From the NCBI GenBank assembly GCA_022539475.1, contig VCMS01000342.1:1-56966 (forward strand): a stretch of DNA of 56,966 bases, written 5' to 3'. Position 1 is the first letter of the stretch, and every line of letters begins with the position of its first letter. This DNA is from Gracilaria domingensis. Its lineage: Eukaryota > Rhodophyta > Florideophyceae > Gracilariales > Gracilariaceae. Positions 1 to 56,966 of the stretch are shown in pieces. Both the position numbers and the translations under genes were made by a program. The notes under the pieces are model-generated. The model worked only from the letters and a program-made list of their open reading frames with translations. It searched no databases and had not been told where the DNA came from.

Positions 1-428
1 AAACCTTAGACTGCCTCAAATAACAAATCTCACCTTAAACCACAGTACAAACCCGCGAAAACCCCCGGCCTCTTCCCTCATCGACGACCTATTTGCCCTG
101 TACAATCGAAAGAGAGCAAACACATCTACCTCTCGGTCTAATTTCAGCCCCCAAATCGCACTCGTTTCGTCGCTACAGCCCATTCTTTATCGCGTTTTAG
201 CTACTTCTCGTGTTTTTTAATTACATTTTCCCGGTTTTAATTGTAACTTTTCAACTCAATCCACCACACCTTGCCCATGTTCCCCCGCATCCTCTTCACC
301 TTCTCAGCGCCGTCTCGCTGCACTCTACTCTAATTACTACTAACAAATTCCTCTACACTAACGCTCCTCAATCGCATCTCAACTCAAACAGTTTTCGAAC
401 ATCTTCAATGCCTTGCTCAATGCATCAG
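1..428. repeat. Direct repeat, left copy (partial at window edge)
   Basis: This stretch is nearly identical to 976-1405, with single-base length differences near the start and near position 276. The copy runs off the left edge, so its true start is unknown. It is pyrimidine-rich on this strand and has no convincing coding frame. The spacing fits either a short LTR-type element (two repeats around a 547-base middle) or a simple segmental duplication. I could not find a clear primer-binding site or polypurine tract, so the LTR reading is only a possibility. Confidence 0.85.
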
Positions 429-975
429 AAGCCCTGAACTCCTACCAGACGCTTCAGTTCTTCATTATCGTGCTCCGTCTACCAAGTTTAATTGCATTGA
501 AGGCTGATTTGGACTCTGAAAACTCGGCCAAACTCCAGAAAATCATTACTAAACTTTTATTTAACTCCCAACACGTACCATGCTGATGCACGTAACATGA
601 AGAGCTCATCACTTGTATGCTTCATGAATCTGCTCCGAACCGCTGCATTGGCATCATGCTACATGGGCCCCTAAAAGGCGCACCAGCACCGCCCAATGCG
701 TTTATCCTGTTCTTCTACATTTCCCGACTTCCACCGCACCCCTATGAAGCAGAACACCTCTTTAATGCACTATGTTGATAACCGGAACAACAACGGCCTG
801 CTGAGTACCCTTATAGACTGATCCATTTGCCTCCCCTTCACGAAAAGCACATACTCTCCCTCAACAACTCACCATCACAAATTGGCTCCTTCTACCGGAC
901 ATCAGGCCACTGGCATCTCAACATGGTCCTCAACACCTCCGCACACATCGGTACACACGCTCAAGCCACCTGTTC
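429..975. other. Spacer between the two direct repeats
   Basis: This is 547 bases of unique sequence bounded by the two repeat copies. It holds no open frame that looks coding on either strand and no recognisable domain. If the flanking repeats are LTRs it would be the internal region of a very small non-autonomous element. Confidence 0.4.
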
Positions 976-1405
976 AAACCCTTAGACTGCCTCAAATAAC
1001 AAATCTCACCTTAAACCACAGTACAAACCCGCGAAAACCCCCGGCCTCTTCCCTCATCGACGACCTATTTGCCCTGTACAATCGAAAGAGAGCAAACACA
1101 TCTACCTCTCGGTCTAATTTCAGCCCCCAAATCGCACTCGTTTCGTCGCTACAGCCCATTCTTTATCGCGTTTTAGCTACTTCTCGTGTTTTTTAATTAC
1201 ATTTTCCCGGTTTTAATTGTAACTTTTCAACTCAATCCACCACACCTTGCCCCATGTTCCCCCGCATCCTCTTCACCTTCTCAGCGCCGTCTCGCTGCAC
1301 TCTACTCTAATTACTACTAACAAATTCCTCTACACTAACGCTCCTCAATCGCATCTCAACTCAAACAGTTTTCGAACATCTTCAATGCCTTGCTCAATGC
1401 ATCAG
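976..1405. repeat. Direct repeat, right copy, ending inside transposase relic
   Basis: This is the second copy of the sequence at 1-428. Similarity stops sharply at 1405. Immediately to the right, the reverse strand reads as the coding sequence of the element-1 transposase, in step with the intact paralogue at 13.3-16.0 kb. The repeat unit therefore joins, or was inserted into, that transposase gene and removed its C-terminal part. Confidence 0.8.
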
Positions 1406-3449
1406 CACGAGAAATTGAGATGAAACAGGCAAGGGACCGCATTCCTCTAAAAGTTCGGGAAGATGCAAAATTGCATGGGTTGAAGGCGTGAAGCAGTAGT
1501 ACTCAGATGGTTTGCTGGCAAACAAGTCGATGAATCTGGCAAACAATTCTTCAACCACGCACAAGAGGTCTTTTCTCTGTTGATTACTGCAGTTTTAACT
1601 GAAGCATATATTCACCATTCTACCCGTTAGTCTCCAAATTCGTAGAATTTTCTTCTTCACCTTATAGTGATGCATGAAAGGTAACAGATATAACTGTGCC
1701 TGTCTTTTGAAGTCTTCTGCTTTGTACTTCGTGACATGCTCCAACGACATAGGTGATCTCCCCCAACTGCTTGGTATTCCTCTTGCAGCTTCTTCCATTG
1801 ACTTATTGATGGATTTCAGGGTCTCAGCCTCAATGCAATACTTCGGCAAACCCGGTAACTTTTCGTGCTGGGAGTGAGACCCGATTGCGAGTTTAAGTAC
1901 ATGTTTTGACCAACCGAGCAACACCAAATGCATGACACCGTAAGGGAACGAGAAAACGTAGTCAAGAGTTAGTCTTCTCAAAAGAGATGAACGTTTAATA
2001 CCGGTCTTCCGCTTCAAATCATCTCTTTCTTGTTTGCTGCAACTGTTCTTTGCCAGACGTTTCCATACAGAGAGGACCTCGGCACTATCTCGAATCGTAG
2101 GACACTCAGTCCTGATTATATCCCCTCGACGGCATAATCTCTCTCTCAAAATAACGTCTTTGAGAAGTCTAGATGAAACGTCAGGAACGACGCACGCGCT
2201 TCGGCATTCCCTCACAAAGGTCTTCTTTTTCTTGCAAAAACGGCAGAACATCAAACCTGTATGACCAACATATCCTAGTACCTTGGAGGCCGCAGGCCAG
2301 TCTGCAGTGCAGTACACAACATATGCCTTCATCAAACGTATCTGCTTGTCATAACACACAATTGGAATACCCTGTTCTAGCTCACGAAGATCTTCAACAA
2401 TTTCATGCAGAAAGGTGTCAAAGTATAAGGTATCATGCGATAACTGCGAGTATCAACGAGTTAGAGGCTTTGGCTCTCTCGTTCGGATTGAGGTTGAGCA
2501 CGGTGCATGTCACTGGCCACGATGAGACAGGCTCACCGCGCTTGTTTCGAAAGCATTCAAAACCATCAGTTGATATCGTGAGGAAGAAAATCAACGTGTT
2601 CTCGGTGGTATCAACATGTTTTGCACGTTCTTGAAGAAGCTTTGAGAACATCCTTCCAATATAGTAGTCGTCCGTCGATTCAAACCTGTCTGGAACTTCA
2701 TCTACATCTCTTTGAGAGAAAACCGCATTCATTGCTCGCTTATAACCCTCTTGAACTTCTCTAAAAGTATCAGAACATCTTAGAAATGCTTTGAACGCTA
2801 CTGATGGTTTCAGAAAACAAAAAGTTGCGCTTCCTTGGCCCATCATAGGGGCCTGACAGGTTGGACACTTTCTGCTTCCTTTCAACGCGCCGGAACACGC
2901 TGCATGGCCTTGTCGGCACATACGGACCGAACTCTTAAAGAGAATGTTTCTCTTTATGGCGAAAGAAATAAGAGAACGATAAGAGAAAATGGAGTTGAGA
3001 GGTTGAACGGACAGAAGTCGCTCGATAGCGTTTTGAGAAATGTCGGATACTTCTGCCATATACAGGAAACGGCTTAACCGCTTAAACTCATTCATTCTAG
3101 GGTCTTCATCGATTTCAATGTTCCCGGAAGGTACTGAGGAGCTCAGGCACGAATGATTGGAAGAAGAGGAAGGCTCCGAACTAGAACATTCATGCACAGG
3201 TGTACTAGAACCGAAGCTATGTTGATCGTTGCCCTCTCTAATAATTGCCTCATCTGCATAATTCATGTTCTCACTTTCTTCAATCTCTTCTACGACGTTA
3301 TTACCCTCTATTGGAACGACTTCTAGTTCTTCTGTGGACTCTGCATTATTTTGGTTCGATGCAAAAGTTGGATGCTGTCGTGCTACTTCTCCGTATTGGA
3401 CTGAATCTGAAGCAGGCAAGTGTGTTTCAGAGCAATTTATGGCCGGCAA
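1406..3449 (-). pseudogene. Tnp2/CACTA-like transposase relic (element 1)
   Basis: This was a DNA transposase of the Tnp2 (CACTA/EnSpm) type, a nuclear cut-and-paste enzyme. It aligns along its length with the ORF at 13343-15991. Both have a zinc-binding CxxGH...CPTC motif, then STDGFEC, then TADWPAASK followed by GYxGH, then a G-V/I-M-x-L-V-LLGW motif, then YKAEDFKRxA. The gene is broken three times. A frameshift near 2433 removes the residues equivalent to SGT before HDT. An in-frame TAA near 1594 stands where the paralogue has Tyr. The 3' end is lost at 1405 within the segment equivalent to CGPLPLCSQF. The start is uncertain: 3449 is a TTG and the first in-frame ATG is at 3266. Confidence 0.85.
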
Positions 3450-4236
3450 AGAACCTGATGGGTTTCGTGTTACACGAGGTGTGGTCTACCGTCGAAATCT
3501 TCTTCTTTGGTTTGAGAGATTTGGATTCTGGGGTATGTCTTCTACATTGCTTTGCTCATCACTTTCCCCATTATCTGCTCTTTCCATGGGCTGGGTAATC
3601 TCCCATCTTCCCTTTCTTACCCGTCGATAATTTTCTTCTCCTTCCATTCAAAACGACAAATGTCCCTCGCTTTTAATGTGTTTGGCCGGAGTAGAAGCTC
3701 TTGCCCTTCCTTTGAGATGCAAATACTGCGGCGATGCCTCCTCATGTAATCCGAGTGTGAGAAACTTTTCGCAGATATTGGAAATTGGTCATTATTTTCT
3801 GTAGATCCATTCCGGAATATTTTGAAACAGATCAACGGCAACTACTCCCGCTTCATCACGTGATAGTTTTCGCTTCACCTCACCTCGATGAGACAGAAAC
3901 GTCGCCAGAAGAGTGATCCACGGCTTCCCGCCCATCGCCTCCCGTGCAGTTCGATACATAAGCGCTTCGTTCCGCTTCCTCCGACGACAATGGCTATACC
4001 TGGTACCATTCCTTCCACTATCATCCATTTCCTCTTTTGGTTCAGCCATTCTAGCGACGCCCTCCTACTGAACCCGGTCAAGCGGTGCAGAGATTCACAT
4101 CTTTGCAGTCTATACCTTCCTCATACATCCAGTACTTTGTTCTGTCTGCTTTGCTGCGAGCACATCGCCTAACCTTTCCAAACTAACTTTGTTATGGATA
4201 CTGAAATCATCCCTATCCTGTTATCCGAAGTATGAC

Positions 4237-5416
4237 ATGACTTCCCGCCAAATCCCCAGCGTCTCTGTCGACCGTTCCGTAACTGCTGCTCAAGCAGCGA
4301 CCATGCCCCATAGTTCTTCTCCTCCCAATCAAGTTCCTCCTCAATGCATCCCCATTCCAACAGCTATGAATCGTCGGAAAATGAAAGAGGCTGACAGGAA
4401 CGGCAGACCCACAGGAGCCGTAATCTCTGCAAGGCTAGGTTTTTAATCGTCTGTTCCGTGAGCGATTTCCAGACTGGATAGACTACGCGAGGACAGGGGA
4501 TAACGAAGACTCGGACAACAATGTGGACCATGATCAGTTCGCAATCTACCTCGAGATGGCAAATGCCGTCAAAGATATGACACGTCAGTTTCTTTACCAT
4601 AAGATGGGTCTGACTCGTGGCGCCCGTAATTTCCGTTCTGTGAAAATTGAGTACGCCTCTCAGCTTTTGCAGCTAAAGCAAAAGGTTGTGAAGGCCTTTC
4701 CAGTTCTTGGAGCTGCCCAAAACTATTGGATAGTTACCGATTTTGTGAAGGAGGCAATGCAGAGAGACAAGAAGGCAGTGAAGGAAGCGACGAAGAAGAC
4801 TAACGCTCCCGTTAATGTTGCTATCGAGCGGGGATCGGCAGGAGGCAGAGACGGCCAGAATGGTGTCCCCGGGCCGGTGTCTAGTGGCAACTTTCGGGAA
4901 ATGCCTGATTCCGTGGCCGGTGATGAAGCAGTTCCTACTAATGGTGATGGTAGAGCTATGAGCGGTCATGTCCAAGCGTCAGCTGAAGAACATGGTGAAG
5001 AGATTGTTCACTCAAAGGGTGATGCGCATTCGAGTCATTCAGAGATGGCTTATGGATCTCAAGATGATGTATTCCAAAGCGATGACCTTAATGAAAATGC
5101 GTCTCAGTCGTTCCAAGACTGCGAAGAAATTACCCCTGCGGTTGTGCGAACTGCAGGTTCTCGACGTGGCGGGAATCGTACTCAGGGAAATGGTCCCCAC
5201 TTGAGCCGCAAACGGACTGAAGTTGAGCCCATCAATCGCGACCAAGATGAATCCAACTGTCAGAAGCGTCGGCGCAAGAAGTCAAAGAACGCTCGATCCC
5301 GTTCGAATGTCACATCCAGCAACCAGAACAATCAACAAAGACCATCTCATATGCCTCGCCATGCTTCATCCGGACGTTCTCGTGCGGTTGGCTCCCGCAC
5401 GCATCATCGTCAGTAG
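4237..5416 (+). pseudogene. Accessory gene of Tnp2 element 1 (one-base frameshift)
   Basis: This gene is divergent from the transposase, with about 790 bases between them. It shares with the gene at 10526-12145 the motif RKMK..DR.G.PTG...SAR, then an MYHK/LYHK segment, then PVLGAAQN.WI and a Lys-rich helix (QR.KKA..EA.KKT). The C-terminal third is acidic, then strongly Lys/Arg-rich, consistent with DNA binding. Function is inferred only from its place in the element, where CACTA elements usually encode a second DNA-binding protein. The frame breaks at a run of five T at 4440-4444; four would restore the reading frame and match the paralogue. The ATG at 4237 is the first in frame. Confidence 0.65.
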
Positions 5417-6440
5417 ACCATCAACGCAACGTAAGTAGTTCGCGCACAAGATATTCACGATGATGACCCCAACAAATCTGGAGGTAACTATCTCACTCAT
5501 TTCTTTCTCATCCTTGCGTTATGACTAACTTTTATATCATCAGTAATGTCGACAAAGGTAGCCGTAGTTGCCCTGGCCGACACGATGACTTCATTCTAAG
5601 TTCTCTTGCGCAGCTTTCCTGCCATCTATAAGTATTGATTTTGGACCAACACAAGGTCCTAGGGTAAACGGGTGTTCTAGGTCTGGTGTCGGATCTCAAG
5701 ATGCATTGCATCTTCCCCATACGACAAAGTTTTCTGATACCTACTCTGTTCTTCGTAGACATTTTGACAAAATTTGGCGTACATGGTGTACCTCTTCGGA
5801 CAAATCTGAGGTCCAATATGGTACATTACTTGAAATCAACAGAAACATAAAGAGAGCAGGTTAGGTACTCTTGATAATGTCCTAGTTTGACAGTTTTCCG
5901 TCCCAAGAAGGGACAGATTATGTCTTACCATATCATTCCTCAATGGGCTATGTTTTGTCCTTTCTAGGACCTCTTATTGTCTGACTCTGAAAGTCATATA
6001 GCGTACACATCACGAACCATTTCAGGAGGCCTTGGAGCATCCAAAAAGTAACGATTTTGAACTGATTTTGGACAGATTTGGTGCTGCGAAAGTCGCACTT
6101 TCGAACCTCCTCTCGGACAGATTTGGAACTAATTGGGCCATATAACAACCCTAGTTGGACCAGCTACTTTTGCACATATTTTGGCCATCTTATGTACGAA
6201 CTTAGCTGGCCATGTTTCGGGACACATTATGTGCCATTCTTTCGGGACAAATTAGTACACATTTAGACTACTTCAGGGACACTTAAATCAGGATCTCTTT
6301 GGACCAATTCACGTCCATTTTTGGGCCATATTTAGGTCTTTTACATTGCTTGTAGGATAAGAGATAATTTCGATCAACCGATGCGATAAACAACTCGTTG
6401 ACTGTGCGTAGATACACAAGCTGGATGAAAGAGTCAGATG
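5417..6440. repeat. Subterminal repeat region of Tnp2 element 1
   Basis: This is about 1 kb of AT-rich DNA without a coding frame. Between about 5900 and 6335 short degenerate motifs recur: GGACAGATT, GGGACAAATT, GGGACACATT, GGACCAATT and GGCCATAT. Similar motifs in reverse orientation lie downstream of the accessory gene of element 2 (9790-10260). CACTA-type elements carry such short subterminal repeats as transposase binding sites. Terminal inverted repeats were not resolved. Confidence 0.45.
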
Positions 6441-6893
6441 TGGATTCACAATGAACTAGCTCCGTGAGTGCCGCGGCGGTGAACGGCGGCGCGGCGCCAA
6501 GGGCGACACGCCAGGTGTCCGGCCGCGCGTCGCATGCCCGCGAAGCGGCGAGGCGCGGCGCGGCTCTACGGGTGACGTTGCACACGTATGCCGCGCGCGC
6601 GGCTGGAAGCGTTGCGGGCAGCCCGCGTGGAGCTGATTCGGCGGCGAGCGCGGGCACCCACGCCCGCACGTGCAACGCGTCAGCGCGCGTCAGCGCGCAA
6701 CGCCCTCCACGCTCTCGAGGCTTCCATGCGCTCCGTCGCGCGCCGCTCTCGCTGACATAACTATAGCTTCTATATTATAGCGAAAGTATGCAGGACGGCG
6801 CCGCCCCCCGTCACCTTGGGAGCCGTCCGCCAGATCCGCCCGCCTGCCCCGCCAGCCACCGCCGCTGTCGTTGCAGTCGCAGTTGCCTCACAC

Positions 6894-9190
6894 GTGCAGT
6901 TCTTCGAGGGCCCACGAGCGCTCATCGCGCTGCGCGGCTCGTCGAGCCTTCCCGCGCAGCGGCAGCTGGCGGACGCGAAGAATGCACGCCAGAAGCGGGC
7001 GCACACGCGCGCGCAGCATGCTGCCACCACCGTGCTTCAGGCAACGCTGATGTCATACCGCGACCGCCGCAACGTCGGGGTGCAGCTTGCGCCTGCTTCC
7101 GGCGCCGCCGCGCCGCCGCGCCGCCGCTGTCAATGACGTCGTTCGCCGGCTGTGTCTCATCGCCGGCACGCTGGCGTCGCAGCCGTGTAGCTGCTAGCTG
7201 CCCGTCGAGCTGGTGAGAACGCGCGTGGCGGTGTGCTAGCTAATGCGGCGCGTTGTGCTCTGCCTGGCGGATGTTGTGTCCGATGCTAAAGACGATGCGC
7301 GCCTGGTACAGCAGCTGAGTTCGCTGTCGCAGCGCTTGATTGTGCACGCCATTGTGCTCATCTTGGTTGTCGTGGTCCGTCAACTTCCGCCGCAGTCGTC
7401 GGTGCCAGATATGTCTCACGCGGCCACGCCTGCACTTGACGTCGAGCAGCTCCACTTTTAAGCCCGCGCTGCCCACCGCGCTTGTGCTGTGTCGCGCGCT
7501 AGACGCACCTTCGTGCTTGTTGGCTGCCGCGAAGATCGCCCTGTTTGTGCACTTCTTCTATCTCCTCGACACACTGAGCACCCGCCACATCCCCGCCTCG
7601 CTCGAGCACACCCTGTTGCAGCTTTTGGACGTCGTGCTCGATGCACTAGCGCACCTGGATGTGCACTCTAACCTGGCAAACGTGCTGTACACACAGTTCT
7701 TCGTGCCGGCGCTCTGTGTGCTGTCGTTGCGGCGAATTTTTCGGTAGGCGACGCATCCGCAGCAGAAAGATTGTGTCATTCGTGCGCTGGCCTACGTGCT
7801 GCCGTGACCATCGGGCGAAGAACGCTGTGATTGGCGCTATTCGAGTCAGCGGTCTTTCTTGTCGGAGTGACAGGCCACCATTATGCTTTCCAGTAATTTG
7901 CAGGTGCAATATAACTCGTGGAACTGTTCGGAACGACTGGAGCTTAGTGCGCTCATTATGGTTGTCTCTCTGTTGCTGTCGCTGCTGCCAAAGGACGTGA
8001 TTCTTGTCGATACCAATAACCCGCACGGAGGCGCGGATATGGACGTAGATGAAGACGACGAGCCGCAGGATGAAAACGCCGCGGCTGAAGCGCGGGAAAT
8101 GAAGCACGTCGTCAAGCAGTTGAGCGTGCTCATGACCAAAGTCGCGTCCAAGGATAATGTGCGTGCGTTGATGGCCGTTGCCGTCGCACAGGGGCGCGAT
8201 GCCATTGTCAGCGATTGCAAGCTTTTCAGCTTTCTGTTGAGGAAGCACCCCGCAATGACCAGCAGCTTCCAAACAGCGCTTCCCTGCTGGCGTCGACCCA
8301 GGTCGGGACCGAAGGGCACATCCTCAGGTCGTTGCGGAGAACGTGTTGGCAATCTCCTGCCGTCAACCCGCGAAACAACTCCGACAAAGTGGTTCTCACA
8401 AGCCCCGAAATTTCGCCAGTCCTCTTAGTCTTTGAAACTGTTTATTCTTATCTATTGTACATACATGAGGTTGATGAAATGTTTGACTCCGAGTAGCCGT
8501 TGTGCCTGGATGAGGTGCGAGACATTGTCTCTGTCATGAAGGACTATTTGTACGTGGCCAATTTCGTCAGACCCGTCGGATCGCTGCCGGGAGGTACGGA
8601 TATCCAAAACGCGTCTGTTTTGCGCGACGAACGTGGCCTCATCGAGGTGATTTCGCGCTTGTTATCCCGGCTGCACGCGTGCGGCTCACAGCGTGCGTTC
8701 CGCACCAACGACAATTTCTAACTGGCCGGAAGGAATGCCTTGTCTTCCAGCGCCTTTCTGCACGATGCGATTGAGGCCGGGCCTGAGGCGCTGCTGCGCG
8801 CGCCCAATGTGACGTCGATCAACGGTATTAGACAGGTGTCTTATGGCACTAGTAGAAAGTCTACCATTAATGGTGCCACGGAGCTTCTTCGTATTGCGCC
8901 GTTTCTCATCCCGTTCTCGTCACGCGCCAAGATTTTCCAGAACTGGATTGCTGAGGAAAGGAAAAAGGCGAATGGCGGCGACTGTTTCTTTCCGAATGCT
9001 GCTCACCGATTGTCCGTGCGGAGGAACTTAGTGTTTCAAGATGCTTACCGGTTGATAAATGAGCTGGGGCCGAGTTTCAAGTCAACGATTCGCGTCAAGT
9101 TTATTGATGAGCTTGGAATTGAAGTAGCGGGCATTGATGGCGGCTGTGTTTTCAAGGAGTTTATGCATGAAGGTCTAGGAATAAGGGTTT
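6894..9190 (+). pseudogene. HECT ubiquitin ligase relic, UBE3B/UBE3C (Hul5) type, N-terminal part
   Basis: HECT E3 ligases pass ubiquitin from an E2 to substrate through a C-terminal Cys. The start resembles the UBE3C N-terminus: FFEG near 6897, a basic helix, then an IQ-like motif (LQATLMSYRDRR, about 7037-7070). Helical segments follow with frame changes near 7135, 7450 and 7745. From 8215 one frame runs on, broken only by TAG at 8494 and TAA at 8719, into PFLIPFSSRAKIFQ and RVKFIDELGIEVAGIDGG, which are hallmarks of the start of a UBE3-type HECT domain. The frame then reads KEFMHEG and loses similarity. The expected initiator Met may now be GTG at 6894. The first third is GC-rich, unlike the flanking transposons. 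The rest of the HECT N-lobe resumes at 25216. Confidence 0.8.
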
Positions 9191-9249
9191 TTGTCGTGGA
9201 TTTGACTATGAAATGTTCGAGATATGTATCTCACTATCAGATTTTTTAG

Positions 9250-10260
9250 AACCCCGGGGGCTGGCAGCCACAGGGTAGGAGTTGACTGCATTACGAATAT
9301 CTTGCAGTATGTGCACTGTAGTCATCTAGAGAGAGATGAGCTATTTGATGCGATATACTGTATTTGATGTATATCACAGACGCAAATGCGTCTGTATAGA
9401 GCTCCTGCAAGTAATCTGGCTCAGCGGGGAGATAGCGGTTTAGCAGGTTTACGCTATCTCGAACAGTGCTTAAGTAGAAAGCTAGTTGTCGATGAACGAC
9501 TTTACGAAGATCACTAATCACTCATCAATAAACTATCTTCTACAACTATACTATTGTTTGTATCGGTCTTTGACGACCAGCGCGACGCAGCCCCAGCAGG
9601 GGCCGTTAGTCTCGTCCGCACATGCAGCCCTGCCGAGGGCTGCCATTGTGCCCCACATCGTTGTCCAGTAGAACAGTGCCGCCGGGCGCCGGCACCCTGG
9701 GCCTCGTTGGTCCAGAACTCTAGCTCCTGAAGGAGCCAGAAAACCGAGAGGCGACAGACTTTAACAGTTTCACCTTATCTGTAACCCTAGAAGCAAAATG
9801 GAGGTACGGAAATGGTACGAAATATGGCCGACTTTGTATCCATTTTTGGCTTCAATATGAAGTTCAAAAATAGGTCAAAATGGGGCCATAAATGTGCCCC
9901 GAATATGTGAATGAAATAATGCCGTATAGATGATTCCGAAATGTCAACGAAATGTCGCCGAAAAACAGACGTAATTAGCGTTCATTTTCATGCCAAAGCA
10001 TGTACAATCTGGTACCAGAATAGGTACGATATTGGGTCACTTGAAAGGATCAGATTTAGACCCGAAATATTTCCATTCATGGACCAGCATAATGCACGAG
10101 ATGAGACCCAAAAATGTTCAGTTTATGCATATATTGATGGTACAGAATTACTACCAAATATGGTCAAAATTTGTACTATTTAACAGCACCTAATTGCATC
10201 GAAAATGGGCATTATGGATTTCCCAAATGTGGCCAATCTAAGTACAAATCCGGTGGCCAA
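9250..10260. repeat. Spacer and subterminal repeat region of Tnp2 element 2
   Basis: The part from 9250 to about 9780 shows nothing recognisable. From about 9790 to 10260 short motifs recur: AAATGGTACG, ATATGGCC, CAAAATGGGGCC and CCAAATATGG. These are close to reverse complements of the motifs at 5900-6335. They lie just beyond the 3' end of the element-2 accessory gene, so they are probably the subterminal binding-site region of that element. Confidence 0.4.
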
Positions 10261-10525
10261 CATACGGGCCCATAACATCCGATGAGAGAATGAGAGTAGG
10301 ACACGAAATATCTGGGAATCTAGCTCACATGATGAGATATGAACCAGGTCCGTTTTCGGTCGTATGTCGTGAAGTAATTTACCGCCTCTAGTACCTGCCT
10401 ACAGCGAAACTTGTATGAACTGATTGGTGGGGAAGGATTCATGGACACTATCCTCCTCACGACTAATCTTTTCCACCAACTACGTCTAACTCCGAGGAAA
10501 CCTCCGGATCTGTACATTATGCAGT

Positions 10526-12145
10526 CTACTCATGACGAACCCTGGGCGCTCCAGCGTTGCAAGCAACTCTTACAAGCGTCCCCCTGGAGGGCTGAACCTT
10601 CGCCCCCCTGTTCTTTGGATGAGTGGCATTTTTGGCCTTCTTCTCTGCACGCGTGCGCTTCTTTCCAAGAGACTTCTTCGGTGAATGAGGAACCTTATCA
10701 TTCGACCCAGACGTCTTGAGTAGACGCTTGCACGCCTCTCGAGGTTTCTTTTTCCCCAGTAAGTTTCTCTTCTGTGCTTCTGATGCGCGCAATCCCTTGC
10801 CCTCCGACTCGTCTCCGGCGGTGTGGCTAGGTTCAATCTCATCACAATCATCAACACCACTTTTCCAGTTATCAGCAACTGGAGGAAGAGTAGAAGTTCC
10901 CGTTGCATCTCCTGCTTCCGTTTCATAAAGAGACCTCAAAAACTCTTTGCTTAATCCACCAGCTACGTTCTGCTTGATATCATCGTCAGGGTTGACAATC
11001 TCGTTATCATTAGATCTTTCCATGCCTATAACAGCAGCAGAAAAAATGTTCCTCTTGGACGGATCAGGAATCTGGTGGTGATGGAGAGGATTCTGGTGAA
11101 GGTCTTCATGATTAGAAATGTGATGATGCGAAGCGGAGTTAGGACGAACAATTTCCTGGTGTTCACTCGCGGTTGCAGTTGCAGGACGCTGAGTCTTCTC
11201 ATCGAATGCGTTCGGAAGAGCTTGATCATTATTACGTTCAAGCTCTTCAATGGACCCACGGAGTTCACTGAATCGTTGATCATGATGATCTCGAGATGGA
11301 GCGGATTGAATGTTCGCAGTGCCTTGCGTTAAGCCTTTCGTGCTACTCGCTGTCTTCTTAGCCTTCGTCTTCTTTGAAGCCTCCACTGCTGCTTTCTTGT
11401 TTCGTTGCACAGTCTCCTTGACGAGTTCCATGATGATCCAGTTGTTTTGTGCGGCGCCCAGAACAGGAAAGCAATCCAGCAACTTCTTCTGCAAGTGGGA
11501 TAGTTGAGATAAGAACTGAGAGCGTATCTCACGAAACGTGAGTTTCCCTCGTTCAAGATTGAGCTTGTGATACATGAAGCGACGATTTTCATCCTTGATC
11601 AAATTTGCAAGCGCCATGTAGATCGGATAATTGTCATCGAAAGGCCCTTGCTTTCCCTGTTTCTCCTGGTACAAGCGGTTGAAAATTACCCGTGCAGAGA
11701 GGAGAGTCCCGGTTGGAAATCCTGGACGATCAGACGGCTTCATCTTTCTCTTACAAGATGCGTTAGGAATAGGAACGGAGTTTCGTGGGAGTATATCGCT
11801 TACGTGTTCATCGCAGGCGGCTTTGGAAGGTAGAATGACATCGTTACGGTTGGGAGTGGAACTGGATGCAAGGGGAACATGTATAGGGCCTGTAGGAGAA
11901 CATCGACGATCATTCGAACTTGCTGGTAAAGCATGCAGATGGTTAGAGCCTCTATTGATGGAGCTCCTGTGCGATAAGGAATAACGTTGAACCGCGCTAT
12001 CAGCCGTGACACGCGGATGAGTCTGTGCAACACGAGAGTTCACCTGTCGAATGAAGTTAGTAACCCTCATGGGAAAGCGTTATTGATGAAACCCACTTAC
12101 CTTTCCAACTTTTGCTGAGATTTGAAGCAAGTATGCACCCGTCTC
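10526..12145 (-). CDS. Accessory gene of Tnp2 element 2, with intron
   Basis: This is a paralogue of 4237-5416, here with an intact main exon. It has the KRKMK..DRPGFPTG motif, then CFPVLGAAQN.WI, a Lys-rich helix, an acidic middle and a basic C-terminus (GKKRTRAEKKAK). A DNA-binding helper role in transposition is inferred from context. A 57-base intron at 12044-12100 has an AAAG/GTAAGT donor and a TTCGACAG acceptor. It joins the main exon to a 45-base exon (12101-12145, exactly 15 codons) preceded by another acceptor, GTTGACAG. The ATG at 12070 would then lie inside the intron, and the true first exon is further upstream, not resolved. The gene is divergent from the transposase at 13343. 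Confidence 0.65.
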
Positions 12146-13342
12146 CTGTCAACTCAGAGCAGGAGAGAATGTCGGAACGTATGTACACGGAATGAGTTGA
12201 GACTGGTTGAGATTGTTGCACGTTCAGGCGCTTCGATGATATCTCAGTGTCGGAGGTCTCACTTAAGAGAGATGTACGAGAGCTGGAGTGAACGATCAGA
12301 GAAGGAGGTGGAGGCATGGCTATTAAATGGCGCGCGCGCGATGAGATGGAGAAGAGTGAAACGAAAGCTTTCCGGAACGAAAGAAGATTTCTGACGATTG
12401 AAGTCTTCAACCGTCGCGACGCTGATGTACCAGTATACGATAGTAATTTAGAAATACCGGAAATCTTGATTCCAAATATAGAGATTAAATTCCCTGGAGA
12501 AGCACCTCTCGAGGCTGTCAGTATCCAATAATCAGGCAAGTTGTACAAGTATTTTGGAATCACGCGAAATCGAATCTGTACAAAAACAATTGAGCTGTGA
12601 TTTTGCAGCCGCTATCATCGCGTCATTCCCTTGCGCTGTACAACAGAAGAACAGAATTGGTGAAATGAAATTCGAACCACTCTTCAATTGAAAGCTGTGG
12701 CTGGGAGTCGCCCTAACACCCCATCCTTTTGATCCGATCAGCAATCAACGCGGTGCTCGGAAGTCACTGCTCGTACATCTCCCATGGTAGCCAATTGCTC
12801 AGAAACCAAACCGAGCCCCTCTTCCATTTGTTCTAACCTTCGTTCCAAGTTTTTCGTTGTTTCTCCTATTCTCGTGAAAGAAGAGTCACAGCTTTTGCTT
12901 GCAACAGAGTCTAATGGCTGATGACCGCAGAAGAAAAAGGTGCCGTTGGGAAACTGCTCCAAACTCAATGAGCATTCAAAGTGACGCTCTCAAATCTTCT
13001 GATTCTCAAGAAGAAGTAGAGAGTTTTGGGGCAGATGTTTTTCCGTCGACCCAGCGATACCAAAGAAGATTTTGATGGGAACAATCGCGTGACAATGTTT
13101 CCAGGAATGTAACGCGGGACGGTGAGGAATGCTTTTGGTCTCCCAATATTTTTGAGCCAAACATTAGAAATCTAGCGTGTCCTCAAATCGAGGGCTCAAG
13201 TGATGTTCATTCGAAAGACCGTGGCATACCGGGCCTGATACTTTCTCGAAGTCCTAGCGTGCGTTTTAGTCTAGAAAGTGAAGTCCGTCCTGCAGAAAGA
13301 GGGGACACCAAGACTTCTAATATCATCTTGTACGAATATTCA

Positions 13343-15991
13343 ATGAGTCCACCTCCTCAGTCGGGGTCAAATTTCAGTTCTGTCCAGCTTGGATCTTCAG
13401 ACAGTTCTGTTAATGGATCCATTTCCAGACAAAAGACTAATATGGAGTTTGAGTTTGACCGTCTAGCTGACTTTCTCTTCAGCGCCGAAGTGTCAAATAT
13501 ATCCCAGAAAACAATTGGGAGCCTGTTGAGAACCAGGCCAATTGAATCCATCTTTTCATACAGATCTTTGATGTCTTACGCTGTTAAACGGTCTATGCTG
13601 CAGAAATCAAGTGTAATTATGTGTCCAAGTGGGCATTGCGCTAGATCAGGAAGACTCCGCAATATGCAAGTGTGCCCAACATGTAGCATATCTTTGATAA
13701 AGAGTGGGAAGTCGTTTTGGTACTTGACTGTATCGTCAGCACTGAGAGGCCTTTGCAATGGAAGTGCATCATTTCCGCATATTATGGACGGCTGTCGTAG
13801 AGCGCATGAATTTCTCCGACGTCAGAGTGCAGAGCCTCCTCCACATGACTATTATCACAGACAACTCTTCTTCCGACGGCATGCTGAAAAAATTCTGAAC
13901 TGGAACGAATCAGAAGAAGTATTCGTTTTTCTAACGTTTTCGACGGATGGATTCGAGTGCGGAAGAGATAGAAATGGGAATCCGATATCTACGGGGCCGC
14001 TGGTATCAACAGTTTTGAATTTTTCAGTAGCTGAGAGAAGCAAAGCATCGAACATGATCATTCACGCAATTATTTCTGGAACGCATGACACAAACCATTT
14101 CGAGACGTTTCTTGAACCACTTTTGGAGGATTTAAAGATGTTAGAAGGTGTTACGAAGGTTTCATGTTTCGATGGAAAGGTCAGAACTCTGAGGGCATTC
14201 TTGATGTACTTCACCGCAGACTGGCCAGCAGCCTCAAAGGTATTTGGCTATGCCGGCCACAATGCAAGTTTGTTTAGCCGATATTGTTGCAAGGAAAAGA
14301 AGTACATTAAGACGTTAAAGATTTCATGTGCTGTACCCAAAGCGGATGTGAGAAAGTTCATAGACGCCTTGCGTAGAGGTGCAGAGAATCAGCTTCGAAT
14401 GCAGGCTGATCTGGAGTGCCCTCGGAAGAGAAACCACCAGATGCTCAAAGACGTGTGGCGATCACTTGACGGAAAACATTTACGGGCAACATCCAGGAAG
14501 AAAGTCGTAAAAGCAACCGCAGTCAAACGACGACCATCCCTTTCAAAATTGAGTATAGATTACGTGTCTTCAATCCCGTATGACATTATGCGTCTTGTTC
14601 TTCTGGGGTGGGTAAAACACATTCTTGTTTTAAGTACAGGATCACACGCGAGACACCGGGAGGATGCATCTCGGCCAAATTATTGCATACCAGCGCAGAC
14701 AATGGAAAAGATAAATTTGGCGATGGGCACCTCATCGAAAGGAAAACCAAGTTGTTGGGGTCGACCGCCACTCTCACTGGATAATCTTGCAAGATATAAA
14801 GCGGAAGATTTGAAACGGCATGCAGAAGCGTACATCACACCGTTTCTGCACCATTTCAAGGTAAGCAAGAAGGTTATCCGACTTTGGATACTGAAGTCCA
14901 GACTTGTAATGCTCAGCTTCGGATATGACTGTTCACACGAAAGGATTAACTCATTGAGGTGCACAGTTCAAGAGTTGTACGCCAGATTTGTTCAGTTAGT
15001 ATACGAATCAGAGGCACAAGCATATTGCTTCACTCCAAGCACACACGCTATTCTTCGCATTCCAGATATTCTTCGGGAGTGCGGTCCATTACCGTTGTGC
15101 TCACAGTTCGTTGTTGAACGGCTTCTCGATGAGATCGGACACCGAATTCAAAACATTCCTAATCTCTCCGCCCATATCCTTCACAAAAACTTCCGCCTCT
15201 TAGCTGTGCGAATAGCAAACAACGGTAGAGTTCCAATGAACATTAGGAGCCCAGAGAAATCGACTACAAGCTTTGCAGACACGGAAACCGGTGGAGGCTC
15301 ACGTTTGGAAATGGAAATTGATGCATATTGCAGCCGGTCAGGTCAAGATCCTCCAACTAATTGGCTCTCACATAGGCGTGAGAGATGCATTGGTGAGTTT
15401 ATGAGACAGAACTTTCCACCTCAGACCCGATCACGCAATGGAATAGTTAAGGAACACACAAATGCCACAGTCATAAGCGGGGAAGGATCCATTTCAATTG
15501 AAACATTTGAAGCGTACCAAAAACGGGCCGCGAAGAATGGAAACTGTCACCAAAAACACTTTGTGGCTACCTACTTTGTCCCAGAAAAAGGTTGGTACAG
15601 TTCTATTGATTCAAGACATAATTCAGGTGCCAGCCTAGATTCGCAAAGCCGAGCGAGAGACTTGTATTACGGAAGTATAAAGAAGATATTCATAGTCCCG
15701 CTTCATATTTCAACTAATGAGAAGGAAAGTACGATTGATATAGTGCTGGTTGATATCCTATGGCAGTATGACATAATCGGAGAACCGCAGTTTTCTGTGC
15801 AATACTCCGAAGGGCGCCAGTCAACTTGGGCTTCCACAGAGATAGCGCAGCTTATCAAACGAAACGTCGGCATCATTACCATTTCCGGACGTCGATATTA
15901 TCTTGACAAGGATCGCATTTCGGCGACAGAATTGGCTCATGACCATGGCCTTGAAGAAAGGCTGAGAGGCGTGAAAAAGGTACATATGTAA
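13343..15991 (+). CDS. Tnp2/CACTA-like transposase (element 2)
   Basis: This is the longest intact ORF of the window, about 880 codons from the ATG at 13343. An earlier in-frame ATG at 12968 is separated from it by a TGA at 13073. Domain order: Ser-rich N-terminus; zinc motif CPSGH...CPTC near residues 95-115; STDGFEC (likely first catalytic Asp); FTADWPAASK with GYAGH; a long helical region with YDIMRLVLLGWVKH; YKAEDLKRHAE; and a C-terminal beta-rich segment reading IDIVLVDILWQYD, typical of the end of CACTA transposases. It is the reference for judging the broken copy at 1406-3449. Whether it is active is unknown. Confidence 0.85.
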   Translation: MSPPPQSGSNFSSVQLGSSDSSVNGSISRQKTNMEFEFDRLADFLFSAEVSNISQKTIGSLLRTRPIESIFSYRSLMSYAVKRSMLQKSSVIMCPSGHCARSGRLRNMQVCPTCSISLIKSGKSFWYLTVSSALRGLCNGSASFPHIMDGCRRAHEFLRRQSAEPPPHDYYHRQLFFRRHAEKILNWNESEEVFVFLTFSTDGFECGRDRNGNPISTGPLVSTVLNFSVAERSKASNMIIHAIISGTHDTNHFETFLEPLLEDLKMLEGVTKVSCFDGKVRTLRAFLMYFTADWPAASKVFGYAGHNASLFSRYCCKEKKYIKTLKISCAVPKADVRKFIDALRRGAENQLRMQADLECPRKRNHQMLKDVWRSLDGKHLRATSRKKVVKATAVKRRPSLSKLSIDYVSSIPYDIMRLVLLGWVKHILVLSTGSHARHREDASRPNYCIPAQTMEKINLAMGTSSKGKPSCWGRPPLSLDNLARYKAEDLKRHAEAYITPFLHHFKVSKKVIRLWILKSRLVMLSFGYDCSHERINSLRCTVQELYARFVQLVYESEAQAYCFTPSTHAILRIPDILRECGPLPLCSQFVVERLLDEIGHRIQNIPNLSAHILHKNFRLLAVRIANNGRVPMNIRSPEKSTTSFADTETGGGSRLEMEIDAYCSRSGQDPPTNWLSHRRERCIGEFMRQNFPPQTRSRNGIVKEHTNATVISGEGSISIETFEAYQKRAAKNGNCHQKHFVATYFVPEKGWYSSIDSRHNSGASLDSQSRARDLYYGSIKKIFIVPLHISTNEKESTIDIVLVDILWQYDIIGEPQFSVQYSEGRQSTWASTEIAQLIKRNVGIITISGRRYYLDKDRISATELAHDHGLEERLRGVKKVHM

Positions 15992-17060
15992 AAGTAGCTT
16001 GTGCCCGTGCGATGATGATGTAATTCGCAGCTGTATGTTTTCATTCAGAACTCGTTTTCGGCATCAAAGCTTTCTCTTGAGTAATGGATCTCACTTTGAC
16101 TACCTCTAGAAATGCCTTAGCATTTCTTCTTATGACGCGAATAAAATGAGGTGAGCGATTGCTCCAAAGTTTTGGCTGGGACGCAGATACCCTCGTTATT
16201 CGCTTTTCCGCCGCCTAACATTCCGAGTAGCTGTCGATCCATTTGGCTCGGCTTTGATAGCTATGGACGAGAATAGATATGTTCTAACTTCGTTAAGCCA
16301 TGAGCATGAGATCCAGTATTTTGAGCGACGGCGATGTGCAGGCTGCCGCAGAAATATGCCAGCACCAAGATAAGTAAAACCGTGGAACCCACCTGACCCA
16401 TGTGAAAAAGTTGTGTCGCGCAAGAAATCATGTAAAGCATGTAAACTGCTCCTTTCCTTGTGTGGGCTCTGCTCCGAAAATTGTTTCACGTGGACCATTG
16501 CAGCCCGTCTACGCATTTCACGCAAGTGGCACGCGAAAACGCGCGCACCCCGACTCGGTGACGTTAAAGTAAAGGCAAACGCCGGCTATTGAGCTGTGCC
16601 AGTAAAAACACGTACTGATCGGCAACACTGTCCTCCCAGGCTTTTTGGCGACCAGCTACACACGTTCTCCGCCGTTGAATTTCGTTTACGGCCCGTGCCG
16701 CCGCCTCGAGCCTGCGCGCGCTTGATGACATGCGGCGCTGGGCAGCAAAGCGACGGCATGCATCCAGAGTGTGGCTTACCACTGCACGAGTTCCAAACGA
16801 CTGACGAGCACGCGCCGATATGCGGTTGCGTGCTTCTCGCCGGTGGCTGTGAAGCCAGAAGGTCGGCATGAATTAGCTTCTCAATCCACGAGGTACCCTG
16901 TTTTTGACTTAGAATCAGCGCTCAAAACTTAGCGTCAACATTGGGCGTCCAGTACAAAATGGCGTGAAGTGTGCCGGAACCAGTACGCGTAAAAACGTGT
17001 ACATTATTGTTACACGTTTGGGTCCCGTCACAAAATTAGGACGGGACAGAAGGCTACAAA
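15992..17060. other. No gene recognised; possible minus-strand exon at 16564-16869
   Basis: Most of this stretch shows nothing supportable. A minus-strand frame at 16564-16869 contains an amphipathic, Arg- and Ala-rich helix (RRMSSSARRLEAAARAVNE) and may be an exon of an unknown gene, but composition alone could explain it. The right end of element 2 should lie near the start of this region; no terminal repeat was found. Confidence 0.3.
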
Positions 17061-17061
17061 A

Positions 17062-17572
17062 GTGGCAATCATGCAGATCGACGAGCTTCTGTCGTGCGTA
17101 CGTCAAGAAGCAGGAATTCATGCCCTCGTATTCCATATGAGTTCATCGACGAAGCGCACGAACGGCTACACTTCTGTCGAAATTGAAGGGGTTTCCTTTC
17201 CAGTTAGCTCCGTTCTGCTGCCGCGGAGCGCCACATTGTTGGTACTTGAGCACAACACATCCGAAGAAAGCAAAGGGGATTCTGAAGCTATTCATCTGCT
17301 GTCCAACCATCCTGGCAATATTGCAAGGTTACCAAATAAGACCGTGAGTGATGCTATTCGCAAGGCTTTGTGGAGAAGTAGTCGCATCAGCGTGAACGTA
17401 GCGCGGGTGATACTCGGTATCTTTACCGTATTCAGGTTGATACAAAGGTTTTGAGAACCTATACGCATCATTTGAAGCCGATTAACACAGTCCCGATCGG
17501 AGCTGTAGTACTTGTTATTAACGAGGAGACAGAAGAAGAAAACGAATCTAACGAAGAGGACAGAGGACAGTA
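17062..17572 (+). CDS. Unrecognised possible host gene fragment, two frames
   Basis: The first frame (17062-17454) encodes about 130 residues with ordinary composition and contains the ATG at 17071 (MQIDELLSCVRQEAG). From about 17370 another frame takes over, reading RYLYRIQVDTKVLRTY and ending in an acidic tail (EETEEENESNEED) at 17572. The switch could be a frameshift or a short intron. No family was recognised. The neighbouring host gene fragments suggest this too may be a decayed host gene. Confidence 0.3.
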
Positions 17573-17870
17573 ACAGGAATGGAGCGTAACCATTCTGTTC
17601 AGAGTTGCGCAAGTGTAGTCCAGAGCTTCTGCTTTCCCAGATGTATGTTCGCAGTTGACGATCATCAATTCATAGAATAAATCGTTTCGGGCATGACTTA
17701 ATATCAATCCCTTCCTGGCAACGATCATCAAAGCACGCGTCAACGAGTCGCATGCGGCTGCCAGGTGGTTGACCGACGGGGCGATCGAAACAGACACCAT
17801 CATTACATGGATACAGCGCTGACGGCGTTAGAGGCTGGCGCATCGAGGCTGTGCAAGGCGCGGCGCGCGA

Positions 17871-19120
17871 GTGGGGGCCTTATGGCCGGCGAGCGTGGAC
17901 AGATGGCGGCTTATTGCGCGGCGTGGAGAAGGAGAGCGGGCGGAGGTGAATGGCTGCGTCGCGGGCCGAGCACGGTATACACCCTGGGTGTTGTTGCTGT
18001 TGGCGCCAGGCATGGAGAAGTTGGCGGTCCTGGCGGCAACTATGCGGCGGAGGCGGCCGCCGCTGCCCAGCGCGGCTCCAACACTGAAGCCTCCGTGCGG
18101 GCGGAGGCCAATAGGCAGCAGTGGCGAAAACGATCCCGACGTCGTTGATGGTGCGCGCAGCCGGGACGCCGCCAGTGCGCGTCGCAGTGCGCACATGCAG
18201 CATTGCTGGTCAAAGGCGCGGCGGGCGAGCTTGCGTGCCGTTGAAAGAGATGGCGGCGCTGCGTCGAGCGAGGGCTCAAGCGAGCGCCTTGCAACGCCCG
18301 CGGTAACGCGCGTGGAGCCGTTCATGTTTTTGAACGATTCGCGCGCGCAACTGAAAATGCCCACGCGTACACATGCGGGGGGCTGGGGGACGGTGACGAT
18401 GGCAATCAAAAGCGCGCGGGCAACTGTGTGTTTGATAAGGTTCGTAGCCGGGCTTTCTCGTGTTTTGCATCCCGCAGATGACACCGACATACAATTGTTT
18501 GGAATTCAATTGCGAGGCTTGGATTATGCACTTGCGAACAGGATTATCATAGCTGTTGTCGAGACAACATTCCCATTTTTGCTACCTCGTACACTCATCG
18601 CAATCGAAGCGTTGGTAGTTATAAGTTTTCCGATGATAGTTGGGATAATTTTCAAATAGCGATGTATATGCTCGTCATGTCCAATGTACGGAAGGTTCGG
18701 GTATGGCTGGATCAATGTCTTCGGCTTCATGATTCTAATTTGGGTTGTTGGGCACACACACACAGGTCTGATACCTTACATTTTCTGGCCCGTTTCCAGT
18801 CTTGGTGTGAAAGCACCAGAAGAGAAAGGAATTTTTGAGTTCTTTTATCGCGTCTGGCCGTATCCGGAGGAAATTGCTGGACTCTGGTCGATGAGAGTGA
18901 TAAAGACCTGTGAGCTACATCAAGACGATGAGCCAGATTGTCTATCTCCTGTAACGCATGTTCGTTATAACCAGCGAGTATTTCTTGAGCCCCAAGCAAG
19001 TTTCTACTTGCTGCTTTATGCCATCTGTGATGGAAAGATCACAGAACTTGATTGCGCCTGTAAGAAAGATGCTCACGAGCTTACCGACATAGCGAAGTGT
19101 AACATGGGATACGAGTTCCA
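17871..19120 (+). pseudogene. Unrecognised hydrophobic protein, single frame with TAG at 18657
   Basis: One frame stays open from 17871 to beyond 19100 except for a TAG at 18657-18659. The first part is GC-rich and may not be coding. From about 18490 the translation contains hydrophobic stretches on both sides of the stop (IIIAVVETTFPFLLP and INVFGFMILIWVV), as in a multi-pass membrane protein. A soluble part with several Cys follows. I do not recognise the family. The competing minus-strand ORF at 17828-18490 looks like a shadow of the GC-rich part. Confidence 0.35.
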
Positions 19121-19428
19121 CCGCATAGGTGTCGGAAGCAACTGGAGAGCGCGTGCTTCACCTGTGGAGAAAAAGAACTGCGCCTGCACCCATAACCTCT
19201 CACGTCAGCGCACCTCCCTCCGCACCCCCCTCTACCTCGCAAGTCCCGGGTCGGCACGTCTCTGCGACCCTTACCAATTTGCTTCGCGTAATACCCCCAA
19301 AACTGCTTTAGTCTGTAGGACAGCCATCTTGCCCTCCCCCTTCTGCCAGATTCGGCACCATTCTCTCCCCAGCGCCTATGCCTCGCCCTTCTGGAGTGCC
19401 TTGACGCCTCCCGGACGCCGTTGCTCCG

Positions 19429-20125
19429 TTGTATTCTGCGCAATTTTCTATGATAGTGCTAACTTTTGCGGATCTCAAGGGCATTTCTCATCACGCGGGC
19501 GTTCGATCTTTATACACCGATTTAACCTATCTTTCCAAGAGCGATGGCATGCGATTAGCCACCAGAGAAGCGTTGCGAGAATATCTTGATTGGCTTTTCG
19601 GACAGAATCGTCGCAAGCGGGGAACGAAGGAACAGGTGGTTGTGAGGGGCAATCTCGGGGTTGGTTTGACACAATGGATTTTTCCTTGGGAAAGTTGATC
19701 CTAACGAAAAACCGATGAACCCTTGTGTAAATAAGAAAACTGTAACAGACGAAAACGACGATAGAACCGTCTCTGTTGTTGAATCCAAGTCTGATAACGA
19801 CATATGCGCCGCTTGCCATGAGGCGTTCGAAACCTTTTGGGATGACGACAAGCACTCCTGAATGTTGCGTGACTGCACAAAAACTGACGACGACGAGCTG
19901 TACCACGTGAAGTGCATGAAATACGCAGTCCTCGCTGAAGATGAGTCTGCTGATGTGGCGGCTCAGCCGCAACCGGAGGACGAAAAGTCGGAACCTGAGA
20001 ATGAGGGCTCAAGTACTGCACTAAAAACCACAAACAACAAGCCTTTAAAAACTAAGACTATCAATAACTCTGAAACACCGCAGGAGCCATCAACAACGGC
20101 TAATGAACTGCAGTGCTTACTTTAA
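19429..20125 (+). pseudogene. PCF11-like mRNA 3'-end processing factor, C-terminal relic
   Basis: PCF11 is a subunit of the cleavage and polyadenylation machinery. The translation SLYTDL...EYLDWLFGQNRR...WI followed by CAACHEAFETFWDDD...LRD...YHVKC matches the C-terminal zinc-finger pair of PCF11 proteins (consensus HLDWHF..NRR, then CxxC..F..FWD.....W...D......YH..C). The frame shifts near 19690. A TGA at 19859-19861 stands exactly where the family has a conserved Trp. In the first finger the expected CxxC before GMRL is absent. The gene is therefore a relic or carries sequence errors. The upstream part, including the CID domain, was not found. Confidence 0.7.
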
Positions 20126-21555
20126 CTGTCAAAAAAAGAACCACAGCGAGCTTTTCATAATACATACATTCAACAGGTGGTGTCTGAGATAAGTATTCCG
20201 AAAGCAGAACCAACTATGATCTCATTTCAGTCAAGACCTCAGCCATCTACACGCAGCAGCCCATGTTGTGCCACCCAAACAAGAGCCGCTTATGCCCGTA
20301 CATGGTGATGTAATCAAAAATCGACCTATTTTTATGCATCGCTTGAATGTGGTTCCCCCCCAACATGGCTGGCCCGGATGTGAACAGGAAGGTCACTCTC
20401 CCCAAACTACCGAAGTAGCTCGCCGCAACAACCGGGATTTACGTTATGGCTTTGGAGCCAACTAGGACAGAAGAGCCCAGAGCCGCTTCGACTTCGCGAC
20501 CATCTGGCCAGAAGAGAAAGAGATTAGAGACAGATGGCGCAAGGCTTGACCCTAGCTTTAGAATTCTGAGTGCTAACAGCTCTATGATAGCAGCATCATC
20601 TCTTCTAACCGATGAAGAAGCGGTTGAACCTCAGTCCAAGCGCCAGAAAGAATGCAATCCACAGACAAATACATGATGCATGAGATCGATGTTATTCAGT
20701 TGGATGCTAACTGATCAGTGACTGCGCTGCTCACTTACAAACAGCTCCGTTGGCAATCGTTTTGAAGGCGCGGGAAGAGAGGCATGCCGTGCCTGGTTGA
20801 TTAATCCCTAGTACTGAACAGAATTGTTCTACACGGCCGCCACCATGCAACGAGAATGCTCCTTGGCGGTTGAAGGGGGACAAGTTTGAATTCTTTGTTC
20901 ATCAAGAATAGCTGCGGGCTATTTGGGCCTGTACGTCTGCCTTTGGTTTTGCCGGTCAGAATTAGAGAAACTAGTAACACACTGCCATGGTGGTTGGATC
21001 TTTGCAGGAGGTCCATAGTTTTGTTTTGGGAAGAGAATGGGCGGCGAGTCGGCGTCGTGCACCTGTGCATCATTGAGCAGTTGGGACGAGAATTGCGCAT
21101 GGAGGAGTGAGGTGAAGGATGCACTTCGGAGGTGGTCCGCTGTTGTTTTCAAACGTGAATGGGACTAAGGAGCTTATTCTCGGGAGCATAACATTTGATC
21201 GGGGAACGTGGTCTTAAACTTTGTAAATTAACAGCTTTACTTAACACATACTCTCTCTCTTTCTTTTCAATCCGAATGACTTTTTTTTCACAAGTCTCTT
21301 CGAAGGCAGTTGTTCTCGGGGTAGTTCTCGGACACGACAAAAATTAGTGCAACGCGTTCTGTTTAGCTGCTAACATACTCGCAGTGCTGTGGCCAGCCTG
21401 CCCGTGGGTAGTGAGGGGCGAAGCGTAACAGGAGTGCTGTGCGACGAAAATGCATCCGAGCTGCCGTTCGGGACATGATGGACAGCAAGTGATACGAAGT
21501 ATGGTTTTGTTGGCTAACCGCCAGCGCAACATCGCTCTGATGCTGAACGCGCTAC
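20126..21555. other. No gene recognised
   Basis: Short plus-strand frames at 20268-20465 and 20446-20676 follow the PCF11 relic and could be its degraded 3' end. They are hydrophilic, with a basic GQKRKR stretch, and match nothing I recognise. From 20700 to 21555 nothing is supportable. Confidence 0.3.
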
Positions 21556-21947
21556 CTACATGTACGAAATAGCTATTCGTTCGAACAGCGGGTGGAGCGC
21601 AGAGTTGTACAGACCGTACGCAATGTACGCCAGAATGGCGATGACGATGACGTTGAATAGTGCTCTCTCCCACGGTTCTAGCATTTAAAGCGCGGTGCTG
21701 AGATTGTATCGATAAATCCTTGTGGAAAGAAGTTTTGAAATGGGTGGAAACAATCGTACGTGATATGTGAGATGGAGTGGCGAAAACAAGTGACGCCTAG
21801 TTCTGGTCTCTCGGAGAATGGTACATACCACAAATTGACGTACTCCTTCAACGTTCGATTTGATGGTGAGGGGAAAGAGGCGGGCGCAGCTCCGTAGGTC
21901 TCGTCTGCGCTGGTTGCTGGCTCAGCTGCGGATGTCGGTCGAGTCAT
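21556..21947 (-). pseudogene. Small subunit of serine palmitoyltransferase (ssSPT-like), with in-frame TAA
   Basis: ssSPT proteins are small ER membrane activators of serine palmitoyltransferase, the first enzyme of sphingolipid synthesis. Exon 1 (21829-21947) ends RTLKEYVNL plus two bases. A 110-base intron (21719-21828) has donor TG/GTATGT and acceptor CCACAAG. Exon 2 (21556-21718) completes the Trp codon and reads IYRYNLSTAL, stop, MLEPWERALFN, then a hydrophobic helix (VIVIAILAYIAYGLY), ending at TAG 21556-21558. LEPWER and the single transmembrane helix are the family signature. The TAA at 21685-21687 sits where relatives have Tyr just before MLEPWE. Everything else is well kept, so this is either a recent nonsense mutation or a sequence error. 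Confidence 0.8.
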
Positions 21948-22195
21948 GATAAAAGTAGAGGCGAGCGGAACACGCTTGCGATCGGGCTTGAGACTGGGGA
22001 GGGGAGGGCCCTGCTTGGTTGGGATAGCTTGCCAAGTGAAGAGAAGTGTGCCTCATGCGAGTAGATTCAGCACAGGATTCGGCACGAGGCTTGAAAGGTG
22101 ATGGAAGCACAAGTGAGAACAAATTTGTTCGCTCTGGGAATGCTTTGTGTTGGGGCACGAGCCGTGTTGGAGTCATCTGCGTATGGAGCAGAGCA

Positions 22196-22226
22196 GCGCA
22201 GCGCAGCGCAGCGCAGCGCAGCGCAG
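22196..22226. repeat. GCGCA short tandem repeat
   Basis: Six perfect GCGCA units, in the spacer between the divergent ssSPT-like and VMA12-like genes. The repeat is out of any supported coding frame. Confidence 0.9.
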
Positions 22227-22434
22227 TAAGTTTTGCATTGCTGGCATTGAGCTGGGACAGTTTGAACGGCAAGGCGCCAGACGTAACTTTGGCCGTGTGC
22301 ACGACCACGCCTCCAGCCGTGCGTGACGACGCACAGCGGTCAAACCAGACGTTTTCGCTGTCGAAGCGGCACTCTTCTGCTCTGTGGCGAAACCCTTGGT
22401 CGAAGCGCTTGAGTGGCCAACCGTGATTCGGATC

Positions 22435-23046
22435 ATGGTGGTCGTGCTTGTAAACGAACAAATCCGACGGGCGCTGGCTGCCACCCAGGCGGAAGGGGCG
22501 TCGAAGAGGACCAAGCACGTGCAAACCGTTTCTCACAAGCTGCTCGCAAACGCGATTCGGAACAACGCGAATGCCCCTTCTCTGGCATCGCTTCTCGCGA
22601 CATCGCAAGTCTGTCTGACGAACGAGCATGCCTGCGCCGTGCACATTCCGCACGTAAGAAACGCTCATTTGCGAGCTCGCATTGAGCGACTGGAGGCGCG
22701 TCAGAAGGACGCGGAGTACGCAGGAATCGTTCGCGACGTGTCGCGGGTGGATGCGACCAATGTGGAGATCGAGGCTGCGCGCATGAGCAAGTTTGCGTCG
22801 CAAATGTCACTCGGCGTCAATGTGATTTTCACAATGGCTACTTGTTTCACCGCCGGCTACTTTGTGTTCAAACAAAGCACGGGCACGCAGACCGGTGGGC
22901 TAATAGACGGTGTCACGGCCATGATTGTTGCCATGGGAGTCGAGGTGATTCTTGTGCTGACCAGAATATACACCATCGACACGCAAGTTGATAGACACGT
23001 TAAGCGCCGTCAACACATGGCCGATCGCACCCGGCCCTTGTGCTGA
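22435..23046 (+). CDS. V-ATPase assembly factor VMA12/TMEM199-like
   Basis: Vma12/TMEM199 is an ER membrane protein needed to assemble the V0 sector of the vacuolar H+-ATPase. The ORF has the family layout. A soluble N-terminal part leads to RNAHLRARIERLEARQ...EYAGIVRDV, matching the conserved NPELxARLxxLxxxxxxxEYxxMxxxV block. SFASQ-like residues follow, then two transmembrane helices near residues 125-145 and 157-180 (ending VEVILVLTRIY), and a short charged tail. The length of about 200 residues fits. The frame is open upstream to about 22330 without an ATG, so 22435 is the likely start. It is the only recognised host gene here without a break. It is divergent from the ssSPT-like gene. Confidence 0.8.
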   Translation: MVVVLVNEQIRRALAATQAEGASKRTKHVQTVSHKLLANAIRNNANAPSLASLLATSQVCLTNEHACAVHIPHVRNAHLRARIERLEARQKDAEYAGIVRDVSRVDATNVEIEAARMSKFASQMSLGVNVIFTMATCFTAGYFVFKQSTGTQTGGLIDGVTAMIVAMGVEVILVLTRIYTIDTQVDRHVKRRQHMADRTRPLC

Positions 23047-23264
23047 GCACGTTGGCGCAAGCGGACGTTTCGAGCGTGTGGACCCTGCGCACTGCTGCTT
23101 TTGGACGTGAGCAAGAGCGAACAAGCTCGAAGCAGAAGGAATCGGGATGAGGCAGATGTCACACTTTGGCCAGCCATCCGTTCATCCCGTTTGGGTATTA
23201 TCGTCATGGAACATGATGTTGTTGTAAGCTTTATAGCATGCAGTGCGTACAAGGGCCGCCGGTA

Positions 23265-23324
23265 TCTAAATGGCGTTCGAAACGCTCATCATGATGATGA
23301 TGAGCGTTTCGAACGGCATTTAGA
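23265..23324. repeat. Long imperfect hairpin (28-base arms)
   Basis: TCTAAATGGCGTTCGAAACG and the following CTCATCAT are mirrored as a reverse complement with one mismatch, leaving almost no loop (ATGATGATGATG centre). It lies 220 bases downstream of the VMA12-like stop. It could act as a transcription end structure or be a fold-back or MITE-like repeat. Two small ORFs called across it are artefacts of the palindrome. Confidence 0.85.
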
Positions 23325-23950
23325 CACCCGCCATGATTGCGGGCTAATCGAGAGGTGAGAGAAAATTGGGGCACCCGTGTCGATTGGTTGCGTTCCATGA
23401 CGACGGATCTCACGCATCGGTCACCCCAACTGTCCTTACAGAAGACTGATACTCATGATCTAAGTATAGAGAACGAGACGGCGGCGCAATCGGGAGCATG
23501 ACAAGGATGCAATTTCGACCACCTAAGGGTATTGTGAGCGAGCGAAACAGAGAAAGAGACGGAGAAAGAGGACGGGAAAAGAGAGCGGATGAGCGCAACA
23601 GCGTTTGTCAGCGTTTAAGCTCTCCGCTGTGATCGGGGCTTGTTACTTTACATGTATGTCAAGTATAAAAGGTTATCGAATTGAGAGCTGTACAATGAGC
23701 GGGCTTCTCCCCGCATTTTTGTGTCGTGTGTGTATCTGTTCTTTGGAGCTTGAGCGAAGATAATATACCGTACTACAGACGATGATGCAGATGGCGGCCA
23801 TCGAGTAGTGTGCGTCCGTCGTAGATACGCTGGGTATGTATGAAAGAGTTATTACTGTACAGCAGGACGATATGAGCAAAACGGATTCGGTGGTTGTCAG
23901 CGAAATGTACACGTAGAGCAAATTGATGCCCTTGGTAGGTGTAACATGTG

Positions 23951-24280
23951 CTACAGCAACACGAGCGCGCGCGAGATGCCGGAGATTATGGAGTTGCGAA
24001 AGCAGTCGACGGCCCTGACCAGCGAGACCACTCTTCGGAACGCCTGCTCGACGGAGATGGGCGCAGTCATCAGATCCTGCTCGATCTCGCGCTCCGCACT
24101 GAGCGGTTGGGGCACCTGCGGCGAGAACAGTCGGTGCTGGAGCGCCGCGCGCGCCGTGAGCCGTTTGGACTCGCACGGTTGCATCAGCGCGCACAGCGGG
24201 CTCTGCAGCAGCGGCGGCGTGCGCAGCCTCTCCTCGACGGTTTGCACGATCTGGATGTACGGCTTGGACTGCTGGGTCAT
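23951..24280 (-). CDS. Unrecognised small helical protein
   Basis: A 109-residue ORF starts with ATG at 24280 (MTQQSKPYIQIVQTVEERL). It is GC-rich, with helical composition (ISVEQAFRRVVSLVRAVDC). A hydrophobic continuation in another frame lies just downstream (YVYISLTTTESVLLISSCC), and GTAGCA follows the last codons, so a splice into a membrane segment is possible. It is convergent with the VMA12-like gene. No family was recognised. Confidence 0.4.
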   Translation of the reverse strand: MTQQSKPYIQIVQTVEERLRTPPLLQSPLCALMQPCESKRLTARAALQHRLFSPQVPQPLSAEREIEQDLMTAPISVEQAFRRVVSLVRAVDCFRNSIISGISRALVLL

Positions 24281-24344
24281 AGGGACATCTGTAAGGTTTA
24301 TATGCTGAGGACTTGTTTTGAGCTACGGTCCAGACGTCGAACAT

Positions 24345-25215
24345 ACCAAATATGGGCCAGGTACGGCTTCAGTAGTCGCCCTGCAGTTGAGGTGTAATCT
24401 CGACCATTAGCCGTACCGTTAATTGTTTTTTAGAAAATTGGTTCGAGACATGAGACAGTGGGCATCTCCTGAAAATACAAAAGCGCTTTTTGTGTGCACG
24501 CAAACCGTCACGATTCGTGCACTTTCCGTGACATGTGTGATCGATTTCGCTCGACGCGCAAAGACGTGCAAAGCTCTTGTGCGCACCACGCAAACTCTCA
24601 TTTGCTCTTGCATGTCCCTCCCCAACCGCATATCCCGCGGACAAAAAGAAGTCCCGCCTTTCCCTTCACCGCGCGAAGGAAAAATGCAGCGCGCCCGAGA
24701 AGCTCAATGCGTTGCTGCATGAACCTAGCACCATAGCTACGTCTATCTTACAAGAGAATCTATCATTGCGGTGCGTGTAAGCCATGCTCACTGAGCAAGA
24801 AACAGCCCCAACGTACTACTAGTGTTCATTAATCGTCTTGCACCGTGCTTGCTATGGTACTTTCCCTAGCAGCATCACAGCGATGAAAAGCAATAGCCAT
24901 CAAAAAGGCTTTAGAAGATGGCCAAAGTGCCATACGCAAAGAAGTAGCTGCCGCTGATAGGAAGGAAGAAAATGGAGAAGAGTGCATACTCTCTGTCGGG
25001 CTTTTGCGCTTTGGTGCTGCCGTATGCGCGCTTGCGATTTTCAGATTGTCTGTCGGACGCAAACGCGCAATTTTCTAGAAATGAGCGTTTGCCATTTGTG
25101 TTTTCAGGAGATGCCCAGTATTAGGCCTTCATCTTGGCCACATATATAATTTTTTGAACATTTTTCGTACTTACCTCGCTGCAAAATGGGTCATAACCAA
25201 GGCTTATAGGGGTAA
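24345..25215. other. No gene recognised
   Basis: A short plus-strand frame near 24840-25080 (KKALEDGQSAIRKEVAAADR, then a hydrophobic stretch) may be a coding fragment. It contains a stop and has no recognised relative. Nothing else is supportable. Confidence 0.3.
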
Positions 25216-25548
25216 GGTTTGTTTAAGGCCAACCTGTACAGACGCCTTTACCCGAACCCGCAGGCGCTTGTGGCACATGAAGACTTTGAGGCACAATTTG
25301 CGATCCTCGGTCGGCTTTTGGGCAAATCAGTATTAGATGGCGTGCTCGTTTAGGTTTCTCTAGCAAAGTTCGTATCGTCAAAGATCTTTGCTCATTTCAA
25401 CTCTCCAATTGATCTTGGTTCTCTGGATCCAGAGCTATACGAGAAAATGAAATTACTTACAAGATGCGATACATCTCTGGCAAAAGACCTCGGCTCTAAT
25501 TTTATCGTGCGAAACAACGCATACGGATCAGTCAAAGACGTTGAGTTC
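25216..25548 (+). pseudogene. HECT domain fragment, UBE3B/UBE3C type, continuing the 6.9-9.2 kb relic
   Basis: The translation reads GLFKANLYRRLYPNPQAL, then FAILGRLLGKSVLDGVLV, TAG, VSLAKFVSSKI, LGSLDPELYEKM and DLGSNFIVRNN. This matches the middle of a UBE3-type HECT N-lobe (YPNP, LGRxLGKxxxxGxLV, SLDPExY, DLGLxFxVxNN) in the correct order after the GIDGG block ending at 9190. The TAG at 25351-25353 is the only break. The catalytic C-lobe with the active Cys was not found downstream. A stop just before 25216 and an AG at 25215-25216 allow an intron boundary here, and GTTGAG at about 25540 could be a donor. Confidence 0.75.
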
Positions 25549-28500
25549 CTCTTCTTTATTCCAATTGTCTTATAAAACTAATTTCGCTTGTTCCGCAGCC
25601 TGTCATTTATACTTGTTTCACGCTTCCAGTTCATCTTTGCATTACGCGTCGGCGTTTTCAGGACCCCTCTCGGCCTTTCGGCCTAATTGTCTTCTTCCTG
25701 CTCGTGTCCATGCGTAAAGAAGCCTTTGACCATATTTTTCGTTACAAGCGTGTTCTCTTTCACAACCAATTGCCACAATCTCTCTCACTGCAATATGTGG
25801 TCCCCAATCTATTCAATGCCGTCCGCAAAGCCAGTCAGGGCTCCTGCGATAGAGAGTATTTCTGCTGGAATCCAACGATGACATACAGGTCGACTGCGTC
25901 CTACTCTAGGCCTCTCCATGTCAGCTCGTCAATGACAAATCCTCTTCCAATGTGTTTTTACGCAACTGCGAGCATTAATTCAGGGTGAATGTTAGTAGAA
26001 ATTGAGCACGAGTCTACAATTCTCCCCTTGCTGTCACATATGTGTGATAGAGACAATGCAGAACTTGATGCAGACATATACAGAAAGCTATTATTTGAGT
26101 CAGAAAATGAGAAATCATTGATCTTAGTGAAAATCTTGATTGAGGTGGTCAACGCTATCTATGAAGGAATTAGGATTACTGCTTTCACTTTATATGTACG
26201 ACGCAAATATGAATACTTTCCAGCTCTGAAATTAAGAACGATATACTTCATCTTCTTACTGTGCAAGAGAATGAGTACTATGGGGTACAGATGGTCAATG
26301 TAGCATTTACACCTCTTTCTGCCGCAGCTTCTCGGTCTACATTCGATTTCGAACCTATGCCTCAGTCATAGTACCATTCTGTTCAGCAGAATCATTTCTT
26401 ATTTCCCAAACTCTTTCGTTGAGATGGATACAGTGTTCTTTGCTGCCCCACATCGCCTTCCACTCGAAAGAAAATCCCGCCTTCCTGTTCTGAACTGAGC
26501 TGCTTGAAAACATGAAATGAGCCGGTAACTGTGTATATGTCAGTTATGGAGTGTACGTGATACTGTCCTCGAGATTCTCTGGGATCCACAATCTTCGAAT
26601 TATTTACAACTGTAGGCCAGAAAGCAGAGTTCTCTTTCTGCCCTGTTTCATTTCCTGCTTTTGCTTGGTTGGATATGCTGTTCTTCATTTGAGTTTTCCG
26701 TGCATGATACCGGCTTCTTGCGATTCTGTTATCTCTCGCGATGTGTTTGCCTGTATGTTCTACATTTCGCTGCATTACGTCGCCTCTGCGATACCTTCAA
26801 ATTAACCCCTCTGCAAAAGGCGTTTGTTTTTGCTCCTGGGAGAATGATCTGCTTTCGTTCAGTTCAATGACTTTCCATAAAAAGATTAGATTCAGGGTGG
26901 CAAGCATATTGCACACTGTCTGAAAAAGCATGTTCGACGGCTCGGTCATGACTGCTGGTGTATTTGAAGACTTTCACATCACCTGGACTCAATCTTCCGA
27001 TTACGTTAGAGATTCTCCCTAATGATTCATCTGCGACAGGTTTCTCGTGCTTTCCGGACAGCTTTTCGTTGCAGACAATGCACAATGCACATGCGCCAGG
27101 CCCCTCGATTGGAGCGTTTGGAGCGAATTTCATTCCTACAGAAGCCTCAGGAACGGTTCCGCATATGATCTGTATTGGGCTATTGCAAACGAGGCAAAAG
27201 TGACTTGGCTGAATACCAATTACGCCCTCTATTGTTCGGCATTTACTTCATTCGTGTTCAATGCCGTAATGGACATCACGATCTGAGTTCGAAGAATCCA
27301 TTATCTCGGGCTAGTTGATATAATCTTAGGAAGAGAACCGATATCTTTTCATCATATGAAACAAGGATGGAGATTGATGTTGTCAAAGAATGCAGCTTTG
27401 GCTAAGATTCTGGTAACACCGTCAGCGTGTGAAACGTACTGACAACCTATCATTATCGACATCTGCGCTAACCAATGGGCACCCAGAAATCGCGACACTT
27501 GAGGATAAGGTTTAATTTTAATGGTTTAATCTTTTCATGGTTTGACACATCACTGGTCCGGTCACCAAGATTCACTGCCCAATACAACGGAGCTGGGACT
27601 TTACGATGACACATGGTGGTGCCAAGTTTTGGCACGATTCCGTATACCGGCCCATACAATCCTGTGCTCATTTTTCCATGACAGTTCCCGCGAACTAATG
27701 AGCAGTCTTCCACTTCACTTGGCGACCTCAAATCGCTGCGTGCGTGTCTTGCAGAGCAGGAAGCATTCGCTTGCGACACCGTGCGATGCAATTTTCCTGC
27801 AGTCGTCGCATCTGTGTTTTTCTTTGCCACGCGCTCGGAATGCCGCGCTAGACCACATTGCTAAGTTCTGTCGTTCGTACGGCCACGGCAGCCGTATAAT
27901 TCTGCATCCTTCTCTTGAGACTATTCTGCTTCATGTATGAGGCATGGCCCCCGCACGTTCCTAACTTGGCTCAGATCATTGCAGCAAAATGTTTATATTA
28001 CACAGTCCTTTCGTGGTCGCTTCCGGCAACAGATCAATGACTTATGTGCTCTCTGACCCCACCACAATCGTAGAAGCTGTTATTTCACAACAGCTTCTCG
28101 GAAAGCATTGAACGGTCCCTACGAACCTATCATGGGGAAACATCTATCATCATTGACGAACCTCGCAAATGTCCCATTCTCGCCATTCTAACGTGTCGAA
28201 CGCACCCCTGGCGTTCTTCAGAAGTTAATATGAGTGTTGGTGTGATGTCTGGTCACGACATGCTACGATCTAAACAGTCTAAAACGCAACCATTGGCAGT
28301 GTATTCGCGAAACTCCGTACTTACCGAGAACGTCGAGGAAAGTTATTTGAAGTATTTGTTATCGTAAGGGAAGCGGGAACCAGCTTTCTTTACAGGGACT
28401 ATACTTCAAGGGTAACATATTGGAAGGTAATCTCAGGTAAGCGACAACCTTTTTCCATTACCCCCGTACATGCTTGTATTTGATTTCAGGCTACAGTTAA

Positions 28501-28831
28501 CGATGCCGTTCTCATTTATGTCACCTCTCTCGAATAATACCCTAACGAATCCAAGGTCAACTTTCGTGAAGAAGTCTATTCGCGCCAAAGTAACTAACCA
28601 CTACGTGCAGAAAGGGTACTCTATGGGGGTTTCACAACAGTATGCCGCTGAATTTCCGATCTTACATGCTTCTCGTATGCATTCAGAGCACAGTAATGTG
28701 ATCGCAGTTTATTTCCTTGTTCATTAAGCACAACGCCAGAATATGCCGAACGCATTTAGCCCATACGCAAATAATTGAAAACTGTTGCATTTCAAGTAAT
28801 GGAGTTCTGTTGCAGAGGAAATACGAGGTAC
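25549..28831. other. Mixed relic DNA, no complete gene
   Basis: This region contains short open frames only. The most coding-like is on the minus strand at about 26390-27230. It has a pair of CxxC motifs (FCLVCNSP and CALCIVCNEK) about 40 residues apart, as in a zinc ribbon, then loses frame near 27000-26800. A frame at 26392-26775 may be its continuation. Plus-strand frames at 25704-25988 and 25989-26303 have no recognised relatives. From 27300 to 28800 I see nothing supportable. Confidence 0.3.
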
Positions 28832-30891
28832 TTAAGTTCTCTGCCGTCCACCTAGTCCTTTTCCATGACCTCTAACGATTACTCTTTTCAATCCCCTGCT
28901 TCGGCCTCTGCCCCTGCCCCTTGCTCTGCTGCCACCTCTTCCTCTGCCTCTACTCCTGCCTCGATCTTGGAACGAACTTCCAACAATCGTCTTTTCAACT
29001 CTCTCTCTTCCTTTTGGTCCCATATCAGCTCGCGTACTCTTCCTTTGTCGCACACCCTTCGCAGTGAAATCCTTCTGATTATTTCGTCTTCTAGCATTGA
29101 TGAGTAGCCCAGAAGGTCTAAATCCTTCACATGGAGCAGTTACAGTCGTTCTCATATTGTCGGTTGCTCTTTGGCGTGCAGATGGTGTAGCATTGGAGAG
29201 ACTCCGTACGTCTCGTATTTCAAAAGCACCCGATTCATTGCTCGATTCGTGAATAGCCCTCCTTCTTTCGATATCTCACGAGTCATAGTGGATTTGGGGG
29301 CTCTAAGATGTAAGCGTATTTTAATGGTGCGACAAGTGATGATATTGTTCGTTGGCAGTGGACATGTTCGAGTCGCGGGTGTGGTTTTTGCCTTTATGGC
29401 ATTCATCTCAGTCGGAGAGCGCGTAGGAAGAATACGATCTTCTTCCTCGTAACATGGGTCTTTTCTTTGCGATGGTGTGTACGTTTTGCCTGTTGTACGT
29501 TTTTGAGCAGGAACATGATTGGAAGTAATGCATTCTTCGGTTCTATTACTAGGTTCATTCCTTGTCGTTCTCTTTGACCGATTTCGTTCAAGAGTGGCTG
29601 AAGGAGTTCTTCCCTGCATTATTGCGTTATTGGTAGTGACACGGCTATTGCGAGCCATGCTGTTTTCTGGATCAGCAGATGGTGCCTTCTCACATTGCAC
29701 TCTATCTTGTAGCGCTGTGAGCCAGATTGAAGGTGACCTTGTTTTTCTTGTTGCTGCATTGCCATGAACAGGGAACGGTAAGTCTCTTGTGTGAAAATAT
29801 TCGTTTCTTTCCTCCCCTCTGCCTTGCGGCATGGACAAAGAAACTGAAGCTAGATTTCTTGTTCTTCCCACGTCGTTTGCGATTACTGAGCTGCCTTGTT
29901 CCAGTCCATTGCGATTTCCAGGATTTAGTGGACTTGAAGATTGTATTCTTCTAACCGGAAATGAAGATTCTCTGGCTAGCCCGACATCATGCCGTTGAAG
30001 AGGAGAATCATTTCGATGGATTCTTTCTTCTTCCCCGCCGTCGTATGTTCTACGGGATTGCTCGTCGTTTTCAGGCGGTGAAACATGTAGCCTAGATGCA
30101 CCTAGTTCTCCACTCCCACAGAGAGCTATTTCATGTGTGCTGGGATTGGAAAGTGCAGTGGCGGATATCGAAGGCTCAGCGGCCACGCTTTGGACGGCAT
30201 CACCAAAGCCGGTTTTCACTTTGGACGGACGCCTCTTCGACTTCATTTTCTGCTCGGCTAACCACCGAGTGCATCAGAGGTTGCTACTTTGACGGTACAC
30301 GATGAAATCCTATGATCTAGAATCCGCCCGTATGACGGCTTCACACAGAGCAAAGTGTAACGTCTTGTATGCAGTCGTCCAGGAAATCATGCCGTAGATC
30401 TCCCCTAGCTTTTCAAGCATGATTGATTCAAGTGCATCTTTTGCATCTGTGTTGAGCTTCTTATCTGTCGCGCCAGTTGGAAACTGAATCTATTTTTCCC
30501 TTCCTTCTGATATCAACGCGTTTTGGAAATCGAAGGCGACTCTCATTAGAGCTGAAACATTAGGTTCACGAACAAAATCTTTCCCTCTGATAGGACTCGG
30601 GACTGACGGTAGCCTTGAGCCTGATTCTAGAGCATCGAAACGTTTGTTTACTTTCGCGAGATCGTCCTTGCTCACTCGCACAAGCTCTTCTCTTGTCTCC
30701 AGAACGAAGCGCTCGAGAGGAGTCTGCGTGGAGCTCTGTGCCATTTCAAATGGACTGCAGACGCAGGTCTCAACACAGAGCAGAGTACAAGGCAAAGTCA
30801 AGTTTGAAAGATTCTGGATAGAAGAAGGAAGTGCCCTCGGGTGCAAGGAGCTCCATGGATGTTCAAAGGCAGGAAACAAAGTCTGGGGCAC
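28832..30891 (-). pseudogene. Probable accessory gene of Tnp2-like element 3, broken
   Basis: Three consecutive minus-strand frames are likely one gene. The first (30891-30490) reads ETREELVRVSKDDLAKVNKR, an amphipathic helix, and runs past a TAG into FPTGATDKK and a helical segment. The second (30246-29152) is hydrophilic and starts MKSKRRPSKVK. The last (29155-28832) ends in an Arg-Gly-rich tail (RGRGRGGSRARGRGRGRSRG). Position and orientation, divergent from the transposase at 31087, match elements 1 and 2, and a basic tail is shared, but direct sequence similarity is weak. Confidence 0.4.
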
Positions 30892-31086
30892 AGTTAAGGG
30901 AAGCTGCAGAGAGCAACGTGAACGACGAAACGAAACGAAGCAGGTTTCGCTTCACTTGTTTCTATTTTGAACATTTCAATAGAATATAACATTGGACGGA
31001 GAAGTATTTTCATGAGTCAAGCCAATCATTCTCTTATCAAACTCCCAACATTAATCAATAATTGAGGTATTGACCGCCTTGTTTGC

Positions 31087-34000
31087 ATGGCGCTGGACAT
31101 GAACCCGAAGTACTTCTGTCTACCTCAGTATAATTGCCCTTGTTATCCCAGAGGAAAGGCGGTCAGCAGAATGACGGTGCTCAAACAAAGAAGAGATGCA
31201 AACAAGATACGTCTGCAGCAAGGTTTGCAAGAACCGCTACCGTGCGGACCCCGTGAAGGGAATAGTGTGTTCGTACGAGCGCAGTATCCGTCATATATAG
31301 AGCAGTCTCTTTCAAACCATGACGTGAACTATCATGACGCAGATGAGATAATGAATCGCGGAGAACAGAATGAAGGAGTGACCACTGCAGCGCATCATTG
31401 CGTGAATCCTGCGGATGTTTCAAATGAAATGCAACACGTTGAGATCAATTTCATGAATGCAGAACCTGCTTTCCTTCAAACGGAGAGGCAATATGGTGCA
31501 CTGCTAAACTTATCCTCAAGGAACGATGCTGAGCATATCTCGGATGTCCCGGAGCCATACAATCAAATAAGCTAAGGCTCTCCGCAGTTGGACACAAACG
31601 ATCCGATGACTGGCGTCGACGTAGCGCAAAGTACTGATGTGCCACCAATTGACAAAAGTCACTCTGTCTTATCGCAGCACTTTGCTTGCAGTTTCATAGA
31701 CTTGATGTACCACCACGGAATGATATCAGAGTACGAAGCATCTCTGGATGGTTCAGATTTCGAAGAAGATCATCTGCAACAGTCACAAATGGACACAAAG
31801 ACTTCCAAGACCTGCTTTACTACATGGCTTCTGGATAACAAGCATTGGATACAGCTCTATTTCCATCATAACGTCACTCAGACGGTTATGGATGCAATCC
31901 TCCGCAATATCAAAGCTCCATACAAGTGCTGGAAGACAATGACCTCCCGGTTGTGTCGCGAGTCAAAGATTAGAGAAATCATCACACGATTTCCTATTTG
32001 CCAAGGTCATATGTGTTTCTACAATGATACGATTTCGAATTGTTTTATATGCGATAGGCCGAGACCAACTAGTGACGATCCTTCAATGCCTTTGCTCCCT
32101 TGGATTACGCTACGAGGAAGACTGGAAACTATGTTTCGAAGCAAGGAAAAATATGAGGCGTTGTACAGCTACTTTCACTCGATTTTACACCAAGACGATG
32201 GGCATATTGCAGACTTCGTACACACAAAGTCATTCCGACGTATTGCGGATATATATCTGGAGGTGTCGAGTTTTTGAGGAATGATATCTTTATCTCTGTA
32301 TCGACAGATGGTTTTCAAGCGTTTCGTAAGCAAACCGATACCGTGTGGCCTATAGCCGGAATCATATGCAACCTAAAACCATGCGAACGATTTGTCATGC
32401 GGAACGTGATACCATTCATCTTCATTCCTGGTCCAACAGAACTAGATGATCTGCAATCTTTTCTCCGTCCTCTCGTCGAAGAGCTAAAGGAACTAGAAAA
32501 CAACGGGTTGGATACCGAGTTTACCTTCTACGATGGCTCAGGTAAGAATGTGAGGGTTCATCTGACTTGGTTGACCGGAGATCTGCCTGCCGTGAAAAAG
32601 GTTTCTGGTGTACGCGGTCATAATGGAAAACGACCCTGTCGCTTCTGTACCATTGAAGGTGTTTGGTGTATGCCTAGGAGAAATTACTGCTTCCCTAGTT
32701 ATCTAAGAACACCTGATGGCATTAGGGAAATCTTTGATCCGTCCAATCTTCCCTTCCGAACAGAAAAGCAAAGTTAGGTCACAATAGAGACTTGTTTCAA
32801 CTCCATGGGCAGCAAAGTTATCTCTGCAGAAAGAGACTGGAATCAGCGAGGGAATTGTTCTTTTTATCCTTCAAAACATGGTGCCGTATTCGTCTTTCCC
32901 GATCGATATTATGCATCTTCTCTACAACATCGGAAAGGATGTCATTCGGGGGTGGATGAATGATGAGGAGCAGCCGTACCATCTGTCAAAAGCTTTAGTA
33001 CGAAATATTGATGAAGAGCTTAGACAGTTCGGGAATAGAATCGTCAGCCAGGTGCCAACTAGACCTTGAAAGCTTTCCCGCTTTGGGGAATGGAAGTAGG
33101 CAGAAGTAAAAGCATTCGTTCTGTCCTACAGTCTGATTTTTCTAGAAGGCAACTTGCCTGACGTCTATATGTCTGGTTGGAGAGACTTTGTAGAGTTGGT
33201 CGACATGTGTTGGCGTTCTTCATTCTCACCGACTGATATTGGAAAACTGAATATTGTGGCACAAAATTTCTACCGGCACTTGGAGCTTTACTACTTTGGT
33301 GGGGAAGCATACCTTTTAGTGTGTACAAGTACACCATACATTTGGTACTGCATATTGCTGAGGGTGTCTTTGAATGTGGACCGCCACAAAATTACTCCCA
33401 GTATTGGATGGAGAGATACATTGGTTGGACATTGAGTCGTATAAATTCCAGAAGCCTTGTCGCCTCATCCTTGTTCAAAGATGCAAAGTTTATGGAAGCT
33501 TATAAGATTCTTTTCGATGACACTTTCTTAGAGAATGACGATGAAAATACCCACAGGTCTCAAGACGGATACGAACTAAGGGGTGGGGAGCATCTGTATG
33601 TAGTGGGCGGGAATGCGAATCTTGACGATATTCTTTCTACATTGCTGAAGAGCTATCTCGTCAGAAAATATGACGGAATGGAAATCTCTGAGGCCTTAGA
33701 GATCCTTGATGATGAATACGAGGTTACATTTCGACCTCGTATCTGCTTTAGGAATGGCGATACTAGTCAGGTGGCTTGCCAACAGTTCGCACCTGATACT
33801 TTCAATGCTAGGAAATGTAGGTCACCTGAGAACTGGAATGTGGCCTGCGAGATGGTTTCTGACGACTATATAGAGGTATATTACGTTAGAGTTCTTTTGC
33901 TGTTGGAGTTCAAGATTCAACGTGACTTTTGTTCTAGATGGGGTCATTGGCAGGATGCGTACCAGGTGGGGTTGATGCAATAGGTATCTGAATTGGAAGT

Positions 34001-34462
34001 GAACGAAAACTGCCAAGTATTCAAACGATGTCGCTCCTCCGATGCGTTCGGAGCCAAAACTGTGGAAGACCTTTCCATTGTTTCTCGATTGATAGGAGTC
34101 GTAGAACACTTCGTCCCTTCCAGTTCTGCTCGTCAGCGTGGAAGTCATCGCTGCTAATTTTTTGACGATATGCGCTTGTCAGAGGGCCTGCTACATGACG
34201 CTCTGGAGTCGTCGCAGTCTCATAAACACGATCGCAAGGTGCTGCGAGGAATTAGAGGTCAATCATCGTGAACGGTGTCGAGTACAGAACAAAAACTTTT
34301 TCGAGTTATATTCAGGTCGACTCAGCAATAGCCATGGATGTGATCCTATCTAACTTTCGATACGTCGCACCTGAGAATCAAGCCTTCAAACAGAACGTTT
34401 ATCTCTTCGCTTCATACACTGACTTCTATTGTGCCCTCGTTTCCTATGAGGGAATAGCATGA
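31087..34462 (+). pseudogene. Tnp2/CACTA-like transposase relic (element 3)
   Basis: The N-terminus is Cys-containing (FCLPQYNCPCYPRG). The zinc motif of this family (CQGHMCFYNDTISNCFICDRPR) is at about 31998-32064, followed by FISVSTDGFQAFR, LTGDLPAVKKVSG, RGHNGKRPCRFC, SFPIDIMHLLYN and a HLVLHIAEGVFECGPPQNY segment like DUF4218. The C-terminal NGVEYRTKTF segment is at 34268-34300. There are in-frame stops at 31573 (TAA), 33067 (TGA) and shortly after (TAG). Frameshifts lie near 32272 (in a T run), 32765, 32830 and 33315. It is a different subfamily from elements 1 and 2. It is clearly non-functional as written. Confidence 0.8.
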
Positions 34463-36150
34463 GTCTTAGTTTCTCTGCCTATTGGCTTGGAGAATCATAT
34501 TGTTCTTGCGTCTTGCGCCAGGCTTGATGTAACTTTGGTACCGACGCAGACTCTACTTGTGGTACTAGTGAGCTTTCTGAGGCGTGATCATCCATGACAT
34601 TCGCCGTTTTTCTCTCTCTGTGGCCACCACGGTGGCATATGCGCCGCTCTTGCATGAAAATCAGTATTCGGACTCAGCGACGTCACTGCAAGTAGTTTCA
34701 GAGCCTGGTTTACTGCCGCTTTACAAGGGAAGTGGCGAAAGTAGCGGAGGTTTATGGATTGTGGAATGAGTGCAGTGGGAGTCTTACGGGGTTCTGGAAC
34801 CGGAACAGATATACCATGGAGTGCAAGCGGAATGTTTTAACTTGTGAAATTGAGGATAGAGGGAGTGCATGGAGTGCAGCTGGAGTATTAAGGATGTGTG
34901 AAATGGAGGTTACGCGAGATAAACGTTGGTGCAATGTGAGTGGGCTCTGATGCTCACTCATGCCAAGCTATACATCATTTTGGAACAAACTGGTGGCTCT
35001 CGCGGTGCAATCCTCACGCATATCATGTGCCAAAGTACTTGGTTCTGAGCAATGAGAGGTGTCACTTTGGAACGCATGAGGAGGGCCACAGGAATGTCAG
35101 TGGATACCGACGGTGTCTACATGCACTCCATATGGACTCCAGTTTATGAAATAAACCTGAGGGTATTTGGCGACATTCTCTGCCATTATAATGAATAAAT
35201 TTTTCTCCACCTGCAATCGCATTTTTGCAAATTTTCTGGTAGGGGAGGCGGCTCCCCACGTACGTGATACACGGAGGTAGCTCCACGTAACATCCACGGC
35301 ATACTTCCAGAGATCCCCAGATGAATGGGAGTGGTACATACCTTCCACGCATGTGGTTCGGATGAAGTCGGTTCGCCTCCAAATTCTGAAACGGAATCAA
35401 GTATCTCCATCGGGAGGCACTACGACGCTCAGAGCGGATCATATTCTGCAGATAGTCAGACCGCGAACGATGCGGGAGGTACCCGAATTCAGCACGCAGA
35501 AGCGAACGCGTCCATAACAGAAGATTCCGGTGAAAATCAGCACCTTGGCATTGTCCAATCGAACTCGCAATCCGAGCCAAGCTCTCCCCGTAGGGAATCT
35601 CGCCCATCGTGAGGTAGAAGGCCACATCAAAATGGTATTTTCCCGGCACCGGGTGTTCCGAGTATGTTCGGTGAAGACGCTGGTGAGCCAGGCGGATTAA
35701 CCCCGCTCGAGCGAACGCATCGGACTCCCCACGACTGTGGACGATAGCCTGGATACGAACGGTAATCCGGCGTGGCCAGTCGAGCGTCAATGTCATGAAG
35801 ACGTGAACTTCTCCCGGTAACAGGCCACTGCCATCGGCATGCGCCCGAACGATGTTGGATTGACTAGCCCCTTGAGGGTGAAACCATGGCGCCCAGAGGT
35901 ACGGGGACGGAATCTTTCGAGAATCAACGGCTTCTAGCTCCTCACAGGAGGCTCAATTACCGGGACCCGGGTTAAACATCGGCGGAGCCGGCATGGCCCG
36001 AAAGCCCCAGTTCCAGGGCTGCATCGGTGGCTGGTGGTATTGTGTTGGATGAACATACCAAGCTTGGGGAAGAGGTGCGGGGCGAAAGCCGGAAAATTAA
36101 CCCTGCGGCGCAGGTGCATTGACAAACACTCCCAACTCCTTCAATTCTCT
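34463..36150. other. No gene recognised; long minus-strand frame 35062-35955
   Basis: A minus-strand frame runs from a TGA at about 35957 to 35062 (about 295 codons), with Pro/Trp-rich sequence upstream (NPGPGN) and no known domain. A plus-strand frame at 35325-35612 overlaps it (SETESSISIGRHYDAQ). I could not decide which, if either, is real. The rest is featureless. Confidence 0.3.
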
Positions 36151-36153
36151 CTA

Positions 36154-38553
36154 ATGAAGTACAGACCGTTCTTTTCGAACGAAAAGCGCGCCAAAACCAT
36201 GCGTATCGACTACATATGGCGGGAGCATCGCGCAGGTCCGGCGCGTATCACTGTCACCGCTTTATGTACCTCAGAAAAGATTGATGATAACAACGTCTAT
36301 GCGCAAAGAGAGCTTGTCGCACAAGCGTTGACAACTGGCTCTCTACGCAATAAGAGACCAGCGGCAGAAAGCAATAACGCTTTCAAAGAGCAGCGGCCGA
36401 TACGAACGATTGCGCGTCTCTGCAACCTGTCCAAAGGAAGCATCTGTCGTTTGAAACGAAACGATTTCCAAGCGCAAGAAAAGAGTGTGGAGTACGACGA
36501 CTCTACACACGAACCCAAAGCTGGCCGTAAAACCATTCTGACGTACGCAGAAGAGCGCGCAATTGTTGACAGGTTCAAGGAAATCGCTGATCGGGGCTTT
36601 GCGTGCGGATGTGAGAATGTTAAAGCCATCCCTACCGAAATCGCAGCAGATGGACGAAAGAGCTTTCCAAACGGCCCTCCGACAGACAACTGGGTTTGAA
36701 GCTTCCGCGCGAGACACAAGGACGTGACATTTCGCAAGATGGAAAACCGAGAAGGAGCTCAGATAGCTGCGCAGAACCCCGAGCATGTAGAAACATTAGT
36801 CAACGCCTTGAAGCTATGCCACAAACAGAATCCAGGAATTCTGGACGATCCGGATACTGTGTAGAACATAGACAAGACACAAGTTACAATTAGTGCAACT
36901 GAAACAAAGAAAGAATTTGTCAGCTCTTCCACACACCACGGTGGATTCAAAATGACTTGCGATAGTCACGGCAAACAACTCACCTCTGTAGGAATTGCTT
37001 CTGCATCCGGACGAACAATGCCTCCGTTCTTCATATTCCAGGCCAAAAATCAAATGAATCGATGGTTTGACCCCTTATTGTCAGAAATATTCAAAGATGA
37101 AACCGGAGTGCCGCATTGGCTTGCGGTTGAAAAGTGGTTTCCCGAAGAGGGTTTCGTCATTGGCAATGAAAAGGGCTCGATGACGATAGATATAATTCTG
37201 TTCGTTATTGATCATATTGTGGGGCACGCAGGCGATATTGTGTCCAAGAAGAAGATCGTCCTAATGCTCGATGGGCATAAGTCACGGAATGGGTACATCT
37301 GGCTGAAGAAAGCCAAAGCAGCAAACATTGAGGTTATTGTAAGTCCTGCCAACACTTTCCATTTCCTTCATGTCTGCGACCAGTCTATAAACAAAAGATA
37401 CAAAGAGACCGTTAGAGTTACCTATGACGCATTGAACAAGAAAGCCTTCGTTGATTTCGGTGACTGTGGCATAAAGTTCAAGCTGGGAACTGCGGGATTT
37501 CGAGCACTTACACCAAGTATCGTACAGGAGGCGTTCGAAAAGGTCGGTACGTGGCCCATGGATTTTTGCTTCTTATCCTGGGCCAGAGAGAAATGGGGAG
37601 ACAGCACCAAAGTTGAATCCGGTTCTGTTAGAGCTTCACAAAGAGTAGCAGATAAGAACGAGTGGAACGATGTCATGAAAATAGTAAACAACAAGATGGG
37701 GATGTATTACAAACTTGTTTCTGTCAGAGAACTCGTGGGAGAGAAACAGCAGCGTGTTAATGATAATGTGGAGAAACATACTCCTTCCAAGAAGAGCATT
37801 TGGCGTTATCCAGCTGACCACTACGATAGAACCACAACCCAACGCGGAGCCCCTGCTTCTTACCTCACGAATGGAGATATTATCAGAAAGCGGGAAGAGG
37901 ATGGGCAGAGAGCCAAAGAAGAAGAGCTGCAGAAATTCGAGAGGAAGATTGAGGCTGTCGAGAAAAAGCAGAAAGAAGCCGAGAGGAAGGAAGCTTTGAT
38001 GCTGGAACGCCAGTCCCGGTTTCCGGAGAAGGCTAGGGCCAAAGTTGAAGCTGCTTCGGCTCAAGCAGCAGAGAAGTAGCTTCGTGCGAAGCGCAATGCA
38101 GCGGTGATTAAGAAACGTCTGCGTAAGAAGGCGGAAAGGAAGAGTAAGGCTGAGGAAGGCAAGACAAAAAAGAGAAAGACGAGCGAAGCTGTTTAATGCC
38201 AGCCCATGCTGGTTAATATCCCGGCTGGTGCTCTTTTGAATGGAGAAGAAGAAGAAATAGAGCCAGACCCGACGCCAGCTGTGTAGAAGAAGGTTACTTC
38301 TGAGAAACCGCTGCTTGAATTTGAGGTCAATTAACAGGAGGAAAAGGCCAGAGCTCACAGTATGCTTAAGCTGCGTGACCTTGACGAGAGCTTTCTGAAG
38401 ACTCATGTGGTCGAAATGATTGAATCTGTAGGTGACCATCTAGCACTGAAAGACCCAGAATGGAAGTATTGGAAGCTTGTCGCGAGAGATGGCGATGTCC
38501 CACAATGCTCTAGATCGGGCGAAATGAGCTGTCGTGACCGCGACGAGGTGTGA
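36154..38553 (+). pseudogene. Pogo-like (Tc1/mariner superfamily, DDE_1) transposase with six in-frame stops
   Basis: The N-terminal half has a helix-turn-helix (RTIARLCNLSKGSICRLKR) and the CENP-B/Tc5-type segment GRKTILTYAEERAIVDRF..A.RGFA. The catalytic part has VTISATETKKEF, MPPFFIFQAK, IVLMLDGHKSRNG (second Asp) and SPANTFHFLHVCDQSINKR, typical of pogo/Fot1-like DDE_1 enzymes. A long Lys/Glu coiled coil follows. The frame is continuous for 800 codons without a single frameshift, yet has stops at 36697 (TGA), 36862 (TAG), 38077 (TAG), 38194 (TAA), 38284 (TAG) and 38332 (TAA). The first falls after NWV and the second in V-stop-NIDKTQV, both where relatives tend to have Trp or another aromatic. 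All six can be explained by C-to-T or G-to-A changes. Confidence 0.85.
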
Positions 38554-38965
38554 GGCTTCTCGGAGGTTTGGTATCGCGAGTTGGAACTCCACGCTTTGTG
38601 TACGTTGTGTGAACTTCGATAGCTTTCATTGAGTAAGATTTGTTTTTAATTATATCATGTTTGGAACGCCTACTTCTGGGTTTGTGAAAAGCTGTCCCAC
38701 ACTGCCCTGTTGAGGAAGGTAGCTACAGTTGGGGCATATATCTATAATCGGCCTACCAATCTATGAATTGGCGGCATTACCCGGAAGCATGATTTATCTA
38801 ACTGTTCAACACATAATTTGCAGTTTTGCATATAAATTGGAGTGTCAAAACTGATGCTCCCAGCCCCACTTTCGATAAAGAGCGCGTTCAGAAAGTCAAA
38901 CGCTTAGCGCACAACTTCTCTCTCTTCCGCATTGCACTCAATAAATTGCTTCCCAGATTATGTAT
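38554..38965. other. AT-rich spacer, no gene seen
   Basis: This spacer lies downstream of the pogo-like frame and probably includes its 3' end. No inverted terminal repeat was identified. Confidence 0.3.
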
Positions 38966-38999
38966 ATATGATCCCTATGTCTTGGCTTCACAATGAGCT

Positions 39000-39377
39000 T
39001 TGAATCATATTATACACCCCACCAGAGCATACTTTAGAGCTCGACGATGTTACCTCTTTGAGTTCTCTTTGTCTGGTCGTTCTCTTATCGATCGTGATCG
39101 CGTAACCAGGAGTGGCACTGTACGAATTGATACGTCACAGGGATTACATCTCACGGCAAATGCAGTTATTTCTGCCCTTGAGCGTCGGGCGAATAGCGTT
39201 CGCTATGGGGAGACGCGGGCGGAGCTCCGTCGTCTTCTTGAGTTGAGTTCAAGACGTGAGACTTTCTTCGAGCATCTTCGTGCAACTCGTAATACCGGAC
39301 GTGAGCAGAGACGTCGCAAGGCTACCGCAAGAGCTGCTAGACGCGCCGCAAGAGACCAGATCACCACCGGTTTATAG
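39000..39377 (+). CDS. Small Arg-rich protein, unrecognised
   Basis: The frame encodes about 120 residues. The C-terminal half is strongly basic and helical (ALERRANSVRYGETRAELRR, then REQRRRKATARAARRAAR). It could bind nucleic acid. It is the first of a group of small plus-strand frames ending near 41.8 kb. AATAAA-like sequence (TCAATAAATC) follows at about 39510. No family was recognised. Confidence 0.35.
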   Translation: MNHIIHPTRAYFRARRCYLFEFSLSGRSLIDRDRVTRSGTVRIDTSQGLHLTANAVISALERRANSVRYGETRAELRRLLELSSRRETFFEHLRATRNTGREQRRRKATARAARRAARDQITTGL

Positions 39378-39879
39378 CACAATGTTCAAAACTAAGAAGT
39401 CGTGATGGAAATGGTTGGTAACCTCTCGAAGCCAATAATTATGGCCGTTAGCGCAGCACGACGGCAGCACTCTTTTGTCATTCTTCCCCTCAAGGAGATT
39501 TGTCTCTCAATAAATCTATGAGCCTTTGTTTTACTGAAGTGCGCGGAGCACGTGTAGAGCAATCGCAATTTCGCGTCTGTGACGTGTTCCGTCTCATAAC
39601 ACCTCGGCTCTCCGAGTCGCCTCTACAGCAAGGTTATGAATTTTGGTGACATTCTGACAGCATATGGCATGGTGACACCGGATGGGTTTAATGGAATGGT
39701 AACTGGTTGTGGCAGTGGATCGTGTGTACGCGTGTATGAATTGGCTCTGTTACAGAGAAAAATGGATTGGTTTTCAGAATTAGTGGCCGCCAAGGCTGGT
39801 CTGCACAAGTGCAACACGTGTGTGGCTCTGCCGTTTTTGGCACTACTTAGTTTAATTATTTAGTTTCATTTTTGGAAAC

Positions 39880-40640
39880 CTACTTAGGTGAGCACCACCG
39901 TTGTGGAAGCGACTGCGAGTGATCGCAGGCTCCGCATCCGAGGGCTTCCGAGACATCGGTATCCAGCGAACCGTTACACGGGAATTTCCAAGGGGAAACG
40001 AACCTCAAAGAGGGAATACACATGAGTGTCAAACCCTTCAATCTCCTAATCTTTCTAGGTCGGGAGACCACTTTGTAGTGCAACCCGTGAGCGGGAAAAG
40101 ACACCACGAAGACGTTCGGGATCTTCCTCTACGGAGGGTAGCGAAGCGAACAGAGCCTCTCTGGAATGGTACAACGAGCCGGGTGTAAGACCGGGGCCAA
40201 ACCGTCACGACGGGGCGATGAGAGTTGAAATAGAAAGGTGGAGCGGAGAAGAGAGTACCACGACACGTGGGCGTGCAATACCTCGGAAGAGGGTTGGAGG
40301 GAAGAAAGGGAAAAGGAGAAGGAGAGCGAGAGCACTACGGGGTGGGGCCTCGCGACAAGGTGACGAAGGATAACGGCGTACTGCTGGGGCTTTCCCTATA
40401 CAGGGGCGAACGCGACAAACAGCGGTAAAACACTCCCACAGTTGGGTTCCTTTAGAGGACGCAGGGTGGATAAACGAACCGTGTCAACGGGGAGTCTCTC
40501 CGATTAGGAGTCGAGCACCGCCGAAGGCGTGAACGATTAGAGCCAAGACCCGTCAGTAGGGTCACCCTGGTTGGGGCACTTTACTGGTGCGACGGCGGCG
40601 ACGCCGTCGCACTAAGTAGTGTCCTAACTAAAATTAATAA
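39880..40640 (+). other. Purine-rich, structured spacer of unknown nature
   Basis: Composition changes abruptly to G/A-rich text with many short self-complementary stretches, unlike the flanking DNA. Possible tiny frames are 39901-40188 and 40218-40373; the latter encodes a 51-residue Arg/Lys-rich peptide (GGKKGKRRRRARALRGG). The segment ends at a strong hairpin (40587-40612). It resembles neither rRNA, a tRNA nor a group I or II intron core that I can recognise. It may be a structured RNA or the regulatory part of an unknown mobile element. Confidence 0.35.
40587..40612. repeat. Perfect hairpin, 10-bp stem
   Basis: GTGCGACGGC and GCCGTCGCAC flank a six-base loop (GGCGAC). It lies at the exact point where the purine-rich spacer changes to AT-rich DNA, so it may mark the end of an element or a transcript. 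Confidence 0.9.
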
Positions 40641-41968
40641 ATAATATTAACTAAACTTCCCACTAATTGTGGCAACCGCCCACGTGTAGTGGCCAACCTC
40701 CGATCAGCTCCACCGTGTCCCACGTGTCCGAACCATCTCAATGGCAACCACTAGTAACTACTAGTCTTATACTGGTTTGTACCAGGCAAACCCGTAAACG
40801 GGAAATATGACTAAGTCTTGTCAGAATACTCATAGATGAGCGTTGCACTACAAAGAACTACCATAGCTAAGGTCTCGTGCGTACGCTTGTGCTCTCGATT
40901 GCCGTTCCCGATACGGCCGAAGCTAGCAATCCTACCCACTGTACCGCTTGGTATTCAGGTGCTCACGTACCGTCGTGGTTCGTCTCCTACTTCGTACCTT
41001 ATAGGCTGAGCCCTTGCTGGCTCCCCACAACCGACGAACGCCGCCAGTGGCTATACGACATATTTTGGTCTCCCGACTTAGAACGTTTTCGTTAGATAAC
41101 ACCTAATAGGTTTTTGTCGTGTCCAATTTGGAAACGAAGCTTTTTGTAGGACGAAAGGAATTCAAAAAAATTCGGTAGTTGGAATACCAGGAAAACGATT
41201 GGCTACCCCCGTCAGCCAAATAATGGTGAAACCTAAGAGGTCTATTCAAGGGTCTAGTGCCCCTTTTAGCCTTGCAGGTGGACCTTTTGTACCTTCGGCA
41301 CAACTAATTTTGGATAACCCGGAGGAATTGCTACGTAACCTACAAGGTAAAGCTTTTTGTCAGGACGACTCAGCGGTGGTAAGTGCGCCGCCGGATACCG
41401 TGAAGGTTAATCTTTGTGGTGAAACGGTTGAAAAAATCCAGCCTCGTCTTGAGGAGGGAGCCAGAAATCTCGTGACCCAAGTGGTGAAGGACGCCGCAAC
41501 CTTCGTCTTAGGGTCTTGCGTATGGTTTTTTTGTCTAACGCCGCTTGCCATAAGCTTACCATTTTACAGCTTCTTTTTTTCGCGTTCGGAACATGACAAG
41601 TGACTGTCATGTACGCATGCCAACGTGCGCAGGGCGTTCTTTTAGCACAATAGGGCAAGTGCTCAGCTCGGGACGCCCACAAAGAACGAAAGAAACTGTC
41701 TGCTCGAATGCGGACGATACCAAAAACTGGAACTTAGGGCCATTCTATGAGTTTACAGATTTGGGAAACGGAAAGGGTCAATCAAGACGTGTGCAATAGT
41801 CATTGAACACGTTGCCTTGCTCTCGTTACCGCAACCGTTTCCGTAGACAGCTCGATTCGTTTCGCCTTCATCGAAACGGACGCCGATTTCTTTTGCCTAT
41901 ACTGTTACAATGCAATCAGTTCTATACTTGCACAGCGCTTACAACCTCAAATACGTAAATCTCCTTCC
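40641..41968 (+). other. Small plus-strand frames, unrecognised (40877-41095, 41199-41603, 41593-41799)
   Basis: Three neighbouring plus-strand frames have protein-like composition. The first reads SGAHVPSWFVSYFVPYRLSP; it begins with a non-ATG codon. The second (135 residues) has a soluble part followed by a strongly hydrophobic C-terminal segment (WFFCLTPLAISLPFYSFFF), as in a tail-anchored protein. The third overlaps the second's end by 11 bases and reads NLGPFYEFTDLGNGKG. Tight packing on one strand recalls a compact mobile or viral-type unit, but no replication or integration protein is recognisable. Confidence 0.35.
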
Positions 41969-43348
41969 ATGTCGTGCACTTCAGAATGCGAGTCTCCCAA
42001 CCACCGTCAATGGGTAGCACAAACGTTTCGAATGTCGAACATTTCAGCGCAGCCCTCACAACCGCAGCCCTTACATCCAACGAATAATGCGTCAACAGCT
42101 GAAGAGGCACCCACAGATATATCTACAGCTGTAGCCGTTCTACGACAACAAAAAGTGAACAACGAATTTTGCAAACGAGCATTAAAAGCTCTTAAAATCG
42201 TTGGGGCATACAATGCCAAGCGTGATACTAAGCTCAACCTGATCGGGACAAAACTGGTGCAGCGCACTGTTTCGTTCTTGGATCTTCAGCGAATCACTAA
42301 TGATCTACCTGATAATCCAGAATCCAATATGGCTATTCGGTCGAGATTGTCAATGACGACCGTTCGAATTGAGCGGAAGGACACCGGCGAAGAAAAATCA
42401 AAATATATTCGAGGAGATTTCCGAGTGCTTGAAGATGGAAAGGTTAAAACAGGTTTGCCTACGATCACAGAACATGTGAATAGTTCTTCAGTTACCGACG
42501 GTAGAGCCCCAGCGTTTGAAGCGTCAGAGTATTGCCGTATACTTCATGTTCTAGCCGATCCATGCATGACCGCCGCGCGGCAGAAGTTGATGGAATGTTT
42601 GAACAGGACTGAATTGGACCAGCAGCACGAAGACCCTTGGTGCGAGAAGATTGCTCCTTTGTTTAATGACCTATCTTTCAAACCAACTCGAAATACCATC
42701 CTTACAGGTGGTGTTACTCTCAGAGACATCAGTTTATTGAACCCTGCACAGCGACCATATAAACGAGAGGGTGGTTTACTGAAGCGTAAATTTGCTGCGT
42801 TCAAGAGCCAATACGGCATATGCTTATCGCGCTACGAATCAACTGGACAAGGCGATCCGGAAGCGTTTCCTAGTTTCGCTAAGGGGGTCAGTTACATCAT
42901 GTACGCGCATTGCTTTCTTAAATTGCACCCTATTTTGCAACCTCTAGCGACCAGAGCACTGGAGGCAGACACGCAACGAGAGGAAGGCGTCAATGAAGGC
43001 ATATCACCATACGGATTTGGAGGGAATGCTGTCAGTCGTAGTCAATACTCATCACGACGTAACACGCGGGATGTCAATATTGTTGGCATGGACGGGCTTG
43101 TTTCTGTTCTTTCTGCTAGACGTGACACAAGTTCTGTGGAAAATGATGAGCTAAAACGCCGTACTCTTCAGCTTGAAATGTTTGAGGCTCACGCTCGTCA
43201 TACTACTTCTGCATTGGAAGCAATTGGGAAAACCATGCAAATGATGGAGGAAGCTAGAAGTGTTGAGGACAGGGAGTTTTTCAAGCGTGTTCTGGATAAA
43301 CTTAAGGCTAACCTTGATTGCGGTGCAGCGATGCAATCAAGATCGTGA
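41969..43348 (+). CDS. Unknown 459-residue TE-associated protein, Myb/SANT-like with coiled-coil end
   Basis: This is an intact ORF from an ATG. The central part contains W-x-K-IA-LFNDLSFKPTRN, then a stretch reading FAAFKSQYGICLSRYESTGQGDPEAF..F..G..YIMY.HCFLK.HP. This recalls uncharacterised DNA-binding-like proteins that often travel with eukaryotic transposons. The C-terminus is a predicted coiled coil (RRTLQLEMFEAHARHTTSAL, then MQMMEEAR). Function is unknown; DNA binding as an accessory transposition protein is an inference. No transposase partner is evident next to it. Confidence 0.5.
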   Translation: MSCTSECESPNHRQWVAQTFRMSNISAQPSQPQPLHPTNNASTAEEAPTDISTAVAVLRQQKVNNEFCKRALKALKIVGAYNAKRDTKLNLIGTKLVQRTVSFLDLQRITNDLPDNPESNMAIRSRLSMTTVRIERKDTGEEKSKYIRGDFRVLEDGKVKTGLPTITEHVNSSSVTDGRAPAFEASEYCRILHVLADPCMTAARQKLMECLNRTELDQQHEDPWCEKIAPLFNDLSFKPTRNTILTGGVTLRDISLLNPAQRPYKREGGLLKRKFAAFKSQYGICLSRYESTGQGDPEAFPSFAKGVSYIMYAHCFLKLHPILQPLATRALEADTQREEGVNEGISPYGFGGNAVSRSQYSSRRNTRDVNIVGMDGLVSVLSARRDTSSVENDELKRRTLQLEMFEAHARHTTSALEAIGKTMQMMEEARSVEDREFFKRVLDKLKANLDCGAAMQSRS

Positions 43349-45842
43349 TAGAATGCGAGTTGTTGTTTATTGTACACCACAGCAGCGCGTTATTGCCCTA
43401 GATTTCTGGCCCCAATTTATTCACCACCATTCAATGTCAAGAAGGTATACCCGCCATCCCGTCTGTGGCGCATTCCCTGTTCCACTCACGACGGTTCGTG
43501 ACAAAGAGCATGAGAGCGTACTTGACTGGACCATGCCGATTGTTTGCAATTGATGTCACTCTTGTGCTACTTCCGACACTAAGCCCCGACTAGCTGAGAC
43601 GTAGGCCACTCTAACCTCCGTGGGTCGACATCTGCACATTTGAATTGGAAGGAGTTCTCGGCTCCCAGCAACCAAGGCCTACGGAAGCCGAACTCATGAT
43701 GGCTATAAAAGCGCACACACTCATCGTACTCATTGTTTGCTTCAGCTTCTACCCCAGTCATCACGAACAACCAACCGATCGTTCATTCCATCCACTGCTT
43801 CAACTCTTTTTTACCTCGCGTAACAACTCGCTGCAAGGGCCTTTGGAACAATTGTCAAGATGAACATCCGAGTCACGGGGTTTCTCTCGTTTTTTTAGCC
43901 TGTGCGATGTGCATTTATTCGCACGCCCAAGCTGTTGCAAGCTCTGAATGTGTCATTACTGAAGACTCGTGCTGATATGCGGCTTAGTCGGGAGCATGCC
44001 TGAAGTATCAAGGCGAGAGCTTGTGTTTGCTGGGTGTGTGTCAAGCGTCATATAAGTGCGACTGTCTGGGATATGAAAAGTGCAAGAGGTCAAGCTGTTC
44101 AGTGTACAACGCAATGGAAAACAGGATCCCGATCGAGCGCGTATCTCTTGGATGCCATTTGACGGCGGGAGCTGGATCATTCACGTCTTTTCACTCGTTC
44201 CAGGACACGGTGGAGGCAGCTGTGAGTGGGAAGATGGACGCCCGTCATTCTAACAATGAGGCTACTGCTGAGAGTGTGAACGCTCACGAACTGGTGTCAG
44301 AGGTACAGGGGGATGCTGTTAGCATTATTGATGAACTGAACACAATAGACGAAGTGAGGGATCAAATGACTCTGGAGGAAGAGGAGGAAATATATGGAAA
44401 CGCTAGAACTGTGCAGGATTCGGTGAAGAATTGTACGCGGAAGGCCCTAGACGTGAATATAGAAGCCGGTAAGGCGTTCGAAAGGAACTTGAACATTGCT
44501 GAGATGGCTGGCGTTCCAGGCAAGGAAGCCGCAAGCCGCCCGCACCCATCCAAGGCGAAGGCGTTTTCGTTGGCCGCGTTGCGCGTGGAAGAACTTTGCT
44601 CGCAGAATCGCAGACAATCGATGTCAATTCTAACTCATGGAGGCCTAGTGAAGACGGTAGCACCTACAGCACGCAGGATGCCTTTGGTCACTACCATGTG
44701 CCCGAAGTCTTCAAAGTGTAAGCGTCGCGGAACGATATTTAACGAGAGGATGAGCTTTCCGACTGGAAACCCCCAGCGTCATTTGCCCATCGCCTTCGAA
44801 AGCTAGGCGCCGAGTTCCGTTTACAGGTCACGTGCGCCTTTGCGCGACGCGTCCGTTTTGATCATGGGCTGTGCGTACCGTGTGACAGCAGCTGCTTGAT
44901 CACTATAATGCTCACTAGCTGGTGAGCGCAATGAATTCACGAAAAGCGCTATGCAAAGTGGCGTAAAGATGATTAGTGGCGCCGTGTTGGCTGAGGGGTA
45001 CGCCAGGGTGTTTGCTTGCGTGCCCATCTTGCTGCGCGCCGATGTGGCCGATAATACTTTCAACCTGGGCTTGCAAGAGGTTAGCGAGAAACAGCCGCAT
45101 GTTTACGTCGCCGTGGGTATTACGCGACGCTCGGGTTCAGAGAAGGGGTTCGGCTATTATCACTATCACCTGTCTGTAGAACTTGCAGAAGGCGATATTC
45201 TTGTGGAACTTGCTCTTGTCACAGACGCACCCTGTTGCAGTGGGCACCTCGTTGATCATTGGGCTGCACATCAGGCGAAAGCAGGCCGTTCCCACCGACG
45301 CTATGTCACATAAACAAAAGGGCAGTAACCAAGCGTCTGCTGCGGCGTTTATCAAGAAGGTGTGGAAGCTTGCCGTGCTTCTGATGGAGCAAATGAAAGA
45401 CAGCACGAGGTTGAGCTCGCTCGAGCGTTGCGATGGCGAATTGACGTCGCTGATGAGGGCAACGCGTGGTTGATAGATGCTGTCAGACGCCTGAATACGA
45501 GCGAAACATCAAACCCAACTGCGACAGTTGAAGGCGCGCAGGATGTCACCCCGATTTTCGCGTTGCTTCACACCACGTCTGATCCGCGATTGAGACCCAT
45601 ATGAAACGTGCGTCCATGTTCGACTGGCCGTGAGAGAACGCCAAGAAGCAACTCGCGAACGATTTGCGCGAGCTCGCTTTGGTGTCCAGCGTGAATCGAG
45701 GCGCCACTGCAGAAGCAATGGCGAAGGGATTTTCGAATGATTACTATCATCATCATGTCACTGCAGAAGTTCTAACATCAAACTCGATGTTAACGGCAGA
45801 AATCCTTCAGACGAGCAAGCCGGGGTACACAGGTCGCGTAGT
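43349..45842. other. Degenerate frames, no gene recognised
   Basis: A plus-strand frame at 44021-44806 (acidic helical stretch EVRDQMTLEEEEEIYGNART) and shifting frames at 44951-45604 (for example KQKGSNQASAAAFIKKVWK) look like remnants of real proteins. They break repeatedly and match nothing I recognise. They precede the PFP relic on the same strand and might belong to other decayed host genes. Confidence 0.3.
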
Positions 45843-46440
45843 CACGCCGATAATTATCCCACACAACGAGGCAAACTGGGGGCTATGGCAAGACTTTACT
45901 CAGCAGTATCCTGACCGTTTCAGCAAGAGTGTCGTTTTGTGAGGCGGCCCTGCTCCTCGGTCACAATGTCATCTGTTCGATTACGTCTTCAAGCTCAATT
46001 CGCAGTCCAAGTCTTGGTTTGCGCTCTAGCCCGCATGGAATGATCAACGCGGACGACGTGCAACTTGATGCCGATATGGTTGCCCCGTATCGCAATCAAG
46101 GAGGCTTTCAAATGATCGGGTCCGGTCGTACCACGATTGAAAGTCCTGCCTATATTGAAGCTGTCCGAAACACCGTAGAGGAGCTTCAGCTGGATGCGCT
46201 GGTCGTCGTGGGTGGTGATGACAGTAACAGCAATGCTATGAAGCTTGCCGAGGATTCCTGTGCTCACGGGTTTGAATGTTGTGTCAATGCTGTTACCGAG
46301 ACTATTGATACGAATTGCGTAACCCTCAGATTCAGGTTTCGTTCGGTTTTGACACCGCCTCCAACAGCTACTGCGAGAGCGTTGCCAGTCTTGCCTTTCA
46401 TGCTGTCTCTGCTCGCAGGGAGGTGCGGAAAACTCGTGTT
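45843..46440 (+). pseudogene. Pyrophosphate-dependent phosphofructokinase (PFP) relic
   Basis: PFP reversibly phosphorylates fructose 6-phosphate using pyrophosphate in the cytosol. The relic retains GGPAP (after a TGA near 45940), then in another frame GHNVI, then APYRNQGGFQMIGSGR..IE, ALVVVGGDDSNSNAMKLAE (the PFP-type GGDDSN motif), and, after a further shift near 46330, QVSFGFDTASNSYCES. The catalytic PKTIDGD motif reads TETIDTN, losing the essential Asp. The large C-terminal part is absent. At least three frame changes plus the lost catalytic residue mark it as dead rather than mis-sequenced. Similarity ends about 30 bases before a TTAA where a piggyBac-like element begins. Confidence 0.75.
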
Positions 46441-46489
46441 CTGTCCAAAATAATCCTTGTAGGGCTTAACCCTTTCGGGACTGAAAATT

Positions 46490-46515
46490 CTTAACTCTAG
46501 TGAGATAGAGTTAAG
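46490..46515. repeat. Subterminal palindrome of the piggyBac-like element
   Basis: CTTAACTCTA and TAGAGTTAAG flank GTGAGA, 20 bases inside the presumed left terminus. Internal inverted repeats near the ends are common in piggyBac elements and can bind transposase. Confidence 0.8.
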
Positions 46516-46726
46516 AGCGGTCAATGAGAAAGTTGCAAACAGTTTCATGTGTGGTGGAAATTGCCGGTCTGAATGATTGAAATCGACGCCTATTGGGGGT
46601 TGTTTCAATCAAATACTCAGAGTTGCATGCTACGTGATTTTCTGAGTTTGCCACTGCACATTGGCGACGACGACTTCTTTGCCTCCAGCGCACTACAACT
46701 CTCGTCGTCCTGCCATACACTCTGCC

Positions 46727-47269
46727 ATGGACAACCAGGCGAAAGAGTCCCAATCTATGTCGTGCAAACCAGAATCCCACACCGTTACTCGGCAAACAGA
46801 GCATATCAGCACATCAGAACTGGAAACCGCACAATCCATAAGCCCCCGTCAAACATTCCAAACAAACCGCGCGAAAGAAATTCTCGAAGAAGTCCTCACA
46901 AACCATGGCGCTGTCCACGTGCTCAAAATGAAGAAGTCTGTTGATCCCAGCGCTTCCCGACTGCAAATACCGCGCGTGACGACCGCTAACGAAGACGTAG
47001 CGTGCCAAAAGTGCGGTGGCACTCCGTGCTACTGGCTGCAGTTAGCAGTCACTGTCGTGGACAAGACAGCAGCTCAGCACTCAGCAATCGGTACAGCAAA
47101 CGGATACAATAACGTGGCCGGTAAAACGGCCTACAAATGCTACGTTTATGAGCGCTACTGGTTCTTGGGTGCTCATAACAGAGTTCAACTTCCTCAATGC
47201 GTTCTGGAGGGCATAAGGACAATTTGGCCTCATGAGAAAGGAGCGTATATGGGATTCAAAGAACAATGA
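46727..47269 (+). CDS. piggyBac-element accessory ORF with Cys motif
   Basis: This is an ORF of 180 codons from the ATG at 46727, convergent with the transposase, with stops only about two bases apart. The N-terminal half is hydrophilic. The second half has CQKCGGTPCYWLQL, then AYKCYVYERYWFLGAHNR, then LPQCVLEGIRTIWP.....YMGF. This C..C....C...Y..LG..R..LP.CV..GIR pattern recurs in unannotated ORFs of eukaryotic transposons, as far as I recall. Its function is unknown. A helper role for the element is inferred from the compact convergent layout. Confidence 0.6.
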   Translation: MDNQAKESQSMSCKPESHTVTRQTEHISTSELETAQSISPRQTFQTNRAKEILEEVLTNHGAVHVLKMKKSVDPSASRLQIPRVTTANEDVACQKCGGTPCYWLQLAVTVVDKTAAQHSAIGTANGYNNVAGKTAYKCYVYERYWFLGAHNRVQLPQCVLEGIRTIWPHEKGAYMGFKEQ

Positions 47270-47270
47270 T

Positions 47271-48309
47271 TTACTGTTTATGAACTAATTTGGCGGTTGC
47301 GAGGGTACTGGTCACTTTGTTGCATCGCCTACGATGACCTTTAGACGATAGAAGCTTTTCTGCTGATTGAATTGCTTGGTAAACATCCGGACGATTGTTG
47401 CGTAGCGCATCTTTGTTGTGATAAAAGGAGAAGCAATTGACATGGAATCCTTTCTTACACTGCGAGCAAGAATACATGGTGTACGTGCCATGCGTGCTAG
47501 TCTCTGATGACGAAAGTAGAGAACAAAGAAGACAATGAACACTTTTACGTCCTTCTGTTTCGAGCAGAATGTGTGTTGCGACCGGTGCCGTATTGCTATC
47601 GGCTGGGATAGTTGCGGTGGTAGTGGGACAAGAAAGGCTTCTTAGCCCAACACGTTTTTGCTTGTACTCCAGGTATTCGGTCACAAGCTGCTGGATGATT
47701 CTGTGCTTCATATGAATCACATCAATAAGAGGTTCACCTTCGTTGCTGATCGCGTTGAGAACTGCGTGCGCATTTATGATACTGGCATCAAGAACGAAAG
47801 TGAGCAAACTCATCGTGACTCTCTGCTCCTTCCTCAATGTGGCAGTGGTTGATCTCAATTGATCGAAACGGTCAACGCCGTTCATAAAAAGATTATATGC
47901 GACAATGACCGATGGCACTTGAAGAATCGTTCTATTCATTGCCTCTTTTCCGGTCCATCTTCGCAACGGAGCCAAGCCATGAACACATTTTACGGCATGA
48001 TCACTTGGCTTCTCAATTGTCTGTGACGGTGTACCTGCTAAGTCGTTTGAATAAAACGTTACGACGGTTCGATCCTTGAACACTATGAAACCCGCATTCT
48101 TCGCAGCTACTGGAGGCTCATTTGTGACACCACTGTTCTGCAAAACCTGTACCAGACACCAATCTACCCTCTTGGCATTCTTCATATCTGCGATTGCTTG
48201 CTTTAGAGCGGGCCTATTCATTCCGTCAATGTTATTAAAGCGAACTGTACCTAAAACGCTGCATTCTCCATCGGTCAGACGATCGTCTGTCTCTTGCAGA
48301 TGCTAGTTT
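47271..48309 (-). pseudogene. piggyBac-like transposase, C-terminal part
   Basis: The frame reads TDGECSVLGTVRFNN, then VPSVIVAYNLFMNGVDRFDQLRS (the hallmark YNxxMxGVDxxDQ of DDE_Tnp_1_7), RKEQRV, FVLDASIINAHAV, and a C-terminal Cys-rich domain (HCLLCSLLSS...YSCSQCKKGFHVNCF) as in many piggyBac transposases. The N-terminal domain and the first catalytic Asp residues are missing upstream of 48309. The surviving frame of about 340 codons has no internal stop. Confidence 0.8.
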
Positions 48310-48420
48310 TTGGCGAGGGTCGTCCAGAAATTGGCAAGGGTCGTCCAGTAAATTTTTTGAAAAAATATTGAGATCAATTATTTCAAAATTTGCAGATAAT
48401 TGCTTGGGTCGTCCAGAATC
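48310..48420. repeat. GGGTCGTCCAG repeats
   Basis: The units TTGGCGAGGGTCGTCCAG and TTGGCAAGGGTCGTCCAG are adjacent at 48310 and 48331. A third GGGTCGTCCAG occurs at about 48405, after 50 bases of A/T-rich sequence. They begin exactly where the piggyBac transposase frame is cut, so they probably mark the edge of another repeat. Confidence 0.7.
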
Positions 48421-48714
48421 GCTGTGCAGTAAATACTGGTGGGTTTTCCACTCGTGCTAGTTCTTTAGTCGAGGGCTACCTGAACGGTATTTCGCGAAGT
48501 CTAGGTTCAGTTTCCATTAAGGTGCACATTACACGATACCTTCTGCGGAATGATACCCTGCAACGCATGTAATACTAGTGCTAGTACAGATGATGCCCAT
48601 TATGAAATCATACCGTTTTATTCGTATCTATTCTTCTATCGACCGCTTTTGCTAACCACTACTTCGCTATATTACATGTACCATTTCCCCATGATGGATC
48701 GGGTGTAGGCGCAA

Positions 48715-48858
48715 TCTGCGGCAGATGCCGCAGAGGGCACCTGCACCAAATTGCGGTAACGGTAGAACACATACGCACTCCGAGAGGATGAGGCGCGAAG
48801 CGCCTCATCCTCTCCGTTCGTCATGTAGGGAACCATGCCCAGATGCATGGTTCCCTAC
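48715..48858. repeat. Three consecutive perfect hairpins
   Basis: Stem 1 is TCTGCGGCA/TGCCGCAGA (48715-48734, 2-base loop). Stem 2 is GAGAGGATGAGGCGC and its complement (48782-48814, 15 bp, 3-base loop). Stem 3 is GTAGGGAACCATGC and its complement (48825-48858, 14 bp, 6-base loop). There is no coding frame. Such fold-back clusters resemble hairpin elements or the ends of a non-autonomous transposon. Confidence 0.9.
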
Positions 48859-48912
48859 TTGAGGAACCTGCACCTGCAACTCGTGAGCTACGTACGCATC
48901 AAAAGTCATTTA

Positions 48913-49426
48913 CCTGTATACGCAAGCGGAAAGTATCCATAAGTTAGTCAATGATCCGTTGGATACATTTGAAATGCGATGGAACGTACCATTGATAAAG
49001 CAAAACAGAAACGTTGCGCTAGAAAAGTCGAGGGACCTAGTAACTCGCAAAATGAAAAAGAAGAAGGAAAGGGATCGGTTAGATTACCAGCCCACCATCA
49101 TCGTAAAGCGCGAAAGGTGTCGAAGCGAGAACTCACAACCAAGGACACCAAGAATGCCCATGCAGCAAACATACCGCAAGATGCGATTAACGAGAGAGCA
49201 GCCTATGTCCCAACCAAGTACCAGAATCGCCTATCCCGAACAGCCAGAGATCGATCTTGAGAGACGAAATGAAATTGGTCGTTTTCCTGTATACGCAAGC
49301 AGAAAGTATCCATAAGTTAGTCAATGCTCCGTTGGATACAGTTGAAATGCGATAGAACGTACCATTGATAAGAGCAAAACAGAAACGTTGCGCTAGAAAA
49401 GTCGAGGGACCTAGTAACTCGCAAAA
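48913..49426. repeat. 140-base direct repeat pair
   Basis: The sequence 48913-49052 recurs at 49286-49426 with a few substitutions and one extra base, 373 bases apart. The 233-base middle is not repeated. Small frames through both copies (48959-49315) are low-complexity and basic, and I do not consider them genes. It could be a tiny element with terminal direct repeats or a local duplication. Confidence 0.85.
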
Positions 49427-49688
49427 GTAACCCAAAGCCTTTTTCCTGCCGTTTACATGTCGCAGAGCGCGAAGAGACGTGGTGAGGATTGGTTAGTTTA
49501 GAACAAAGATACGTAGAAGGAAATGGAAGCACGTACGAAAAGGCTGCACGGAAAGACTGCACGGAATACATCCGTGAGATACGGATGCTGTCCTCTTTAT
49601 GGAGGCGTCCGACGAGGGCGGAGAAAGAGAATGAGGTACGCTTCATGTCCGCTTAATGGAATCCATTCTCAGCACGCTACTTCGTAAT

Positions 49689-49752
49689 CCGTCGTACTTT
49701 TTTCCGCCCTCGCACTTCGTAGCGAGTGCGAGGGCGCCAAAACGTACGACGG
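49689..49752. repeat. Nested hairpin
   Basis: An outer stem CCGTCGTAC/GTACGACGG encloses an inner perfect stem GCCCTCGCACT/AGTGCGAGGGC (49706-49735). It lies about 370 bases before the start of element 4 coding sequence and could be part of its left end. Confidence 0.85.
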
Positions 49753-50117
49753 AGCGGAGTAGAACGCGAGGATGGCACGGATCACGACGGTAACAAAAGA
49801 TCGGACGTCGGACGGGCGGGGGCGGCGGCGGAGGGAAGAGATTTATTTTTCTGTGCGAGATTGGACAAGTGTACAGCGTACAACGTTGGGAAACCAGAGG
49901 TTTATAACCAGTGGTAGATAATACGAGAAGTACACCCTTGTGTTGAGGTCGACGTGTACCTACGTTCCTTTTTGAACGAAAGCACGTGATTTAAACTCAA
50001 AATATATTCTCCGTTCTGAGCAACACGTCGATATTGACTGTCGCTCGACCTCCTTCTCCCTTCGGACGCCCTTCCCTTGCAGTCTTTGTCGTCGTTTCTC
50101 GTTCATTTCTTCTTCCC
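49753..50117 (+). promoter_or_regulatory. Upstream region of element 4 transposase
   Basis: This is 365 bases without a supported gene, ending in a pyrimidine-rich stretch (CTTCTCCCTTC to TTCTTCTTCCC) just before the ATG at 50118. It presumably contains the promoter and leader of the transposase; no specific element can be assigned. Confidence 0.3.
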
Positions 50118-53100
50118 ATGGTCTACTACTGTACACATAAGAAGCGTGGGTTCCCCTTCGTTACTCGCCGAGGAGTCTTATCTCTTTAACAGCATGTCAA
50201 CCATTGCCCGTTTCGTCTGAAAGCAGCGCTGGAAGACGACAATAGCCGGGCCATTCGGAGAAGCAAGCGTCTCAAGCTTTCCGCGCCCGCGCCCGCATCT
50301 TCCGAAACGGTCACTGCCCCTTGTCGCCTTCCCGAGCCTCCAGTGTCCGAGGACATCGTCGACCCCACTCCGTGCGCCCCTCCCATTCCGGACACTTCGC
50401 ATTGTGTTTCTCCTTCCCCGGGTCCCGCGTCATTAGAGCGAGAACACGGAAGCAGTTCCCGCCCAGTGCCTTCTGAGGAGGCCCTTGGTGATTTGCATAT
50501 GGATTATCTCACGGTTTGTCTGGCTTCAGTAGCTTCCAACCTTGGTCATCGTGAGGCGGACGAGCTAATTGGGCTACTTCGGGACCCGCGATTCTCGCAA
50601 AAGCGATTCAACGAGACCATAACAAGTTCCAAGCGCTGTACAGAACTGAAGAACGCCATTTTCGAACGATACGCCTCAAAGGACGGTTTCAATCGCAGAA
50701 CTGTCTCGCCAGAAGGATGTAAGTTCAGCGCCACCCTCTACACGAGAGACCCCGTTCAGACACTTGTGAAACAGCTCCAGTTGGCTAACAACGAAAACAC
50801 ATTCTTTCACCCTATACCTCAGACCCACTCCACGAAAATATCTCACCCCATGTCCGGCTCTCTCGCAAGAGACGCCACCTCAAAACTTAAGGAAATGGTC
50901 ATGGGCTCTTTGGATAGTAGAATAGTGTGGTACTCCCAAGAAATAAGTTACAGTGAATCTTTCGTAGGTCTTCTGCAGGTATACACCGATAAGTCTTCAA
51001 CAACTCTAAAGCAAACATCGGTTACCGCCTATCCTCTTCACCTCATATTTCTCAACTTCTCCGACGAGCTTCGCCGTAAGTGTATCCGTGATGACCTCAC
51101 AGTAGTGGCATACTTCCCTACCACACTGATCGAGGTTTCCGCATCTGAAGCAGACGCAATGCCATTCGTTTCTAGCAAGTCTCTACGCGAGTCCAGGATG
51201 CAAATCCTTCAAGAATCTCTTCGTCAAGTCCTGGAGCCCATTCTAAATCTCACGCAGAAAGGTTTTCAGTTCATCGGCGAAGACAAACTAAGTCGAGTGT
51301 GCCATCCTCTGCTTGCAAGTTATTGTGCGGACATTCCTGAGGCTAAGGACATTCTGTCCATTCCTCATGGGACCAAAACGGAAAGACCGTGTCATAGATG
51401 CAAAGCCCCTCGCTCATCTTTATGCAGTCCTATTCCCACCTCATTCAACGGACGTTCTCAGAAGCACACGAAAAGCATCCGAAAGACATACACAGCTATC
51501 TTGCAACATGCACAAAAAGACGAGGCGGAAAGACGTCCACGTCGTGCGAGGGAGAGGAGATCTCAAGCGGATACTCTGATGCGTTCAAATTCCATATCTC
51601 TCATTCCTTCGTTCCTCGAAACTTCCGTAAGCCTTGGAATGATCCCGGGATTGTCTCCATACAGTCTGTTCTCATTCGAACCATTACACAACTTGCATCT
51701 CGGCATCTCAAAGTTGATAAAAACGGCCACAATCGAGAGACTGCAGTCAGACACCCTGTGCACCACAATAGGAACATCTGCATCGCGTTCATTTCGAACG
51801 ATACGCACCCAACTCCTCAACCATGCAAACGCAATTCTAGCTGCCATAGAACGCGATTCTCCTGCCAAAGGTTTACATATCGATTTCTCCACGCAGGATA
51901 AAGGCAAATCTTTGAATGGTATCTTCACGAAAGACGGTCTCCGTGGAATGCTGGAGGCCAAAAACTACAAAGCACTTAACATGGTCTTTCCCTTCATAGG
52001 AGCATTCTTTGACATATGCTGTGGAGAACAGGACGTTGCCCCAATCACAACCGTTTTCTCTCAGTATTCGGACTTGCTCTCGACCTTATTCAGATACAAT
52101 CGTGACCCGTATTGGACTGAAAGCTGTCTCCTGTGTCTTAGTTCGGAGATTGAAGCCTTCAAGCATTCCGCAACAAAGACTCTGGAGGATTTTCATCCCT
52201 CCAGACTGGGAACTCTGAAGTTTCATCTTCTCGATCATCTCGTGGACGATATTCGCCGTCTGGGAAGTATCAAGTACTACGACGCAGGCATATACGAACA
52301 TGCACACCTGCTGTTTAAGAGACACTACAAAAATACGTCCAGAAGAACAGCAACGGCTGTGGAGGAGACTACTCGCTCCATTTAGCACGGACATGTTAGA
52401 AAGCAATGGAATGGCAATACTCCTTACCAGCGTAATCCAGGTTTACCAGGAACTTCCACACAGCTTCCTCGGTTTGCAATGAGAGGGCGTTCTTTCACTT
52501 TACGAGCTCTTCAACATTGTGTTTCAAGTATGTCCAGTTCAAAAGCATGGACTGCTGTTAGAAAGATGTTCTCAAGTACGGACACAAGGTCGATTCTTGA
52601 TCAGATTGGTGAACAGGCCCTTCCTCCTTTCCTCAGTCTCGTGAAAGAAACACTGGATGAGCACTCTATTACATACTTCCCAGAAAAGACAAGGATAACT
52701 CTGGTGAATTCGCCCCTCGTGAAAGGCAGTTTCGTTCCGACTCTTGAACACTTCGATTCGTCTTCTAAGGCACTTAAGCTGGGACGACCCAAATACCCCA
52801 TCATCCAACGTGTCTTCGCTTCTCCAGCATTTGGTCCCAGTAGAAAGCCAAAGTTTTCCACTGTATTGGTAAGCGGAGAAGATTCAGAGACTTGGGTTGC
52901 CCAGGTAGTCGCTCTGAATCGAATATCTCTCCTTGATTCTGCACTTACCGCACCAGAGGTGGCATTCGTCCGGTATTTCGAGGTTTTACCCCCCGCAACA
53001 AACATCGACCACATATTGAAATGCATATCTTTACGGTGGGCTACAAACGATGAAAAGAACCACACTCTTCCGTTCCCTCGTCATTCCAAAGCGGAGACTA

Positions 53101-53297
53101 TCGTAGAGTTAACTCCTTGGTACGGGATGGTTCCGGCTTCTGCACTACAGGGAACTGTCCATGTTGTTCGATCAAACTACCCTGCTCCACCTTTTTGTCC
53201 TCCACTTCAATGGTTTCAACACCGATTCTACATCAATCGATTCTATCATGATTCAGATGAAGGACCAACTGAGCACGTTGATCTTGTACAGCCTTAA
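50118..53297 (+). pseudogene. KDZ/Plavaka/CACTA-like transposase (element 4), two in-frame stops
   Basis: One frame of 1060 codons has no frameshift. It is interrupted by TAA at 50187-50189 and TAG at 52383-52385. The N-terminus is a zinc-finger-like CTHKKRGFPFVTRRG...HVNHC followed by a basic patch (RRSKRLKL). The core reads LHLIFLNFSDELRRK, then HPLLASYCADIPEAKDILSI and a zinc knuckle PCHRCKAPRSS, then FEPLHNLHLGISKLIK, LGTLKFHLLDHLVDD, YYDAGIYEHAHLLFKRHY. This order matches Plavaka-type and related KDZ/CACTA transposases. The C-terminal beta-rich region after the TAG is well kept. Each stop is a single change from Gln (CAA, CAG). Readthrough, sequence error or a young pseudogene are all possible. 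Confidence 0.75.
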
Positions 53298-53454
53298 ACA
53301 TTAAGGGCTCCATCCTCTACATGTTCACCTTGTGGTGCCTTTTCTTGTGATCCTGTGTTAATTCCGAAATCGTTCATGTCCATTTCCTTGAACTGCATAT
53401 CCCCTTCCTCGCATTCACCAACGAAGCAATCGCTAATAGACCCCAATCTTCGGC

Positions 53455-55685
53455 TCACACTGTCAATAAAAAATTTTCTTTCACAGTGAGGTAAAGTCTT
53501 CCGTTCGACAGCATTCGATATCCAAATGTAGCCTCTCTCATGTCATTACCAAGAACCTTAGTCCAATCTTCCGTTGTCGTTCCAAAATTATGAAACTCGC
53601 TGTAATTGGTCCTCAAGACACGTTGCCTAACATCCCTCAGAACATTCTTTAAACACAGAGGTAGCAGTTCGGCAAACTTCTTTGTAAACAGTTTCTGTCT
53701 CTGGCCACCCCTTGACACATCCGTACTTAGAAGGCTCACAACCGTCAACACCCAAGCGTCCAAACGTGCGAGCAACAGTATTGTGCCATCTAAAAAGGTG
53801 CCCGTATCCTTGTCTTCCACATCATACCCAATAAACTCCTTCAGCACTTGTACCCCGACACGGTTTCGGAAGAACAAGTCTTGATCTTCCGTCGGCATAT
53901 CCTCGACATTGTCCGCATTGGAGTACTTTAGACGAACAAATGGGGCTTTTCTCCACCATGAAGTGTTCGGTACACCATTTTCGTCAAGACGCAGTATGTT
54001 CTCCTGCGCTTCCTTCAACTGCATTGTGAGTTCGTCAGCATTCTCTTCTACCAGCTTTGTTCTTCTCCAAATCAGATCGTACCCCAGGAGCAGAAATAGT
54101 TTATCCCTCGTATTTCTCTTACGAACGCCCACGACGTCACTCATGGTCTGCCGCATTCTCTGCCTAAGGCACATATCTGCACAAAGTTCCAGTATACACC
54201 TGTCGGTAAGAGATGCTTTTCTAATACCTTCCCAGCTCAACTCCTTCAACTCGCTTTCAACCATTTTCTTCAGCAAAGCATCTGGCCCCCCTCTACCGAC
54301 GGTATGAACATGCCAAAACTGCCCAAGAGCTCCACGGGGTTTTTAGGAACCATGTATGAACCACCTTCCTCCGGCTCAATAAGCCCTTCCCCACTCTCAG
54401 TTGCGTCTTCCACCTTCTCGGCACGGTTACCTCAATTTCGGGTGAGCGACTCACCTTCGAGCCATAGCTCACTTGTTTCTCTCCTTGCCCACGTCAGCAT
54501 GTTGTGATACACTGCTCGAGCAACCCTCGAAACTCGTCGCACACCTCAATTTTATGCTTCTTTCGACCTGTCTGTCCAGGTTCACCAGCACGTGTACTCC
54601 TATCTCCCTCCTGTTTCAGTGCCCCTCTTAGCCCTTCAATGACTAGATCCTTCTCTTCAAGCCTCTTTTTCAAAGCCGTACTCTGCTCTTGGGCGACCTT
54701 CAATAGAATTCCCCGAACCATCAAGTCCTCTTGTAGCGTCTTAACCTTTTCTTTCAAGCAATTCAGTTCATTTAAAAGATCAGGTCTGTTCATAGAGCTT
54801 GAATTCACACCAGTTTGGATATCTTCCGTTATTTCCCTAGCTTCTTCGGCGACAGGCCCCGGTAATGCCGCAGGATTCGGTGTTATTTCGTTATCGGAAC
54901 TATCCTCATGTGCCATAGCCTTAGACACGAGAGGCTGCAGGCATTCTGTGTCCACCCTTGGCACGGCTCCGAGCTCCAACTCCCGTGTCTGTCCTCCTCC
55001 ATGGCATGGTATATCAGATGAATTGGGCCTCGTACGAGCTGCAACGGCCTCCGTTCTGGAAAGAGGGGAAGGTCGAAAAGTAACTCGTCTATCAGTTGTC
55101 TCTCGATTTCTTATTGTCTTTCTCCCTTGTCCGGACCCATTGCGAGGCATGATACGGTTCATAGCGGCCTCAGTTCTAGAAGACAGGGATGGACGTGACG
55201 ATCTTAATATACTAGGGCTCTCACGACTTCTCGTCATTGTCCTTGTTGTCCAGATCCACTGGGCGGCGTAACCCGCGCCCCAGTAGCTCCGGTCTTCGAT
55301 ATCGGCCGGGACATGAAGGTTTTGGTGTCATACGAACCTCTTCGGTTCCAGTTGTCATGCCCTCCTGTCCTGACCCGCTGGGCCGAGTTACCTCATCTTC
55401 TTGAGGAGCAGAGACAGATGCACGATTTGCATTATCGGCAGTTGACGGCACGACCTCGTTCGCTGATCCACGAATTCTTGACGTAATCCCGAAAGACGCT
55501 CCGCTGCGAGATAAGCGAGAGAGTCCTGTAGAAGGACGCTCACTGACTCTCTCCTTCGTCGAGGACGACTTCCGTTTAGGAAGTGCGGTGGTTGTAGCCT
55601 GATTCGTATCATCCGATGCTCTTCTCTTCTTCTGTCCACTCTTGTTCCGCTGCGTACTATTTCGCTGTCTCGGCGTTATACACAT
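53455..55685 (-). pseudogene. Element 4 second gene: disordered, coiled-coil protein, convergent
   Basis: Three frames in series are read as one gene. The first (from ATG 55685, MCITPRQR) is Ser/Arg-rich and likely nuclear and disordered (GQKKRRASDD). The second (55237-54494) ends in a clear coiled coil (LNELNCLKEKVKTLQEDL to EEKDLVIEGLRGALKQ). The third (54276-53455) is a folded-looking domain (SWWRKAPFVRLKYSNADNV, then DWTKVLGNDMREATFGYRML). The junction near 54285 lies in a run of six G; seven would join the frames (VEGGPDALLKKMV). The stop lies 158 bases from the transposase stop. No family was recognised; it is probably a transposition partner by position. Confidence 0.55.
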
Positions 55686-55722
55686 GTTGTGGAGATAAAC
55701 AGGGTAATGAAACGAAATTGTT

Positions 55723-55749
55723 GGGGAGGGGGGAGGGGGTGGGGGGGGG
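55723..55749. promoter_or_regulatory. G-rich tract with quadruplex potential
   Basis: Four or more G runs (GGGGAGGGGGGAGGGGGTGG and onward) lie between the methyltransferase-SET gene and the coiled-coil gene, 40 bases upstream of the latter's likely start. The minus-strand ORF that reads it as poly-Pro is probably an artefact of this tract. Confidence 0.6.
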
Positions 55750-55932
55750 TGCATGGTTCAGATATTCCGGGAGACTCCGCAGTTCCTGCCTTTTAGGAAT
55801 TTGAGGTGCCCAATGGGTCGCAAATATCGCCGTTACAGATGAAGAGCTCCAGTGTACATGTACAACAACGCGTATTGCAGGCGGCTGCAACACTCACAAG
55901 CATATTTACTTTCTATTTGGTACTGAACTCAT

Positions 55933-56966
55933 CTATTGCTCCAATGTCAGAGCCCAGTCCCAGGCGTACTGCTCTCCGTAGTTGAAATACAACTCTTCGC
56001 CCCTCTCAATATCTCTTACAGCTCTACAACGAAGTAGAGCATAGTTAGAAAGGTCTGACTTGAACTGTATCACGGACTTCGCTTCCACCACCTGCACATT
56101 GGCACTTCGAGTCCTGTTTGACCGGGCTCCGATAAATCGGGATCCCCGGCATGATATCCGGCGTCGTTAATGTAGCCCCCGATACAAAAAGGCGCCGGGA
56201 CAATGTAGACTTCGCTCTCCTTTCTATCCTGAGCCTGTCCTGGTCTGTTCCTCAGGTGCAGAAACTCCGTACCAGTCACAGTGACCATCATAGAAAACAA
56301 CTTGTACCGCACTGGAGTTGCTCCGAGACAGCCACTTCCATACGTTAAGTGTCTTTCCTTCCGGTTCGTCAGATCCGTGTATACCAAAGTTCCATAGAAA
56401 TGACAGATAGTTTCCCCAGCCAATATCTTATGTTCCGTGAACACCCCCATACCAGCACGGGGATGTCGAATCTTAGAAGATGCTATATGTAAGCGATAGC
56501 GATTGGCTTCAACAGTCAACAGCATATGCATATCCATAAGATTCAGAGCTCCTCGGTACTTCCCTCCCAAAGATCTACAGTACGCTGTCCACACTTCTCG
56601 ACAAAGTCCCAGTCCTTCCAGTATCTTCCTAGGAACTGAGTAATATGTCCAGGCATCACTTGGTACTGGGGTAACCAAATGGAGCCTCCCATTCAAGCCG
56701 ACCTCGGTCCCGATGTGGAACCCGTTCATAGGTCGTTGAAGCCGCATCCACCACCTCCTGTTCAACCAGGATGTCATTCTTCCCCCGCGAATAACTTCGG
56801 CCATAAGAGTCGTTAGATGGTGCTTCGCATGGCTGAAACATGGCCTATTCTTCTCCCACCCCAAGAACTTCCTATGCTTTGTCAGCGATAGGCACGCCAT
56901 ACCCGTAGAAAAAGTTCCCGCGAACATGTCCATGACAAGATCACCCGGCTTGTGAAAGCGACATAT
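55933..56966 (-). CDS. Amino-DNA-methyltransferase (N4/N6 type) fused to SET domain; 5' part beyond window
   Basis: The visible N-terminal end reads RFHKPGDLVMDMFAGTFSTGMACL...KFLGWE. This is the HKP (motif X) and D-x-FAG-[ST] (motif I) arrangement of bacterial-type N4-cytosine/N6-adenine DNA methyltransferases, where motif I follows the catalytic motif; the expected DPPY motif would lie outside the window. After about 150 residues a SET-like domain follows: HPRAGMGVFTEHKILAGETI, an insert, GGYINDAGYHAGDP (the N-H-S-C position), then, after a one-base frame change near 56140 in a GATCCCC run, SANVQVVEA and ALLRCRAVRDIERGEELYFNYGEQY, the terminal SET motif. The stop is at 55933-55935. SET domains methylate lysines. 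Whether the frame change is real or an error is open. The neighbouring transposase suggests it is element cargo. Confidence 0.75.

Follow-up and report, generated by a model that had tools for sequence, protein, structure and literature searches.

A gene joining a DNA methyltransferase and a SET domain in a Plavaka-type transposon family of the red alga Gracilaria domingensis

RESULTS

Genes and features of the locus

The window, by which we mean the whole stretch of DNA analysed, covers positions 1–56,966 of contig C342 (GenBank VCMS01000342.1; 154,903 bases) in the 77.9-Mb, 680-contig genome assembly of Gracilaria domingensis. Reading rightward, C342 carries a transposon terminus, a Plavaka transposase gene (+), ORF2 (−), a fused methyltransferase-SET gene (MTase-SET or MT-SET, −), a spacer and ORF4 (+). 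The left terminus of the Plavaka element, 5′-CGTCTGTCTCTTGCAGATGCTAG, lies at 48284..48306 (+) and was recognised from six junctions with six different flanks; all six junctions start CGTCTGTCTCTTGCAG, the start in the window being 48284. Just to the left of it, at 47271–48221, we noted a piece of a PiggyBac-type transposase (PF13843 DDE_Tnp_1_7, E 6.5e-7); zinc-finger-like matches at its C-terminus are weak and fall short of the cut-off.

The Plavaka transposase gene (50190..53297, +) is interrupted near 52385, leaving open frames at 50190–52382 and 52386–53294, and ends 2.6 kb left of the frame of the fusion gene; frames of 1,100 codons were seen in some other copies. A preliminary description of the window, made without database searches, had called this transposase KDZ/Plavaka-like. 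Only the second half of that label stands, as the match to PF18759 over 50343–52385 (E 6.8e-19) identifies a Plavaka transposase and rules out a KDZ one. ORF2 (53455..55757, −) is in pieces here and has 832 open codons in L011; Pfam gave no match at E ≤ 5, and on visual inspection the protein appears basic and coiled-coil-like.

At the right edge of the window, 55936..56966 (−) holds the 3′ part of the fusion gene, identified by genome match and by alignment to intact copies. The preliminary description had read here a minus-strand gene linking the tail of an amino-DNA methyltransferase (HKPGD, DMFAGT) to SET motifs; the linkage and the strands proved to be as described, and nine intact sister copies of 1,055 codons confirm the linkage. 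In the Pfam search, the open reading frame 56070–56966 (−) matched positions 179–214 of the 221-position PF01555 profile (E 3.4e-5), which corresponds to the motif X/I end of an N6_N4_Mtase domain at 56840..56966 (−), its left edge being taken from alignment to the intact copy L015. The SET domain region, with ends placed by the same alignment, spans 55974..56453 (−). It had been described as complete, which is not so for this copy: the PF00856 match of the open reading frame is weak (E 0.11), and GMGVF and INDAG lie inside that frame while GEELYFNYG lies outside it. The SET motifs fall in different frames because the window copy, compared with each of the nine intact copies, has four one-base deletions and one insertion/deletion pair. 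An assembly gap (C342:56967–58112, 1,146 N) begins directly at the window end; the fusion frame resumes beyond it and opens near C342:59169, outside the window. What the window holds is the broken 3′ part of one genuine copy of the fusion gene.

Intact copies and their domains

A genome search gave 949 candidate MT-SET places, and among the 132 listed, 11 have a frame of 1,040 or more codons without a stop in the match: nine of exactly 1,055 codons and two of 1,050 and 1,040. The remaining 121 listed places lack such a frame, which gaps and contig ends explain for some of them. We retrieved 20 loci of about 10 kb, which include all 11 long frames. The profile check suggested in the preliminary description was positive for both domains: in the intact copy P0001 (1,045 aa), PF01555 matches residues 506–743 at 55.9 bits (cut-off 26.7; profile 2–215 of 221) and PF00856 matches residues 873–1032 at 32.3 bits (cut-off 22.4; profile 1–105 of 105). 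Residues 1–460 have no Pfam match at E ≤ 5, and among Pfam families at that threshold we found no pre-SET, post-SET or chromatin-reader domain (chromodomain included) in P0001.

The catalytic motif IV, a search for which beyond the end of the window had been proposed in the preliminary description, was read as DPPF in other copies of the gene, with LTDPPFN present in eight of the nine intact copies. It lies about 200 residues before the D.VMD.F.GTFST block, giving the order motif IV before X-I, and the block itself, D(L/F)VMD(M/I)F(A/V)GTFST, is found in all nine. GMGVF, YINDAGYH and EELYF(N/D)YG are likewise each present in 9/9, and RSANV in 7/9, L010 having SGNV. In L019, a copy of intact length, DPPF is replaced by DLPF and the (R)SANV motif is lost as well. 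The PDB chains nearest by sequence to the MTase X-I block are those named DpnA and CcrM. Genome-wide, the codon motif for TDPPFN has 182 exact matches (control 0), and PF01555 occurs at no fewer than 150 places (150 scored of 328 candidates). A beta-class amino-DNA methyltransferase and a SET domain are truly joined in one gene. The C-terminal SET domain is a predicted lysine methyltransferase. As described for the rotifer 4mC enzyme N4CMT, which has SPPY, DPPY/F is the N6A-type motif (PMC8885841); with DPPF rather than SPPY, the red algal enzyme is predicted to have N6-adenine specificity and to make 6mA, such a motif being no proof of the base modified.

Recurrence of the fusion in three genomic groups

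Using the MTase piece as query, we found a second protein, P0003 (587 aa), on a separate ENA contig no longer than 6,082 bases. It carries both domains above cut-off (PF00856 at 23.2 bits against 22.4, profile 1–105), its motif IV is DPPF, and it has the same fusion, aligning at 35% identity over 542 columns that span the MTase, the linker and the SET domain. As a genome query, P0003 gave 74 scored places among 667 candidates, which we assigned to group A (44 places overlapping the MT-SET list, the window's group), group B (27 places without such overlap) and group C (3 places). All 74 matches extend into the SET half (P0003 residues 413–570), the shortest ending at residue 513. The group C copies, found in this search on C382 at about 10013–11899, 35729–37612 and 110213–112099, are 39% identical to P0003 and lie in stop-free frames of 1,169–1,170 codons, with no Plavaka beside them among the matches listed. 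Across the three groups, stop-free matches occupy frames of 1,055, 1,118 and 1,169–1,170 codons.

Group B is also associated with the transposase: among the matches listed, 12 of its 27 places have a Plavaka match within 12 kb, and in each of the 12 the nearest one is convergent and 4.2–5.1 kb away. When MTase places were classed instead (129 after exclusion of 21 short ones from 150, with seven falling in no class), a convergent Plavaka within 9 kb was found, again among the matches listed, for 15/86 class-A and 13/33 class-B places. No Pfam SET match was listed near any of the 33 class-B places, the Pfam SET list comprising 150 scored of 311 candidates; a class-B MTase devoid of SET is nevertheless ruled out, as matches to P0003 at these places extend into the SET half. 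Exact TDPPFN, among 100 matches listed and for the contigs they cover, was present at 18 of 20 group-A places and at none of 12 group-B places, and the motif IV of group B is therefore possibly different.

These copies bear on the suspicion that two separate genes were joined only by faulty assembly or by a chance reading, to which the frameshifted window copy abutting an assembly gap lends some colour. The same join is present in the nine intact 1,055-codon copies, in all three groups and in P0003 on its separate contig, which makes a chance or assembly join untenable; an artefact is ruled out on these grounds, and we give that explanation practically no credence. The preliminary description had also allowed that the protein might extend upstream into an unrelated fold, and it is on the N-terminal side that the catalytic motif is found.

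Linkage to a Plavaka-type element

The terminus is abundant: its first 20 bases, with at most one mismatch, have 545 matches in the genome (291 forward, 254 reverse; control 0). At least 123 places were scored for PF18759, every one above cut-off. Recurrence of the fusion beside the same transposase, which the preliminary description had proposed to look for, was confirmed, with Plavaka within 12 kb of 26 of the 132 MT-SET places among the matches listed, always on the opposite strand (26/26) and 22 times at 5–6 kb. ORF4 lies within 12 kb of 37 of the 132 places among the matches listed, 33 of these on the opposite strand and 4–6 kb upstream, and 15 of the 25 MT-SET places on contigs up to C67 have an inward-facing terminus 7–9 kb away among the matches listed. 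In L028, one element copy is inserted within another. The fusion gene belongs to a Plavaka-type transposon family of a red alga and is convergent with its transposase.

The left terminus, 5′-CGTCTGTCTC (CGTCTG..), is unlike those of fungal PlavakaA/B, given as 5′-TGT..ACA or 5′-CATCA..TGATG where these elements are described (PMC12730594); we therefore file the element by its transposase only, as Plavaka-type. L021 contains a 489-bp left-end fragment flanked by AC on either side. A reading of this insert as a right terminus was ruled out: it derives from the left end, with 481 of its bases matching other copies.

Selection on intact copies, and split copies

To examine selection we used nine intact copies, which were picked for open frames, are mutually related and include one with DLPF. 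They differ by 230 changes, of which 86 are synonymous, against 63.2 ± 6.7 expected when the same changes are placed at random and stop codons are disallowed; 86 was reached in none of 2,000 draws. The ratio of nonsynonymous to synonymous changes (N/S) is 0.47 in frame versus 0.90 and 1.20 in the shifted frames, with in-frame values of 0.52 for the N-terminal part, 0.40 for the MTase and 0.43 for the SET domain. Pairwise pN/pS among the nine is 0.42. The intact fusion copies, picked as they were for open frames, are under purifying selection.

A SET domain alone in its own frame of 253 codons was found at 22 of the 150 SET places listed (of 311 candidates), and in L025 (SET frame L025:4657–5415) the MTase and SET domains occupy separate frames. 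Copies in which the halves are split have therefore multiplied, and a fusion in cis is dispensable. Amplified SET-only frames, the decayed window copy, the DLPF of L019 and the lack, at 121 of 132 listed places, of stop-free frames reaching 1,040 codons (in some cases owing to gaps or contig ends) are all what would be expected if the fusion had once been active and were now a dead or dying passenger, spread by the transposase in trans. We consider this improbable, however, given the purifying selection among intact copies, the stop-free frames of 1,055, 1,118 and 1,169–1,170 codons in three groups and the retention of both domains by P0003.

The divergent gene pair, palindrome array and ORF4

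A spacer of about 0.9 kb separates the divergent starts of the fusion gene and ORF4. Its ends were compared in two copies and proved to be inverted copies of 76–93 bases, 99–100% complementary and about 690 bases apart; each gene is thus immediately preceded by nearly the same sequence. The spacer also holds a 32-bp palindrome, GGTCGTGTTAGGGTA-N2-TACCCTAACACGACC, which is found either alone or in arrays with as many as six sites, often at intervals of 110–160 bases, and has 836 exact sites genome-wide (control 0). One array between the fusion gene and ORF4, located by exact-site search, spans L029:3153–4029, and such arrays look like operator or partition-site arrays.

On contigs C2–C17, palindromes lie within 16 kb on the inward side of 17 of 27 termini: at 4.8–6.0 kb for 13, at 9.2–10.2 kb for two, and at 7.9 and 11.9 kb for two where MT-SET is listed. 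The other 10 termini have no inward palindrome in that range, and such a terminus is lacking for 10 of 50 palindromes. Some copies, for example on C16, comprise a terminus, Plavaka, an array and the N-terminus of ORF4, with no MT-SET between them among the matches listed. These arrangements suggest a short core form (transposase, array and ORF4 N-terminus) and a long form that adds ORF2 and the fusion.

ORF4 has 1,308 open codons at L039:495–4409. Its middle part weakly matches the ParB-like family phrog_3264 (E 0.0085) and GmrSD_N (E 0.15); a Pfam ParB match was absent, none of its three weak PDB matches was to ParB, and the ParB-like piece had no match in phages. Near its C-terminus an HTDF...THAG stretch has, by eye only, the look of a 2OG dioxygenase. 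Searched as a TET/JBP or 2OG dioxygenase, the C-terminus matched no Pfam family at E ≤ 10 and gave one unrelated weak PDB match. ORF4 is followed on its right by two frames for HAD-like hydrolases (PF08282) at L039:4629–6499 and also in L040, and L035–L038 share HAD-region sequence there for about 1.5 kb; these frames are candidates for cargo or a captured host gene.

Host methyltransferases and relatives of the fusion

The assembly includes plastid phycobilisome genes, which mark the host as a red alga, and the PDB entries closest to its phycocyanin subunits are 5y6p and 2bv8, from Griffithsia and Gracilaria chilensis. No C5-cytosine methyltransferase (PF00145) was detected in the 77.9-Mb genome, the same search being positive in 10 of 14 control genomes, all prokaryotes. 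According to a review, methylation is reported for around 8% of the Gracilariopsis chorda genome (PMC8566409).

A protein search with whole-length P0001 returned 7,192 candidates, none at E ≤ 1e-3, a result of little weight since P0003 was missed too, and the SET piece alone gave 63 candidates without a relative among them. In viral contigs no relatives were found of the fusion, of P0003, of the ORF4 C-terminus or, using linker and SET-start patterns, of the SET alignment; in prokaryote genome contigs the SET alignment with linker-only patterns found none either. The alignment A2 found at least 57 loci in viral contigs, all within query residues 59–340, which is the MTase half; phage matches to the fusion were likewise confined to that half.

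The MTase half found its relatives among beta-class enzymes of phages and bacteria, which fits a role for this half in transposition itself. Dam times IS10/Tn10 transposition through hemimethylation after replication, and by analogy the ends or the array might be methylated, with hemimethylation after replication timing movement, while the SET half would methylate the transposase or ORF4; SET domains are not bound to histone targets and may act on non-histone substrates. The convergent placement of MTase-SET and transposase in two groups is in keeping with such a role. Against it stand copies such as that on C16, in which no MT-SET is listed and the enzyme therefore seems dispensable in cis for movement, although it may act in trans. 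On balance, we regard a function in the mechanics of transposition as unlikely.

DISCUSSION

We favour instead, at a probability of roughly 0.6, the reading that a high-copy Plavaka-type transposon of a red alga encodes a dual methyltransferase, probably for 6mA and lysine methylation, which acts on the element's own chromatin. The observed foundation is a fusion of two domains that recurs in linkage with a transposase and terminus and is kept by purifying selection; how the protein is recruited and to what effect, anti-silencing or self-restraint, we infer. The protein, with an N-terminal region of about 490 residues followed by a beta-class MTase with DPPF and a C-terminal SET domain, would be made from a divergent promoter region common to ORF4. 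It would then be recruited to copies of the element, possibly via its N-terminal region or the palindrome array, and there methylate DNA together with a lysine of a nucleosomal or element protein. Such methylation may keep element chromatin in a state of advantage to the element, the host genome having no 5mC methyltransferase that we could detect. As possible benefits of marking its own DNA and nearby histones, the preliminary description had suggested protection of the element's copies or a steering of its insertion. As the outcome we prefer anti-silencing to self-restraint, with transposition timing as the main rival.

A more specific version of this dual-methyltransferase reading would make the long form a chromatin-identity system, in which a ParB-like ORF4 binds the 32-bp palindromes and loads the fusion, so that 6mA and the SET mark are independent of host marks. 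We offer it as a tentative elaboration that is probably not correct.

Single epigenetic enzymes (C5 DNMT, TET/JBP or SET) are already known in transposons. Here, one transposon-carried protein joins a DNA methyltransferase and a SET domain, in a genome without a detected C5-MTase. If the dual activity is true, this would be, to our knowledge, the first case in which DNA and histone methylation are both written by one polypeptide. The fusion is a candidate source of DNA methylation in red algae, and it offers a direct test of whether mobile elements can impose a non-host DNA mark and a histone mark together. We found no description of a DNA-amino-MTase/SET fusion, in Plavaka elements or otherwise, in the literature covered by our search, most subscription journals lying outside it.

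Several known systems share one side of this arrangement. In the account of the Amoebidium 'Plavaka giant repeats', recombinase genes match dinoflagellates and red algae; the repeats are described there for their tyrosine recombinases, and the passages concerned mention no MTase-SET (PMC11244446). Retrotransposons of dinoflagellates and charophytes likewise encode a DNA methyltransferase, but their captured DNMTs are C5-cytosine enzymes, with no SET mentioned in the passages that describe them (PMC5890265). The HarbingerS and MuDR transposons of Phytophthora, like the element described here, carry SET methyltransferase genes, whereas they belong to other transposase superfamilies and no DNA-MTase fusion is mentioned in the corresponding passages (PMC12730594). 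The fungal TET/JBP-carrying transposons, which include Plavaka elements (Kojima 2025, PMC12730594), also pair a Plavaka-type transposase with a DNA-modification gene; there the enzyme oxidises 5mC, whereas here it is a DNA-amino-MTase/SET fusion. Similar in protein plan is N4CMT of bdelloid rotifers, in which, as here, a bacterial-type PF01555 amino-MTase is fused to a chromatin domain. According to its description, N4CMT occurs in a eukaryote without C5-MTases, acts at transposons and is linked to histone methylation (PMC8885841). N4CMT is a host-captured enzyme with SPPY and a chromodomain reader (PMC8885841), whereas the red algal gene resides inside a high-copy transposon and combines DPPF with a predicted SET writer.
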